This document shows positions 1 through 64,000 of a DNA stretch of 64,000 bases, piece by piece. Numbering within the stretch: position 1 is the first letter of the stretch; each line of letters opens with the position of its first letter. The position numbers and the translations under genes were made by a program. A model generated the notes under the pieces. It did not search any database. It saw only the letters and a program-made list of their open reading frames with translations, and had not been told where the DNA came from. This DNA is from Cellvibrio sp. PSBB023 (lineage in GTDB: Bacteria > Pseudomonadota > Gammaproteobacteria > Pseudomonadales > Cellvibrionaceae): assembly GCF_002007605.1 (NCBI RefSeq), contig NZ_CP019799.1:2356001-2420000 (forward strand). Direction: 5' to 3'.

Positions 1-159
1 CTGCACCAAACCAGCCCTGAAATCGGAGAGTGTGAACAGCTTTTTAAAGTGGGTAATCAGTATGTCATTGAGGTTATTTGCCATACCCCACAGGAAGAAC
101 AAGCTGAAAACCAGCATCAAAGGCAGCAACACTTTGGCCGCGCCGGGCGTTGTGTTCAT
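1..159 (-). CDS. fucP: FucP-type L-fucose:H+ symporter, N-terminal part (cut by window edge)
   Basis: An open frame runs from an ATG at 159 to the window edge (53 codons). It reads SLFFLWGMANNLNDIL followed by FTLSDFRAGLVQ. This closely matches the first transmembrane segment of the FucP sugar/proton symporter family (MFS), in which FLW..ANNLNDIL and the following F.L....AG..Q are hallmark residues. A GGAG five bases before the ATG supports this start; an in-frame ATG at 201 has no ribosome binding site. The product would be an inner-membrane symporter for L-fucose or a related sugar. It is on the same strand as the fucosidase gene about 24 kb away, so released fucose could be its substrate (inference). 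The rest of the gene lies outside the window. Confidence 0.85.
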   Translation of the reverse strand, partial: MNTTPGAAKVLLPLMLVFSLFFLWGMANNLNDILITHFKKLFTLSDFRAGLVQ

Positions 160-430
160 GTCTACTCCATTGGCAACACTTGAGTGCAGCCACTTATTCA
201 TTATTAGGATGGAGATGGCTCACAGAGCCGCACTACAACTAGTGGTTTAGGTTGCTCCTGATAATATAAATATGTTCATAAGCGAAACACAGTTTATATC
301 TAAAACATGCTAGCATAGAGTCAAATAAACTATAACACTTTTTTACGAATAACAACGCCTGAGATAAAATTCAGCCGCCTATGCCTGTTTCACACATGGT
401 GCGATAAAGGATTCACAAAACCAGAAACAA
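160..430. other. Non-coding stretch upstream of fucP
   Basis: AT-rich spacer between the fucP start and the terminator of the PEP-CTERM gene. It must hold the fucP promoter, but I could not pick out a convincing -35/-10 pair or operator. No supported coding frame was found. Confidence 0.4.
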
Positions 431-458
431 AAAAACCAGCACTGAAGGCTGGTTTTTT
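431..458 (-). terminator. Rho-independent terminator after the PEP-CTERM gene
   Basis: AACCAGC and GCTGGTT form a perfect stem around a short loop. Read on the minus strand it is followed by a run of T. It lies about 50 bases past the stop of the minus-strand gene at 511. An A run on the other side would let it work weakly in both directions. Confidence 0.8.
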
Positions 459-510
459 ACTTTGCACAGAAGGGACTATCGAGTGATGAGCCGGCTATTT
501 GATGAAATTG

Positions 511-1485
511 TTACTTGATAGGCTTGTTAGCCAAGCGACGACGCCACAACAAACCGCCCAACAACAACCCGAGTAGCGACACGCTGGCTGGCTCACTTAC
601 AACAGTCGGCGGCGGTACGGGAATATCCACACTGACCCCCTCAAACAAAAAAACATTGTCGTTGAAGTCGCGATCACCACCACCCCAAATATCTTCAAAG
701 CCTACGAGAAAACGATTGTTACCCAGATTCAAAACCTTGGTATGTACCTGACCATCGTTCCAACCGCGATTATCCTGATTGTTGGTTGCATCGCCGCTGA
801 AAAAATAATTGGTATTGGGGTAGTGAATATTGTCGCTGTTGTAATGCAGCACCAGCGCTTGCAAACCAAAAATCAAACTGTCGCCCACCGTCAAACCGGA
901 AATCACCCGCGATTGCCCCAGGTTATCCGGCACACAGCTATTACCTGCTTTTGCCTGTGCGTACTCGCAACCACCGCGCGTTTCAAACAGGCGATTAGCA
1001 TCATTCACCGGGTTGTAAGCCAAGAGGTTATTGCTACCGCCACTGGCGTAAATAGGATCCCAAAAGGCATTGCGATCCAACAAGGCACTGCCCTGTTGCG
1101 CCAGAAACAACACCGAATTACGCGCAGCGCCCGTGCCTAAAAACGTCACCCGTACTGACTCGGATGCCGCCGCCAAACCGGCGCCGGTATTGTCTTGCAA
1201 GGGTGCATTTTTAAATTGCCCAAGAATCGATTCATCAATATTGAAACGGCTATCGCCATTGCCTCGGGTATAACGGGAAAACCATTCGTTAGTACCTGGC
1301 GTCGCACCGGGCGTCGCAATAATCTGGTAGTCAGCTGTCTCGCCCGACCATCCACTGCCATTAATACTGGCATCCTGCAAATCACTCATACTGTAAGCTT
1401 GGGTAACTGCACTAAACAGCGACAGGCTCCCAGCGATTAAGCAAGTGTTAAAAACATAGCGTGAATAGCGCATATAACTTTCCAT
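511..1485 (-). CDS. Secreted DUF4114-type protein with PEP-CTERM sorting tail
   Basis: 324 residues. The N-terminus has a signal peptide (basic start, hydrophobic stretch, cleavage near VTQAYS). The region near residues 265-285 carries GFEDIWGGGDRDFNDNV, typical of DUF4114 domains, where the Asp-rich segment probably binds calcium. The C-terminus is a PEP-CTERM-like tail: SEPAS, then a Leu/Gly-rich membrane helix, then RRR. In this family an exosortase removes the tail and the protein ends up in the outer envelope or extracellular matrix. No exosortase gene is visible in the window. A second in-frame ATG lies four codons in and has a GGAAAG ribosome site, so the true start could be there. Function beyond a surface or matrix role is unknown. 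Confidence 0.8.
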   Translation of the reverse strand: MESYMRYSRYVFNTCLIAGSLSLFSAVTQAYSMSDLQDASINGSGWSGETADYQIIATPGATPGTNEWFSRYTRGNGDSRFNIDESILGQFKNAPLQDNTGAGLAAASESVRVTFLGTGAARNSVLFLAQQGSALLDRNAFWDPIYASGGSNNLLAYNPVNDANRLFETRGGCEYAQAKAGNSCVPDNLGQSRVISGLTVGDSLIFGLQALVLHYNSDNIHYPNTNYFFSGDATNNQDNRGWNDGQVHTKVLNLGNNRFLVGFEDIWGGGDRDFNDNVFLFEGVSVDIPVPPPTVVSEPASVSLLGLLLGGLLWRRRLANKPIK

Positions 1486-1708
1486 TAGCCTCTAGCTGAA
1501 ATTTATGATTATTGGTTTGGACAAAAAACAAACGGAAAATTATCACGCCGTATTTTGTGATGCTATCGACAGTTCAATGAATACGAATGCAGTTTTGCGT
1601 GTACCATCAATACGCTGAATTCGTCAGATTTATTGCGTACATTTCATCGCACATGGGCTAGGGTTATAGTCAACACAACACTCTCCTCATGCCACAGGGA
1701 ACTGCTTT

Positions 1709-2077
1709 ATGGCCATATCGCTCACACTCATCACTAACCTCGTCATCGCCGTTATTGCACTGCTTCACTTGTACATTTTGGTGCTGGAAATGTTTCTGTG
1801 GGAAAAACCCGCTGGCCTGCGCGCCTTTCGCAACACACCGGAAAAAGCGGCGGCTACGCGAGTGCTCGCCGCGAATCAGGGTTTATACAATGGTTTTTTA
1901 GCGGCGGGTTTACTCTGGGGGTTGTGGCTGGGTGATGCCGGGTTACACATTAAAATTTTCTTTTTACTGTGCATCGCCATCGCCGGTATTTACGGCGCAC
2001 TGACAGCAGCACGCAAAATTATTGTTATCCAAACTGTGCCGGCGGTGATTGCGTTGGGGCTGTTAGCAACGACTTGA
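1709..2077 (+). CDS. DUF1304 family small membrane protein
   Basis: 122 residues with four predicted membrane helices. Conserved family features are HLYILVLEMFLWEKPAG near the N-terminus and ANQGLYNGFLAAGL in the middle, which place it in DUF1304 (inner-membrane proteins of unknown function). The ATG follows AGGGA at good spacing. It stands alone, divergent from the PEP-CTERM gene. No enzymatic function can be assigned. Confidence 0.85.
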   Translation: MAISLTLITNLVIAVIALLHLYILVLEMFLWEKPAGLRAFRNTPEKAAATRVLAANQGLYNGFLAAGLLWGLWLGDAGLHIKIFFLLCIAIAGIYGALTAARKIIVIQTVPAVIALGLLATT

Positions 2078-2191
2078 GTAACGGTCACACATGACAGAAA
2101 AATTCAAAGAAAAATACAGAGCCACAGCATGCGATTCATTTAAAAAATCACATTACAACCTGCAGCAACACTAACCCTACTGGTAAACCTT

Positions 2192-2476
2192 ATGAATCTC
2201 GACAAATCAAAAAAACGTATCGCCAAAAGAGCCAAAATGGGTTTTCAGGGCTTCCCGACTATTTCATTAACTTACTACGGCAAAACCACCAGCCATGCCA
2301 ATGAAGTGATGATTGAGTTTGTATTGGAAGAAGGCGCCGACACACAAGTAGAACGATTCTCCAGCAAAATAGATGCACGTGAAGATGAGGTTATCCAGTC
2401 GGCGATTGTAAAAATGATCGAGCGTTCGGAGGCTAAAACCGTGGTGCAGATTGATGGCGTATTGATTGCTGCCTAA
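2192..2476 (+). CDS. Small conserved-looking protein of unknown function
   Basis: 94 residues, no signal peptide and no membrane helix. A very basic start (KSKKRIAKRAK) is followed by an alternating pattern suggesting a beta strand-rich then helical fold: ISLTYYGKTTSHANEVMIEFVLEEG, split here by a predicted turn, and a helical VIQSAIVKMIERSEAK. I do not recognise the family. Codon use is like its neighbours, and the frame is clean between DUF1304 and the convergent GGDEF/EAL gene. Only a weak GGTAA precedes the start. Confidence 0.55.
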   Translation: MNLDKSKKRIAKRAKMGFQGFPTISLTYYGKTTSHANEVMIEFVLEEGADTQVERFSSKIDAREDEVIQSAIVKMIERSEAKTVVQIDGVLIAA

Positions 2477-2513
2477 TCCATGAAGTTGGTAGCCCCCGAA
2501 ACTACACGCGCCC

Positions 2514-4700
2514 TTAAGCTATCGCAGTAACTGAATCATCAATTCCCAGTAAAGATTCAAATTGCGATACAGGCATAGGCGCGCCAAAAAGATAACCCTG
2601 TGCCTCATTGCATTGTTCGCTGCGCAGGTAATTGTATTCGGCTTCTGTTTCTATACCTTCAGCGATGATTTGCAAATCAAAACTGCGCGCCATATCGATA
2701 ATGGCACGCACGACTGAGGCATCGCGTTTGGAGGTTAAAATACCGCGCACAAAGGATTTATCAATTTTAATGCGCGATAAGGGATAGGTTTTTAACAAGC
2801 TGAGGGAGGCGTAACCTGTACCAAAATCATCAAACGCAATCCCCACTCCTTGTTGCCGCAAACGCTGCAAAATTCCCAGCACAATATCGTCGTTATCGAG
2901 CACGATATTTTCTGTCACCTCCAGCTCCAGCGCTTCCGCAGGCAAACCGTGGCGTGCGAGGGTTTCCATAACTTCTGTGGCTAAATCGCCTACACGAAAT
3001 TGCGCGCCGAATAAGTTGACGCCAATGCGAAACTCCGGCGCGCCCCGGCGACGCCAGTAAGCCGCTTGCGCGCAAGCTTCGTCCAACACCCAGGAACCAA
3101 CAGCAGCCGCTAATGGCCCACCCTCCAGTGCCGGTAAAAACGCGGCGGGGGCCAGGATGCCACGCTCAGGGTGATGCCAACGAATCAAGGCTTCGGCGCC
3201 GGTTACAGCGCCATTGACCATGCTGATTTGTGGTTGATAGAACAACAGGAATTCACCTTTGTCGACGGCGCGATGCAGTTCAAGCCCATATAACCGCCGC
3301 GCCATGGCTTCCATGCGCAGCGCGGGGATAAACATAAATACTCGTCCGCGCCCGTTACTTTTCGCTTTGAATAACGCCAGGTCCGCATTGCCCACCAACT
3401 CCAGTGCCTCTTGTGCTTGTGCAGGCGCCTGCGCAATACCGCAACTCGCCGCAACACGAACTTCATTACCATCGACATTAATTGGCTGGGCGATAGCGGT
3501 GAGTATGGTATCGGCCAGCTGCATTGCAGCTGTCGCATCCGTAACATGTGGCAGGAGTATCGCAAATTCATCTCCGCCGATTCGCGCCACCAAATCCTGG
3601 CGGCTTACTCCTTGCAATAAACGGTTGGCGACTTCGCGCAAAATAGCATCACCGAGCGTGTGACCAAGGGTATCGTTAACGTCTTTAAAGCCATCGAGGT
3701 CAATCATCAAAACGGTGGCAGGTGCGGGGCTAAGTAATATTTCTTCTACGTGGCGATAAAATTTTCCGCGATTGGCAAGCCCTGTAAGCCCGTCGATGGT
3801 GGCCTGCTGGCGCAAGGCTTCCTCTTCATACTGCTGCGCACTCAGGTCTTTTAAGATGACTTCAAATTTCATATGGCCAGCATCGCGCCAACCAAACAGG
3901 GAAAAACCAAAACGAAATTCACCGCCATCTTTGCGCAAGCCATTTGCCTCGGCGGGAAGTTCAAGGCGATCAAGGGAGTGAACATCAATGGCATGGCCTA
4001 TCAGTGCGCGAAAATTAGCGCGCTCGTGCTCGGCAAGCAACTGATCAAATTGCAATGCGTTTTTATCTTTCAAGTCATAGCCAACCATAGCGGCGGCGGC
4101 AGCATTCCATTCAAGAATATGCAGTTGCTCATCAAACCAGATAACCGCGGAGGAAGAATTGCCTGCGTATTCCTCAAATGGTGGACGGGTTCGCTCGGAT
4201 GACACTTCAATGCGCCGCAATTCCAAGCGATCAGAAGCCATTTTCGCCAGCTCTAACAATCGCTGCTGATCGTCCTGGGAGAAATCATTGTGGGGGCGAT
4301 CATCAATGACGCAAAGCGCGCCTAATGCGAGGCCGTCGGGCGACAATAATGGCACCCCGGCGTAAAAACGCAGATTGGTTTCACCGATTACCAATGGGTT
4401 ATCGTGAAAGCGATCATCCAGAGTGGCATCGGGTACTACCATCACATCGGACTGATTAATAGCGTGAGCGCAGAAGGATACATCGCGGCGCATATCCACC
4501 GCTCCCAAACCTACACTGGCAGCAAAAAAAACATGGTCGCTGCCAATCATATTGACAGCGGCAACAGGCATATCAAACATTCGCGAAGCAATACGCACTA
4601 CCGGGTCAAGACTCTGCAGCATTTGCTCTCCATCCAATCCGTAATTGGATAAGGCATTTAAGCGTGCAGATTCATTTGCAAATTTGGCAGGGCACTTCAT
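2514..4700 (-). CDS. GAF-PAS-GGDEF-EAL cyclic di-GMP signalling protein
   Basis: 728 residues, cytosolic. Domains in order: GAF (about 25-165), PAS (about 180-295), GGDEF (about 300-460) and EAL (about 475-720). The cyclase motif is intact (ARIGGDEFAIL). The phosphodiesterase motifs are also intact: EALIRW, then ELEVTEN, then DDFGTGYASLSLL and IIAEGIET. Both activities are therefore possible. The inhibitory RxxD site before GGDEF is not canonical (SRQD in its place). A strong AGGAGG eight bases before the ATG fixes the start. It would adjust c-di-GMP in response to signals sensed by the GAF and PAS domains; ligands are unknown. Confidence 0.93.
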   Translation of the reverse strand: MKCPAKFANESARLNALSNYGLDGEQMLQSLDPVVRIASRMFDMPVAAVNMIGSDHVFFAASVGLGAVDMRRDVSFCAHAINQSDVMVVPDATLDDRFHDNPLVIGETNLRFYAGVPLLSPDGLALGALCVIDDRPHNDFSQDDQQRLLELAKMASDRLELRRIEVSSERTRPPFEEYAGNSSSAVIWFDEQLHILEWNAAAAAMVGYDLKDKNALQFDQLLAEHERANFRALIGHAIDVHSLDRLELPAEANGLRKDGGEFRFGFSLFGWRDAGHMKFEVILKDLSAQQYEEEALRQQATIDGLTGLANRGKFYRHVEEILLSPAPATVLMIDLDGFKDVNDTLGHTLGDAILREVANRLLQGVSRQDLVARIGGDEFAILLPHVTDATAAMQLADTILTAIAQPINVDGNEVRVAASCGIAQAPAQAQEALELVGNADLALFKAKSNGRGRVFMFIPALRMEAMARRLYGLELHRAVDKGEFLLFYQPQISMVNGAVTGAEALIRWHHPERGILAPAAFLPALEGGPLAAAVGSWVLDEACAQAAYWRRRGAPEFRIGVNLFGAQFRVGDLATEVMETLARHGLPAEALELEVTENIVLDNDDIVLGILQRLRQQGVGIAFDDFGTGYASLSLLKTYPLSRIKIDKSFVRGILTSKRDASVVRAIIDMARSFDLQIIAEGIETEAEYNYLRSEQCNEAQGYLFGAPMPVSQFESLLGIDDSVTAIA

Positions 4701-4811
4701 CGCTGCATCCTCCTACATAGATTTTCCCTGAGCAAACCGTTGAACTCTATGAGTATAGAAAAAGAAAAAAATAGCGAGTCAGGATGCAAACATCGATGCC
4801 AAAATAATGCT

Positions 4812-5723
4812 TCAGGTGTTGGTATTGCCGGTCATCTTCTCAAGCAGATAATCAACAAAGACACGTATTCTTGCGGGAATGTTGTGGCCACCAATAAAAA
4901 CCGCATGAATCGCTTCGCGATCCTGTGGGTTGTAGTCTTCGAGCAAGGGCACAAGTTGGCCATTTGCCAGCGCTTGCTGCACATGAAAACGGCCTACCCG
5001 TGTAATGCCTATCCCTTGCAACGCCAGTTCCACTAGCGTTTCACCATTATTAGCGATCACATTACCGCTGACGGCGAGCATGTAATCCTGATCATTTTCA
5101 CGAAATGGCCAGCCGGGCTCCAGGCGTCGAAAACTGAAATCCAAACAATTGTGATGGGCTAAATCCGCAGGTGTTTTTGGTACGCCTGCAGTGGCCAGAT
5201 ACTCGGGCGAGGCAAGCACAACTCGCCCGGTATCCCCCAAACGACGGGCATGCAGGCCGCTATCCGGCAAGTGCCCAAAGCGGATGGCGACATCAACCTC
5301 GCCTGCATGGACATCCCTGATTTGGTCGGACACATCTATTTCAATCTTGATATCCGGATAACGCTGCAAAAACTCTTTCAGTAACGGCACTATGGTGAGG
5401 CGACTATGCGCCGTTGCAGTGCTGACTTTAATAGTGCCGCTCGGGCTGCCGCGGTTGGCAATACTGGTTTCTGTATCCTCCACATCTTTCAGAATCCGCC
5501 GGGCAGCAAGCGCATAAGATTCGCCTTCACTGGTTAACCGGAGTTTGCGTGTGCTGCGCACAATCAGCCTCACCCCCAGGCGTTTTTCAAGGCGAGTCAT
5601 CATGCGGCTCACGGCAGAGGGGGTAAGCGCTAATTCCCGCGCGGCGGCGCTTAAACTGCCGCTGCATGCAACGGATAAAAAGGTTTCCATCTCAGTGGTT
5701 CGGTCTACCTTTCCAGTGCTCAT
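4812..5723 (-). CDS. LysR-family transcriptional regulator
   Basis: 303 residues. The N-terminal winged helix-turn-helix is typical: METFLSVACSGSLSAAARE, then LTPSAVSRMMTRLEKRLGVRL. A LysR substrate-binding domain covers about residues 90-300. The ATG at 5723 has GGAG six bases upstream; a TTG four codons earlier is less likely. It is divergent from the MFS gene, with a spacer of about 100 bases, so it probably controls that transporter and itself (usual for the family, not shown here). The effector cannot be told from sequence. Confidence 0.92.
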   Translation of the reverse strand: MSTGKVDRTTEMETFLSVACSGSLSAAARELALTPSAVSRMMTRLEKRLGVRLIVRSTRKLRLTSEGESYALAARRILKDVEDTETSIANRGSPSGTIKVSTATAHSRLTIVPLLKEFLQRYPDIKIEIDVSDQIRDVHAGEVDVAIRFGHLPDSGLHARRLGDTGRVVLASPEYLATAGVPKTPADLAHHNCLDFSFRRLEPGWPFRENDQDYMLAVSGNVIANNGETLVELALQGIGITRVGRFHVQQALANGQLVPLLEDYNPQDREAIHAVFIGGHNIPARIRVFVDYLLEKMTGNTNT

Positions 5724-5821
5724 TTGTGACTCCAAAGCAAAACTGCATGTATTCAGGCCTACTTTTTAGGGGATTTCCGATTAGTTATATTCCTCGGCAT
5801 CACAAATTATCGAGACCTTGC

Positions 5822-7000
5822 ATGAAAATCAATATTCCTTTACTCGCCCTTGCCCTGGGAGCTTTTGGCATAGGCGTGACCGAGTTTTCCCCCATGGGGA
5901 TGCTGCCAATCATTGCCGAAGATTTAGCCGTTTCTATTCCAACGGCGGGTATGCTGATCAGTGCCTATGCCTTTGGTGTCCTGATCGGGGCTCCCTTTAT
6001 GACCCTGGTTTTTGCCAACATGAGCCGCCGCAACCTGCTGCTGCTATCCATGGGAATTTTTACCTTGGGCAATCTGATTTCTGCGATGGCGGATAGTTAT
6101 AACCTGTTGTTGTTTGGGCGAATTGTCACCTCATTCAATCACGGGGCTTTTTTTGGGGTTGGCTCTGTGGTCGCCATGAGTATTGTGCCGCCTGAAAAGC
6201 GGGCTGGTGCAGTCGCCGCCATGTTCTCCGGCTTGACCATTGCGACTATAGGGGGCGTTCCCTTAGCTGCTTATATTGGTGAAGCGATTGGCTGGCGCCC
6301 TGCTTTTTTTGCAATGGCCATCATAGGCGTAATCACCATGCTGGCGTTGCGTATGTCACTGCCACCCCTCGCCAATGAAGGTAAAGCCAATGTGGGTAAT
6401 GAGCTGAGGGTTCTGACCAAAGGATCGGTTTTAGCGGCGCTGCTGTTAACCGTGGTCAGCTCAAGCGCTATGTTCACTGTCTTTACCTACATTGTGCCCA
6501 TGTTGCAGGATGAAACTCAGGCCTCAACGGCTTTTGTCACCGCTATGCTGGTGTTGTACGGTGTAGGTTTGGCAGTAGGGAATTACCTGGGAGGCCGCTT
6601 TGCCGATCGCTCGCTGGACTTAACGCTGATCGTTTCGCTGGTCGCAGTGACCTTGCTATTAACGATTTTCTCAATCGCACTCTCATCAAAGATGATTGTT
6701 GTCCCGGTGATTTTTTTGTGGGGAATCGCCAGTTTTGCACTGGTGCCGCCATTGCAGTCATTAGTGGTGCAGGAAGCCAAAGCAGCCCCCAATTTAGCGG
6801 CTGCGATGAACATAGGCGCGTTTAATCTGGGTAATGCCTTGGGTGCGATGCTGGGCGCTGCCATGATCAAAACAGGTTTGGGATTGAGCTATGTGCCCTT
6901 AGCAGGTGCAGCGACCGCGATCCTTGGGCTGATAATGGTTGTGTGGTTTATGCGCAGTCGCCATCAACGAGCGCAACAAGCTCCGGCGCCATGCTGCTAG
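5822..7000 (+). CDS. MFS drug/sugar efflux-type transporter
   Basis: 392 residues from the ATG at 5822, with twelve predicted membrane helices. The start GAFGIGVTEFSPMGMLP and the loop VPPEKRAGAVAAMFSGLTIA match the DHA1 efflux family of AraJ/YdhP/SotB-like transporters. The frame is open further upstream, but that part overlaps the LysR start region and does not look like protein, so 5822 is preferred. It probably exports a toxic compound or sugar under control of the divergent LysR protein; the substrate is unknown. Confidence 0.88.
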   Translation: MKINIPLLALALGAFGIGVTEFSPMGMLPIIAEDLAVSIPTAGMLISAYAFGVLIGAPFMTLVFANMSRRNLLLLSMGIFTLGNLISAMADSYNLLLFGRIVTSFNHGAFFGVGSVVAMSIVPPEKRAGAVAAMFSGLTIATIGGVPLAAYIGEAIGWRPAFFAMAIIGVITMLALRMSLPPLANEGKANVGNELRVLTKGSVLAALLLTVVSSSAMFTVFTYIVPMLQDETQASTAFVTAMLVLYGVGLAVGNYLGGRFADRSLDLTLIVSLVAVTLLLTIFSIALSSKMIVVPVIFLWGIASFALVPPLQSLVVQEAKAAPNLAAAMNIGAFNLGNALGAMLGAAMIKTGLGLSYVPLAGAATAILGLIMVVWFMRSRHQRAQQAPAPCC

Positions 7001-7006
7001 AGCCAT

Positions 7007-7474
7007 CTAACCAGCGCAAGCCCCCTTTAGCTGACGCCAGTCGGCTATATACCTGAGGTTATTGGCATGCTGACGCTTCAATGTGCCGGAGGCATTAACA
7101 ATCAGCTTGTGGCGACCGCCGTCCTGAACATGAATGCTGGAGGTATAAGTTGCCAGATTATTATCTGTAAGCCCCAGCATCGCCTCGGCGATAAAGGTCT
7201 GAGGCCCATCCAACGATAAGGCGTCATCGTGAAAGCTGACTTCGGACTCCGTCGTTGCGCAGTAGCCCAGGGCTTGGTATCCCACCGCACGGGCAAGGCA
7301 ATCCAATGCACACCCAAGCGCACTGGTAATGTGGCTGGTTTTGGCAAATTCGCTACGCAGCACAAAGCTGAGGCGAACCCTGCCGCCGTCATAATCCAGA
7401 GGTCGGATAACAAAAAAGAAATTGGCAGAGTGGTTGATGAGTATTGAGGTAATTACGTCAGGCAATTCGCGCAT
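7007..7474 (-). CDS. Unknown protein, possible hotdog-fold thioesterase
   Basis: 155 residues, soluble. The pattern of an N-terminal helix (SALGCALDCLARAVGY) followed by long beta strands (TESEVSFHDD, FIAEAMLGLTDNNLATYTSSIHV, VNASGTLKRQ) resembles PaaI/YbgC-like hotdog acyl-CoA thioesterases. No catalytic residue can be named with certainty. It is convergent with the MFS gene, only six bases apart, and has no obvious ribosome site before the ATG. The fold assignment is a guess from strand pattern. Confidence 0.5.
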   Translation of the reverse strand: MRELPDVITSILINHSANFFFVIRPLDYDGGRVRLSFVLRSEFAKTSHITSALGCALDCLARAVGYQALGYCATTESEVSFHDDALSLDGPQTFIAEAMLGLTDNNLATYTSSIHVQDGGRHKLIVNASGTLKRQHANNLRYIADWRQLKGACAG

Positions 7475-7614
7475 AGTTATGAGTCACACGGCATAAATGA
7501 AGTGCCAGTGTAGTAAGCGCGCCTATTGCACAATAACGCTTTAACTTAAAATTGCTGTACTGATACAAAAGTTGAAAAATTTTTCATTTAATTGCTAATT
7601 TTAGCGCGTGGAAT

Positions 7615-8769
7615 TTACTGTTTTTTACAAACACTTTTATAGGTTTTCGGGGTACAGCCGTATTCCTCTTTAAATAGCTTGTTGAAGTAAGAGGTATTTT
7701 TGTACCCCACTGACCCGGCAATTTCCCCAACATTAGCCTCGGGTTTTTCAGCCAGCAAGCGCGCCGCCTCGGTTAAGCGTAACTTGTTCAAATAGCTGAT
7801 AAAGGTATAACCCAGCTCGGACTTGAGGATGTCATTAATCTTGGCTCGGGTGACATTGATCGCCGCCACCATGGTGTCCAGATCCAGCTCAGGGTTGGCA
7901 TACTCGCTCGCCATGTACTGCAAAATGGCGGTCTTCTCCCTATCGCGCAGCGGTGCAATGGATAGCTGCTGGTAAGCCAGCAAAGGTCTGTCGCGCTCCT
8001 GCTTCTGTGCCAGGCTGGCAATCAGGCTGCGGGTATATTGTTTAAATAGCCAGGCCGCAAAAGCACCCCATGCCAGTACCAAAAACACCGCAAAAAAATA
8101 CAGGTAGCGCCAATCGCGCCCGCACAGGGTGACGTTGTTTATCAGTACCGACACCATCTTGTCGGTAGGGGTTTGAAAACTGGAACCAATGGCAATACGC
8201 GGCACTTTATTGAGTTGATATTGCTGGCGCGACAAATCGAGCTGGTGCAGGTCAAACCACCATTGGGGTGTTTCAAGCCGTGAAAGGTCAAGGTTGATAC
8301 GCGACCATACCTCGGTACAGGAAAAAAATGCGCCGGGGGCGCGGTAGCTCCCCAAATCATCGCTCACCGACAACCCTTCCTCCACGGTCCAGGCACTAAA
8401 CACCATGGTATTGGTTAGCGAGCAACGTATATTGAAAGAAATGGAATCGTAGGCGGTTAAATCAATCAGGGTGGGTGCACCGGAGGCATCAACAAACTCA
8501 AGCGCAATTTCAGCATAAGGGTATTGCGCCTGTTTAACGACCGTAAAGTCATAGCTCAGGCTGAATTGCTCATCGTGTATTTTTATCTCAGATGCACCGC
8601 CTTTGTTGGCATCCGTGCGGGTCACCGCCCGCCACAGCATCCCGCTCTGGCCTGCAGGCACCAAAGGTAGATAAAGGTAGGTACGGCTGACGCTGGCATA
8701 ACCCAATAGCAGGCTAACCAATAACAGGCTCATACCACCCATAAAGACTTTGTTATAAAACTCTTGCAT
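7615..8769 (-). CDS. Membrane-anchored AraC-family regulator with periplasmic sensor domain
   Basis: 384 residues. A first membrane helix lies at about 10-28. A periplasmic region of roughly 190 residues follows, rich in beta strands and Trp (VWSRINLDLSRLETPQWWF). A second helix lies at about 222-243 (YFFAVFLVLAWGAFAAWLF). The last 100 residues are an AraC-type DNA-binding domain (LDLDTMVAAINVTRAKIN, then VGEIAGSVGYKNTSYFNKLF). The layout is that of a one-component transmembrane regulator that reads a signal outside the inner membrane. The sensor has the look of a jelly-roll carbohydrate-binding fold (inference). No clear target sits next to it; its neighbours are a hotdog-like protein and a methyltransferase. 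Confidence 0.85.
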   Translation of the reverse strand: MQEFYNKVFMGGMSLLLVSLLLGYASVSRTYLYLPLVPAGQSGMLWRAVTRTDANKGGASEIKIHDEQFSLSYDFTVVKQAQYPYAEIALEFVDASGAPTLIDLTAYDSISFNIRCSLTNTMVFSAWTVEEGLSVSDDLGSYRAPGAFFSCTEVWSRINLDLSRLETPQWWFDLHQLDLSRQQYQLNKVPRIAIGSSFQTPTDKMVSVLINNVTLCGRDWRYLYFFAVFLVLAWGAFAAWLFKQYTRSLIASLAQKQERDRPLLAYQQLSIAPLRDREKTAILQYMASEYANPELDLDTMVAAINVTRAKINDILKSELGYTFISYLNKLRLTEAARLLAEKPEANVGEIAGSVGYKNTSYFNKLFKEEYGCTPKTYKSVCKKQ

Positions 8770-8820
8770 TGTGCCGTGATGACCTCTGACTAAGCATCCA
8801 AGCCCGCCAGTGTACCGCTA

Positions 8821-9477
8821 TCAGTCGTTCAAGGTCACAATCATCAGGCTGCCTTCAAATTTTTTCGGTTGTAGTGCCAGCCAAATCAAATGTTCGGTGG
8901 GCCATTTTTTGTCGCACTTATCGATGAGATCCAAAAATGGCTGGCGCCCCGGGTCAGCCAGTACGAGTTTTTTCACCCCCGCCGATGCCGCGCGCTTGAG
9001 CATGGCAAACCACTCATCGGCCAGCTCATCCCAAAAGCAAATATCGCCCCCGACAATCACATCGTAATTGGCCAGATCTTTCTTTTTCATCTGCTTCATG
9101 GAACAGATTAACTTTTCCACTTTGACCGCATTTAAATCGGCTTGGGCATCCAAAAAGGGAAATACATCGGTATCTACATCCATGCCCGTCACCTTGCAGC
9201 CTTGGCGTGCAAAGAAAATCGACGTAGGCCCCCAACCGCAACCCACATCCAGCACCCGTGTATTTTTACGTGGGCGATGCTCACTGAAATAATCCATTAG
9301 CAGATAACTGGAATCCCAATGGCGATCGCCATGAACACTGGGCGCTACACGTTTTTTGATTTTTTTAAGGGTGGGATTTTTGTCGGTAAACAACCACACA
9401 CCATAGGCACTCAATGTGTGTTTAACCGGAGGGGCGATAAGTTCAGGCACGATGAATCCTTTATTGGCAATACGCAT
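8821..9477 (-). CDS. Class I SAM-dependent methyltransferase (Nnt1/METTL-like)
   Basis: 218 residues from the ATG at 9477; the frame stays open to an ATG at 9516 and a GTG at 9525, so the start is uncertain. Motif I is clear (VLDVGCGWGPTSIFFARQG), followed by the acidic ribose-binding MDVDTDVF and motif IV NYDVIVGGDICFW. The order resembles lysine or nicotinamide N-methyltransferase-like proteins (Methyltransf_16 group). Substrate is unknown. It is downstream of no obvious operon partner. Confidence 0.8.
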   Translation of the reverse strand: MRIANKGFIVPELIAPPVKHTLSAYGVWLFTDKNPTLKKIKKRVAPSVHGDRHWDSSYLLMDYFSEHRPRKNTRVLDVGCGWGPTSIFFARQGCKVTGMDVDTDVFPFLDAQADLNAVKVEKLICSMKQMKKKDLANYDVIVGGDICFWDELADEWFAMLKRAASAGVKKLVLADPGRQPFLDLIDKCDKKWPTEHLIWLALQPKKFEGSLMIVTLND

Positions 9478-9786
9478 TGGGCACCCGGCTTCCCCCAACA
9501 ATCGACAAGCCGGCATTTCATGCACGCAGTCTATGAACTATTTGTTACCGTTTTTTAACAGTATTGCGCACACTACGCCATGACTAATTGCACAAACACT
9601 GACGCTGGATAGCAGCAGCACCCAACAATTATCAATACCCAAAGCATTGCGAGTCTCAATCACCACACCAACCATAAGCAAAACTTATCAGCAAGATCAC
9701 AAAAGCTGATTATGCTTATCCCCAAGAAGCCTCTACCCTAGCCCCCAACCCCTACTGCGTGGGAAGGCCCTTTTCTGGAGAAGCCA

Positions 9787-10881
9787 ATGTCCGTTTTATT
9801 TGACCGATTTACCCTCAAAGATATTGAACTGCGCAACCGTATTGCCGTACCCCCTATGTGCCAATACAGCGCGATAGATGGCCTGAGTAATGACTGGCAC
9901 CTTGCGCATTACACCGGCATGGCGCGCGGTGGTGCCGGGTTAGTGATTGTGGAAGCAACGGGTGTCTCCCCCGAGGGACGCATCAGCCCCGGTTGCCTGG
10001 GGCTGTGGAGTGATGATCACATCCCCGGTCTTGCGCAAATCGCCGCCGCCATCAAAAAAGCCGGCGCTGTGCCCGGCATTCAAATTGCCCACGCCGGGCG
10101 CAAAGCAAGTGCGAATCGCCCCTGGGAAGGCGACGACCATATTACCGCTGGCGATGCGCGCGGCTGGCAAACCATTTCTCCCTCGGCGATTGCCTTTGGT
10201 GGCGACCTTAGCCAAGTGCCACAGGAAATGTCCCTCGCCGATATCCACCGAGTCACCGCCGATTTTGCCGCTGCCGCCCAACGCGCACGCGCTGCCGGTT
10301 TTGAGTGGTTGGAATTGCATTTTGCCCACGGTTATCTCGCGCAAAGTTTTTTCTCAACCCACGCTAATCAACGCACAGATCAATACGGTGGAAACCTGGA
10401 AAACCGCAGCCGCTTTTTATTGGAAACACTCGCCGCGGTGCGCCATGTGTGGCCAGAAAATTTACCGCTGGCGGCGCGCTTTGGCGTGATTGAATACGAT
10501 GGTCGCGACGAACAAACCCTCGCGGAATCCATTCAGTTGAGCAAACAATTCCGCACCAATGGCCTCGACTTTTTGAGTGTGAGCATTGGCTTTTCAACAC
10601 CAACCGCCAATATCCCCTGGGCACCTGCATTTCTTGCCCCGATCGCCGAGCAAGTGCGCAATCAAACCGGCTTACCCGTTGCATCCGCCTGGGGGTTTAG
10701 CACACCACAACTGGCCGAACAGGCTATTGCTAATCAGCAATTGGATCTGGTCATGATTGGTCGCCCGCACCTGGCAAATCCGCACTGGCCATATCACGCC
10801 GCACGCGAATTAGGCGTAGAAAAATCCGCGTGGATTTTGCCCGCACCCTACGCCCATTGGCTCGAGCGCTACAGAAGCTGA
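9787..10881 (+). CDS. Old yellow enzyme family NADPH:flavin oxidoreductase (NamA/XenA type)
   Basis: 364 residues. FMN-binding old yellow enzyme of the YqjM/NamA/XenA class. It has the class-specific PPMCQYS near residue 25, where the Cys tunes the flavin, the substrate-binding HAGRKAS, and HFAHGYLAQSFFS with N and Y further on. A good GGAG ribosome site precedes the ATG. Members reduce the C=C bond of enones and also nitro compounds, probably as detoxification. It is followed 36 bases later by a GGDEF gene and may share its transcript. Confidence 0.92.
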   Translation: MSVLFDRFTLKDIELRNRIAVPPMCQYSAIDGLSNDWHLAHYTGMARGGAGLVIVEATGVSPEGRISPGCLGLWSDDHIPGLAQIAAAIKKAGAVPGIQIAHAGRKASANRPWEGDDHITAGDARGWQTISPSAIAFGGDLSQVPQEMSLADIHRVTADFAAAAQRARAAGFEWLELHFAHGYLAQSFFSTHANQRTDQYGGNLENRSRFLLETLAAVRHVWPENLPLAARFGVIEYDGRDEQTLAESIQLSKQFRTNGLDFLSVSIGFSTPTANIPWAPAFLAPIAEQVRNQTGLPVASAWGFSTPQLAEQAIANQQLDLVMIGRPHLANPHWPYHAARELGVEKSAWILPAPYAHWLERYRS

Positions 10882-10917
10882 TTGCAGTTTTATGACGTTA
10901 TCTTGCGAGGGGAAAAT

Positions 10918-12633
10918 GTGTATTATGGTGACATCCCCCACGCAAAAGGCCATCCATTGTTTAAACACAATAGCTTTCGCATCAGGCTCGCCTTGTGGTT
11001 TGGCGGGCTCTCACTCTTTACCCTGCTCAGCGTTGGTATTTACGCAGGCTGGCTAACAGCGACGCAAATAAAAGTGACCGCCGGCGAGGCCATACACGCC
11101 AATGCCATGGCCGCTGCCGAGCTGCTGGGAGCCAACCTGTACGAACGCGAAATGGATATCGCCCTGGTTAGCCAAGCGCCGCATTTTGTGCGCGGCGACT
11201 TGAGTGATCCTGATGTTTTAAGCTCACTGGATCGCCGCTTGGATATGCGCAATGAATTTGCCTGGTTAGGTGTGGTCGATGCGGAAGGCACTGTTATTCA
11301 AGCGACGAATAATATGCTGGTAGGCCAATCGGTCGCACAGCGCCCCTGGTTTATCGCCGGGTTACAAGGCGTATACAGCGGTGATGTTCACGAAGCACTC
11401 TTGCTCGCCAAACTCCTCCCCAATCCACACGCCGATGAACCGCTGCGCTTTATCGATTTCGCCGCACCTATCCACAATCGCGAAGGCAAATTGGTTGGTG
11501 TTGTAGCGGCACACGCCCACTGGAATTGGGTCACTGAAACCGTACAGGCCGTTGCCAATCGCCGCGAGCACGCAAGTGATTCAGAAGTTTTGATTGTCAG
11601 TAGCACCGGCAACGTGCTCTACCCACAAGCCTTGGCAGGTGTAAGCCGACTGCCCGATAATTTGCCACACAATAAACATTACTCCATCGTCACCTGGGAT
11701 GACGGGCGCGATTACCTGACCAGCCAAGTCACGGTAGATGCACGTTCAAACAGTAATTTCGGCTGGCGTATTGTGGTGCGGCAACCGCTGGAAAATGCAT
11801 TGGCTCCCATATACGCCATGTACTCCCGTTTTTTTATTCTGGCATTAATCGCCGTATTATTATTTTCACTGTTGGCTTGGCGTTTAGCACAAACTATTAG
11901 TAAACCGATTGAACAACTTGCTGCCGCCGCACGCTGCATAAAACTCAACACCAGCGCACCACGCTACCCTACCGACACCAGCTTGAGCGAAGTCGCGCAG
12001 TTAAGTAGCGCCATGCAATCCATGACGGAATCCCTGTTAACCCGCGAACGCGAACTGGAATTGCTCAATCAAACACTGGAACAACAAGTATTGCAGCGCA
12101 CCGAGGCATTGGCCGCCGCCAATAAACTACTGGAACACCTTGCCACTATCGACCCACTCACCGGCACCAACAACCGTCGTCGCTTTGATGAAAAATTGGA
12201 AGACTGCGCACGCATGGGCAAACGCACCGGGCGCGGCTTTTCCATTTTGTTACTGGATGCCGATCACTTCAAAAAAGTAAACGACAATTACGGCCACCCC
12301 GTGGGTGATGCCGTGTTACAACAAATCGCCACACTCATCACCAATAACACTCGCGCCACCGACTTTGTCGCGCGCTACGGCGGCGAAGAATTTGTCGTCA
12401 TACTACCCGACGCCCCCAGCGAAACCGAAGTCCGCACCGTCGCCGAGAAAATTCGTACCGCTATAGAAAGCGCCCCCTTCCCCAGCGTGGGTCACATGAC
12501 CATGAGCATCGGCAGCAGCACCTGGCACCCCAACGACTCAAGCACCACCCAAGTCATCCAACGCGCCGACGAAGCCCTCTACACCGCCAAAGCCTCTGGC
12601 CGCAACCGCGTAGTTGCTTACGGACAGCAGTAA
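10918..12633 (+). CDS. Membrane-bound CACHE-HAMP-GGDEF diguanylate cyclase
   Basis: 571 residues from the GTG at 10918, which has GAGGGG five bases upstream; a TTG at 10882 directly after the previous stop lacks such a site. Membrane helices lie near 25-45 and 305-325, flanking a periplasmic double-CACHE sensor (VVDAEGTVIQATN, FIDFAAPIHNREGKLVGV). A HAMP segment (KPIEQLAAAARCI) and a coiled coil (RERELELLNQTLEQQV) lead to the GGDEF domain. The catalytic motif is RYGGEEFVVILP, and the inhibitory RATD sits five residues before it. It should make c-di-GMP in response to a small periplasmic ligand and show product inhibition. Confidence 0.93.
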   Translation: MYYGDIPHAKGHPLFKHNSFRIRLALWFGGLSLFTLLSVGIYAGWLTATQIKVTAGEAIHANAMAAAELLGANLYEREMDIALVSQAPHFVRGDLSDPDVLSSLDRRLDMRNEFAWLGVVDAEGTVIQATNNMLVGQSVAQRPWFIAGLQGVYSGDVHEALLLAKLLPNPHADEPLRFIDFAAPIHNREGKLVGVVAAHAHWNWVTETVQAVANRREHASDSEVLIVSSTGNVLYPQALAGVSRLPDNLPHNKHYSIVTWDDGRDYLTSQVTVDARSNSNFGWRIVVRQPLENALAPIYAMYSRFFILALIAVLLFSLLAWRLAQTISKPIEQLAAAARCIKLNTSAPRYPTDTSLSEVAQLSSAMQSMTESLLTRERELELLNQTLEQQVLQRTEALAAANKLLEHLATIDPLTGTNNRRRFDEKLEDCARMGKRTGRGFSILLLDADHFKKVNDNYGHPVGDAVLQQIATLITNNTRATDFVARYGGEEFVVILPDAPSETEVRTVAEKIRTAIESAPFPSVGHMTMSIGSSTWHPNDSSTTQVIQRADEALYTAKASGRNRVVAYGQQ

Positions 12634-12951
12634 TTCATTCCTTGCAGATGAAAATAAAAAGCAAGGAGGATATAGTTCGGAATCAAATTGGCAAACTAAT
12701 CTTTATCTCTTGCCATGTGAACTGCGCCGCACATTGAAATTAGAACATTTCGCGAGCTGTGTTTAGGTGCTGGCGCGAGGGAAGCTGTAACATATTCAGG
12801 CCCCCTTTTGTCAACCCACTTATTCAATTTTGAAGAAGTAAAGCAACAAACCCTATCAATCACAAGTCGTTCAAACATAATATTGTTGACACTTAATCGA
12901 CATAGGGAAGCACAACAGTGATCTTAACAATGTCAAACTTGGAGAAATACT
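12634..12951. other. 318-base stretch without a supported gene
   Basis: Contains a good AAGGAGG near 12662-12668 with no usable start after it, and a 60-codon minus-strand frame (12696-12878) that resembles nothing I know. It marks the change from the GC-richer DNA on the left to the AT-rich patch on the right. It could hold a decayed gene. Confidence 0.35.
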
Positions 12952-13173
12952 ATGCTTTGGGACTTACTACAGCAATCGCAAATAAAAAGCACTCGTCAAT
13001 CAGCAGATTCTGCAGATCTTAAAGCAAGCCTCGCACAAGCAAACGTTGAGCAGCTAGAGGCACAAGTTCAAACACTTTCTTTGGCATGCCAAGCAATGTG
13101 GGAGCCTATAGGAAAAAACTTACAACAAAGGCTAAAAAGGAAATTTTTTAGCCTGGCAAAGAAGATATGCTAG
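12952..13173 (+). CDS. Small coiled-coil protein, possibly C-terminally truncated
   Basis: 73 residues with GGAG seven bases before the ATG. It starts LWDLLQQSQI, then has a heptad region (LKASLAQANVEQLEAQVQTLSLACQAMWE cannot be quoted whole; it spans residues 24-52). From memory, similar bacterial proteins share this start and a LACQALWELL-like segment, then continue into an IDLRDG motif and a zinc ribbon. Here the frame ends soon after the coiled coil with a basic tail, and I could not recover the rest in other frames. It may be a shortened or decayed copy. Function unknown. Confidence 0.5.
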   Translation: MLWDLLQQSQIKSTRQSADSADLKASLAQANVEQLEAQVQTLSLACQAMWEPIGKNLQQRLKRKFFSLAKKIC

Positions 13174-13284
13174 CCCTACAACACCCAGCGCACGGACTTA
13201 TCAAGCCCCACAATTGACCATCACACATAAGTATACATTCGCACTGAACGGACCCAAAAAAGCAAATTAAAAGGACCTGAAAAA

Positions 13285-13764
13285 ATGAAAATTCGACAAG
13301 CTGAAATTAAGGACACAAAAGAAATTCTTGCTTTAATAAAAGCAAAAGCTGAATTTGATAACCACCTTGATTCATTATTAGCAACAGAAAAAAGTATCAC
13401 CGAAGCATTCTTTAGTACTTCTCCCAAATCATGGGCAATCGTTGCTGAAATTGATTCACAACTGGTTGGGATAGCGACTTATTATAATATCTACTCTACA
13501 TTCAAAGCCAAACCAGGAATCTGGCTTGATGATCTTTTTATTTACCCGCAGTATAGAAACATGGGCATTGGGAAAGCCCTTATAAAAAAACTATGCTTCA
13601 TTGCTCAAGAAAATGGCTGTTGTCGCCTTGATTGGATTGTTGCTTGCGACAATAAAAATGGAACAGAATTTTATGAATATCTAGGAGCAAAGATATTTGA
13701 AGAAGTGCGCCACGCAAGGCTAGATGAAATCGCTATAAGTAGATTATTAGATAACAATGTATAA
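13285..13764 (+). CDS. GNAT family N-acetyltransferase
   Basis: 159 residues. The acetyl-CoA-binding signature is clear: LDDLFIYPQYRNMGIGKALIKKL (residues about 86-108, with R/Q-x-x-G-x-G/A as YRNMGIGKA). A later segment, NKNGTEFYEYLGAKIFEEVR, is the usual GNAT beta-6/7 end. The substrate may be a small amine or a protein N-terminus. The gene is AT-rich and lies in a patch with different base composition, so recent gain is plausible. Confidence 0.85.
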   Translation: MKIRQAEIKDTKEILALIKAKAEFDNHLDSLLATEKSITEAFFSTSPKSWAIVAEIDSQLVGIATYYNIYSTFKAKPGIWLDDLFIYPQYRNMGIGKALIKKLCFIAQENGCCRLDWIVACDNKNGTEFYEYLGAKIFEEVRHARLDEIAISRLLDNNV

Positions 13765-13873
13765 CAGCACTATTTTACATATTAATGGTATTTAACTTTA
13801 TAAAGGTGTATTTCTCGCTCATCTTTACCACAACATAGCAGCGTTCGAGCTTGCAGCTTAATAGGAGTAAAAA

Positions 13874-14308
13874 ATGGAAGACCTATACATTAGATATATT
13901 CATTTCTTGGGCATCATATTGCTAAGCGCAACACTGTTTTATGAGTTAATTTCTTTTTCCCGCACCTTAACTAATGCTCAGTTAAAAAAGCTTTTATGGG
14001 TTGATGCTTTGCTTGGCATCAGTGCAGTTATTGTTCTGATTTCAGGTGGCTTGCTTTGGGGTAGCTTTGGAAAACCCAGTGAGTTTTACACAAAGAATCC
14101 AATTTTTCATATCAAGCTAACAATATTTTTTCTAATTGCGATAATTTCAATTTTTCCCACTTGGTTTTTATTGAAAAACCGAAAATCAACTGAAGCGGTA
14201 ATAAGCACCCCTAGCTATGTGTTATATATTATTAAGGTTGAAGCGGCATTATTAATCGCAATTCCTCTGCTTGCGGTATTAATGGCACGTGGTATTGGCT
14301 TAGCATAA
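13874..14308 (+). CDS. DUF2214 family membrane protein
   Basis: 144 residues with four membrane helices. YIHFLGIILLSATLFYEL at the start and the ending LLAVLMARGIG are typical of DUF2214 inner-membrane proteins of unknown function. AGGAG precedes the ATG. It sits in the AT-rich patch between an acetyltransferase and a phosphodiesterase-like gene; no shared function is evident. Confidence 0.82.
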   Translation: MEDLYIRYIHFLGIILLSATLFYELISFSRTLTNAQLKKLLWVDALLGISAVIVLISGGLLWGSFGKPSEFYTKNPIFHIKLTIFFLIAIISIFPTWFLLKNRKSTEAVISTPSYVLYIIKVEAALLIAIPLLAVLMARGIGLA

Positions 14309-14406
14309 TCACCACATACCTCGCATCTAAAAAATCACTGCGCGATACTTATTTTAAGTAACCAGATTGAAAGTTTTTACCCCTATTAACATTATCAGGG
14401 AGCCCC

Positions 14407-15330
14407 ATGTTTAAAATATTTTCGATACTCCTAAGTGTGATTAGTGGGTTTTTTATATTTATTTTTATTAACACACCAGAACTGAAGGAGTCCGGCCAGT
14501 TAGTTGCATACCGCGGTGGAGGGCAAATTGTCGACTATAAAAAGCTTGGAAAAGATGGCTGTACCGCCAAGGTTATCGTTCAGTCCGAAAATGCTCATAT
14601 CGAAAATACCATTGAGTCAATCAGGGATGCTAATAGTGCAGGATTCGATGTTATCCACATTAATATTCATCGATCAAAAGACAACAACTTTGTGCTATTC
14701 CACGATTGGACATTAGATTGTGCTACAAATGGCAAAGGAGAGGTAGCCGCAAGCGAGGCCAGTCTACTTACCGAACTGGATGCAGGTTACGGTTATACCT
14801 TTGATGATGGACAACACTTTCCGTTTAGGAACAAAGGATATCGCATAAGCCATTTAACAACGATTTTAGATCAGTACCCACATAAAGAATTTTGGTTCAA
14901 CCTCAAGAATAATGATGAGGCATCCTTTGTGGCACTGCATGAGTTGCTAAGGTCTAGATATGGAGATCGGCTATCAGATCTCGTTATCATTTCAAGCGAA
15001 AAAGGAGTGAATTGGTTTCAGCGGGAGGCGCCAAAACTAAAAGTGATTAGCATAGAGTCGACCAAAGAATGTGTTAAACAATATATGGTGTACGGATGGA
15101 GCGGAATCTTCCCGGAAGCTTGCTCGAATCGCCCCATACTCATTCCACCAGACAAAGCGAAATACCTGTGGGGATACCCGCGAAGATTCGCTGCATTAGC
15201 GCAAGAGAATGGAAGTGATATCTACCTTTGGACAGAACACAGATTACTACAAGACCACACATTAGACATTGAAAATGGCATAGGCGTAGTAACAGGCGAT
15301 GTTCACGGCGTAAAAACTATTTTGCGTTAA
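14407..15330 (+). CDS. Glycerophosphodiester phosphodiesterase-fold protein with altered metal-site residues
   Basis: 307 residues with an N-terminal membrane helix (about 4-23), so it faces the periplasm. The GDPD frame is visible: VAYRGGG (35-39), ENT (66-68), FDVIHINIHRSKDNNFVLF (80-98) and HDWTLD (99-104). In classical enzymes the first block is HRG and the third has E-x-D. Here these are Y35-R-G and H84-I-N86, so three usual metal or acid-base residues are changed, while H99 and D100 stay. It is either an inactive relative or a subfamily with a different chemistry. AGGGAG precedes the ATG. It is convergent with a lipoprotein gene. Confidence 0.75.
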   Translation: MFKIFSILLSVISGFFIFIFINTPELKESGQLVAYRGGGQIVDYKKLGKDGCTAKVIVQSENAHIENTIESIRDANSAGFDVIHINIHRSKDNNFVLFHDWTLDCATNGKGEVAASEASLLTELDAGYGYTFDDGQHFPFRNKGYRISHLTTILDQYPHKEFWFNLKNNDEASFVALHELLRSRYGDRLSDLVIISSEKGVNWFQREAPKLKVISIESTKECVKQYMVYGWSGIFPEACSNRPILIPPDKAKYLWGYPRRFAALAQENGSDIYLWTEHRLLQDHTLDIENGIGVVTGDVHGVKTILR

Positions 15331-15418
15331 TAAGGCTTATTAATTTACACATTTTATGTGCAGGACCAGCCCTCATGAAAAGTAGATCATCAAGAATAAA
15401 CGTCGCTGACTTTTCAAC

Positions 15419-16123
15419 TTAAAAATGCGAATGACCATGGTGATCAAACATTTCATGCTGGATTTTTAGTACAAACGGATCGCGCTCCATATCACCCAGA
15501 TCAGTGTATTCAATTGTACGATAGCGCTTGGTATCGTTAAGCGAAAAAGGAGCGTTTTCGTTCACATACAACCGGGCCACTTCAGTCGTAGTTTTTTGTT
15601 TGCCCAGTATAGTGGTGACGCGTGCAGCGAGCGATATCTGGGGTAACCATAGAACTTCATAGAAAACGCCATTTACCTCGCCAGCATAAAGAACACTTTT
15701 CCAGCCGTGAAAATCCGAGGCATATTTTATAGGAGTTAATACACGCAAAATATCCGGGTTAATAGCGAATACTTGCCATTGCTGGTGAATGCCAAGCAAA
15801 TTGAGATCAATTGGTGAGTATTCGATAACCTGGCGATCCGCATGAAATATTTTGCTATAAAACCATAAATCATTTGTAGTTTTAGTCCAGCGTTCGCCGG
15901 TATTGTTGGCGAGATAAAACCATTCAACCGCGCTGGCACTACGTACCAGTCTCGCGCGATTAACAATAGTATCACTAGAGATTGTCGTGACAAATTCTGC
16001 AGCTAATGGCGGCAGATTTTTTGTATTCACGTTAAGTGGCAACGGCTCACCCAATTCACCACTCTGGAGCGCGCATCCAGCGCTGAGCAGGCAAGCCAAT
16101 AATAAAACACAATAAAATTTCAT
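15419..16123 (-). CDS. Putative lipoprotein of unknown function, coupled to alkaline phosphatase
   Basis: 234 residues. The start MKFYCVLLLACLLSAGC has a type II signal peptide with lipobox LSAGC. The mature part is rich in beta strands (VEWFYLANNTGERW, WQVFAINPDILRVL) and ends in a His-rich HEMFDHHGHSHF. Its ATG overlaps the stop of the upstream phosphatase gene as TAATG, so the two are translated together. I do not recognise the family; the His-rich tail could bind metal, which would fit a zinc-dependent partner (inference). Confidence 0.7.
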   Translation of the reverse strand: MKFYCVLLLACLLSAGCALQSGELGEPLPLNVNTKNLPPLAAEFVTTISSDTIVNRARLVRSASAVEWFYLANNTGERWTKTTNDLWFYSKIFHADRQVIEYSPIDLNLLGIHQQWQVFAINPDILRVLTPIKYASDFHGWKSVLYAGEVNGVFYEVLWLPQISLAARVTTILGKQKTTTEVARLYVNENAPFSLNDTKRYRTIEYTDLGDMERDPFVLKIQHEMFDHHGHSHF

Positions 16124-17709
16124 TATTTATTCTGCTGATTCAGACCAAGGGCATCGGTCATGATGTGATAAATAATGTGTTGTTCTTGCACACCGCGAAA
16201 TAAATGGGCGTTCGGCCCCAATGCATAAATACCAACATCTTCGCCGCCGTGGGTTTCCGATGCGAGAGGTACTGTAGCTTCTTGCATATAGGCAGGGCTA
16301 GCAGTATCCACATCGCTTAAGTCAGGGCGTGCGGCTGTGCCCTTATAAGTGGCTGCAATTGCGCTTTCACTTTTCCCATTAAATTCGCGTCGATTTTTTC
16401 CCCCAGTAAAACCGGGGCCATTGGCGTAACCGAGAGTCGTATAAGGCAATCCCATAGTGTCCGTTGATAACTCTCCATTTGCTCGCGTTTTACCTAAAAT
16501 AGGATTGCCGCGCTCAGGGTATCCCGCAATGGTAAAGGTATGGCTGTGATCCGCCGTAACCACAATTAAGGTATCACGCGGGTCTGTCATTGCCGTTGCT
16601 GCCTTAACCGCATCCGACAATGCAATTGCATCCGTTAAGGCGCGATAAGCATTGCCTGCGTGGTGCGCGTGATCAATTCGACCACCTTCTACCATTAAAT
16701 AAAATCCTTTTTTGTGCTGTTGCAACATAGCGATGGCTTTTTGGGTCATTTCAGCCAGCGATGGTTCACCTGCAATGTCCTGTGCGCGATCGGCTTCGTA
16801 ACGCATGTGTGACGGTTCAAATAATCCCAATAGATATTGGGTCTTTTTCGGGTCTACGTCATCAAATAACTGCTTGTTCCACACGTAAGCCGACTGCGGA
16901 TATTTAGCCAACCATTCTTGATGTAAATTGCGGCCATCGCGACGCATGCCAGTGCGACCCGTATATTCCGGGTCCGCTTCTGTTTCTGCATAAAATTGTT
17001 TGCGCCCACCGCCCATCACTACTTCAATGCCATTGCCGTAGGAAAATTCCAACAATTGCAGTGCAATATCTTTTACCGTCGCGCCCTCGGGCAAATTTGC
17101 ATCAGCTTCCCATTCGCGGTCAGGCACATGGGCATAATTGGTTGCCGGCGTGGCGTGAGTAACGCGCGCGGTGGTTACAATGCCCGTGGCTAACCCACGT
17201 ATTTCAGCTTGTTCAAGAATGGTTTTTATACTCGCGGCAGCCACAACATCGGCGTTGCTTTCTGTGCGCGCCAGGGTTTGATTGACAGAGATAGCACCAT
17301 CATTCGCTTTTATACCTGTAACCAAGGCCGTTGCCGTGGGCGCAGAGTCGGATGTCTGTTGATTCGCACTGGCCGTGACACTCAACGCAAAATAGGGAAA
17401 TTTTTCAAATGCCAAGCGATTACTTTCACCGTCGCGCTGCTGTAATTGCCCTTCAAGAATTCGCGCCGCAGTTACGGTGGAAATGCCCATGCCATCACCT
17501 ACAAATAAAATGACATTTTTTGCACGATCACCCACATAAGCATTTTGTTTTGCGACACGCAGTGCTGCCTGCCCCGAGTCATACCAATAAGCAGGGGTAT
17601 TAAATTCAGCAGCAGCTTTGCTGGTCGCCGCTTGAGCACATAACAACGGCGCATTTACAGCACACATCAAGCTCAGTAGACCACAGGAAAAACGTTTACC
17701 ACGACTCAT
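16123..17709 (-). CDS. Secreted alkaline phosphatase (PhoA family)
   Basis: 528 residues from the ATG at 17709; the frame is open 20 codons further up without a better ribosome site. A signal peptide ends near AQAATS. Family motifs: NVILFVGDGMGIST (first metal Asp), TSDSAPTATALVTG with the nucleophilic Ser, VEGGRIDHAHHAGN, TADHSHTF and ETHGGEDVGIYALGP. It hydrolyses phosphate monoesters in the periplasm with zinc and magnesium. Length is near the family norm for this subgroup. It is followed by a one-base-overlapping lipoprotein gene. Confidence 0.92.
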   Translation of the reverse strand: MSRGKRFSCGLLSLMCAVNAPLLCAQAATSKAAAEFNTPAYWYDSGQAALRVAKQNAYVGDRAKNVILFVGDGMGISTVTAARILEGQLQQRDGESNRLAFEKFPYFALSVTASANQQTSDSAPTATALVTGIKANDGAISVNQTLARTESNADVVAAASIKTILEQAEIRGLATGIVTTARVTHATPATNYAHVPDREWEADANLPEGATVKDIALQLLEFSYGNGIEVVMGGGRKQFYAETEADPEYTGRTGMRRDGRNLHQEWLAKYPQSAYVWNKQLFDDVDPKKTQYLLGLFEPSHMRYEADRAQDIAGEPSLAEMTQKAIAMLQQHKKGFYLMVEGGRIDHAHHAGNAYRALTDAIALSDAVKAATAMTDPRDTLIVVTADHSHTFTIAGYPERGNPILGKTRANGELSTDTMGLPYTTLGYANGPGFTGGKNRREFNGKSESAIAATYKGTAARPDLSDVDTASPAYMQEATVPLASETHGGEDVGIYALGPNAHLFRGVQEQHIIYHIMTDALGLNQQNK

Positions 17710-17893
17710 GAATAACACCTGGCAGAGGGATAGACTGCGCAATACCGCGCAAATGTGCCCCTGATTCACAACAATCAGGGAGGATTCCGGGGATGCTATT
17801 GCGCTATACGAGATGAGTCAATGACGTTTACGGCAATAACAGCTTACAATAGGGGCTCTTATCACCCGAAACCAAGGGAAGATACATAGCCTT

Positions 17894-19201
17894 ATGAATA
17901 ATTTGCGTCACCTTATCGCCCTCGCCTGTTGTACCGGTTTGCTTTCCTGTGCTCAGGCACCTGCCTCGAAAAATGTGGTCGGTCAATCAGCTACCGCATC
18001 GTCGGCTACACCACCGTCTGTGGTAACACAATCATCATCTACGTCCAAACCCATAGAGATTGCGATCAACGAAGCAGATTTTGCAGTTTGTATCGATCGA
18101 TTTACCCAGCTTGCAAATACACAAGGCATTTCCGCCAAAGTAATAAACAACAGTCTGGCAAAAGCGGCGTTGAATAAACGTGTGCTGGAATTAGATAAGC
18201 AACAGCCGGAATTCACCACAACCTTTGCCGATTATTTTAATCGCCGTGTTACCGCGCAACGTGTTGCCCAAGGTCGCAGTTTGTGGATTAAACACCGCGC
18301 ACTGTTTGATCGCGTTGAACAGCAATACGGTGTACCTGCCCCTTATTTATTGGCCTTTTGGGGACTTGAAACCAACTTCGGAAATTATTTTGGTAACACC
18401 AAGGTTATCGATTCACTTGCCACGCTTGCCTGCGATACACGACGCAGCGATTTTTTTACCATCGAACTGATGAATGCATTGCGCATATTGGATGAAGGAG
18501 CCATCGCACCTGAACAGATGGTTGGCTCATGGGCCGGCGCTATGGGACACGTGCAATTTATGCCCTCCGCATTTTTAAAACACGCCGTGGATTATGATGG
18601 CGACAACAAGCGCGATTTGTGGAAAAGCACACCGGATGCCATGGCATCCGCTGCAAATTTTTTACGCAACCTCGGCTGGAAACCAAACGAGCGCTGGGGA
18701 CGCGAAGTGAAATTACCAAGATCCTTTCCATTTTTGGAGGCAGGCTTAAAAAATACCAAACCATTAATAGAATGGCGCAAGCTCGGTGTAACGCTAGCTG
18801 ACAGCTCGCCGCTCCCAGCTGACAATATTCAGGCAGCTTTATTGGTTCCTGCTGGCCACCAAGGCCCAGCCTTTTTGGTGTACGACAATTTTAATGTGAT
18901 TATGCGCTGGAACCGTTCAGAGTTTTACGCGATTGCAGTAGGTCAATTAGCCGATCAAATTGCCGGTGGCGGAAAATTATTGCAATCTCCACCGGAAAAT
19001 GCGCCGCGCTTGCATCGCAACCAGGTGATTGCCTTACAAACACAACTCAATGTAAAAGGGTTTGATGCGGGCACACCCGATGGTATTTTCGGCCCCGGCA
19101 CTCGCCGCGCCCTGAGTGAATTCCAGCAACAACAAGGCATGATTGCCGATGGATTTCCCAGTGCAGAAGTACTTGGCCGGATTGGAATTGCACTTGAATA
19201 A
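17894..19201 (+). CDS. Lytic murein transglycosylase (MltB type) with peptidoglycan-binding domain
   Basis: 435 residues. It starts with a lipobox-like LLSCAQ, so it is a probable outer-membrane lipoprotein. The SLT_2 catalytic domain covers about 60-350, with the catalytic Glu in FWGLETNFGNYFGN and the substrate-binding WAGAMGHVQFMPS. A C-terminal PG_binding_1 domain (about 375-430) has LNVKGFDAGTPDGIFGPGTRRAL. It cleaves the glycan strand of peptidoglycan, giving anhydro ends. It stands alone and ends at a strong shared terminator. Confidence 0.93.
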   Translation: MNNLRHLIALACCTGLLSCAQAPASKNVVGQSATASSATPPSVVTQSSSTSKPIEIAINEADFAVCIDRFTQLANTQGISAKVINNSLAKAALNKRVLELDKQQPEFTTTFADYFNRRVTAQRVAQGRSLWIKHRALFDRVEQQYGVPAPYLLAFWGLETNFGNYFGNTKVIDSLATLACDTRRSDFFTIELMNALRILDEGAIAPEQMVGSWAGAMGHVQFMPSAFLKHAVDYDGDNKRDLWKSTPDAMASAANFLRNLGWKPNERWGREVKLPRSFPFLEAGLKNTKPLIEWRKLGVTLADSSPLPADNIQAALLVPAGHQGPAFLVYDNFNVIMRWNRSEFYAIAVGQLADQIAGGGKLLQSPPENAPRLHRNQVIALQTQLNVKGFDAGTPDGIFGPGTRRALSEFQQQQGMIADGFPSAEVLGRIGIALE

Positions 19202-19218
19202 CACAGTGCAATAGCAAA

Positions 19219-19258
19219 TAAAAAAGCCCGGCTACGTTGCAACAGCCGGGCTTTTTAT
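19219..19258. terminator. Bidirectional terminator between mltB-like and GH35 genes
   Basis: AAAAAGCCCGGCT pairs with AGCCGGGCTTTTT around a short loop. T runs lie on both sides, so it can end both the plus-strand transglycosylase and the minus-strand GH35 transcript. Confidence 0.92.
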
Positions 19259-19268
19259 TTCAATCGCG

Positions 19269-20978
19269 TTAATTGGTTGTATAGGCAGCCATTTTTACTT
19301 TCAAGACAACCGGACGATCGCTAAAGTTTAAACCCCAGTCAGTTTGATCGCCATTCCACACCCGAGACATAATCCATTTACCATCTTGATAGCGCCCCTC
19401 TTCAACACGGTCGATCATGTATTTTTTATTGGCGAGCTCTTTGGAAGGCTTAAATTCCACTCGCGCTTTGTGTGCTGTTACCAGATATTCGTTATCACTT
19501 AATTGCACGACCAGAGCACCGCCAGCGGCAGGATTATTGCCTTCCGGTGGAGCAATCCAAAACATCGGGCGCCCATAAGTCACTTCTATATCCCACAAAC
19601 CGGCATCCACCACTTGGGTTAAGGCTGCGGCTTTATCTTTCGCATGCTGTTCTTTTTCGGCAGGCGTAGCCTCAGCATTCCAAATTTTTTGTGTATCACC
19701 CGTGGTATCAAGCGGCTCTGCAAAACCCCAACGGTTATTTTCAAATAACAACCTGGCCCAATCGCGCATCATCGGAGAAATAGCGCGGTAGTGCTGTGCA
19801 AAATGCTCGATAGTTTCATCGTTATACTCTTTAGCACCCAAGGGATAGTTAGTGTAACCCGTGTCATCCATACCAAAAGGTGAAAAACCAATGCCACCCA
19901 AACCTAATGTGGAATAAAAATAGCGAGCATAGGGTTGATCGTTACCAATCTCTGCAACAAACAACGCGTTGTCATCACGCGCATAAAGCTCCAACACTTT
20001 GGATACGGTTTTGTGATCGCGGAAATAAATATCCGGGCCAATTAAATCAATGGCAGGCGCTGCCACTTTCCAGATATGCAATACATTATCAGTCGCACCG
20101 CCACTGGAATATTGACCGGGCAAACCGGGGTTGAACGGATTGCGCAACGCAACATTGACATACATCGGCAGGTTCTTGATCGCTTTACCTGTTTGAGCGA
20201 TTTCATTGCAGTATTTAGCAATGTAATAGGCGTGAAAAAACTCATCGGCATCTTTACCAAATACCTGCGCCCAGCTACCACTTTTTAGTTTCAATTGTTG
20301 GATTAAGTCTGCCGGTACTTGCGCAGTGAAATATTGTTGTGCCAACGCGGAAAAATCGCGCACAGATTGATAGGTGCCAACTTCGTTCTGCACTTGCACC
20401 ATAATTACTGTGTGATCTTTATCAGTTTTTTTCAGGTGCTTCATCAATTCTACAAAGGCTTTTTTATCGGCCTCCAAGGTATTCTTACCTAATGGCGACA
20501 TTGAATTCAGTGTGTCGCCATCCTGTTTTACTACGCGAGGAAAACGCGCGTTATCCAACTTCACCCAGGCTGGCGCGTAGTGCGGTGCATTATTTTTCCA
20601 GGTGGCAAACCAAAGCAGCACCACTTTTACATCGCGCTCACGCGCTTGTTTAATTAATACATCCACATAAGAAAAATCAAACTTGCCCTCTGTTGGTTCA
20701 ATCTGCTCCCACGCTACCGGAATACTTAAGGTATTCGCGTGCATTTTTTCTACCGAAGGCCATACGTCTTTTAATGCATCCGGGTAGTTGCTGGAATTAT
20801 TGGTTTGCGCACCCAGTATTAAATAGGGAGCACCGTCCACCATCAGCGCATGGCGGCCATGCTTACTTACTAATTCAGGCAATGGCGCAGCAGCACACAG
20901 TGGCAGTGCAACGAATAGCAGTAGCGAGGTGGTAATACAACGCCCTAAGCGCAAACAAAATAGAGTAGCGATTGACAT
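19269..20978 (-). CDS. GH35 beta-galactosidase (DUF5597 type), probably xyloglucan-active
   Basis: 569 residues with a signal peptide ending near CAAAPLP. It is a GH35 enzyme with the C-terminal DUF5597 beta domain. The acid/base Glu is E199 in VQVQNEVGTY and the nucleophile is E343 in FVAEIGND. It closely resembles in layout the Bgl35A enzyme of the Cellvibrio japonicus xyloglucan locus, which removes galactose from xyloglucan side chains; the present gene has the same GH95 and TonB receptor neighbours. A terminator upstream (21081-21113) separates it from the receptor gene, so it needs its own promoter in the 100 bases before its ATG. Confidence 0.88.
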   Translation of the reverse strand: MSIATLFCLRLGRCITTSLLLFVALPLCAAAPLPELVSKHGRHALMVDGAPYLILGAQTNNSSNYPDALKDVWPSVEKMHANTLSIPVAWEQIEPTEGKFDFSYVDVLIKQARERDVKVVLLWFATWKNNAPHYAPAWVKLDNARFPRVVKQDGDTLNSMSPLGKNTLEADKKAFVELMKHLKKTDKDHTVIMVQVQNEVGTYQSVRDFSALAQQYFTAQVPADLIQQLKLKSGSWAQVFGKDADEFFHAYYIAKYCNEIAQTGKAIKNLPMYVNVALRNPFNPGLPGQYSSGGATDNVLHIWKVAAPAIDLIGPDIYFRDHKTVSKVLELYARDDNALFVAEIGNDQPYARYFYSTLGLGGIGFSPFGMDDTGYTNYPLGAKEYNDETIEHFAQHYRAISPMMRDWARLLFENNRWGFAEPLDTTGDTQKIWNAEATPAEKEQHAKDKAAALTQVVDAGLWDIEVTYGRPMFWIAPPEGNNPAAGGALVVQLSDNEYLVTAHKARVEFKPSKELANKKYMIDRVEEGRYQDGKWIMSRVWNGDQTDWGLNFSDRPVVLKVKMAAYTTN

Positions 20979-21080
20979 AAATCCTCATGCGGGGTTGGTG
21001 TTGATTGCAGAATGCGTTTTTAACGCTTATTGAATGAATTAAGACTTGCAGAAAAAACAGGAAAGCAAACCGACAAAAAC

Positions 21081-21113
21081 AAAAAAACCTTGCCCCGGGT
21101 GGGGCAAGGTTTT
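21081..21113 (-). terminator. Strong terminator after the TonB-dependent receptor gene
   Basis: A 13-base perfect stem (AAAACCTTGCCCC) with a four-base loop is followed on the minus strand by seven T. It lies right after the receptor stop and before the GH35 gene, splitting the locus into two transcription units. Confidence 0.92.
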
Positions 21114-21125
21114 AAAGCGCGCTAA

Positions 21126-24046
21126 TTAAAATCTGGCGCGGATACCAACTGCAAAACGAGCATCTTGCGAGTAAGAGTAAGCAATGTGATCGCCAGCACC
21201 ATTTTGATCGATGATACCAACGGTTTTCTCTTTCAGCAGATTACTTGCTTCTGCAGTAATAGTGTAATTATCAAGGAAGGTATAGCTAACCGATGCATCC
21301 AACTGACCATAGTCATCGTTATATACAGGGATACGAGCCTTACCACCTAATCCATCATTAAAGTCTGGATCAAAACCATTACCCCCCAAGTAATCAAGTA
21401 TTTACTGCGCCATGAGTAAGCCAAGCGAGCAGAAAAACTGTCTTTCTCATACATCCCAATAATATTGAATGCATTTTTTGACAGCTGATCAATTGGCAAT
21501 TGGCCATAAGCCGAACGATCAGTATCTACAGGCGCTGCACCTGCTACAGTATCACCACCGACAGGTTGGGTATTCAATGGAATATCCGCCTTACTATCGA
21601 TGTAGGTGTAGTTAGCTTGTATACCCAAACCATCAAATGGTGCAGGTAACTGGTCAAAGAATTTATTGACGCCGATTTCTAAACCATTGATATCTCCACT
21701 ACCCACATTGTCCAACCAGGTAGCTTGACCAGTGTAGTTGCCAATTGCGTAGGGTTCCGCTGTTTTCTTAAAGAAGCCTTCGACTTGTTTGTTAAACAGC
21801 GCTGCATAAGCCATACCACCGTTCGAATCGAAATACCACTCAACAGACAAGTCGAACTGTGTCGCTTCCATGGGTTTGAGATATGGGTTGGTATCCTGAT
21901 TCAGGTTAAAGCCTTTGATCACACCGGTTTCATTATCGATATCAGCACTTACCGTTACTTTGGCTTGCATATCGGAGAAAGATGGATTCCAGATAGCTTC
22001 CGATGCAGCAAAACGAACAAACACATCTTCACTCGCTTGCAAACGCAAGTTAAAGCTTGGCAATACGTGAGTATTGTCGGTTTTGGCATCTAGCGGCGTT
22101 ACTGAACGAGGTATAACCTCTACACCATCAACAGTCGCTCGGTTAACGATAAAAGAACCTGAAGCAGTCATATCGGTTTGTACCACACGCACACCGATAT
22201 TACCGTCGATTGGCATTGCCAGATCATCAAATCCATAATTGGTCATGATGTACATCGCCACGGTTTTTTCGTCTTGATAGTTTCTGTACTCTGGATTATC
22301 CAAACGAGTCCAATCAGAATATACGCTGTCTGCACACCACCACGCGCCATCAGTTTCACAATCGGCATTGACCGCGTCGGTTGTTGCTCGGAAATTTCTG
22401 GCTGCCTCGGAAGAATACAAATAACCCGTTGCCGGAACAGTAACATCACCGCGCTGGAAATCACCAAACGAATATAAAGTCAGGTAATTTTCTGCTTGCT
22501 CTGGTGTCACCTTGGGGATTGAGTTTTTATCAAATCCAAACCAAGTAGCGTAACGGGTATTCCAATCGTAGTCGGTGTTAGTGTTGTCACCCGTTTTCTC
22601 TGAATATCTGACACCCGCTTTTACCGATTTAATGACTGCACCATTAAAATCGTATTCTGCATCAAAGCGTGCTGTTTTCGCATCTGCTTCGTTACGCTCA
22701 AAGTGAGTCATCGCTTGGCCAAGGTTGTAATTGGCGAAGTTAGACATATACGCTTCATCGATTATGATAGAAGGCTTTTCAGTACCAATCCCTTCCATTC
22801 GAGCTTCAGCAGGAATCACTTTCAAGCCCAAGGTATAATCATCAACTCTCGCTTCTGCTTTTATGTACTGTAAATCGGCAGAAAATTTCCAGTAGTCATC
22901 AGGTGACCATTTTATACCGGTAGCATAGTCAGTCGTTTTGGAAACATTTTGTGCCCAGCGGGTACTGGTACCAAAATCCAGCCCCCATTGCGCAGGATTA
23001 GCAACGGTAACAGTGCCTGATTCCATTGCGCCATTTCCGCTGTAAACCCAATCATTATCCGCGGTAGGTACTAATGCCTGATCGCCATTGCCGCCTTCAA
23101 GGAAAAAAGCATTTTCATCATACACGTTGTCATGTTTTGTTTGAAAAGCAGTGAAATAAAGCTCCGTGCTTTCATTAGGCGCCCATTGCAATGCAAGGTA
23201 ACCACCTTCACGAGTGCTTTCATGGTCGTTGCGACGCCAATCCACACCTTTGGAAACCCAAACATCATCGCCATTAATAGTTCTTGGCATATAAGCTCGG
23301 GAATACACTTGGTCTGAGCGCGTAGACAAATCAGAGGTAGAAGCGTTGACGAGGATACCAAATTCACCGGCATCAGTTTCCCAACGATTGCTGTACAAAC
23401 CGGAATATTCACCGTTTGTTTCTTTAATTTGATCACCATAGTTAGCTTTCGCAGAAACGCTAACTAATTGGCCATCTGAATCAAACGGCATACGGGTGCG
23501 CAGGTTTACTGTACCGCCCAAACCACCTTCAATCATATCTGCCGATGGGCTTTTATAAGTATCAACCGCATACATCAATTCAGCAGGTACCGATTCAAAG
23601 CTTAAACCACGGCCACTTGCAGCGGAGAATACATCACGCCCATTTAATTCGGCACGAACTTGTGTCAAACCACGAACAGCAACGCCACTACCCTCTGCTG
23701 CAGGGTGTTCCGCATCGTTGTTGGTATAACGACCTACAGTTACACCTGGAACACGCTGCAGTGCTTCAGTTACGCTGCGATCCGGTAATTTACCGATATC
23801 TTCTGCAACGATTGAGTCTACGACCACATTCGCATTTCTTTTTACATCTTGTGCAGATTGAATACTCGCACGCTGGCCAGTAACAATCACTTCTTCCAAT
23901 CCGTCGGCGCTATTTTGCGCGTAAGTGTGCGATGCCACGCCCATGGCACCGACAACCAGCGATACGCTGGATGCTAATTTGATATACGTTGGTAATTGTT
24001 TTTTTAGGAATTTTTTTCCAAGGTTGTGCTTATTGTTGGATGTCAT
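21126..24046 (-). CDS. TonB-dependent outer-membrane receptor, frameshifted near its C-terminus
   Basis: About 973 residues if one base is restored. A signal peptide, then the plug domain (EEVIVTGQRASIQSAQDV, IVAEDIGKLPDRSVTEALQRVPGV) and a long beta barrel of the Xanthomonas/Caulobacter-type TonB receptor family. The frame breaks at a run of six G (minus strand; 21382-21387). Upstream it reads AYSWRSKYLITWG and stops at 21347 after missense residues. In the next frame the barrel goes on with GFDPDFNDGLGGKARIPVYN and ends in the canonical GIRARF at 21126. Seven G (or four) would restore one frame. It lies 38 bases after the GH95 gene and has a GGAG site. It probably imports xyloglucan oligosaccharides. 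Confidence 0.88.
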
Positions 24047-24084
24047 GATTTTCTCCAGTTAATTTTATAAAACTACCCCTAAAG

Positions 24085-26493
24085 CTATCTCCCGCTGCTG
24101 GATAAGAGATAAATACCCTCTCCCTGTGCCATAAAACTCCCTGAATTCCCGTTGCTCTCTAGCGTCAGGATTTTCCCGTGCTTTGCGTCCTCCAGCGTTA
24201 AACCCGCTGCAGGACGCGAAGTTCTGATGTAAATTTTTTGTGCATGCTGTGAGCGAATGCGCGCCTGCGTTAATTCGCCTTTTTGCCATTGCAGATCTAC
24301 TTCTATACCTCCGCGCGCGCGTAAACCGGTGACGGAGCCCTTGGGCCAACTGGCGGGTAATGCAGGCAATAAATGCAATTCGTCGCCGTGGCTTTGCACT
24401 AACATTTCAGCAATGCCGGCGCTCGCACCAAAATTGCCATCAATTTGAAAGGGGGGATGGTTATCCCACAAATTGCTCAGGGTGCTGCGCTGTAATTGCT
24501 CACCCAACACTTTGTGTGCACGATTGCCGTCCAATAACCGCGCCCACATATTTACTTTCCAGGCTTGTGACCAACCAGTACCGCCATCGCCACGGGCATT
24601 CAAGGTGTTACGTGCGGCGGTGAGTAATTCCGGTGTTTGGTGCGCGCTAATATCGCGTCCCGGGTGCAAAGCAAATAAATGGGAGATATGGCGATGTTCA
24701 TTTTTAGGATCGTCAATATCTTCTTTCCACTCTTGTAATTGTCCCCAGCTGCCGATGCGAATACCGCGATCAAGCTGTGCTAACTTTTCTTGCAGGGCTT
24801 GTGCAAATTTTTTATCGCCTGAGAGCTGTGCGGCTTCGTGAGTATTGCGCAGTAAATCAAACACAATTTGCTGTGACATGGCCGCCGCACGAGTGAAAGG
24901 GCCGTGCTCTGGTGAGAAGCTTGGCGATACAATCCATTTGCCATCGCGCGGATCTTTTACCAAAAACGCCAACCAAAATTCACTCGCACTTTTCATTAAG
25001 GGATAAGCGCGATTGCGCAAGAAACGCTTATCGCCAGAAAACAAATAATGCTCGTAATAATGCTGTGCGAGCCAAGCCGCTGCTTCGGGCTGCCAAAATG
25101 CGGTGGGCCAGTCGATTACACCGGTAAAGCCCCAAATATTGGTATTGAGAAACAGCGTCCATCCTTTATCCGCGCCGGCCACTTTTTTGGCGGCAATCGT
25201 GCCCGGTACTACCAGACTGTCAACAAAATCAAAAAAAGGCTCAATCAATTCCGGCAAGTTGGTGGTTTCGGCCAGCCAGTAATTCATTTGCAAATTGATG
25301 TTGACGTGATAGTCAGCATTCCATGGCGGCGTAGTGGAGTTATTCCACACGCCCTGCAAATTGGCAGGCAATGAACCGGGACGCGAGGAAGCGATCAGCA
25401 GGTAGCGGCCAAACTGAAAGTAGGTTGCCTCTAATGTGCGATCCAATACGGCATCACCTTTTTTGTAACCCGCCAGCAATTGCGATGTGGTTAGCGATTG
25501 CGGTTTTTGCCCTATATCCAGCGCGACACGATTGAACAGGGCTTGATAGTCAGCCCGGTGTACTGCCTGTAACTGTGCAAAGGTTTTTTTACTCGCCTTG
25601 GTAATATTGTTGTGCAACCGTTTGTGTGGATGCACGCCGCGATATTGTGGATAGGACTGGGCGTAGTCAGTGCCCGCCGCGAGTAAAATCACCACCGAAT
25701 CAGCGGCAGTGATTTGAATTTTATTCCCCTCGATAACCCTTAATTCACCGCCCTGATTAAGCAATTGAATTTGGGTTTCAAACTGCAAACCATTACTGTG
25801 CAACTTGCCGCTGGCGGTAATGCGCCCCTGCTTGATGGCGACATTTAAATCGCGATTGTCAGGCACTTGCAGACTTGCAGTGAACGAAATGCTGGCGGGT
25901 TGATCTGCCGAATATTTAACAGCGATTACACCATCGGGATAACTGGCAAGGTACTCACGGCGATACTGCACACCACCCTGTTCATAGCTGACCGTGACTT
26001 GGGCATCACCAAGGGATAACTCACGGCGATAGCGGCTGACATCGCTGTCATTTTTGTTTGATTCAATGATCAGGTCGCCGAATGTTTGGTAGTCGCCATA
26101 GGCACTGATTTTGTGGCCCAACAATTTGGCAGCCGCTTCCGGGGTAATCGAACCCTCGGTGTTGATGGTGTTTCTAACTGCTGCAATGGCATCGCCTTGG
26201 GCTTTTTCCGGCCAGCCAAAATCGTATCCCGCCGCGCCAGGGCCACCGGTCCACAAGGTTTTTTCATTGAATTGGATCAGGTCACGCGCAACTCCACCGG
26301 CAATCACTGCGCCCAAGGCACCATTACCAATAGGCAAACCTTCGCGCTCCCAATCTGACGCGGGAGCATCAAACCAGATGGATGCCGACTCTGCCGCCTG
26401 CAACGGCAAGGCACCAAACGTCACTAGCAGCACCATAGAGGCACCGACAGCGCGCAGACCAGATTGCACAGCAGCAGAGATTGGAAGAATCAT
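24085..26493 (-). CDS. GH95 alpha-L-fucosidase
   Basis: 802 residues with a signal peptide (cleavage near LQAAES). Family GH95 features run through the protein: [22 protein letters not shown] and [11 protein letters not shown] at the start, the Asn-rich NVNLQMNYW in the barrel, SPSFSPEHG, which holds the probable general acid Glu, and [17 protein letters not shown] near the end. It would remove alpha-1,2-fucose from xyloglucan side chains, as Afc95A does in Cellvibrio japonicus. It is followed by the TonB receptor after 38 bases. The ATG has no clear ribosome site. A 220-base spacer with palindromes separates it from the halogenase. Confidence 0.92.
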
Positions 26494-26586
26494 GGAGAAA
26501 GTGACAGCCTTTATATGGTAGATATGACTATATGAAACAATGTTAAGGTAATGTTTTTATCGGTGCAAGTTTTATCACCTATAACA

Positions 26587-26614
26587 AAAATGGCACCATT
26601 TTCGTGCTACGAAA
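26587..26614. promoter_or_regulatory. Two overlapping palindromes upstream of GH95, possible operator
   Basis: AAAATGG/CCATTTT with a two-base centre (26587-26602) runs into TTTCGT/ACGAAA with a three-base centre (26600-26614). The pair lies about 100 bases before the fucosidase ATG and about 100 bases after the halogenase stop. It has no T run fitting a terminator. An operator for a sugar-responsive repressor is plausible but unproven. Confidence 0.4.
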
Positions 26615-26716
26615 GGAAACATTTTGGCGACAAAGCAGTACCAAACCAGTAAGTTTTGCAACGCTATAGCGCCTTGACAGATGGGTAGTTGATGTATGGG
26701 TGGAACCCGGAGCAAA

Positions 26717-28204
26717 TCAGGACTCCAGAGTTTGCAGGAACTCGGCATGGGACGGCGCGTAATCACGCCCCTTGCCGACAGCAGCACGCATTTTATCCAT
26801 GACCGCCTGCATTTTGCCGGGCTCCGGTGATGGCGTAAGCCCTGTTGGATTGACGGCAAAACCGGCAAACATACTGATCCAGCTATGCTCGGTAAAGGAC
26901 TCAATTTCCAGCAGTTGGATATCGCCAAAAGCCTTGAATGTCGCGATTTTCTCTTCCAATGTCGCCGGAATTTCCATGTCTCGCACATGCTGCCACAGCG
27001 GTTCCGTGCGGCCATTCAGCTTGTAGTGCAGGATAATAAAATCGCGGATGCGCTCATACTCCAAGCGATTGAGGCGGTTAGCCTCGGCGACCTGTTTTTC
27101 CTGAATTTCGTAGTCCACCAGAAATGCCACAAGCTTGTTAATACCGGTTTGGATAAGCGAAATACTGGTCGATTCCAAAGGTTCCAGGAACCCACTGGAC
27201 AAACCAATCGCGACACAGTTTTTGTGCCAGAAATCCTGGCGCATACCGGTGGTAAAGCGGATTAAACGCGGTTCTGTCACCCGCTCGCCCCTGAGATTGG
27301 CACGCAGCTCTGCACGCGCCTGATCTTCCGTTATAAATTGGCTGGAAAACACATAGCCATTACCCACCCGATGCTGCAACGGAATATGCCACTGCCAGCC
27401 CGCCGTGCGCGCCGTTGAACGGGTAAATGGGTCTGGCTCGGCAACCGATTGGGTCTGTACTGCCAGCGCGGAATCACTCAATAACCACTGGCTCCAGTCC
27501 TCATACCCCACCCCCAGGGTTTTGCCGATCAGCAGTGCGCTAATCCCCGAGCAGTCCACAAATAAATCCCCGCTGATCTGCTCACCGGATTCCAGATGCA
27601 ATGAGTGGATAAAGCCGCTATCGGGGTCAAGTTGAACCTGATTGATTTTGCCTTCAATGCGTTTGACCCGACGCGCTTCCGCATAGCCACGCAGGTATTT
27701 CGCAAACAATGTGGCATCAAAGTGATAAGCGTAGTTGTACCAGGCCAAGCGGCTGTCCGGGTCAAAACTGGGTTGGGCAAACCTGCCCGCCTTGGCCAAT
27801 TGTGTGCACAAGCAGAACTCGGCTAATGCAGCGCTGTAGCCCTGCTGTTTTGCCGCCCACCAGGTTTTGTGAAACGGGCGATCCTCTATGGGCACACCAT
27901 ACCCGGCAAAGGGATGAAAAAAGGATTGATTCGGCGCAACCCAGTTTTCAAACTCGATTCCCAGCTTGAAGGTCGCGTTAGTCGCCTTGATAAATTCACT
28001 TTCCCTGATGTTTAAATCCTTAATAAATTGGTGGATTCCCGGCACAGTTGCCTCCCCCACCCCCACGGTTCCGATCAATTCCGACTCGACCAGTGTGACC
28101 CGAATATTGGTATTTCCCAGCCAATTGGCCAGATAGGCAGCAGTCATCCAACCGGCGGTACCACCACCAGCAATCACAATATGAGAAACAGGCTTGGATG
28201 ACAT
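26717..28204 (-). CDS. Flavin-dependent tryptophan-halogenase family protein
   Basis: 495 residues from the ATG at 28204, which has GGGAG eight bases upstream. All family marks are present: the FAD-binding GGGTAGWM (13-20), VGVGEATVPGI, the catalytic Lys as K80 in NATFKLG, the WxWxIP motif as WQWHIP (270-275), and the Glu as E344 in EPLESTSI. In PrnA-type enzymes the Lys and Glu position hypohalous acid and substrate. The natural substrate is unknown; similar genes often sit beside TonB receptors in polysaccharide loci. It heads the gene group halogenase-GH95-receptor on the minus strand. A partner flavin reductase is not seen in the window. Confidence 0.9.
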   Translation of the reverse strand: MSSKPVSHIVIAGGGTAGWMTAAYLANWLGNTNIRVTLVESELIGTVGVGEATVPGIHQFIKDLNIRESEFIKATNATFKLGIEFENWVAPNQSFFHPFAGYGVPIEDRPFHKTWWAAKQQGYSAALAEFCLCTQLAKAGRFAQPSFDPDSRLAWYNYAYHFDATLFAKYLRGYAEARRVKRIEGKINQVQLDPDSGFIHSLHLESGEQISGDLFVDCSGISALLIGKTLGVGYEDWSQWLLSDSALAVQTQSVAEPDPFTRSTARTAGWQWHIPLQHRVGNGYVFSSQFITEDQARAELRANLRGERVTEPRLIRFTTGMRQDFWHKNCVAIGLSSGFLEPLESTSISLIQTGINKLVAFLVDYEIQEKQVAEANRLNRLEYERIRDFIILHYKLNGRTEPLWQHVRDMEIPATLEEKIATFKAFGDIQLLEIESFTEHSWISMFAGFAVNPTGLTPSPEPGKMQAVMDKMRAAVGKGRDYAPSHAEFLQTLES

Positions 28205-28458
28205 AGACACAACTCCCGGCTCATAGTCTGGTCACTATAGCCCTCAATTATTATTGTCATTTAGACCAGATCACTAAGCTTAAGCTGACTTTTTTATTGG
28301 CACAATATTTATCATCTGTGCAAAACCCTATTTTTGTAACTGGCACGGCTGTTGCCAATGTTTAGGCTAGAGATCTGGCAATCGTCATGTGCAGGTTTTC
28401 TGATGCGCCAAAATGCACCGGAATCCCCACAACTCCCTGAAAAGAGCGGTAGAACAAA

Positions 28459-29433
28459 ATGGCAACAGGCACTATCAACATGCACAACGCCCCCCTTGGT
28501 GCACCATCAAGCAGCAAGGGATCGCCCCAATTTGCCCTGTTTTGCGAGGAATACCAGCAGCGGCTCGATGCCCTGACACTGGTAAAGCAACTCATCCAAA
28601 TGATTAAAGCCGTGCAGCGGCATCGCGGCATGTCTATGGGGGCACTCGGTGGCAATGCATTGTTTCGCGCCGAGCTCACCCAGTTGCAGGCGCAGCTGGA
28701 GCGGCGACTGGAATTGGTACAGGCATTTGCCGCCCGCAGCCTGAACCTGCTGAGCCCGCGTGACCGGGAAAACCTGAGCAATGCCTGGCTGACCATCAGC
28801 CGCGATTGGCAGCAGGATGCCGTGGTGGATAACTATGAATTGCACTGCCACCTAATCGAACAACTACTGAGCATGGTCGCCGCACTGGGTAAACAGTTGG
28901 AGCTGCCGACCTCCCAAGCCCTATCGCCGCACAAGGAGCGCACGGCTGGCGATGCCGCACCAGAAGGCACAGCCTACCCAAACCGTTTCAAGTACCTGGA
29001 GGTTCTGCATTTTTCGACCCGCCTGATGCCCTCCGTTGCCGAGCAAATTGGCCGCATTCGCGCCCTGTCGACCTATGCGTCGGCACTGGGTTATTGCGAC
29101 AAAGATGTCACCAGCAAACTGCGCTACGCCATCCAATGCACCCGCGTGAATAACGAGAAATTGCGCCATCAAACTAAACGTCTGGAAGGCTTGCTGGATA
29201 AGGATTTGAGCCTGCTGCCCCAACTGAAAAGCTATGAAATCAAACTCGATTTCCTGCTCACCATGGTGGAGAACGATGTGGTTAATCCCCACCAGATCAA
29301 TGCCGATAGTCATCGTTTGTTTGTACTGGCCTCGGACATTATTGATATGTATTTGAAAGTAGTGGATGAAGGCGTGCACCTGCTCACCAGCTGGCACGAG
29401 CAGGATATTGAACTCTGGCTGGAAACCTGCTGA
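28459..29433 (+). CDS. Cytosolic helical protein with NIT-like (nitrate/nitrite sensing) pattern
   Basis: 324 residues, almost entirely helical, without signal peptide or membrane helix. MIKAVQRHRGMSMGALGGN (48-66) looks like the QRERG.S.G.L signature of NIT sensor domains. Such domains normally lie outside the membrane in receptors; here the protein has no membrane part and no output domain. It is divergent from the halogenase gene, with about 250 bases between starts, and lies just before the phospholipase gene. Function is unknown; the NIT link is an inference from the short motif. Confidence 0.6.
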   Translation: MATGTINMHNAPLGAPSSSKGSPQFALFCEEYQQRLDALTLVKQLIQMIKAVQRHRGMSMGALGGNALFRAELTQLQAQLERRLELVQAFAARSLNLLSPRDRENLSNAWLTISRDWQQDAVVDNYELHCHLIEQLLSMVAALGKQLELPTSQALSPHKERTAGDAAPEGTAYPNRFKYLEVLHFSTRLMPSVAEQIGRIRALSTYASALGYCDKDVTSKLRYAIQCTRVNNEKLRHQTKRLEGLLDKDLSLLPQLKSYEIKLDFLLTMVENDVVNPHQINADSHRLFVLASDIIDMYLKVVDEGVHLLTSWHEQDIELWLETC

Positions 29434-29592
29434 TCGGGGAGGGAAATTGAAATACACAGATTAGGGGAATTTATTCCACAGAAGAATGGCAATAGCAGGG
29501 TAGACTGCTTGCCTCTTAAGCCGTAACACCTAGAATGTGGCATCTGGAATCACGGCTAATTGTCGCTAAATTCACCCTGTGAGAAGCTGCTT

Positions 29593-30702
29593 ATGCGTTC
29601 CGTTCGGCCCTTGGTGTTACCTGCTGCCTTCCCGCTTTGCGTTGCGCTCTTCAGCACAACCGCTGGCGCCCAAACCACATCCGGGGCAACAACACCGCCC
29701 ACCATGCCACCTGCAGCCATGAACACCTGCCTGCAAGCTTCAATCCCCAGTGCCGCATCAACCATGACCGTTGCCGAACTTCGTCAAGCATGTCAGTTGT
29801 TGTATGAGCAAGAGTTGCAAAGCAAGGCACCGGCCGAACTGAAGGAGGAACAAGTCAGCAAGGCCTCCGCAACTGACAATGGCGAACAATTACTCCAGCG
29901 CCGCATGACCCTGGAAGCGCTGAACCGCTCCAACCGTTTTATGTTGACGCCGCACAAGCGCAACTACCTGTTTCCCGCGAGCTATACCCGTTCGCCCAAT
30001 GTGACCCCCTATCGCGAAAACGACAATGAAGCCCTGAGCGACTTGCGTCGGACCGAAGTGGATTTCCAACTGAGCATTAAAATCCTGCTGCGCGAAGACA
30101 TCTTTGGTGAAAACGGCCACTTGTATATGGGCTATACCAATCACTCGCTTTGGCAACTGTACAGCGAAGCCGATTCGGCCCCCTTTCGCGAAACCGACCA
30201 CCAGCCGGAGCTGATCCTCAGCTTTACCAATGACTGGGAAATTTTGGGCTTCCGCAACGTGCTCAATGACATCATCCTCAATCACCAATCCAATGGTCAG
30301 GGCGGTCTGCTGTCGCGCAGTTGGAACCGGATCATGCTCAACAGCGTGTTTTCGCGCGGCAATTTTGCCTTTGCGCTCAACCCTTGGTATCGGCTGCCAG
30401 AATCTGCGCAGGAATATCCCGGCGACCCGGACGGTGACGACAACCCGGATATCACCGATTACATGGGGAAATTTGAATTTAACGCCGCTTATCAGCATGA
30501 CGATGACATCTACAGCCTGATGCTGCGCAACAACCTGAGTGCAAACAGCCGCGGCGCCGTTGAGTTGGGTTGGAGCTTTCCCATCAGCAGCAACCTGCGC
30601 GGTCAGCTTAAATACTTCAATGGCTACGGCCACAGCCTTATCGATTACAACGTCAACCTGGAAGTATTTGCGCTGGGCATTGTATTTACCGATTTGTTTT
30701 AA
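29593..30702 (+). CDS. pldA: Outer-membrane phospholipase A (PldA)
   Basis: 369 residues from the ATG at 29593, with GAGAAG six bases upstream; an in-frame TTG at 29560 is less likely. A signal peptide ends at AGAQ. After a Pro/Thr-rich and helical linker (about 25-120) comes a 12-strand barrel. The catalytic motif NHQSNGQGG carries the His and Ser used by PldA, and LSRSWNR follows as usual. It hydrolyses acyl chains of phospholipids that reach the outer leaflet of the outer membrane, with calcium and as a dimer. The N-terminal linker makes it longer than the E. coli protein. Confidence 0.9.
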   Translation: MRSVRPLVLPAAFPLCVALFSTTAGAQTTSGATTPPTMPPAAMNTCLQASIPSAASTMTVAELRQACQLLYEQELQSKAPAELKEEQVSKASATDNGEQLLQRRMTLEALNRSNRFMLTPHKRNYLFPASYTRSPNVTPYRENDNEALSDLRRTEVDFQLSIKILLREDIFGENGHLYMGYTNHSLWQLYSEADSAPFRETDHQPELILSFTNDWEILGFRNVLNDIILNHQSNGQGGLLSRSWNRIMLNSVFSRGNFAFALNPWYRLPESAQEYPGDPDGDDNPDITDYMGKFEFNAAYQHDDDIYSLMLRNNLSANSRGAVELGWSFPISSNLRGQLKYFNGYGHSLIDYNVNLEVFALGIVFTDLF

Positions 30703-30718
30703 CGCACAGTTCATCAAC

Positions 30719-30746
30719 CTAGAGCCCATAAACTAGAGCCCATAAA
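30719..30746. repeat. Perfect 14-base tandem duplication
   Basis: CTAGAGCCCATAAA occurs twice in direct succession between the pldA stop and the terminator hairpin. It looks like a simple slippage duplication. Confidence 0.9.
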
Positions 30747-30779
30747 AAAGGCGCAGCGATAAATCGCTGCGCCTTTTTA
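30744..30779. terminator. Bidirectional terminator between pldA and the PilZ gene
   Basis: GGCGCAGCGAT pairs with ATCGCTGCGCC with a two-base centre, flanked by A6 on the left and T5 on the right. It serves pldA (plus) and the PilZ gene (minus). Confidence 0.93.
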
Positions 30780-30806
30780 CCTTATTGCCAAGCGTGAAGT
30801 AAAAAC

Positions 30807-31169
30807 CTAGTAGCTCTCGCCCAGGCGCTCCACCAAACTGCGAATGGACTGCACCGCTTGCGCCGACACATCGATAATGGAAAAACCAATCCAGTGCTTG
30901 CCGGATAAATCTGCGGCGCGCGTCCACAAACAATCTACCCCCAACTGAATCACCATCTGGTCATTGACCGGCTCAGGCAAGTGCAGATCCAGGGTGTAGA
31001 GACGATCCTCTTCCAGCAGCACATCGCCCATCACCATCAAACCTTGGGCATGGATGTTAACGAGCCGGCCGACGTACAAATCGCGCAGGCTGTCATAGAC
31101 ATCCACATCGCCATTAATGATGTGGCGCTCCAGTTCGCGATCGTGCTCCCGGGTACAGTCGTGGGTCAT
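30807..31169 (-). CDS. PilZ-domain protein, probable c-di-GMP effector
   Basis: 120 residues. RELER (11-15) fits the RxxxR c-di-GMP-binding motif and NIHAQG (38-43) fits D/N-x-S-x-x-G except for His in place of Ser. Beta strands follow in the usual order (LYTLDLHLPE, IQLGVDCLWTR, HWIGFSIIDVSAQ). Its ATG overlaps the stop of the DUF1631 gene by four bases (ATGA), so the two are co-translated and probably act together. Binding of c-di-GMP is likely but the Ser change could weaken it. Confidence 0.8.
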   Translation of the reverse strand: MTHDCTREHDRELERHIINGDVDVYDSLRDLYVGRLVNIHAQGLMVMGDVLLEEDRLYTLDLHLPEPVNDQMVIQLGVDCLWTRAADLSGKHWIGFSIIDVSAQAVQSIRSLVERLGESY

Positions 31170-33610
31170 GATGCAGCCCCCGTTTTGAGGTTATCCGCCC
31201 GCTCGTTAAGGGTGTGATAAATATTTTCCAGCGCGCGTTCAAAGAAGGGCTTGGTGCTGCCGGCAATAATTTTGGCGCGACCGGCAATCATATCGCGTGC
31301 CAATTGCAAACCCGCCGCCAGCGATACCTTGCGCCCCTGCTGATCCACCAGCATGTAGTGCTGGGTCTTTTTGTTGTACCAAGCCACTTTCAGGCGCTTG
31401 CCGCCATCAAACTCAAACCAGGTACCAAATTCCACCATTTTCAGGCTATCGACAATTTTGGCTTCTTCGGTGGATACAGGTTGCTGCTGGGCGCTGCTGT
31501 GACCAGCTTTTTCTGCCGCCAACAACTCCAACTTGCTGCGCATAGGCGCCGGTGCCGGTTCCGCCTTGCGGCTGAGCAGTGCCATACGCTGTAGCGATGC
31601 TACCGCATCCAGCAATTTGCGGCCCTTGGCCTGTTCGTAGCCAATGGTTTCAAAGCCGCGCTCCAACAGGTTGCGCAGCGGTTCCTGAAGCTCCATTTGC
31701 GCCACCTTGTCCTGCTGGGTGGTTTTAGGCTCCAGCGACCACAACAAATCATCAATCGCCTTGAGTGCACGCGCCCAACTTTCGGATTTATCGCCGTAGC
31801 GCAACAACACAAACGACAGGTAATCCGACCAAGGCTGTAGCAACAGCAACAGGATCGCCGATGGCATCTCGCGGTTGTCGGTGCGGCTGCGCACCTCGTG
31901 ATTCACTTGCAGTTTGGCCTCGCGCAGTTTTTCCTCGCCCTGGGCTTTTTCCAGCGCGCGACGCTCCATCAACTCCTGCCGGCGCGCCACGTTATTGGTG
32001 TAGGCATTAAACTCGATCAACAGCTCGGCAAAGATACGCACGTCATTTTTAAATTCGTGCAACAGGCGGAATACGGTAGTTTTGATCTTGGTGAAAATAT
32101 CGTACTGATCACTGCCATCATTACTGACCCAGCGCACACCTGCTTCGGCCAAACTATTGAGCAACACCCGAGCAGGATGCTCCGGCTGCTCAAAAAACCC
32201 TTTATCGATAAAGGCGATTTTCAAAAAAGGCGTATGCAAATAACTGAGCAGTGCTTTGACTGAATCGGGCAAATGATCATCAGACAGCATGTACTCAAAC
32301 AACATACCGACCAGGTCGATGGTCTGCATATCGCTCGCTTCCACCGCGCCATTTACATTCTCGCTGGCAATCTGCTGCATCATCTGGCGACTGACATCTG
32401 CCACGGTTTGCACCGGAATCGCCACCGGACCGGAATCGTGATCGGCCAAAGCCTGTTGACTCAGGTGATAGGCTTGCCCTTGCATCTGCTCCAGCACTCC
32501 AACCAATTGGTTGCTGTTATAGACCTGCAACTGGGTGGGCGGGGTATTGGGTGTTGCGGCCACCGGTGCATTGGCTGGCGCTGAGTTGGCAGCTGGCGCG
32601 CCGCCCTGGGCAATGGTGCCCGTGAAACCACTGGCCTGAATCGCAGGCATTAATTGGGTGACATGGGTTTGCAGCAGCCGAATCGCATTTAACAGGCTGT
32701 TTTGGTACTGGATATCATTGGGGTTGAGCGCACCACTGAGCAACTTGTCGCTCGCGCGGCGCTGATGTTGTTGCGCATCAAGCGCCTGCTGCTGTAATTC
32801 GGCCTCGGTTTGATGCTGTTCAAAAGGGCCGTCCTGGATAGCCTCTTCGCGCACCGGCTCGGACTTTTCCTGAGCCACCACAAACCGCAGGTTGGGCAGT
32901 AAATTCTGGCGGATCAAATAATCGTTCAGCTCATCGTAAAGCTCACCCAGCATGCCAATCACATCCTGATCAAACAGCTTGTAACCGATGATTTTGGTTT
33001 TGACATCCACATCCAGATTGGTCAACACCTTGCGCAGCGCTTCGCAGAATTGCACCGGGCTGGCAGGGTTAGTGCGCTCGTCGATCTTTTCGCCATCATT
33101 CAGCAGCGCCAAACGCTGTTGTAACGCCCAGAGACTCTCTGCAAAAAAGTTATCGGCGCGATGGGTAATAGAGGTGATTGCAATCGTCTCTTCCAGATCC
33201 GAATGCTCAACCAGCGAGAGAATATCGCCGCTGAAGCGTTCCTCACCGGTCAGGGTATTGAGGGATTTGTTCTTGAACTTTACGTAACCATTGGCGAGAT
33301 GCTGGCAAAACTCCTGCTCTGCCGCCTGCTGCACCGCATTTAACAGGTTCTGGATTTCATAGAGCGCGACTTGATCCTTATTGGATTTGGCCTGCTCGGC
33401 AACCTCCAAAATCTGCTTACACCACTCGCGCCAGAAATTGGGAAAAACACGATAAGCAAAGCCGCGCGTTAAATCGCGGCAATGTTTTAAATACTCGATG
33501 GTCAGTTGTTCTGACATCGCAACGGTGGAGTATTGCGACGATTTGGGAGCATCGGCGCCGGGCAAACCTGAGTTTTGCATAATGGTTCCGTACTTATCCA
33601 TGAGATTCAT
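31166..33610 (-). CDS. DUF1631 family protein (first copy)
   Basis: 814 residues from the ATG at 33610; an ATG at 33601 and an in-frame TTG at 33706 are alternatives. DUF1631 proteins are large, helical and cytosolic, sometimes misnamed thymidine phosphorylase. Typical segments are DLVGMLFEYMLSDDHLPDSV, KALLSYLHTPFLKIAFIDKGFF and HPARVLLNSLAEAG. The C-terminal GTWFEFDGGKRLKVAWYNK looks like a small beta domain related to PilZ-type barrels (inference). A close paralogue lies at 42244-44778. The stop overlaps the PilZ gene. A role in surface motility or c-di-GMP signalling is suggested by neighbours only. Confidence 0.85.
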   Translation of the reverse strand: MNLMDKYGTIMQNSGLPGADAPKSSQYSTVAMSEQLTIEYLKHCRDLTRGFAYRVFPNFWREWCKQILEVAEQAKSNKDQVALYEIQNLLNAVQQAAEQEFCQHLANGYVKFKNKSLNTLTGEERFSGDILSLVEHSDLEETIAITSITHRADNFFAESLWALQQRLALLNDGEKIDERTNPASPVQFCEALRKVLTNLDVDVKTKIIGYKLFDQDVIGMLGELYDELNDYLIRQNLLPNLRFVVAQEKSEPVREEAIQDGPFEQHQTEAELQQQALDAQQHQRRASDKLLSGALNPNDIQYQNSLLNAIRLLQTHVTQLMPAIQASGFTGTIAQGGAPAANSAPANAPVAATPNTPPTQLQVYNSNQLVGVLEQMQGQAYHLSQQALADHDSGPVAIPVQTVADVSRQMMQQIASENVNGAVEASDMQTIDLVGMLFEYMLSDDHLPDSVKALLSYLHTPFLKIAFIDKGFFEQPEHPARVLLNSLAEAGVRWVSNDGSDQYDIFTKIKTTVFRLLHEFKNDVRIFAELLIEFNAYTNNVARRQELMERRALEKAQGEEKLREAKLQVNHEVRSRTDNREMPSAILLLLLQPWSDYLSFVLLRYGDKSESWARALKAIDDLLWSLEPKTTQQDKVAQMELQEPLRNLLERGFETIGYEQAKGRKLLDAVASLQRMALLSRKAEPAPAPMRSKLELLAAEKAGHSSAQQQPVSTEEAKIVDSLKMVEFGTWFEFDGGKRLKVAWYNKKTQHYMLVDQQGRKVSLAAGLQLARDMIAGRAKIIAGSTKPFFERALENIYHTLNERADNLKTGAAS

Positions 33611-34022
33611 GTTCCTTAGACCCTGTCTCTGAAGACCCAGATCAGGGGCCAGTTCGAACCTAAAGAGCAGACGTTTCTGCCGGTAAAAGGTTATCTTGAA
33701 CGCCAATATTAACAGCTTGCGCTACTTGTTTCACAGAATAGCGCGGCTTTAAGCCCTCAGCGAGCAAAAAATAATCGATTGTGACAAATGCCCGTCAGGC
33801 ACCATTACGGCGCATTTCATACCCTGCCAACCGCCGCCACCGCACCAAAAGCGATCACCGCGTTTACCAGCACCATCTCCCGTATCACTACTCAACAAGC
33901 GACAACGCGCGCCACGCCAGCCTCTAGCCGCCCATCACCACAATTGGCACTTATATTGCGATACACAGGTTGAAATAACTGACTCGCACTCTGGGCGATC
34001 TGGCTATTCACACAATTTGCTA
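33611..34022. other. Intergenic region between DUF1631 and the guanidine riboswitch
   Basis: About 400 bases without a supported gene. It must hold the DUF1631 promoter (minus) and the promoter of the guanidine operon (plus). Short frames on both strands have no ribosome site or family pattern. No clear -35/-10 could be fixed by eye. Confidence 0.4.
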
Positions 34023-34160
34023 AATAGAGAGCTAGGGTTCCGATCATGCGATCCACGATCACATGATGTCTGGTCCGAGAGCTTTCGACCTCTGCCGCCG
34101 GATGCATCTGGCAGGAAAGGGGTTACACGGCGGGACAAAAGCCCGGGAGATGATTGGCCT
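34023..34160 (+). promoter_or_regulatory. Guanidine-I (ykkC) riboswitch
   Basis: The conserved blocks of the ykkC/guanidine-I RNA appear in order and spacing: CTAGGGTTCCG (from 34032), CTGGTCCGAGAG (about 34070-34082), a variable hairpin, then ACACGG (34125) and GGGACAAAAGCCCGGGAGA (34132-34150). This class binds guanidinium and turns genes on. It lies about 65 bases before the binding-protein gene of a guanidine carboxylase operon, the expected target. No T-run terminator follows it, so control may act on the ribosome site (GGAGG at 34212-34216) rather than by termination (inference). Confidence 0.93.
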
Positions 34161-34222
34161 AATCGCCAGAGTGGTCTCTTAATGCTTGCGCCGATGTATA
34201 CCCATACCTTTGGAGGTTGTTC

Positions 34223-35284
34223 ATGTTGCGTCATCCCCGTCTGAAAACGCTATTACTCGCCCTTACACTTGGCCTCAGTGCCAACCTTGCCAGTGCCGCT
34301 GAACCCTTTAAAGTCTGCTGGTCCATCTACGTTGGCTGGATGCCCTGGGGCTATGGCGCGGAACAAAAAATCGTCGATAAATGGGCGAAGAAATACGGTA
34401 TTGAAATCGACGTGGTACAAATTAACGATTACGTCGAATCCATCAACCAATACACAGCGGGTCAATTTGATGGTTGCGTGATGACCAATATGGATGCGCT
34501 CACAATTCCTGCTGCCGGCGGCGTGGATTCAACCGCGCTGATCGTGGGCGACTTCTCTAATGGTAATGACGGCGTGGTACTCAAAGGCGCCAACAAAACC
34601 CTGAAAGATATCAAAGGCCAGCAAGTGAATTTGGTCGAGTTGAGTGTGTCGCACTATTTGCTGGCGCGCGCGCTGGAATCCGTTGGCCTAAAAGAAGCCG
34701 ATGTGAAAGTGGTTAACACCTCCGACGCCGATATGGTGGCGGTTTACGGCACCAAGGGTGTCACCGCCATCACCACCTGGAACCCGCTGCTGAGCGAAGT
34801 GCTCGCACAACCCAACAGCACCAAGGTGTTTGACTCATCGCAAATCCCCGGCGAAATTATGGATTTGATGGTAGTGAATACCGCCACGCTGCAAAAAAAT
34901 CCCGCCCTGGGTAAAGCGCTCGTCGGCGCCTGGTATGAAATCATGACCACCATGAGCGGTAGCGATAAAGCCGCCACTGACGCCAAAACAGCAATGGCGG
35001 TCGCATCAGGTACAGACCTCGCTGGTTACGAAGCCCAACTCGCCAGCACCAAAATGTTTTACACCCCGCAAGCCGCGCTGGCACTCGTCAATAGCGATGC
35101 ATTGCTCAGCACCATGCAAAAAGTGGCTGAATTTTCCTTCGATCACGGCCTGCTGGGCGATGGCGCTCCCGATGCAGAATTTATTGGCGTCGCTGGCCCT
35201 AAAGGTATTTACGGCAACAAGCAAAACGTAAAACTGCGTTTTGATACCACCTACATGCAAATGGCTGCTGATAAAAAACTCTAA
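34223..35284 (+). CDS. ABC transporter periplasmic binding protein, guanidine/urea-carboxylase type
   Basis: 353 residues from the ATG at 34223, with GGAGG six bases upstream. A signal peptide ends near ASAAEP. The mature protein is of the NMT1/TauA-like class found beside urea or guanidine carboxylases (KVCWSIYVGWMPWGYG, QFDGCVMTNMDAL, VNLVELSVSHYLLARAL). It would capture the guanidine compound in the periplasm and hand it to the permease. First gene after the riboswitch. A hairpin (35307-35333) separates it from the permease gene and may raise its relative amount. Confidence 0.88.
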   Translation: MLRHPRLKTLLLALTLGLSANLASAAEPFKVCWSIYVGWMPWGYGAEQKIVDKWAKKYGIEIDVVQINDYVESINQYTAGQFDGCVMTNMDALTIPAAGGVDSTALIVGDFSNGNDGVVLKGANKTLKDIKGQQVNLVELSVSHYLLARALESVGLKEADVKVVNTSDADMVAVYGTKGVTAITTWNPLLSEVLAQPNSTKVFDSSQIPGEIMDLMVVNTATLQKNPALGKALVGAWYEIMTTMSGSDKAATDAKTAMAVASGTDLAGYEAQLASTKMFYTPQAALALVNSDALLSTMQKVAEFSFDHGLLGDGAPDAEFIGVAGPKGIYGNKQNVKLRFDTTYMQMAADKKL

Positions 35285-35306
35285 CCGGGTTTTGCATTGC
35301 CTGATC

Positions 35307-35333
35307 GCGCTACCCAGTACTTCCGGGTAGCGC
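35307..35333 (+). promoter_or_regulatory. Intercistronic hairpin after the binding-protein gene
   Basis: GCGCTACCC pairs perfectly with GGGTAGCGC over a nine-base loop. No T run follows, so it is not a normal terminator. Such hairpins after binding-protein genes protect the upstream mRNA from 3' exonucleases and cause higher expression of that gene (known from other ABC operons). Confidence 0.65.
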
Positions 35334-35361
35334 CGACTCAACCAGACTGAATGGCGCCATC

Positions 35362-36183
35362 ATGAAACGATTAATTAATTTAACGCCCTCAAAACCGCTA
35401 AAGCTCTTATTAGGCATCCTGCCTTTTGCACTGATTCTGGTGATTTATTTAGTCGCCTCAGATGCGCGCCTCGCCGAAAATGCTAACGACAAACTCCTGC
35501 CCAGTTTTACGCAAATGGGTTCCGCCATCCAGAGCCTCGCCTTTGAACCGAGTAAACGCAGCGGCGAATTTTTATTTTGGCAGGACACCTTAAGCAGCTT
35601 GTATCGCTTGGCCTTGGGTATTTTTATTGCCGCCATTCTGGGTTTTACCATCGGCCTATTAACCGGTGCCATTCCCACCATTTATTCGCCCATCGCGCCA
35701 CTGTTAACAGTTATTTCCCTGGTGCCGCCCATGGCGCTGCTGCCCGTATTATTTATTGTGTTTGGCTTGGGCGAATTATCCAAAGTCGCGCTGATTGTGA
35801 TCGGTGTTGCGCCCTTTATCGCACGCGACATTCAGCGCTGCACTCAGGAAATTCCACTGGAACAATTGGTCAAAGCACAAACACTGGGTGCATCCACGTG
35901 GCAAATTATTGTGAGGGTATTAACGCCGCAACTCATGCCGCGTTTAATTAATGCAGTGCGTTTATCACTCGGTGCAGGCTGGTTATTTTTAATTGCTGCT
36001 GAAGCCATAGCCTCCACCGATGGTTTGGGCTATCGCATCTTTTTAGTACGTCGCTACATGTCGATGGATGTGATTTTGCCTTATGTTGCCTGGATCACCC
36101 TGCTCGCGTTTTTGGTGGATTGGCTGCTGGCAAAAATCAATCTCTGGTGTTTCCCCTGGCACAATCCAAACAGTAAACATTAA
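35362..36183 (+). CDS. ABC transporter permease, guanidine importer
   Basis: 273 residues with six or so membrane helices. The BPD_transp_1 loop that contacts the ATPase is present: EIPLEQLVKAQTLGASTWQ followed by VRVLTPQLMPRL. SsuC/TauC-like. It forms a homodimer with the binding protein and ATPase from the flanking genes to import guanidine or a related cation. Confidence 0.9.
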   Translation: MKRLINLTPSKPLKLLLGILPFALILVIYLVASDARLAENANDKLLPSFTQMGSAIQSLAFEPSKRSGEFLFWQDTLSSLYRLALGIFIAAILGFTIGLLTGAIPTIYSPIAPLLTVISLVPPMALLPVLFIVFGLGELSKVALIVIGVAPFIARDIQRCTQEIPLEQLVKAQTLGASTWQIIVRVLTPQLMPRLINAVRLSLGAGWLFLIAAEAIASTDGLGYRIFLVRRYMSMDVILPYVAWITLLAFLVDWLLAKINLWCFPWHNPNSKH

Positions 36184-36214
36184 GCCAAGCCGTAAACACT
36201 GGGCGAATAGCACT

Positions 36215-37045
36215 ATGACCATTATTCCTTTTGATAAAACTATCATTGAAGAAAAAAGAGCCAAACACATGCCCATGATTCAAGCAAAAAATCTGTGGAA
36301 AACCTATGGCGATAATGTGGTATTGGAACGGCTCAACATTAATGTTAACGCCGGCGAATTTATCACCATGGTAGGCACGTCAGGCTGCGGGAAAAGTACT
36401 TTTTTAAAAATGCTATTGGGTATGGAAGTACCCAGCTCGGGTGAATTACTGCTCGACGGAAAACCTATTCGCACCGAGCCGGATCAATCGCGCGGTATTG
36501 TATTCCAACAATATTCGGTCTTCCCACATTTAAGTGTGCTGGAAAACGTCATCATCGCCCGCGAATTTGAACACTCACCTTTATTGGGAAAATTATTCGG
36601 TAAACAAAAACGCAAAGTCGTAGACGAAGCCAAAGCCTTGCTCGAGTCGGTCGGCCTAAGCCATGCCCTGCATCGCTACCCCCATGAGTTATCCGGTGGC
36701 ATGAAACAGCGGCTGGCCATTGCCCAAGCCTTAATTCGCCAGCCACGTATTTTGTTATTGGATGAACCCTTCGGTGCGCTCGACCCCGGCATTCGCGCGG
36801 ACATGCATCAACTGATTTTAAAACTCTGGCAAGAACATCAACTCACGGTATTTATGGTGACGCACGATTTAAGCGAAGGATTTTACCTGGGCACACGCCT
36901 GTGGGTATTCGACAAATTGCGTCGCGACAATCAAGCGCCCACCGCCTATGGCGCCAACATTACCTACGACTTGCCCATTACCAAACGCAGTGCCGAAATG
37001 CCTGCCGAATTAAAAAAAATCACACAAGAAACAAACGAGCGTTAG
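36215..37045 (+). CDS. ABC transporter ATP-binding protein, guanidine importer
   Basis: 276 residues from the ATG at 36215, 31 bases after the permease stop; a later ATG at 36272 is also possible. Walker A GTSGCGKST, Q-loop FQQYSVFPH, signature LSGGMKQRLAIAQAL, Walker B ILLLDEPFGALDP and the switch His in MVTHD are all intact. It powers uptake by the permease of the same operon. It ends ten bases before the next gene. Confidence 0.92.
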   Translation: MTIIPFDKTIIEEKRAKHMPMIQAKNLWKTYGDNVVLERLNINVNAGEFITMVGTSGCGKSTFLKMLLGMEVPSSGELLLDGKPIRTEPDQSRGIVFQQYSVFPHLSVLENVIIAREFEHSPLLGKLFGKQKRKVVDEAKALLESVGLSHALHRYPHELSGGMKQRLAIAQALIRQPRILLLDEPFGALDPGIRADMHQLILKLWQEHQLTVFMVTHDLSEGFYLGTRLWVFDKLRRDNQAPTAYGANITYDLPITKRSAEMPAELKKITQETNER

Positions 37046-37054
37046 GGTTTAACC

Positions 37055-37792
37055 ATGAGCAATATCCTCTACACCACCACCCTGCCCGGCAATGGCCATT
37101 GGTCACTGGAACTACGTCGCGGCAGTTTGATGAAAATCACTGACCTGACCGGCGGCGCCAATGTGGGCATGCTGTTTTATAACCCTCGTCATTTATTGGA
37201 GCGCTATAACGCGCCCGACACACTCAAATGCCAACACACCTTCAAATTACAACGCGGCAATTGTTTGTACTCGGACATGGGTCGAATTTTTGCGTCCATC
37301 ATCGACGACTATTCTGCCAATGGTGAAGGCAACTGGCACGATACAGTATGCGGCACCAGTACCGCACAAATGGTCGAACAGCAATTTGGCAAACGCGACT
37401 ATCAGCGCGATCGCAACCAATGGCTGCAAAATGGTTACGACGCTTTTTTAGTAGAGCTGGCCAAATACGGTTTAGGCCGCGCCGATATGGCATCCAATAT
37501 CAATTGGTTTAGCAAAGTCATCGCTGACGACAAAGGCAACATTCAACTCGACACCCGAAATCAAGCGCAAGGCAATAGCGTCACGCTGCGTTTTGAAATG
37601 GATACACTCGTGGTGATGCACGCCTGCCCACACCCCCTGAATAAAAGCAGCAGCTACCCTTTCACCTCAGTACGCATTGAATTGGGTGAAGCAGACCCCG
37701 TCAGCGACGATGACTACTGCAAAAATTTCCGCCCGGAAAACCAACGCGGATTCCAAAATAACGCCCTGTATTATTTGGCAGCCAAGCATTAA
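37055..37792 (+). CDS. DUF1989 protein, carboxyguanidine deiminase subunit (first of pair)
   Basis: 245 residues. Urea-carboxylase-associated protein of the DUF1989 family: [22 protein letters not shown] near the start and [11 protein letters not shown] in the middle, with [11 protein letters not shown] near the end. Paired proteins of this type (CgdA and CgdB) remove ammonia from carboxyguanidine to give allophanate. Cys and His in those segments may bind zinc. It lies ten bases after the ATPase gene. Which of the two is CgdA cannot be fixed here. Confidence 0.85.
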
Positions 37793-37802
37793 GAGGCCCA
37801 GC

Positions 37803-38444
37803 ATGTCACTCAAACCCAGCAACCTGCATCCGGAAACTGCCATTGCACGTCATCACGTCAGCGCAGGCGATTATTTCTTAGGGGAAATCAAACAAGGCCA
37901 AACCTTTCGCATTGTGGATTTGGAAGGCAACCAGGCGGCGGACGTTTTATTTTACAACGCCAAAGACCCGAGCGAACGCTACAGCGCCATGGATACCATT
38001 CGCACCCAAGGCAATTTGTATTTAACCGCAGGCACCAAGCTGATCTCCAACGCCAACAATGAATTACTGGAAATTGTGGCCGATACCTGCGGCCGTCACG
38101 ACACACTGGGCGGCGCCTGTGCAACAGAAAGCAATACCGTGCGCTACAGCCTGGAAAAACGCTGCATGCATGCTTGTCGCGACAGCTGGATGCTCGCCAT
38201 TGCAGAACACCCGGAATTTGGTATTGGCAAACGCGACATCACCCACAACATCAATTTTTTTATGAATGTGCCTGTCACTGCTGATGGTGGCCTCACCTTT
38301 GCCGATGGCATTTCAGCACCGGGGAAATATGTAGAGCTAACCGCGAAAATGGATATTGTGATGTTGATTTCCAATTGCCCGCAATTAAACAATCCTTGCA
38401 ACGGTTACAACCCGACACCGATTGAAGTGATCGTGTGGAATTAA
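37803..38444 (+). CDS. DUF1989 protein, carboxyguanidine deiminase subunit (second of pair)
   Basis: 213 residues from the ATG at 37803, with AAGAGG upstream; it begins ten bases after the previous stop. Same family as its neighbour: [46 protein letters not shown] and [19 protein letters not shown]. It carries more Cys/His than the first subunit, which suggests that it holds the metal site. Together they would act after the carboxylase. Confidence 0.87.
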
Positions 38445-38472
38445 TTTTATTTTAAAAATTTTTGTCATTCCT

Positions 38473-38488
38473 CGGTGGACGACCACCG
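38473..38488 (+). promoter_or_regulatory. Short hairpin before the carboxylase gene
   Basis: CGGTGG-ACGA-CCACCG forms a tight six-pair tetraloop hairpin in the 82-base spacer. A few bases later comes an A run, not a T run, so termination is unlikely on the plus strand. It may mark an mRNA processing or stability point. Confidence 0.5.
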
Positions 38489-38526
38489 TTGTAAAAAACC
38501 AGCAGGACGGCCTGCCGGAGCAGAAT

Positions 38527-41500
38527 ATGTTCACCAAAGTTCTTATCGCCAACCGCGGCGCCATTGCCACCCGCATTATTCGCACACTCAAACAACTCAA
38601 TATTATTTCCGTTGCAGTTTACGCCGAATCTGACGCTGACTCACTGCATGTACGCCTTGCGGATGAAGCCTATTGCTTGGGAGAAGGCGCCGCCGCACAC
38701 ACCTATCTGGATCGCCAAAAAATTATTGCCCTTGCCCAACAAACCGGCGCCCAGGCAATTCATCCCGGCTATGGCTTTTTAAGTGAAAACGCCACCTTTG
38801 TGGCCGAATGTGAAGCCGCAGGATTAGTGTTTATCGGCCCTACTGCCGAGCAGATGATCACCTTTGGTTTAAAACACAAAGCCCGCGAACTCGCCCAAGC
38901 CGCTAATGTACCGCTCTGCCCCGGCACCGATTTGTTAATAAACCTGGACGAAGCCAAACGTGCCGCCGCAACCATTGGCTATCCGGTCATGCTGAAAAGC
39001 ACAGCTGGCGGTGGTGGCATTGGTATGCAATTGTGTAATAGCGAAGCCGATCTGATCGCTGCTTTTGATTCAGTAAAACGCTTGGGAAAAAATAATTTCG
39101 CCGATGACGGTGTATTTTTAGAAAAATTTATTGCCGCTGCCCGCCATATTGAAGTGCAAGTATTTGGCGATGGAAAAGGCACCGCTGTAGCCATTGGCGA
39201 GCGCGATTGCTCCAGCCAGCGCCGCAACCAAAAAGTGGTTGAAGAGTGCCCTGCACCCAATTTATCGGATGCACAGCGCCACGCCATGCAACGTACCGCC
39301 GAACAGTTACTCGCCTCGGTTAATTATCGCAACGCAGGCACCGTGGAATTTATTTACGACTCATTAGACGATAAATTTTATTTCCTTGAGGTCAATACTC
39401 GCCTGCAAGTTGAACACGGTGTGACAGAAGAAGTATACGGCGTAGATTTAGTGGAGTGGATGCTGCGTCAAGCCGCTGGCGAATTAGGCGACCTAAAATC
39501 CCTGCGCCAACAATTATCACCTGCAGGCCACGCCATTCAAGTACGCGTATACGCGGAAGACCCTGCACTGAATTTCCAACCCTGTGCGGGACTACTCAGC
39601 AAAGTCTCTTTTCCTGAGTCTCAAGCCAATCTGCGAATCGATCACTGGATTGAAAGCGGTATAGAAGTACCCGCCTACTTTGACCCTATGCTCGCCAAAA
39701 TTATTGTCAAAGGCGATGACCGCAACCATGCGTTGAAAAATTTGACCCATGCGTTGGATAACACCTACCTCTACGGCATAGAAACCAACCTCGGTTATTT
39801 GCGTAGCCTGCTAAAAGATGAAACGCTGTTGCAAGGCCGCATGACTACACGCTATTTGAATAATTTTGTGTTTAAACCAGCGCGTATCGATGTCATTCAA
39901 GGCGGGACACAAACTACCATTCAAGATTTCCCTGGTCGCGCCGGTTATTGGCACGTAGGCGTTCCCACTTCAGGCCCCTTTGACAGCTACTCCTTTCGTT
40001 TAGGCAATCGCCTGTTAAACAATAGCGAAGCTGCCGCCGGATTGGAAATTACCCTGCAAGGCCCCACATTAAAATTTGGTTGCGACACTAAAATTGTATT
40101 AACCGGTGCAGACATTGATGCAAAACTCGACGGCAACATCATTCCACTTTATGAAGTGATTGACATAAAAGCCGGGCAACAACTACAGCTTGGACGAATC
40201 AGCAACAAGGGTGCCCGCACTTATTTAGCGGTAGCAGGCGGCATTCAGTGCCCGGATTATCTCGGCGCAAAATCCACGTTTACCCTGGGTCAATTTGGTG
40301 GCCACAATGGACGCGCACTGCGCGCGGGCGATGTACTATCGCTTGATGAAAAAAATTGTAACGTCGCGCTTACAACGCCAACATTCAATAGCACCTTGAA
40401 AGCAGACATTAACAATACTTGGCAATTGCGAGTAATCTACGGCCCCCACGGCGCACCGGATTTTTTCACTGAAAAAGACATCAACACCTTTTTCACCACC
40501 GATTGGGAGGTGCACTACAATTCCAGCCGCACCGGCGTGCGCTTAATTGGCCCCAAGCCCGAATGGGCGCGCAGTTCCGGTGGTGAGGCAGGCATGCACC
40601 CCTCCAATATTCACGATAACGCCTACGCTTTTGGCACTGTGGATTTCACTGGCGATATGCCCGTTATTCTCGGGCCTGACGGCCCATCGCTCGGCGGTTT
40701 TGTTTGCCCTGCCACAGTGATTAGCGCCGATTTATGGAAGCTCGGCCAAGTGCGTGCAGGCGATAAAATTCGTTTTATTTCCGTGACCATCGCCGACGCC
40801 GTGGCTATCGAAAAAACACAAAACCAATCCTTGCAAACACTGGAACCACAGTCGTGTAACTGGCGGATGACGATTCCAACCTCACCGATTGTAAAAACGC
40901 TGGACGCCGCTGAATTTGGTGAAAACATTGTGTATCGTGCGGCGGGAGATCACTTTTTATTAGTCGAGTACGGTGCACTTGAACTGGATATTAAATTGCG
41001 TTTCCGCGCTCACGCGCTAATGCAATGGCTGGAAAAAAATACACTTTGCGGTTTGCGCGAATTAACGCCGGGCATTCGCTCGTTGCAAATTCATTATGAC
41101 AGTCAACAATTATCGCTCGCGCAATTATTAGCACACCTTGAGGTTGGCGAGCGCGAGCTGATGACGCAACTCGCACAATTAAGTGTGCCTTCGCGCATTG
41201 TGCATTTGCCACTGAGCTGGGATGACGACGCCTGTCAGCTCGCGATTCAAAAATATATACAATCAGTGCGCGCCAATGCCCCTTGGTGCCCCAGCAACCT
41301 GGAATTTATTCGCCGCATTAATGGGCTGGATTCCATTGCCGATGTAAAGGCTATTTTATTCAGTGCCTCCTATTTAGTTATGGGCTTGGGTGACGTGTAT
41401 TTGGGCGCGCCAGTTGCCACGCCCGTTGACCCACGCCATCGCTTGGTAACCACAAAATACAACCCGGCGCGCACCTGGACTGCTGAAAACTCCGTGGGTA

Positions 41501-42135
41501 TTGGTGGTTCCTATTTATGTGTCTATGGCATGGAAGGCCCGGGCGGCTATCAGTTTGTGGGTCGCACCCTGCAAATGTGGAATCGCTATCGCCAAACACG
41601 GGAATTCAAACAACCCTGGCTACTCAACTTTTTTGATCAAATTCGTTTTTATGAAGTGAGCGCCGAGGAACTACAAACTATTCGCAAAAATTTTCCCCAA
41701 GGGCGCTACCCGATTACCATTGAAGAAAGCCATTTCAGCCTGAGCGAATACCAACAGTTTATTGAGCAGAATGAGCAATCGATCAATCAATTTACTCAAC
41801 AGCGGGAACAAGCCTTTGATGAAGAACTTGCACGCTGGCATGCCAATGGCCAATTCAATTACGAGCAAGCAGAGATAACAGAAGACAATAGTGAAACGGA
41901 GCTACCCGATGATGCCATTCGCGTCGATAGCTCGGTGTCAGGCAGTGTATGGCAGACACAAGTTACTGTTGGACAAGAGGTAAAGGCGGGTGATGTGCTA
42001 TTGATATTGGAATCCATGAAAATGGAAATCAACATCACCGCCAGTAGCGACGGTAAAGTCACACACCTGTTAAAAGCCGATGGCGCGCGCGTGCAAGCTG
42101 GGCAAACATTGGTAGTCTTGGCACCGTCCCTTTAA
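38527..42135 (+). CDS. Biotin-dependent guanidine/urea carboxylase
   Basis: 1202 residues. Order: biotin carboxylase (1-445; ATP grasp with KSTAGGGGIGMQLC, FYFLEVNTRLQVEHGVTE), KipA/AHS2 (about 455-760; GGTQTTIQDFPGRAGYW, GVPTSGPFD), KipI/AHS1 (about 790-1000; AAGDHFLLVEYG, YNPARTWTAENSVGIGGSY) and a C-terminal biotinyl domain with biotin on K1165 in LESMKME. There is no amidase domain, unlike fungal urea amidolyase. With the guanidine riboswitch and the DUF1989 pair, guanidine is the more probable substrate than urea. It ends at a terminator with no hydrolase gene after it. Confidence 0.93.
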   Translation: MFTKVLIANRGAIATRIIRTLKQLNIISVAVYAESDADSLHVRLADEAYCLGEGAAAHTYLDRQKIIALAQQTGAQAIHPGYGFLSENATFVAECEAAGLVFIGPTAEQMITFGLKHKARELAQAANVPLCPGTDLLINLDEAKRAAATIGYPVMLKSTAGGGGIGMQLCNSEADLIAAFDSVKRLGKNNFADDGVFLEKFIAAARHIEVQVFGDGKGTAVAIGERDCSSQRRNQKVVEECPAPNLSDAQRHAMQRTAEQLLASVNYRNAGTVEFIYDSLDDKFYFLEVNTRLQVEHGVTEEVYGVDLVEWMLRQAAGELGDLKSLRQQLSPAGHAIQVRVYAEDPALNFQPCAGLLSKVSFPESQANLRIDHWIESGIEVPAYFDPMLAKIIVKGDDRNHALKNLTHALDNTYLYGIETNLGYLRSLLKDETLLQGRMTTRYLNNFVFKPARIDVIQGGTQTTIQDFPGRAGYWHVGVPTSGPFDSYSFRLGNRLLNNSEAAAGLEITLQGPTLKFGCDTKIVLTGADIDAKLDGNIIPLYEVIDIKAGQQLQLGRISNKGARTYLAVAGGIQCPDYLGAKSTFTLGQFGGHNGRALRAGDVLSLDEKNCNVALTTPTFNSTLKADINNTWQLRVIYGPHGAPDFFTEKDINTFFTTDWEVHYNSSRTGVRLIGPKPEWARSSGGEAGMHPSNIHDNAYAFGTVDFTGDMPVILGPDGPSLGGFVCPATVISADLWKLGQVRAGDKIRFISVTIADAVAIEKTQNQSLQTLEPQSCNWRMTIPTSPIVKTLDAAEFGENIVYRAAGDHFLLVEYGALELDIKLRFRAHALMQWLEKNTLCGLRELTPGIRSLQIHYDSQQLSLAQLLAHLEVGERELMTQLAQLSVPSRIVHLPLSWDDDACQLAIQKYIQSVRANAPWCPSNLEFIRRINGLDSIADVKAILFSASYLVMGLGDVYLGAPVATPVDPRHRLVTTKYNPARTWTAENSVGIGGSYLCVYGMEGPGGYQFVGRTLQMWNRYRQTREFKQPWLLNFFDQIRFYEVSAEELQTIRKNFPQGRYPITIEESHFSLSEYQQFIEQNEQSINQFTQQREQAFDEELARWHANGQFNYEQAEITEDNSETELPDDAIRVDSSVSGSVWQTQVTVGQEVKAGDVLLILESMKMEINITASSDGKVTHLLKADGARVQAGQTLVVLAPSL

Positions 42136-42183
42136 CAGGAAAGACTGAACGGGATTTAATCCCCCCTCTTTTCCAAGGGCAAT

Positions 42184-42223
42184 AAAAAAACGCCTCCCTT
42201 TCACAAAGGAGGCGTTTTATTTT
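42184..42223. terminator. Bidirectional terminator between carboxylase and DUF1631 genes
   Basis: ACGCCTCC pairs with GGAGGCGT around CTTTCACAAA, with A7 before and a T-rich run after. It closes both the guanidine operon and the minus-strand DUF1631 gene. Confidence 0.92.
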
Positions 42224-42243
42224 ATGTGCGATAAGAGTAGTGC

Positions 42244-44778
42244 TTAACTTAAACTACGTTGATCGCGCAAACTGCTTATCACCGACTCCAAGGCACGATC
42301 AAATAACATACCATCATCCAAAATGGTTAATCGTTTGGTTTGCAATGCAATTGCCAAACTTTCGCGGCTTTCTTCTGCCACTTTCATTCCTGAGCGGTTA
42401 ACAAAAATATATTTACCCACGGAACGAATAATCGCTGCCAGACGGCAGCGGTATTTTTCGCCCGCCTCACCTTGCATTTCAAACCAGGTGCCTTGGGTAA
42501 TATTGTTCACCAGCGCTAAATGCTGTGCATCTGCCGCTATAGTGTGTGTAACCGGCTCTGCCACAATGCCTTGCGCAATATCAGCAACAGTATCTTGCGG
42601 CAGCACAGTTGCATCAACCGCCGGCACAGCTTCATTAGCAGAGGCTGCTGGCTCAGTTGAATCCGCAACAGGCGATTGATTGTCTGCAATATCATTTACC
42701 ACAGAGGTAGGTACTTGAGTGGCAACAGCTACAACAGATGGTTTCATCTGCGCATCAGCCATTGCCGCTTTCATACTGGCAGCTTTAGCCGCTATTTGTT
42801 GCGCCCTGATTGCACTGTCGCTGCCTGTATTGTTATTGACTGCGCTTTTATTTTCTTCACCTTTATTCCCTGCATCGTCATTTCCCGAGCTTGGTTGAGC
42901 AGCTCCCGCAGCAACAGACTTCGCATCACCACGCAACCGCTCCAAATGAACGGTTTCCAATTGTTTAAACAGATTGCCGGTTTCAAATGGGCTAAATGAA
43001 ATGCTCTCCAATCCAGTACGCAATTTTTGCAGTAATTCCGGCACCAGCTTCAGTAACTTTTGGCGATTGTCCTTATCCATGGGCGCGACAACACTCCACA
43101 CCAATTGCTGCGCGGTCAGCGAGCAACTGCGCCATTCATCGCTATCGACACCTTGCTTCAAGGAGGTGATGAACATGACGTTCGCCCAGGCCTCACGCAA
43201 CAATTTGGTAACGGCCAAGGGCAAATCACGGCCGACAGTAATACGGTTCAACTCAGCATCCACCTGCGCACGAGCACGTTCGGATTTTGCTTTACCGTCT
43301 TCCGCATCAATCGTGCGTTGCTCAAGGATAGAAGCGCGACGCTTTTCTTTATCCAGATAAGAACGGAAGTCCAGCAGTAACCGATCAAACAAACTGATAT
43401 CAGTATCAAATTCAGAGAGAATGGTTTGCACCACTTCTTCCATTTTGGCGAAGAGCGTATCTTTACGCTGATTCTCATCCGTAGGTTCTTGCCACCCCAA
43501 GCACGCCATCGCCATTTCGTTCAGCAAACGACGGGCAGGATGGCCACCTTTACTGAAAAAGGTTTTATCGGCAATCGCCACTTTAACCATCGGAATTTGC
43601 AAACGGCCAATCAAGACTTTCATTGGCGCCGCCAAGTTGCGGTCATCCAAAATAAATTCAAACATCATGCTCACCAGGTTGATGACATCATCATCAACCT
43701 GATTAATCGCCGCCGCCGTTTGTGTTTCATTGCGCAGCAACTCGGTCAGGAATCCGCGCAAGTTGGCTGGCTGGGTACTATTGGCAGCAGCGGTATTCTG
43801 TTGCTGCGCCAGCGAGAGAATTTTGATCAGGTCTTTGCTATTGATCTCCTCCCCCGGCATTGATTGGCTGGACGAAGAACGTTGGGAGCCCAACAGATTG
43901 CGCAACTGGTGCAATACCTGATTGGTTTGCTCATCATAACTTTGCAGGCCACCGGCCATATTGCCTTGCAACTCAGCCGTTAAGCCTTGGCCAAAATGAT
44001 CCGCACTATTAGTAGCAGTTGAAGGGGAAATAATGGGGCGCTTTGCCTGACGTAATTCCGATTTCAGCGAAGGCAAAATATTGGCATCAATCAGCGTTTG
44101 ATTAAGTGCCTCAAACAACTTGCCCAACTTGCTCATCATGATGTTGTCAAAAATCTTGAACATCACCAACTTGGCTTTCAAGTCGATACTGAGTGTAGCC
44201 GTTGCATCGGTAAAGGCATTGCAAATTACATCGACACCCAAGGGGTTATTTTTTTGGTACACCTTGGTGGGCACCAAATGATCAATACGCAAGGTCAGAT
44301 GCTGGATCAGTTCGGCAAATTGCTCATTGGCTTTGCTAACCATACTTTCAACCGCAACCATCTCCTCCAGCTCGTCATTTTTGACGATGGTGAGTTCATC
44401 CAGGGAGACTGTCTTTTCCGTCAGGCGTTTTTCATCCTTATAAGCCGTAGGGTCCAGCAGGCGGGCAAAACCTATATCGATGGTGCGAAAGAAGGCGTTT
44501 TCGATAGCGCGGCGACGGATGCGAACCTCGCGCATGGAGTCGAAGAAAATGTTTTGATCCTGATTATTGTTGGCCTTGTCCGCCAACTCAAACATAGCGT
44601 CATCGATTCGATCAAACAGCTCGCGCAAATAGGTCTGCAACTGCTGGCGAGCCTTATCGCGCAGCGCGTGAATCGGCGCAGGCAGACGTGCCAATACAAC
44701 AGCCTGATTTGCCCCCGATGACCGATCAGGGTTCAGCTGCACAACCTTGTTGGAATCGGATTTTGTTTGTTCGTTCAT
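42244..44778 (-). CDS. DUF1631 family protein (second copy)
   Basis: 844 residues. Same architecture as the copy at 31166-33610: a helical N-terminal half, DVINLVSMMFEFILDDRNLAAPM and VLIGRLQIPMVKVAIADKTFF in the middle, HPARRLLNEMAMACLGW, and a C-terminal GTWFEMQGEAGEKYRCRLAA beta domain followed by a short helix pair. An Ala/Val/Thr-rich linker of about 130 residues precedes that domain. In Pseudomonas a gene of this family also lies beside nadC and the pil genes, as here. It is divergent from nadC. Biochemical role unknown. Confidence 0.87.
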   Translation of the reverse strand: MNEQTKSDSNKVVQLNPDRSSGANQAVVLARLPAPIHALRDKARQQLQTYLRELFDRIDDAMFELADKANNNQDQNIFFDSMREVRIRRRAIENAFFRTIDIGFARLLDPTAYKDEKRLTEKTVSLDELTIVKNDELEEMVAVESMVSKANEQFAELIQHLTLRIDHLVPTKVYQKNNPLGVDVICNAFTDATATLSIDLKAKLVMFKIFDNIMMSKLGKLFEALNQTLIDANILPSLKSELRQAKRPIISPSTATNSADHFGQGLTAELQGNMAGGLQSYDEQTNQVLHQLRNLLGSQRSSSSQSMPGEEINSKDLIKILSLAQQQNTAAANSTQPANLRGFLTELLRNETQTAAAINQVDDDVINLVSMMFEFILDDRNLAAPMKVLIGRLQIPMVKVAIADKTFFSKGGHPARRLLNEMAMACLGWQEPTDENQRKDTLFAKMEEVVQTILSEFDTDISLFDRLLLDFRSYLDKEKRRASILEQRTIDAEDGKAKSERARAQVDAELNRITVGRDLPLAVTKLLREAWANVMFITSLKQGVDSDEWRSCSLTAQQLVWSVVAPMDKDNRQKLLKLVPELLQKLRTGLESISFSPFETGNLFKQLETVHLERLRGDAKSVAAGAAQPSSGNDDAGNKGEENKSAVNNNTGSDSAIRAQQIAAKAASMKAAMADAQMKPSVVAVATQVPTSVVNDIADNQSPVADSTEPAASANEAVPAVDATVLPQDTVADIAQGIVAEPVTHTIAADAQHLALVNNITQGTWFEMQGEAGEKYRCRLAAIIRSVGKYIFVNRSGMKVAEESRESLAIALQTKRLTILDDGMLFDRALESVISSLRDQRSLS

Positions 44779-44941
44779 GGTGAATTACCATTGGAGAAAA
44801 CCTGCGTAAGTGAAGTATAACGAAGGGAAAGACACATCAAGCAGGCAAATGGTAAGATCGAGAGACATATCACAAATAGCTATAACCATACCTTTGGCTT
44901 AGCCCTTTTAAAGTTCCTTTTGGAATTAGAGGATGCAATAA

Positions 44942-45850
<909 letters not shown>

Positions 45851-46061
45851 TGGAGCGACTAGATATCTATGGAGTATTTTGACGCAACTTCAAGAAAGCC
45901 AACTCTTCATGGTAAAAATTTGAGCCAGTGTTGCTTGCTCTCAGTACATATTCTATTCATATGAACTCGCGGAGAGGCATAACACCATGCGGATAAAAAA
46001 GTCACGCTAGGCTTTGACAAAAGACACTGAAGACACTACAAAACCAGGCAGAATAAGAGAC

Positions 46062-46097
46062 AAAAAATAAGCTTTCGCAAATTAGATGCGAAAGCTT
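46062..46097 (-). terminator. Terminator after pilA
   Basis: AAGCTTTCGC pairs perfectly with GCGAAAGCTT over nine bases; on the minus strand a T-rich run (ATTTTTTG) follows. It lies 30 bases past the pilA stop. Confidence 0.9.
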
Positions 46098-46127
46098 ATC
46101 AGATAACACCAAGAGATTAACCGCTAA

Positions 46128-46601
46128 TTAAAAACGACATATAGGTGGCAGCTGTGCATTTGTCCAGCTAGCTTGAGTATCAACAGCACATGTTATATCT
46201 AAACCAAGCTCAGTACCGTTTGCATCGCGTTTAGCTTCAAATGTCCAAGTGACCTTTTCACCATTTATACCGCCAGAAATATTTGCAAGCGTCACATTCA
46301 CAGTAGCTTCTGTATCTGAAACTCTTACATAAGTAGCTGAATCAAGAGAGTTTTTGTCATCTATTGAAGCAATCAAATTAGTAACCAACGAGGCTGCTGC
46401 TTGCGGCATCGTGCCATCGGCCACATAGGCTTCGTACAAGTCGACCTTAACCGCTGACATAGTCACAACCATTTCGGCCAGCTTGCCTCTGGTTGAGTAG
46501 TTCTGATACGCGGGCAATGCTACCGCAGCCAAAATACCAATAATCGCCACGACTATCATCAATTCAATCAGGGTAAAACCTTTTTGTGCTGATTTTTTCA
46601 T
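46128..46601 (-). CDS. pilA: Type IV major pilin
   Basis: 157 residues from the ATG at 46601 (GGAG seven bases upstream); the frame is open further up but through the promoter. The leader MKKSAQKG is cut before [20 protein letters not shown] by the PilD peptidase; Phe is then methylated and Glu5 is present. A C-terminal pair of Cys ([18 protein letters not shown]) forms the usual pilin disulphide loop. It is the main pilus subunit for twitching and attachment. A sigma-54 promoter lies upstream and a terminator follows, so it is a single-gene unit divergent from pilBCD. Confidence 0.95.
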
Positions 46602-46647
46602 TTTAAAACTCCAGTTGGTTAATGAACTAAAAACACATGTATGTTTT

Positions 46648-46664
46648 AGCAAGGTCAATGCCAA
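46648..46664 (-). promoter_or_regulatory. Sigma-54 promoter of pilA
   Basis: Minus-strand TTGGCATTGACCTTGCT has the GG and GC pairs exactly 12 bases apart, as in the consensus TGGCAC-N5-TTGC. The predicted start of transcription is near 46637, giving a leader of about 36 bases before the pilA ATG. RpoN with the PilR activator drives pilA in Pseudomonas. Confidence 0.88.
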
Positions 46665-46781
46665 TATGTGAAGACTCAATTACTATCATACAGCCAACTT
46701 AAAAACGTGATTAGAATCACACAAAATATAAAGCACAAATCACTATTTAATACAAAACCTCAGGCAATAAAGGTAACTAGA

Positions 46782-46796
46782 TGACACTTTTTGTCA
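46782..46796. promoter_or_regulatory. TGACA-N5-TGTCA palindrome, candidate PilR site
   Basis: A perfect inverted repeat about 150 bases upstream of the pilA transcription start, a normal distance for an activator of sigma-54 promoters. It also lies 130 bases before pilB. Identity of the binding protein is inferred from position only. Confidence 0.5.
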
Positions 46797-46926
46797 CCAT
46801 CTAAATTGCTCCCTTCCTTTTATCAGCCAACAACTTAGGCCAGTAGGTTGTTGACTGATAAAAGTAAGGTAGTATTGACATAAATAATGATTTAATCCTA
46901 ACAACCTCAACTTACCGGCATAACTC

Positions 46927-48654
46927 ATGAACAGTCCAACCCCGGTGTCATTAAGCGGACTAGCCCGCAGACTAGTCGCAGACAAAATATTAGAGGCAGA
47001 GCTGGCTGCTAAAGCTCTTGCCCAAGCAAAAAAAGACAAAATCCCATTTGCCCAGCATCTGGTTAATCACTCTATAATTGATGCGCGCACTTTGGCATTA
47101 GTGGCATCTGAAGAGTTTGGCTCACCCGTATTTGATTTAAATGCGCTCAATAAAGATGGAATCCCTCAAAAACTGGTTGACGACAAACTGATTAGGAAAC
47201 ATCACACCCTACCTATCGCAAGACGCGGCAATCGCTTATTTCTTGCTGTTACCGACCCAACCGATCTGCATGCCCTAGATGAAATCAAGTTCAACACAGG
47301 GATTAATACAGAAGCCGTCTTAGTTGAAGCGGACAAGTTGCAAATCGCTATTGATAAATACTTAAATTCGCAAGAAGAGTCTCTGGGCGATGCATTAGGC
47401 GGCCTTGATGACGACATTGATGATTTGGATGTGCAGTCAGTTAGCGACGCAGTAACCAATGAAGATGCAAGCACAGAGGCTGACGAGGCACCAATCGTAA
47501 AGTACATCAATAAAGTGCTATTGGATGCAATTAAAGGTGGGGCGTCGGATATCCACTTTGAACCCTACGAAAAAAGCTATCGCATACGCTTCCGTACCGA
47601 CGGCGTTCTGAATGAAGTGTCCCGTCCGCCGGTAAACCTTGCATTTCGTATGGCGGCGCGCTTAAAAGTCATGTCGCAAATGGATATTTCCGAGCGCCGT
47701 TTGCCGCAGGATGGACGTATCAAGCTCAAGGTATCCAAAACGCGCGCTATCGACTTCCGGGTAAATACCCTGCCTACGCTTTTTGGTGAAAAGATCGTTC
47801 TGCGTATTCTTGACCCTAGTTCTGCCAAACTAGGGATCGATGCACTGGGTTATGAGGATGACCAGAAGAAACTCTACATGGACGCCCTCGCACAATCGCA
47901 AGGGATGATTCTGGTAACCGGCCCAACAGGTAGCGGTAAAACAGTCTCGCTCTATACCGGCCTGAATATCCTGAATACATCAGAAGTGAATATCTCTACA
48001 GCGGAAGACCCTGTTGAAATTAACCTGGAAGGAATTAATCAGGTACAAATGAACACCCGCGTCGGGTTAACCTTTGCAGAAGCACTGCGCTCTTTCCTGC
48101 GTCAAGACCCGGATATCATTATGGTGGGTGAGATTCGTGACTTGGAAACAGCGGAAATTGCCATTAAAGCAGCTCAAACTGGCCACTTGGTTCTTTCCAC
48201 ACTTCACACCAACTCTGCACCAGAAACACTTACCCGCCTATTAAACATGGGCGTTCCTGCGTTTAACGTAGCAACCAGCGTAAGCTTGATTATTGCCCAA
48301 CGGCTTGCACGACGCTTGTGCAGTGCTTGCAAAAAACCAGCAACGGATATCCCGGCAGATATACTCACTCAAGAAGGGTTTGACGAAATCGGAATCCCTC
48401 GCACAGAGTTCCAGTTATTCCACCCGGGTGGTTGTGAAAAATGTAACGGGGGTTATAAAGGACGCGTAGGTGTATATGAAGTGGTTCGCATCACACCATT
48501 AATTGCCAACCTTATAATGGAAGGCGGCAACTCGTTACAGATTGCTCGCGCCGCGAAAGAAGCGGGCTTTAATAATTTACGGGTATCTGCATTGCGTAAA
48601 GTAGCAATGGGATTAACCAGCCTCGAAGAAGCCAACCGAGTAACCAAGGATTAA
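46927..48654 (+). CDS. pilB: Type IV pilus extension ATPase
   Basis: 575 residues. The N-terminal MshEN-type domain (about 10-150), which in related ATPases can bind c-di-GMP, is followed by the secretion ATPase core. Walker A GPTGSGKT, the Asp box and Walker B region ([18 protein letters not shown]), the His box ([12 protein letters not shown]) and the zinc site CSACKK...CEKCNGG are all present. It drives pilus assembly at the inner membrane with PilC. Four bases separate it from pilC. Confidence 0.96.
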
Positions 48655-48657
48655 TCC

Positions 48658-49938
48658 ATGGCACTAACAACTACTACAAAAACGGCTAGCTCGGTAAGTA
48701 AAGCCAAAGCTGCCACAAAGACCAAGCAAATTCCGACAACCAACACCTATATTTACAAAGGTTTGGATAAAAAGGGCAATAAGATCCAAGGGGAAATTAA
48801 CGGCGGTAGCCCAACGATAGTTAGAACTATCCTTGCAAAGCAAGGTATTACAGCCAAGTCCGTCTCCAAAAAAGCCAAACCACTTTTTGGGTCTAGTGGC
48901 AAATCAATTAAACCTGCCGATATCGCCGTTTTCTCTCGTCAAATGGCAACGATGATGAAAGCTGGCGTACCACTTGTTCAGGCATTTGACATAGTGGCTG
49001 ATGGGCTGGAAAACCCGAACTTAAAAAAACTGGTCCTACAAATTAGAGACAGTGTCGCGGCAGGGGGAGGATTCGCTAACTCGTTAAGAGAGCACCCCAA
49101 ATATTTTGATGACTTATTCTGCAACCTTGTCGACGCCGGTGAGCAATCAGGCGCACTGGAAACAATGCTTGACCGAATTGCAACCTACAAAGAAAAAACT
49201 GAAGCACTAAAAGCGAAAATCAAAAAGGCATTGACTTATCCAATCGCGGTAGTATTAGTTGCAATTGTTGTAACAGGCATACTCTTGGTCAAAGTTGTTC
49301 CTCAATTTGCCGAAACATTTCGTGACTTCGGCGCTGAACTACCCGCTTTCACTTTATTTGTATTATACCTTTCAGACTTGGCGCAAACTTATTGGTTTAT
49401 CATTTTGCTTGGAATGGGAGTCGCAGCATTTATGTTTAAACTTGCTACTCAAAAGTCACAAGCCTTTGCTTATTTAGTAGACAAATATATTCTCAAATTT
49501 CCAATCGTTGGAAAAATTCTATACCTTTCTGTAATGGCGAGATTCGCCAGAACACTTGCCACTACATTTGCTGCAGGCGTACCTCTCATTGATGCATTGA
49601 CATCCGTATCTGGTGCAGCAGGCAACAGGATATATGCAGAAGCAATCATTAAGGTCAGAGAGGATGTGTCTACAGGTATCCAGCTAAATACTTCGTTAAA
49701 AGCTAGGTCAATGTTTCCAACACTTCTTATTCAAATGGCAGCAATTGGAGAGGAGTCCGGTGCACTTGATGCCATGCTCGACAAGGTTGCGCTATATTAT
49801 GAGGAGGCTGTAGACAATATGGTTGACAGTCTAACATCTTTGCTGGAGCCGTTAATTATGTCAGTGCTCGGGATTCTCGTAGGCGGATTAATGATAGCAA
49901 TGTATCTTCCCATCTTTCAAATTGGCTCGGTTGTATAA
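48658..49938 (+). CDS. pilC: Type IV pilus inner-membrane platform protein
   Basis: 426 residues with two T2SSF domains (about 90-215 and 295-415), each with membrane helices. FSRQMATMMKAGVPLVQAF and MARFARTLATTFAAGVPLIDAL are the repeated family signatures. A basic Lys/Thr-rich N-terminal stretch precedes them. It links the PilB motor to the growing pilus. Its stop is two bases before the pilD GTG. Confidence 0.96.
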   Translation: MALTTTTKTASSVSKAKAATKTKQIPTTNTYIYKGLDKKGNKIQGEINGGSPTIVRTILAKQGITAKSVSKKAKPLFGSSGKSIKPADIAVFSRQMATMMKAGVPLVQAFDIVADGLENPNLKKLVLQIRDSVAAGGGFANSLREHPKYFDDLFCNLVDAGEQSGALETMLDRIATYKEKTEALKAKIKKALTYPIAVVLVAIVVTGILLVKVVPQFAETFRDFGAELPAFTLFVLYLSDLAQTYWFIILLGMGVAAFMFKLATQKSQAFAYLVDKYILKFPIVGKILYLSVMARFARTLATTFAAGVPLIDALTSVSGAAGNRIYAEAIIKVREDVSTGIQLNTSLKARSMFPTLLIQMAAIGEESGALDAMLDKVALYYEEAVDNMVDSLTSLLEPLIMSVLGILVGGLMIAMYLPIFQIGSVV

Positions 49939-49940
49939 AC

Positions 49941-50837
49941 GTGAATTTTCTCTCAGCTCTGCAAGCCTACCCCCTTTTAGGGATGGCTTGCGCATTAGTC
50001 CTCGGTTTATTAGTTGGCAGCTTTCTTAATGTGGTGATCTACCGCTTACCCAAAATGATGGAACGCGACTGGCAGCACCAATGCAGAGAGTTTTTGGCCA
50101 ACGATAGCAATATTGCAGCCCTCCCCGAACCCAGCGAAAAGCAGGAATCCTTTAATTTAATGGTGCCTGCTTCGCGCTGCCCAAGCTGCGGGCATAAAAT
50201 TCGCGCATGGGAAAATATTCCTGTTATCAGTTATGCATTTTTGGGTGGAAAATGCTCTAGCTGTAAAACTACCATATCTATTCGCTACCCAATTATTGAA
50301 CTGGCTACCGGTATCTTATCGGTTGTGGCTATCGCTTACGTTGGTGTTAGCTGGAATGGATTAGCAGCACTACTGCTCACCTGGTCATTAATTGCATTGA
50401 CTATGATCGATCTGGACACCTACTTGCTGCCAGATGATATAACGCTGCCGCTATTGTGGCTGGGGCTGATCATCAATAGCTTCGGAATGTTCACAGACTT
50501 GCCCAGCGCCCTGTGGGGTGCCATAGCGGGATATATGTCGCTGTGGATGGTTTACCAGCTCTTTAAGTTGGTCACAGGCAAAGAAGGCATGGGCTTTGGA
50601 GATTTCAAATTGTTAGCCGCACTGGGGGCATGGATGGGCTGGCAAATGCTACCGCAAATTATTTTATTGTCGTCGCTGGTTGGTGCAGTGATTGGGATTA
50701 CCATGATAGTTGTTCGTGGGCGCGATAAAAATATCCCCATCCCTTTTGGCCCCTACCTCGCAATTGCAGGCTGGATTGCATTTATTTGGGGCGATACAAT
50801 CAACCAAACCTATTTAAAATTATTTGTTGTCTATTAA
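49941..50837 (+). CDS. pilD: Prepilin leader peptidase and N-methyltransferase
   Basis: 298 residues, starting at GTG. The N-terminal zinc loop has two Cys pairs (CPSCGHK and CSSCKT). The aspartate protease part has MIDLDTYLLPD and the GMGFGDFKLLAALGAW signature with its Asp. It cleaves and methylates pilin and the minor pilins. End of the pilBCD unit; coaE follows after 60 bases. Confidence 0.96.
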   Translation: MNFLSALQAYPLLGMACALVLGLLVGSFLNVVIYRLPKMMERDWQHQCREFLANDSNIAALPEPSEKQESFNLMVPASRCPSCGHKIRAWENIPVISYAFLGGKCSSCKTTISIRYPIIELATGILSVVAIAYVGVSWNGLAALLLTWSLIALTMIDLDTYLLPDDITLPLLWLGLIINSFGMFTDLPSALWGAIAGYMSLWMVYQLFKLVTGKEGMGFGDFKLLAALGAWMGWQMLPQIILLSSLVGAVIGITMIVVRGRDKNIPIPFGPYLAIAGWIAFIWGDTINQTYLKLFVVY

Positions 50838-50897
50838 GGTCAAAGAGAAAGCAAGTTATCGACCTGGACCAATACACCACTCAGGAGTTGTATCGAG

Positions 50898-51509
50898 ATG
50901 ATTATTGGTCTTACCGGCGGTATTGGTAGCGGAAAGTCGCAAGCGAGCAAGCGCTTTGCTTTGCATGGCATAACCCTTGTCAATGCAGATGTAGTTGCGC
51001 GTGAAGTCGTAATGCCCGGTTGCCCAGCACTACAAGCAATTGCGCAGCACTTTGGTCCGGAGATTCTCGCCGCGGATGGCACCTTGAACCGACGCAAATT
51101 GCGCGAGATTATTTTCCAATCCCCGGCAGAAAAACAATGGCTTGAGGCATTGCTTCACCCACTAATTAATGCAGAAATTCGCCGCCAGCTCAGCACCTCC
51201 ACTAGCGCCTATAGCATCCTTGAGTCACCACTCTTGCTCGAAACCAAGCAATACGAATTAGTTGACCGCATATTGGTTGTGGATGTGCGTGAGATGACGC
51301 AAATAGATCGTGCCAGTCAGCGCGACAACAGCGATGAGCAACAGATTAAAGCGATAATGCAAACACAATTGAGTCGCCAGGAACGTTGCGCACGCGCCCA
51401 TGATATTATTCAAAATCACGGCAGTATTGATGAATTAAACCAACAGGTGGACAAGCTTCATCAACTCTACCTGGAGCTGACACACGCGGAAACCACTTCA
51501 CCCAAGTAA
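50898..51509 (+). CDS. coaE: Dephospho-CoA kinase
   Basis: 203 residues. P-loop [11 protein letters not shown] at the start, NADVVAREV and [21 protein letters not shown] further on are typical. It adds the 3'-phosphate to dephospho-CoA, the last step of CoA synthesis. The pilD-coaE-yacG order is standard in gammaproteobacteria. Confidence 0.96.
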
Positions 51510-51517
51510 TCTTATTT

Positions 51518-51721
51518 ATGTCAATTACAGATCCAATCACAGACTTAACCAGCTTAAAACTTGCCTGCCCAACCTGTAAAAAAACCGTACTGTGGAATGA
51601 TGATTTTCCCCATCGCCCATTTTGTAGTGATCGTTGTCGGTTAATTGATTTGGGAGAATGGGCAAGCGAAAGCCATCGCATTGCAGGGGATAATCTGGAT
51701 ATCAACTCAGAGGATGATTAA
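51518..51721 (+). CDS. yacG: DNA gyrase inhibitor YacG, zinc-ribbon protein
   Basis: 67 residues. Four Cys ligands in CPTCKK and [15 protein letters not shown] bind zinc. Known in E. coli to bind GyrB and block gyrase. The gene lies eight bases after coaE and is convergent with the Nudix/ThiE gene. Confidence 0.93.
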
Positions 51722-51749
51722 GGGCGCTCTAAGTGCCCCCTGTCTTAGA

Positions 51750-52703
51750 TCACCACCAGGCACTGATACTGGCGATGCCTTGGGCACCGTTCGCTCGAGC
51801 AAGATTCAGATCTTCCTCTCCCACACCACCCAGTGCGTACACCGGCACATTTGCTAACTCAACCAATTCTGAAAATGCAGCCCAACCCAGCGGAAGTAGA
51901 TCAGGGTGGGATTGCGTGTAGTTAACAGGTGACAGGAGCAAATAATCCGCACCTATTGCTTGTGCGTGCTCAATTTCTTGCGCATTGTGGCAAGAAACAC
52001 CCAGCAGGATATTATGGGCAACCGGGCGTTCAATTAGCTCAGCGGCTTCATGGCGATTCAGATGCAACCCCGCATTTATCTGAGGCAACAGCATTTGAAT
52101 TTGATTGAAGGTAGCTACCGAGGTATTTAGTTGCAACTGTACCTTATATAGCGAGGTTAAATCTGCAACAACATTTAACAGCTCGTAATGGTGTACCGGA
52201 GAAAGATTGGGAATTCGCAACTGTAAAATACCAACACCAGCCGCCAGGACATCCGTGACACGCGCAATAAAGTCAGGTTCATTTGTTAATGCACCCGTAA
52301 TTGCATAGGTGGATGGCAAATTAATAGCAGAAATAATGGGGCGATTGGCGGCAGGGAATTCAAACCCTTTAAGTTGTTCAACATCAACCCATTGAATTGG
52401 CTGACCTTCATTACCACAGGCTTCGCCAGAAAAGCGGGTAATACGATGCACATCCAGAAGCACAGACTTGTCAGTATAATGATGACGAATTTGTATTAAT
52501 GGCTCGCTGGCAAGCACATTAATATTCAATTCTTCGCGCAACTCACGCGCCAAGGCCTGCTGAATCGTTTCGCCAGCATCGACCTTACCGCCCGGAAACT
52601 CCCAGAGCCCACCTTGATGCGCTGAGTCCGGGCGCTTGGCAATCAGAATGTTACCATCGGGCCGGTAAATCACACCGACGGCAACATGCACTAACTTATT
52701 CAC
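51750..52703 (-). CDS. Nudix hydrolase (MutT-like) fused to ThiE-like domain
   Basis: 317 residues, GTG start. N-terminal Nudix domain (1-130) with the complete box GGKVDAGETIQQALARELRE plus E, as in MutT, which removes 8-oxo-dGTP. The C-terminal part (about 135-317) has the TIM-barrel pattern of thiamine phosphate synthase (LLGVSCHNAQEIEHAQAIGADYLLLSP cannot be quoted whole; it lies near 230-255; then YALGGVGEEDL). The ThiE part lacks obvious pyrophosphate-binding residues, so its activity is uncertain. The fusion beside argJ and secA is the same as in Pseudomonas. Confidence 0.9.
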   Translation of the reverse strand: MNKLVHVAVGVIYRPDGNILIAKRPDSAHQGGLWEFPGGKVDAGETIQQALARELREELNINVLASEPLIQIRHHYTDKSVLLDVHRITRFSGEACGNEGQPIQWVDVEQLKGFEFPAANRPIISAINLPSTYAITGALTNEPDFIARVTDVLAAGVGILQLRIPNLSPVHHYELLNVVADLTSLYKVQLQLNTSVATFNQIQMLLPQINAGLHLNRHEAAELIERPVAHNILLGVSCHNAQEIEHAQAIGADYLLLSPVNYTQSHPDLLPLGWAAFSELVELANVPVYALGGVGEEDLNLARANGAQGIASISAWW

Positions 52704-52718
52704 AAGAAACCGCAGTGA

Positions 52719-53939
52719 TCAGGAGCGATAGTCCGCATTGATGCGCACATACTCATAGGACAAATCGGTTGTCCATACTGTTTCTGCTACATCACCACGG
52801 CCAAGATTAATATTAATTGCAATTTCTGCTTGCTTCATGACCGCCTGTCCCTGCTCTTCGGTATAGCTTTTAGCGCGGCCGCCATGCTCAACAATTAATG
52901 TCTCATTCAAATGAACACGCACTTTGGTCGCATCCAAGTCGGCTACACCCGCATAACCAATGGCCGCCACAATACGCCCCCAATTGGGATCAGACGCAAA
53001 CAATGCGGTTTTTATCAAGGGCGAGTGGGCAACCGCGTAGGCAACATCCAGGCATTCATCGCGTGTTGCGCCGCCACTTACGGCAACGGTCACAAACTTG
53101 GTAGCACCTTCACCATCGCTCACAATACTTTTGGCGAGATGAATGTGGGCAGCCAAAATTATTTCACGCAACTTTTCGTAAAGCTCACCCTTCGCCTCTG
53201 TCACTTCCGGCAAATCAATCTGGCCTGTTGCGATTAAAATGCACGAGTCGTTGGTCGATGTGTCACCATCAATGGTGATGCGATTAAATGATTTATCCGC
53301 AGCTTCACGCGCAAGCGCTTGCAGCAATGGTTGTGCAATTTTTGCGTCAGTTGCGATATAACCCAACATGGTCGCCATATTGGGCTTAATCATTCCCGCG
53401 CCTTTGGAGATACCATTAACGGTAATCGTTTTACCTTGGTATTCGAACTGTTGGCTGAAACCTTTGGGGCGAGTATCTGTGGTCATAATGCCAGCACCGG
53501 CATCATCCCACCCATCAATATTGACCTTTGCCAGAGCCTCTGGAATGACTGCGGTAATTTTTTGCACCGGTAAAGGCTCACCAATCACGCCCGTCGAAAA
53601 AGGCAATACCTGCTCAGGTGTAACACCGGTTAATTCAGCAATCGCCGCACAGGTTGCTTTTGCATCCAACAAACCCTGCTCGCCAGTACACGCATTAGCA
53701 TTGCCTGAATTGATCAGCAAATAACGAATCGGGGCTTTGCTGAGGTGATCTTTACACAGGGTCACTGGTGCAGCACAAAATGCATTTTTAGTAAAAACAC
53801 CCGCAACACTGCTGCCTTCCGCCAATTCAAATAAGACGACATCGCGACGTCCGACTTTTTTAATGCCGGCATTTACAGCAGTTAATTTAACACCCTGAAC
53901 AGGGTGCATGTGCGGAAAAGGATAATCACCAACAGCCAT
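52719..53939 (-). CDS. argJ: Glutamate N-acetyltransferase / amino-acid acetyltransferase
   Basis: 406 residues. The self-cleavage site KPNMATMLGY is present; the Thr becomes the N-terminal nucleophile of the beta chain. Other marks are NSGNANACTGEQG, KGAGMI and GDTSTNDSC. It moves the acetyl group from N-acetylornithine to glutamate in the cyclic arginine pathway. It follows secA and precedes the Nudix gene by 15 bases. Confidence 0.96.
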   Translation of the reverse strand: MAVGDYPFPHMHPVQGVKLTAVNAGIKKVGRRDVVLFELAEGSSVAGVFTKNAFCAAPVTLCKDHLSKAPIRYLLINSGNANACTGEQGLLDAKATCAAIAELTGVTPEQVLPFSTGVIGEPLPVQKITAVIPEALAKVNIDGWDDAGAGIMTTDTRPKGFSQQFEYQGKTITVNGISKGAGMIKPNMATMLGYIATDAKIAQPLLQALAREAADKSFNRITIDGDTSTNDSCILIATGQIDLPEVTEAKGELYEKLREIILAAHIHLAKSIVSDGEGATKFVTVAVSGGATRDECLDVAYAVAHSPLIKTALFASDPNWGRIVAAIGYAGVADLDATKVRVHLNETLIVEHGGRAKSYTEEQGQAVMKQAEIAININLGRGDVAETVWTTDLSYEYVRINADYRS

Positions 53940-53997
53940 AATTTATTTACTCAATAAAAAACTTTTTCATACCGCCAGCCGCATTAGCCAGCAAAAT

Positions 53998-56739
53998 TTA
54001 TTCAAGCGCGCCGTGACAGCTTTTAAACTTTTTACCAGATCCACATGGGCATGGATCATTACGACCCACTTTACGCCCTTCGCGTACCACTGTGGATGGC
54101 GTTCGTGGTGCCGACGCGACTGGCTCAGGCTCAGCTTCACCCAAGGCAGAAAGTTCATCATGACGCAATTGCATTTTTTGTCGGGCCAACTCTTCGCGAC
54201 GCTGGTTTTCCATCTCTTCCATTTGTTCGCGTGAAATAGGCTCAACACGCGCCATTAAATGAATAGTTTCGCGCTTTACGGTCATCAGCAAACTTTGGAA
54301 CAATTCAAACGCTTCACGCTTGTATTCCTGCTTGGGGTTACGCTGTGCATAAGAGCGTAAATTAATACCTTGGCGCAAATGATCCATGGTTGCCAAGTGA
54401 TCCTTCCAAGCATTGTCTAACACCTGCAGCATCACTTGTTTTTCAATTTCCAGCATGATGTCGCCAACACGCTCGCACTTGGTGTCGTAAGCACCTTGGA
54501 TCTCTGCCAAAATTTTCTTACGCAAAGTTTCTTCGTGTAGGCGCGTATCTTCTTCAAGCCATTTGGCAATAGTGAGACGCAAACCAAAATCCGTTTCAAT
54601 TTGTTTTTCCAAGCCAGCCACATCCCACTGATCTTCAATTGATTGCGGTGGAATAAAGCCGTTAATCAAATCCTCAACAACTTCTTCGCGGATAGCGGTA
54701 ATAGTCTCGCGGATAGAATCTGCATCCAACAATTCATTGCGTTGGTGATAAATAATCTGCCGTTGATCATTGGCAACATCGTCAAACTCAAGCAATTGTT
54801 TACGAATGTCGAAGTTACGCCCTTCCACTTTACGCTGTGCTTTTTCAATTGCGTTGTTAACCATGCGATGCTCAATAGCCTCGCCTTTTTCCATTCCCAG
54901 AGCCTGCATAAAATTGCGGACGCGCTCAGAGGCAAAAATACGCATCAGGTTATCTTCAAGCGACAAATAAAAACGTGTTAAGCCCGGATCACCCTGACGA
55001 CCTGCACGACCACGCAGCTGATTATCAATACGACGGGATTCGTGGCGTTCAGTACCAATAATGTGCAAACCACCTGCTGCTAACACAGTCTCATGGCGCT
55101 GTTTCCAATCGGCTTTAATTGCCTCAATTTGTTCTGGCGTAGGATTTTCTACCTTGGCTACATCGGATTCCCAACGACCACCCAATACAATATCCGTACC
55201 ACGCCCCGCCATGTTGGTGGCAATAGTGACTGCTCCCGGGCGCCCCGCTTGCGCAATAATTTCTGCTTCCTGCGCATGGAACTTGGCATTGAGCACTTGA
55301 TGCTTAATGCCCGCTTTAGTTAAGCGGCGCGACATTTCTTCCGAGGTTTCAATCGATGCAGTCCCCACGAGAATCGGGGCATTTTTAGATTGGAATGCTT
55401 TGATGTCTTCAACAATTGCCAGATACTTTTCTTCCAGCGATAAAAACACCTTATCGTTCATGTCCAGACGTTGTACAACACGGTTGGTTGGAATAACCAC
55501 CACATCCAAACCATAAATTTCGCGGAATTCATAGGCTTCGGTATCTGCTGTACCGGTCATACCGGACAGGGTTGGGTACAAACGGAAATAGTTTTGAAAG
55601 GTGGTAGACGCGAGAGTCTGGCTTTCACTTTGAATCGCAACGCCTTCTTTAGCTTCAATCGCTTGATGCAAACCTTCTGACAAACGACGACCGGGCATAG
55701 TACGGCCAGTGTGTTCATCGATTAATACAACCTGTCCTTCCTGAACAATATATTCCACATCCAAATGGAACAACGCATGAGCACGCAATGCAGAGTTAAC
55801 GTGATGCAATAATGCCAGATTATTCGCGGCATAAAGGTTTTGATCTGGCTGTAACAAACCAGCTTGAATTAACAAATCCTCTACACGCTGATGGCCATCT
55901 TCTGTCAATTCAACCTGACGTGATTTTTCATCGACGGTAAAGTCACCTGGCTCAGAGATAACACGACGATCACCATCTTCTCCATTATCAATTTGGCGTT
56001 TTAACTTCAGCACCAATTGATTCATGCGCTTGTATAGCTCGGAACTGTTTTCTGCCGCACCGGAAATAATCAGTGGCGTACGCGCTTCATCGATAAGGAT
56101 AGAGTCCACTTCATCGATTACTGCAAAATTTAAGGGGCGCTGAACCTTATCGCGCTTACTAAGCGCCATATTATCGCGCAGATAATCAAAACCATATTCA
56201 TTGTTGGTGCCATAAGTAACATCGGCAGCATAGGCAGCACGCTTAACGGAAGCGGGCTGCATAGATTGGATAACACCAACAGTCATGCCTAAAAATTCAT
56301 ACAACGGCATCATCCAGTTTGCGTCGCGGCTTGCCAGATAATCATTCACCGTCACGATGTGAACGCCTTTACCCGCTAATGCATGCAAGTAACTTGGCAA
56401 GGTTGATACCAGTGTTTTACCTTCACCAGTACGCATCTCGGCAATACGCCCTTCATGCAGACTCATACCACCAATCATTTGCACATCAAAATGGCGCATG
56501 CCCAGCACGCGTTTACTGGCCTCACGCACAGTGGCAAATGCCTCAGGCAATAGCTGATCCAATGTCTCGCCTTTGTTGTAACGCTCGCGAAACTCAAGGG
56601 TCTTTGCTTTTAATTGCTCATCACTGAGCGCCTGTATTTCTGGCTCAAGGGCACTGATACGCGCCACTGTTTTATTCATGCGCTTTAATTCGCGCTCATT
56701 CTTTGAACCAAAAACTGCCTTTATTAACTTACCGATCAT
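53998..56739 (-). CDS. secA: Preprotein translocase ATPase SecA
   Basis: 913 residues from the ATG at 56739 ([16 protein letters not shown]); the frame stays open 27 codons upstream, through hydrophobic sequence that does not belong to Sec[15 protein letters not shown] (Walker A), [19 protein letters not shown] (Walker B), [14 protein letters not shown] and the C-terminal zinc finger [14 protein letters not shown], which binds SecB, are complete. It pushes secretory proteins through SecYEG. No secM-like gene lies in front of it. Confidence 0.96.
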
Positions 56740-56894
56740 GATGAATACCGTAATAAAACAAAAAACTGAATAAAATCTGCGCAGCATAACAGCGCTAAAA
56801 ATAGCGTTGGGCAACCCCAAAAAATGCTGGCAAGTAAATAGGAAGGCGTCGACTAAAGCAAGAGCGAAATCAGCTGTCGACGAGGCAGGAATAA

Positions 56895-57818
56895 CTAACG
56901 AGTAGTGCGGCGGATATAAGATGCGGGATCAACAACACGTCCATTTTTGTAGACTTCAAAATGTACATGGGGAGCCGTGGATCGACCGGTAGAACCAGAC
57001 AAGGCAATTACCTGCCCTTTCTTAACTACATCACCGGCTTTAACTAAATTTGATTTGTTGTGCGCATAGCGAGTAACTAATCCGTCGCCATGCTTAACCT
57101 CAACCATATTGCCATATTCAGGATGGCGACCAGCCCAATTAACAATACCAGCCGCAACACTACTGACTTTGCTTCCCGTTGGTGCTGCAAAGTCTAATCC
57201 GGAATGGAATTCAGTTTTGCCGGTAAAAGGATCTTTACGATATCCAAAGCGGGAGGTCATCCAGGCATTAGCGACTGGAGCACCCGACAACAGTGTTTCT
57301 TCTTGCAAGCTACGGTTCGCCAGCAGGGATTCAATGGTATTGAGTTGCTGTTCACGGCTATCTACCTGACCCGATAGTTGGTCTATAGCGGCAAAGAAGT
57401 CGGGGGTTTGATAGACATGAGGCGCCTTTGATGGGCCACCTAAGGGGGGAACCTGACTAAAATCAAACTCCCCTTGCTCAAGATTGGCGGCTGATGTGAG
57501 CTTTTCACCCAAGGCATCCAAACGCATCAAACGCGCTTGCAGCTCTGCCATTTTGCTGGTTAGTGCCGCGATTTGCGCCTCTGAGGCGGCTCGTTCCTGC
57601 TCAATTTCGGTTTCATGGGCAGATAAAATATCCATCCATGCTTTCGAGTCTGTCGTAAAAAAACCATCCTTATCGCCTGACACCAGCCAACTGTAGCCCC
57701 AAGCGCCCACAAAAGTGGGGATCCCCAACAAACACACAGACAAGAACGCGCGAGTCCACCCACCCAGGGTGAAACTGCGAGCTTGCGCATGGTTTTTGTT
57801 GACGATAATAATCTTCAT
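56895..57818 (-). CDS. M23 family metallopeptidase (LytM domain), inner-membrane anchored
   Basis: 307 residues. A membrane helix near 24-45 and a coiled coil (about 75-115, [20 protein letters not shown]) precede the LytM domain (about 185-300). Zinc ligands appear in [10 protein letters not shown] and HVHFEVY, and [18 protein letters not shown] is typical. All ligands are present, so it is probably an active peptidoglycan endopeptidase. It lies between lpxC and secA as in Pseudomonas. Confidence 0.92.
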
Positions 57819-58137
57819 TTATAAATCATTTTTATTAATAAAAAGGCTGTCATCTACTGATGCCGTTGGTATGACTTACGTTCTATTTGATTAACCAGGA
57901 CGGCAACTATACCCAGTCACCTAAAGCGTCCTACACAAAGCCACTTTGTTTTTAGCACAATAAAAATTGCTTTAAAAACAAAGGATTGCACTTAATTCAC
58001 TGGGGAGATTATACGGTGCGGAGAGTCCCTGCAAAGCACGTAAAACAACGTGCCCAAGAAATATCGCACAGATGGGAAGGATTTAACAAGTATAAAATTA
58101 GGCTATGTTCACAATTTGAACATAGCACTACCTAGAA
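57819..58137. other. Intergenic region between lpxC and the M23 gene
   Basis: About 320 bases without a gene. It holds the lpxC terminator and should contain the promoter of the M23 gene. In Pseudomonas a DUF721 (DciA) gene lies in this position; no trace of it is visible here. Confidence 0.5.
58102..58126 (-). terminator. Terminator after lpxC
   Basis: GCTATGTTCA pairs perfectly with TGAACATAGC over five bases, 12 bases past the lpxC stop. Only a weak T-rich stretch (CTAATTTTAT) follows on the minus strand, so it may be partial. Confidence 0.7.
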
Positions 58138-59049
58138 TCAGGCTACAGCAATTGGCGCTATATAGGTAATAGGCAACGCCTGATTTTCATCAAAGGTTAC
58201 AATCTCCCATGCATCAGGTTGCTCCAACAGCAAGCGTAACGCACGGTTATTGAGTGAATGGCCTGACTTGTGCGCCTTATATTCACAGATCAAACTGTTA
58301 CCCAGCATATAAAGATCGCCAATGGCATCAAGCACTTTGTGTTTTACAAACTCATCTTCGAAGCGCAACCCTTCTTCATTAAGAATGCGGTATTGATCGA
58401 CCACAATCGCGTTGTCCATACTGCCGCCACGGGCCAAGCCTTTGGAACGCAAGTATTCGATTTCATGCATAAAACCAAAGGTACGCGCCCGACTGATGTC
58501 TTTAACAAAGCTGGAACTGGAGAAATCCAGCTCCGTTTGCGGGCGACGATCTTTAAAGACCGGATGATCAAACTCAATGGAAAAAGAGACCTTAAAGCCA
58601 TCAAAGGGCGCGAAGGTGGCAAACTTGTCACCATCCCTCAATGTCACTTCTTTTTTAATCCGTACGAATTTTTTCGGGGCATTCTGTTCCTGGACGCCGG
58701 CAGATTGAATCAGGAACACAAAGGGACCGGCGCTGCCATCCATGATCGGAATTTCTGGCCCCGTTAATTCGACGATTGCATTATCAATCCCCATACCCGC
58801 CATTGCTGACATCAAGTGCTCTACTGTTGAGACCCTGACGTCATCTTTGATCAGGCAGGTAGAAAGCGTTGTCTCGCCCACATTTTTAGCGGTCGCCTTA
58901 ATCTCGACGGGTGGATTGAGATCCACGCGGCGAAATACGATACCGCTATCAACAGGTGCTGGCAGCAGCGTCAGGTGGATTTTGTCACCTGTATGCAAGC
59001 CTACACCGGTGGTACGTATTGAGTTTTTAAGCGTTCGCTGTTTGATCAT
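58138..59049 (-). CDS. lpxC: UDP-3-O-acyl-N-acetylglucosamine deacetylase
   Basis: 303 residues. [17 protein letters not shown] and [16 protein letters not shown] hold the zinc ligands (two His and an Asp); SFCxxRTF-like [15 protein letters not shown] and GGSMDNAIV are also typical. First committed step of lipid A synthesis. It follows ftsZ on the same strand, as in other gammaproteobacteria. Confidence 0.97.
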
Positions 59050-59190
59050 CGGTCATGCCTCTGCCAGGTCAGTTTCCAATTTGCGTAGGGATGGCGCTAA
59101 CAAACCGCGCTCCCTTATTTACGCTATATGCTACCAACCCAGGGGTATATCAACCAGTTAAAGCTGACAATCCCCCCTATAGCAAAAGCA

Positions 59191-60366
59191 TTAGTCCGCC
59201 TGACGACGCAAGAACGCTGGAATATCCAGATATTCCAATTCCTTATCGCCCAGTGGTGCTGCCAGAGCTGCCGCATTGGATGAATGGGCATTAGCTCGCA
59301 GGTGGGTAGGACGATCCAAGGCCGCATAATCAGCAGGTGGCGCCGCACGACGGGTGTTGTCGATCACCTTGGTCGGCGCTGGCTTGGTTTCTTTTACTTG
59401 TGCGGAAACAACAACACCCAAACCTGTTGCAACAACAGTAACACGCAGCTCGTTAGTGAGCTCAGGATCAATTACTGTACCCACAACAACTGTCGCATCA
59501 CCTGATGCAAATTCTTCGATTATGCTGCCAACTTCGGAGTATTCACCCAAAGAAAGGTCGATACCGGCAGTGATGTTAACCAAAATACCGCGCGCACCTT
59601 GCAGGTTTACATCTTCCAACAAGGGGCTGCGAATCGCCGCTTCAGCCGCTTCACGCGCACGATTTTCACCGGTAGCACGACCTGTACCCATCATCGCCAT
59701 GCCCATTTCGGACATCACAGTACGCACGTCTGCAAAGTCGACGTTGATCATACCGGGACGAATAATCAGGTCAGCAATACCCTGAACTGCACCGAGCAAT
59801 ACGTTATTGGCGGCCTTGAAAGCGTCAAGCAGGCTGGTTGATTTGCCCAATACTGACAGCAGCTTCTCATTGGGAATGGTAATTAATGAGTCAACGCGCT
59901 CGCTCAACTCTTTAATACCGGCATCGGCAATCACCATGCGCTTGCGACCTTCAAAAGGGAAAGGCTTGGTCACAACAGCAACCGTCAAAATTCCCAAATC
60001 GCGTGCAACTTCGGCAACAACAGGAGCAGCGCCTGTACCGGTACCACCGCCCATACCAGCAGCAATGAATACCATATCCGCGCCGCGCAATACTTCGGCG
60101 ATGCGCTCGCGATCTTCCATTGCCGCTTGACGACCGATTTCCGGATTAGCACCAGCCCCCAGACCTTTGGTCATGGAATTGCCGAGTTGCAGTACCGTGC
60201 GCGCATCTATGTCTTTCAATGCTTGCGAATCGGTATTGGCGCAAATAAATTCAACGCCTTCGATTTTACTGGCAATCATGTGTTTGACGGCGTTACCGCC
60301 ACCGCCACCGACACCGATGACTTTGATTACCGCGTTTTGATGCAGGTTATCTACTAATTCAAACAT
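59191..60366 (-). CDS. ftsZ: Cell division GTPase FtsZ
   Basis: 391 residues from the ATG at 60366 (AGGGG seven bases upstream). GTP-binding [11 protein letters not shown], the T7 loop [13 protein letters not shown] and the conserved C-terminal peptide [10 protein letters not shown], which binds FtsA and ZipA, are present. It forms the division ring. It lies 65 bases after ftsA. Confidence 0.97.
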
Positions 60367-60430
60367 GGCCACACCCCTTTGTTTCCCTTGACTCAATCTG
60401 TGAAAAATAATTTGGTTTATGCACAACTCA

Positions 60431-61669
60431 TTAAAAATTGCTTTGGAAAATTTTCTTGATCTTACTGAGCAGCGAACCTTGCGACTCTTTGGCAGCAGGC
60501 GATGAGCGCCCCAGGTTATGCTGCTGCTTCATGGCGTAAATCAACAAACCTACGCCGGTGGAATAAATTGGATTGTTGACTATGTCGGATAATCCACGAA
60601 TGTTCTGCGGTGCACCTAAACGCACAGGCATGTGGAAAATCTCTTCCGCCAATTCAATAACACCTTCCATTTTTGATGTGCCTCCGGTCAACACTATGCC
60701 GGCCGCTAACAAATCCTCATAACCACTGCGGCGCAGTTCAGCTTGCACCAACGTAAATAGCTCGTCGTAACGCGGTTCAACCACTTCAGCCAAGGCTTGA
60801 CGCGATAAGTCGCGCGGTTGGCGATCACCCACGCTGGGCACTTTGATGGTTTCATCCGGGCTGGTTAATTTTGCCAGCGCACAGGCGTACTTGATTTTGA
60901 TTTCTTCCGCATTGGGCGTTGGTGTACGCAATGCCATGGCGATGTCGTTGGTTACCTGATCACCCGCAATTGGGATAACACCCGTATGGCGAATAGCACC
61001 TTCTTTGAAGATGGCGATATCCGTCGTACCACCGCCGATATCGACAACGCACACACCGAGTTCTTTTTCATCCTCAGTCAACACGGAGTAGCTGGACGCC
61101 AGCTGCTCCAAAATAATGTCTTCTACTTCCAGACCACAGCGGCGAATACATTTTTCAATATTTTGCGCGGCATTCACGGCACAAGTCACCAAATGCACCT
61201 TGGCTTCCAAACGCACACCAGACATACCCAGCGGTTCTTTCACCCCGTCTTGATCATCAATCAGAAACTCTTGCGGCAAAATGTGCAGGATTTTTTGATC
61301 CGCCGGAATCGCCACTGCTTGTGCCGCATCAATCACGCGCTCCAAGTCCTGGGAAAACACTTCGCGATCACGAATCGCCACAATACCGTGCGAGTTCAAG
61401 CTGCGAATATGGCTACCTGCGATGCCAGCATAGACCGAATGGATCTGACAACCGGCCATGAGTTCTGCTTCTTCGATAGCGCGCTGAATGGATAGCACGG
61501 TCGACTCAATATTTACCACCACCCCTTTTTTCAAACCATTGGAACGATGGGAACCTATACCAACAATTTCCAACTGACCCTCAGGGGTAATAGCACCAAC
61601 GATAGCTACAACCTTGGACGTGCCGATGTCCAGGCCTACAATCATTTTGTTGTCGCTAACGTGTGCCAT
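60431..61669 (-). CDS. ftsA: Cell division protein FtsA
   Basis: 412 residues, actin-like fold. [15 protein letters not shown] (phosphate 1), [15 protein letters not shown] (phosphate 2) and [13 protein letters not shown] (adenosine) are clear. The C-terminal amphipathic helix ([14 protein letters not shown]) anchors FtsZ to the membrane. Between ftsQ and ftsZ as usual. Confidence 0.97.
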
Positions 61670-61729
61670 TCAGTAAACCTCGTTTGCCAGTTAGTAAGCC
61701 AATTTCAATACAACTGGCGATATTCATCA

Positions 61730-62833
61730 TCAATTAATCTGTGGTAAAACCTTTGTTGCCGGAACAGCAACGCCAACCTGAGGCTGACTTTTTATATATT
61801 TTTTTGCCATCTCGGAATCAGCAACCCAACGCACTGCAACACCGTTGCTATAGCGCAGATCAATCGCTTTTACATCTGCCCATACACTATTAAGTTTTGT
61901 GTCGTATACAGTAACAAATCTACGTATTTTTTCCATCACTTGATCGCGTCCAAGTGCGATTTCTACGTGATTTTTTATCGTTAATCGCCAAGATTTTTTG
62001 TTATCGCACTTTAATGCCAATACTTCCAAGCCACGCGAGCGCAAAATTTGGGATAAATCCTGATATTGCTGCAAAATTTCAATCGCATCAGCCTCGTTTC
62101 CTTGTAGCCAAGGCAAGCCGGAAAGCTTGGTTGCATCCTCGACGCGAACAATTTCACCACGCTGATTCAAGAAACCATCGCCCCATCGGGCAATAGGTTT
62201 TTGCTCGGTAATTTTTACCACTAATGTGTCTGGCCAACGTCGGTTAAGTGTGACTTTTTCCACCCAGGGATCTGTCAACAACGCCCCCTTGAGACGCATC
62301 AGGTTTAACTGCAAAAAATCGCCATCAATTTCGTCGCCAATGAGCTCGGTTGCACGCGTTTTGCTGATTAGATTGAACTCGCCCTCAACCACCACACTTT
62401 TAATTGGCCGCTCAAAGACTTTAGCCAATGGCTCGCTAATCCAATAAAGCCCGAAGGCTAATGCCAAGACAAAAACGACAGTGGCAAACTTGCGATTCAG
62501 CCACGTAAAATTCCATTGCCAATTGCGTTTTTGCGCTACCGGGCGACGGGATTTACTCGCGCCTTGTGGCGATGCCTTCGTATAACCTTGCTCACGCGGC
62601 GCAACACGCTTGGGCCTGCGGGCAAAATCACTCTGCGCTGTACCTGAATCCGCCGAATCCAAAAGCACATCGCGTATTATTCGGGCAGCGGGCGTCGATG
62701 TTCCAACAACCTCCACCGCTTCACTTCGCTCAACCGCTGGGCGACGGGAACGCGCTGGAGGAGCATCGCCCTCCAATTGACCGCTACCAAACCGCGGCTC
62801 AATACGTTCACCAACCCCCTTAAAATCGCGCAT
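61730..62833 (-). CDS. ftsQ: Cell division protein FtsQ with long cytoplasmic tail
   Basis: 367 residues; family members are usually under 300. About 112 residues rich in Arg, Pro, Ser and Ala precede the single membrane helix (about 116-132, FATVVFVLALAFGLYWI). The periplasmic POTRA domain begins at RPIKSVVVEGEF and the FtsQ domain ends near residue 345. It joins FtsL/FtsB to the divisome. The ATG lies four bases after the ddlB stop. No internal Met exists in the tail. Confidence 0.92.
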   Translation of the reverse strand: MRDFKGVGERIEPRFGSGQLEGDAPPARSRRPAVERSEAVEVVGTSTPAARIIRDVLLDSADSGTAQSDFARRPKRVAPREQGYTKASPQGASKSRRPVAQKRNWQWNFTWLNRKFATVVFVLALAFGLYWISEPLAKVFERPIKSVVVEGEFNLISKTRATELIGDEIDGDFLQLNLMRLKGALLTDPWVEKVTLNRRWPDTLVVKITEQKPIARWGDGFLNQRGEIVRVEDATKLSGLPWLQGNEADAIEILQQYQDLSQILRSRGLEVLALKCDNKKSWRLTIKNHVEIALGRDQVMEKIRRFVTVYDTKLNSVWADVKAIDLRYSNGVAVRWVADSEMAKKYIKSQPQVGVAVPATKVLPQIN

Positions 62834-62837
62834 GGTT

Positions 62838-63809
62838 TTATGCTTTGTCTTTCACGCTTGCGCGCAAAATTGTCAGTACCAATTCAGTAAACGACAAACC
62901 AATCGCCTTAGCAGCCATGGGAACCAGGCTATGACTGGTCATGCCGGGCGCCGTGTTCACTTCCAACAAGTAAAAGTTTTGTTGTTGATCGGCCATTACA
63001 TCCACTCGTCCCCACCCACGACACCCTACGGTTCTGAACGCATTCAATGCCAGGTTTTTTAATTCCTGTTCTTTTTCTGCTGACAAACCACAAGGGCAAA
63101 GATAGCGAGTGTCTTCGGCGATGTACTTGGCATTGAAGTCGTAGAAACTATGGTCTGTTTCTAATTTGATGGGAGGCAAGGCTTCACCATCAAGAATCGC
63201 TACGGTGTACTCACTGCCCACAATCAAACGCTCCACCAACACACTGCCCTGATATTGCGCCGCTTTATTGAAAGCGGCTTCCAAATCGGCAGCAGTATTC
63301 ACACGCGACATACCAATGCTGGAACCTTCATTTGCCGGTTTCACCATCACATCGCCACCCAAATGGGCAAGTACCTGCGCAAAGTTTGAATTGCCGTTCA
63401 GCACTGCAAATTCCGGTGTTGGTAAACCTTGTTTGCCGTTTATATCAACACCACGCCACAATTGTTTGGTGCGCAACTTATCCATTGCCAAGGCTGATGA
63501 CTGCACATCACTACCGGTATAGGGAATATTTAAAAATTCCAGCAAGGCTTGAATGCGACCATCTTCCCCACCTGGGCCATGCAGTATTAAAAATGCGCGA
63601 TCGATTTTTGCGGCTTGAATGTCGGCAATAATATTGTGACCCACATCGATTGTCACATGCTCAATGCCCGCCTCAACCAAAGCAGCAATCACGGCGGCAC
63701 CACTTTGCAATGAAATTTCACGCTCAGCGGAAAGGCCACCAAATAACACGCCTACGCGACCAATTTGTTTTTTTAGCGCCTCATCGACAGGCAACTTGAC
63801 TGCTTGCAT
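62838..63809 (-). CDS. ddlB: D-alanine--D-alanine ligase
   Basis: 323 residues, ATP-grasp. GRVGVLFGGLSAEREISLQSG, HGPGGEDGRIQALLEFLNIPYTG (spread over 78-100), MVKPANEGSSIGM, GWGRVDVMAD and LLEVNTAPGMTSHSL are typical. It makes D-Ala-D-Ala for peptidoglycan. It lies between murC and ftsQ, 13 bases after the murC stop. Confidence 0.96.
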   Translation of the reverse strand: MQAVKLPVDEALKKQIGRVGVLFGGLSAEREISLQSGAAVIAALVEAGIEHVTIDVGHNIIADIQAAKIDRAFLILHGPGGEDGRIQALLEFLNIPYTGSDVQSSALAMDKLRTKQLWRGVDINGKQGLPTPEFAVLNGNSNFAQVLAHLGGDVMVKPANEGSSIGMSRVNTAADLEAAFNKAAQYQGSVLVERLIVGSEYTVAILDGEALPPIKLETDHSFYDFNAKYIAEDTRYLCPCGLSAEKEQELKNLALNAFRTVGCRGWGRVDVMADQQQNFYLLEVNTAPGMTSHSLVPMAAKAIGLSFTELVLTILRASVKDKA

Positions 63810-63822
63810 GACTCAATAACCT

Positions 63823-64000
63823 CTAACGCAATTGTCGTTTTGCTAATTCAGGAGAAAGTACACCCACATTACCAGCGCCCTGGGTGATCACTATGTCGCC
63901 AGCACGAACTATGTCTTTTACGATTGCAGGAACACCGTCAACGGTTTCAACAAAAATCGGCTCAACCACTCCGCGTGCACGCACACTGCGACACAAGTGA
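63823..64000 (-). CDS. murC: UDP-N-acetylmuramate--L-alanine ligase, C-terminal end (cut by window edge)
   Basis: The last 58 codons read CRSVRARGVVEPIFVE, then AGDIVITQGAGNVG and the end SPELAKRQLR. The QGAG segment and the position before ddlB match MurC. The rest is beyond the window. Confidence 0.93.
   Translation of the reverse strand, partial: HLCRSVRARGVVEPIFVETVDGVPAIVKDIVRAGDIVITQGAGNVGVLSPELAKRQLR

Follow-up and report, generated by a model that had tools for sequence, protein, structure and literature searches.

A BrvH/Xcc4156-type flavin-dependent halogenase beside the xyloglucan genes of Cellvibrio and the linkage of its relatives to TIGR01782 TonB-dependent receptors

Open-site halogenases and the Cellvibrio xyloglucan locus

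The described halogenases that bear most directly on the protein analysed here are BrvH from Brevundimonas sp. BAL3 (PDB 6frl) and Xcc4156 from Xanthomonas campestris (PDB 6y1w). Both are reported to be inactive on free tryptophan and active on indole; both have an open active site with an accessible lysine, and it has been proposed that they act on a peptide, as MibH does (PMC7336383, PMC5945002). BrvH brominates, its turnover of indole is low, its authors doubt that indole is the natural substrate and their paper gives that substrate as unknown (PMC5945002). For Xcc4156, the peptide substrate has the status of a hypothesis only (PMC7336383).

The second point of comparison is the xyloglucan utilization locus of Cellvibrio japonicus, where the order is GH35, TonB-dependent receptor (TBDT) and GH95, and where a GH31 gene adjoins GH35. 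The paper on it reports 12- to 45-fold induction for its four genes, places the cleavage of xyloglucan fragments in the periplasm and describes the proteins that sense xyloglucan as unknown (PMC4285296). The word 'halogenase' is absent from the main text of that paper and from the main text of one on a Xanthomonas xyloglucan locus (PMC8245568). Among the open-licence PMC articles listed, titles and the starts of abstracts revealed none that deals with halogenases next to TBDTs or within polysaccharide loci.

A locus with the same GH35–TBDT–GH95 order lies in the window (the whole 64-kb stretch of the Cellvibrio sp. PSBB023 genome that was analysed), and here a halogenase gene, called HAL below, stands directly upstream of GH95.

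The halogenase gene and its neighbours

HAL occupies positions 26717..28204 on the minus strand and codes for 495 amino acids from an ATG, which is the most frequent length among its closest relatives. A GTG at 28210, two codons before the ATG, is an alternative start (frame 26717-28210, minus strand), and the plus strand across the region is interrupted by stops. The protein matches the Pfam Trp_halogenase domain with 573.8 bits. As the earlier note had stated, it keeps the FAD motif, WQWHIP (the WxWxIP motif) and the catalytic residues K80 and E344 (K82 and E346 if counted from the GTG). The FAD motif, of GxGxxG type, reads GGGTAG; in an alignment of 39 sequences K80, E344, W270, W272, I274 and P275 are invariant. 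The predicted structure has the box-and-pyramid fold. No export signal was seen by eye, the protein beginning at the FAD domain.

In the model alignment BrvH is 47% identical to HAL; of the two, BrvH alone has a known activity. PrnA, RebH and PyrH, the free-tryptophan halogenases, whose genes lie in biosynthetic clusters, have the same fold and catalytic residues as HAL at about 30–35% identity, and among the matches listed their alignments to HAL take 509–541 columns versus 496 for BrvH. These extra columns agree with reports that BrvH and Xcc4156 lack substrate loops (PMC7336383). The fewest columns among the 50 structure matches listed belong to 6frl, 6y1w and 9luq. The phmmer alignments of HAL end near residue 427–435 with PrnA and RebH and at 461–463 with PyrH and SttH, and reach residue 495 with BrvH. 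The lanthipeptide tryptophan halogenase MibH (5uao) is 28% identical, and no shared ORF for a small precursor peptide was found at the HAL locus. HAL is a real and conserved halogenase, probably active, and its structural kind is a known one.

Downstream of HAL, on the same strand, follow an α-L-fucosidase-type GH95 gene (24085..26493, minus strand; recognised by its domain match, with orthologues adjoining HAL in 16 genomes), a TIGR01782 TBDT (21347..24046, minus strand; profile match 583.8 bits), 2670 bases from HAL, and a GH35/DUF5597 gene orthologous to C. japonicus Bgl35A (19269..20978, minus strand). The receptor, a point that had escaped the earlier note, is shortened by a frameshift: its frame ends at 899 amino acids, whereas orthologues have 969–998 (14 of the 15 without an internal stop), and its C-terminal part (TIGR01782 positions 803-868) is found in a different frame at 21129..21335, minus strand. 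A run of six G at 21382-21387 lies beside the frameshift, which may be a mistake of the assembly or a genuine lesion; HAL itself is intact. Beyond GH35 the next gene codes for a transglycosylase on the opposite strand, so GH31 does not adjoin GH35 as in C. japonicus, and a search of the whole genome, weak in that it had no positive control, gave no match to the C. japonicus GH31 protein. With the receptor broken and no GH31 match, PSBB023 itself may or may not use xyloglucan. No biosynthetic gene was seen at the locus. The statement that no flavin reductase gene is nearby was borne out as well: PF01613 has no match in the window and three in the genome, the closest about 184 kb from HAL. Elsewhere in the window, two DUF1631 proteins (31166-33706 and 42244-44778) flank a set of genes that includes those for an NMT1-like binding protein, a DUF1989 protein and a biotin carboxylase/carboxyltransferase; this set looks like one for urea use.

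Matches to HAL (E ≤ 0.001) occur in all 21 Cellvibrio genomes, at 7 to 29 per genome. An orthologue with more than 70% identity is present in 13 genomes (PSBB023 included) and one with about 54% in three more. In these 16 of the 21 genomes HAL immediately precedes GH95 and the TBDT, in agreement with the order first noted in PSBB023 alone, and GH35 comes next in 15 of them (the sixteenth contig stops before). Shared by 16 of the 21 Cellvibrio genomes, the order is not due to chance. In genome G002 the GH35 protein agrees with C. japonicus Bgl35A at all 540 residues aligned, and the HAL orthologue of this genome, at C1:3186038-3187522, is 73% identical to HAL; the characterised C. japonicus xyloglucan locus therefore has HAL upstream.

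Rough NG86 dN/dS medians are 0.079 for HAL (18 pairs), 0.082 for the receptor, 0.076 for GH35 and 0.106 for GH95; the values are approximate, as only pairs with dS < 3 were used (18 of 120 for HAL), dS is near saturation and the sets take in fragments of the broken receptor of genome G017 and the gapped GH35 of genome G010. Being similar to those of its neighbours, the HAL value suggests that the gene is kept by selection in the way they are.

In the genomes G008 and G004, GH95 and the TBDT occur together without HAL. In G008 the locus also holds GH35 and GH31, and in the 20 kb read in G004 no GH35 was seen. The flanking genes resemble, by eye, those of other loci, and in both a GH10 gene takes the place of HAL (L073:10905-12041 and L074:4803-5957). 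This contrast is probably the result of one event.

The gap between HAL and GH95 (26494..26716, minus strand, 223 bp; 148 to 390 bp across loci) contains a promoter-like block conserved in 15 aligned orthologous loci. It separates the two genes, a feature that was likewise not remarked on before. The block ends in ATAGTCATATATACCATAT, and its core ATAGTCAT is found in all 15 HAL-bearing loci and in G008; in G004 the block has diverged and lacks the exact core. In one set of shuffled DNA no 8-mer reached more than four loci, against 15 of 15 for the core. The number of 8-mers kept in at least 9 of the 15 loci is 19 in the HAL–GH95 gap, 10 between GH95 and the TBDT, 5 between the TBDT and GH35, and 0 upstream of HAL, and no such 8-mer is common to these gaps. 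In PSBB023 an operator-like element upstream of GH95 (26514..26531, minus strand) differs by one mismatch from ATAGTCATATATACCATA. This 18-mer has two matches in the genome with up to two mismatches, the better of them in the HAL–GH95 gap, and a single match in the window with up to three. A scan with the sigma-70 consensus gave two promoter-like sites where 2.0 were expected, none of them in the gap, so that the label 'promoter' derives from conservation. An operator common to HAL and the sugar genes was considered and, for the single conserved element found, rejected: the element precedes GH95, not HAL. With this element before GH95 and none upstream of HAL, the sugar genes seem to have a separate control point, and HAL seems not to be just the leading member of a xyloglucan operon. 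A xyloglucan regulator might bind at the element.

Association of halogenases with TIGR01782 receptors

Clustering gives 18 halogenase genes for PSBB023, with one frameshifted gene entered a single time, as its larger piece; of the 23 rows matching Trp_halogenase, 4, representing three other FAD proteins, were left out and two are parts of that frameshifted gene. Sixteen of the 18 have a TIGR01782 receptor no more than 3 kb away, which for 15 of them is on the same strand (per-gene chance 0.062, binomial P = 6e-18). Viewed from the receptors, 13 of the 29 TIGR01782 receptors have a halogenase neighbour versus none of the 32 other plug-domain receptors; 16 of the 29 and 2 of the 18 halogenases are without such a partner. 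Besides HAL, another receptor-side halogenase of this genome (L049:9613-11117) is split across two frames. The enzymes encoded near the halogenases include RGL11, GH18, α-amylase, GH3, GH16, GH20 and GH9. As the sugar enzymes vary and TIGR01782 is constant, the common factor is the receptor rather than the sugar; the link of HAL to xyloglucan is positional and that to the receptor class robust.

The same association is seen beyond this genome. In a sample of 187 genomes drawn evenly from the class (halogenase E ≤ 1e-80, TIGR01782 E ≤ 1e-90; the best 8 halogenase and the best 4 receptor candidates scored per genome), halogenases occur in 10 genomes, TIGR01782 receptors in 9 and both in 6 (one-sided Fisher P = 3e-7; 4e-6 without PSBB023). 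Four of the 10 have a halogenase and no receptor (with matches of only 376–424 bits), and three of the 9 the reverse. In five other genomes, 11 of the 17 halogenase rows listed are within 5 kb of a listed receptor, the receptors being the best 4 candidates per genome. Among the named loci, which are those of the best 80 of 138 HAL relatives, a receptor stands within 3 kb in 43 of 78, and in 31 of these it shares the strand; 8 of the 43 represent the HAL locus in other Cellvibrio. Strict contiguity gave 39 of 78 (21 on the same strand), a count spoiled by spurious ORFs, since even loci with a receptor less than 200 bp away were missed.

Sister operons add SapC, Cupin_8 and DUF6445 proteins, none of which is encoded among the genes of the HAL locus. 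PSBB023 has six SapC genes, four of which adjoin halogenases; none is at that locus. The lack of a SapC or Cupin_8 neighbour also sets HAL apart from Xcc4156, a relative of which lies within a SapC–Cupin_8–halogenase run (L178). In Alteromonadaceae bacterium BrNp21-10 (L169), a TBDT, SapC, Cupin_8, HAL and DUF6445 stand in a row, followed by an α-galactosidase and a second TBDT, and in L177 (1380-3605) halogenase and DUF6445 are fused in one 741-amino-acid protein that adjoins Cupin_8 and SapC. The best structure matches of the Cupin_8 protein are FIH (6.9e-23) and JMJD5, which are protein hydroxylases; C2orf60, a tRNA hydroxylase, is also listed. DUF6445 carries a Pfam label of unknown function. 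An alignment of 31 of at least 120 relatives has H111, D113 and H205 among its invariant residues, and the model of one protein (pLDDT 91.6) gave 9 matches with E ≤ 0.001 and TM about 0.4–0.5 in a PDB fold search: HygX at the top, collagen prolyl 3-hydroxylase and ColD, all 2OG oxygenases, as well as one uncharacterised protein. Judging from this model, DUF6445 (L169:9445-10194, L039:8472-9158, L048:7762-8472) looks like a 2-oxoglutarate Fe(II) oxygenase.

Among 183 halogenase-like ORFs, 17 are without both the catalytic lysine and the catalytic glutamate (among them L040:8458-10068, L072:4803-6254 and L072:7807-9282). The cases viewed stand in tandem with intact copies, which in L072 they overlap by 4 bases, and they are possible pseudo-enzyme partners. 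In L179 (1029-3767) a halogenase is fused to a 400-amino-acid N-terminal region with CxxC motifs and adjoins a radical-SAM-like protein; from its sequence, this fusion may be a halogenase of peptide natural products.

Traces of the partnership were also sought in the receptors. No aromatic residue marking the halogenase-linked receptors was found; three columns differ by at least 0.4 between linked and other receptors, the best being W879 (11 of 13 versus 5 of 16). Paralogous pairs co-vary weakly: over 11 pairs the Mantel test gives r = 0.24 (P = 0.064), and over the 8 that have the closer halogenase type r = 0.35 (P = 0.029). Of the 13 linked receptors 11 entered the test, because two are paired with the same halogenase and one halogenase is broken. 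On a receptor tree made by a quick method from 35 rows, the halogenase label needs 7 changes versus 11.8 when shuffled (2 of 500 shuffles were as low), with clustering partly from near-copies and with some long branches unsure. Finally, receptors of HAL-minus loci average 3.8 SD below the line relating receptor to GH95 identity in HAL-plus pairs, a comparison of 30 pairs that involves two genomes and probably one event, the nearer of two receptors being taken for G004.

Possible targets of the halogenase

Sequence and model establish the fold, the FAD site, the catalytic lysine and glutamate, purifying selection on the gene and its lasting linkage to TIGR01782 receptors. In the best explanation we have for them, HAL works in the cytoplasm as a flavin-dependent halogenase with an open site, of the BrvH/Xcc4156 type, and halogenates an aromatic side chain of a protein or peptide, perhaps the partner receptor or a protein travelling with it, before export; the reading as a whole is put forward as tentative. 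HAL would take FADH2 from a general reductase and make hypohalous acid, which the catalytic lysine would receive; the aromatic residue halogenated (probably brominated) would most likely be a tryptophan, in a protein or peptide at the open surface. A protein substrate is suggested by the paired genes, the unrelated sugars, the lack of an export signal visible by eye and the oxygenases related to protein hydroxylases. The low position of the receptors from HAL-minus loci on the receptor-to-GH95 line also speaks for this reading, within the limits given above. The least certain step is the identity of the target, which would be modified in the cytoplasm; recurrence beside receptors of one class for unrelated sugars suggests that it may be the receptor rather than the sugar, and many receptors would have a halogenase of their own because the substrate is not diffusible. 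In the sister operons, the Cupin_8 and DUF6445 oxygenases would act on the same target. An extension, that TIGR01782 glycan-uptake receptors are tailored before export by a cassette of open-site halogenase, FIH-like Cupin_8, DUF6445 and SapC, of which the xyloglucan HAL would be the one-enzyme version, we consider unlikely in that full form. Several observations speak against the receptor as the target: the missing marker residue and the weak pair co-variation, the unpaired halogenases and receptors, the presence of a nearby receptor at little more than half of the named loci, the lack of SapC, Cupin_8 and DUF6445 at the HAL locus, the probable single origin of the HAL-minus contrast, the many 2OG oxygenases, HygX included, that act on small molecules, and the intact HAL beside a broken receptor in PSBB023. 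We know of no precedent for the halogenation of an outer-membrane receptor or an escort protein.

That HAL instead halogenates a small aromatic such as indole or a plant phenolic, as a signal, a compound directed at competitors or an imported nutrient, is possible but somewhat unlikely. BrvH and Xcc4156 do act on free indole and its derivatives, and PrnA and RebH share the fold; however, BrvH turns indole over slowly and its authors doubt it as natural substrate, no biosynthetic genes were seen at the HAL locus, and to make a single diffusible product there would be no need of 16 halogenases distributed over 13 receptors and varied sugar enzymes. Of the targets suggested in the earlier note, an aromatic compound linked to plant cell walls fares worst, as HAL has no export signal by eye and fragments of xyloglucan are cut in the periplasm; nor is a wall-bound target supported by the halogenases that stand beside α-amylase, GH18, GH3/GH16, GH20 and RGL11 genes as well as xyloglucan genes. 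That HAL does not halogenate at all, as the same note suggested, and would instead oxidise or hydroxylate protein tryptophan or serve another flavin function, appears improbable. Its NCBIfam matches include QhpG (5.7e-9) and LodB (3.5e-5), both far under the cut-offs, and dead relatives occur in tandem arrays. QhpG is, like HAL, an FAD enzyme, and dihydroxylates protein tryptophan in the cytoplasm (PMC7876137); it is a precedent for such chemistry there, also for the protein substrate of the preferred reading. Against this, another weak match (CmlS, 1.8e-6) is a halogenase, the lysine, glutamate and WxWxIP motif are kept throughout the alignment, and BrvH, at nearly half identity, brominates. 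About equally improbable is a chance vicinity, in which one of many paralogues came to lie next to the xyloglucan genes but takes no part in how they are used: the promoter-like block, the two genomes with GH95 and receptor but no HAL, and the variable gap would suit such a history, yet the order has been kept while HAL identity fell to about 53%, and random landing does not explain why nearly all halogenases of PSBB023 stand beside one receptor class. The view that a halogenase heads a xyloglucan-type uptake locus holds for its position at the edge of that locus, by domain, fold and gene order, and is weakened for a role in sugar uptake as such, because the operator-like element precedes GH95, HAL-minus loci exist and relatives adjoin varied sugar enzymes.

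With these results, halogenases of the BrvH/Xcc4156 kind gain a recurrent genomic partner, a class of receptors. They also gain a genetically tractable host in C. japonicus, where the halogenase belongs to a locus that has been characterised and for which mutants are known. Should the receptor prove to be the target, plant-matter-degrading bacteria would modify outer-membrane proteins by halogenation or oxidation.
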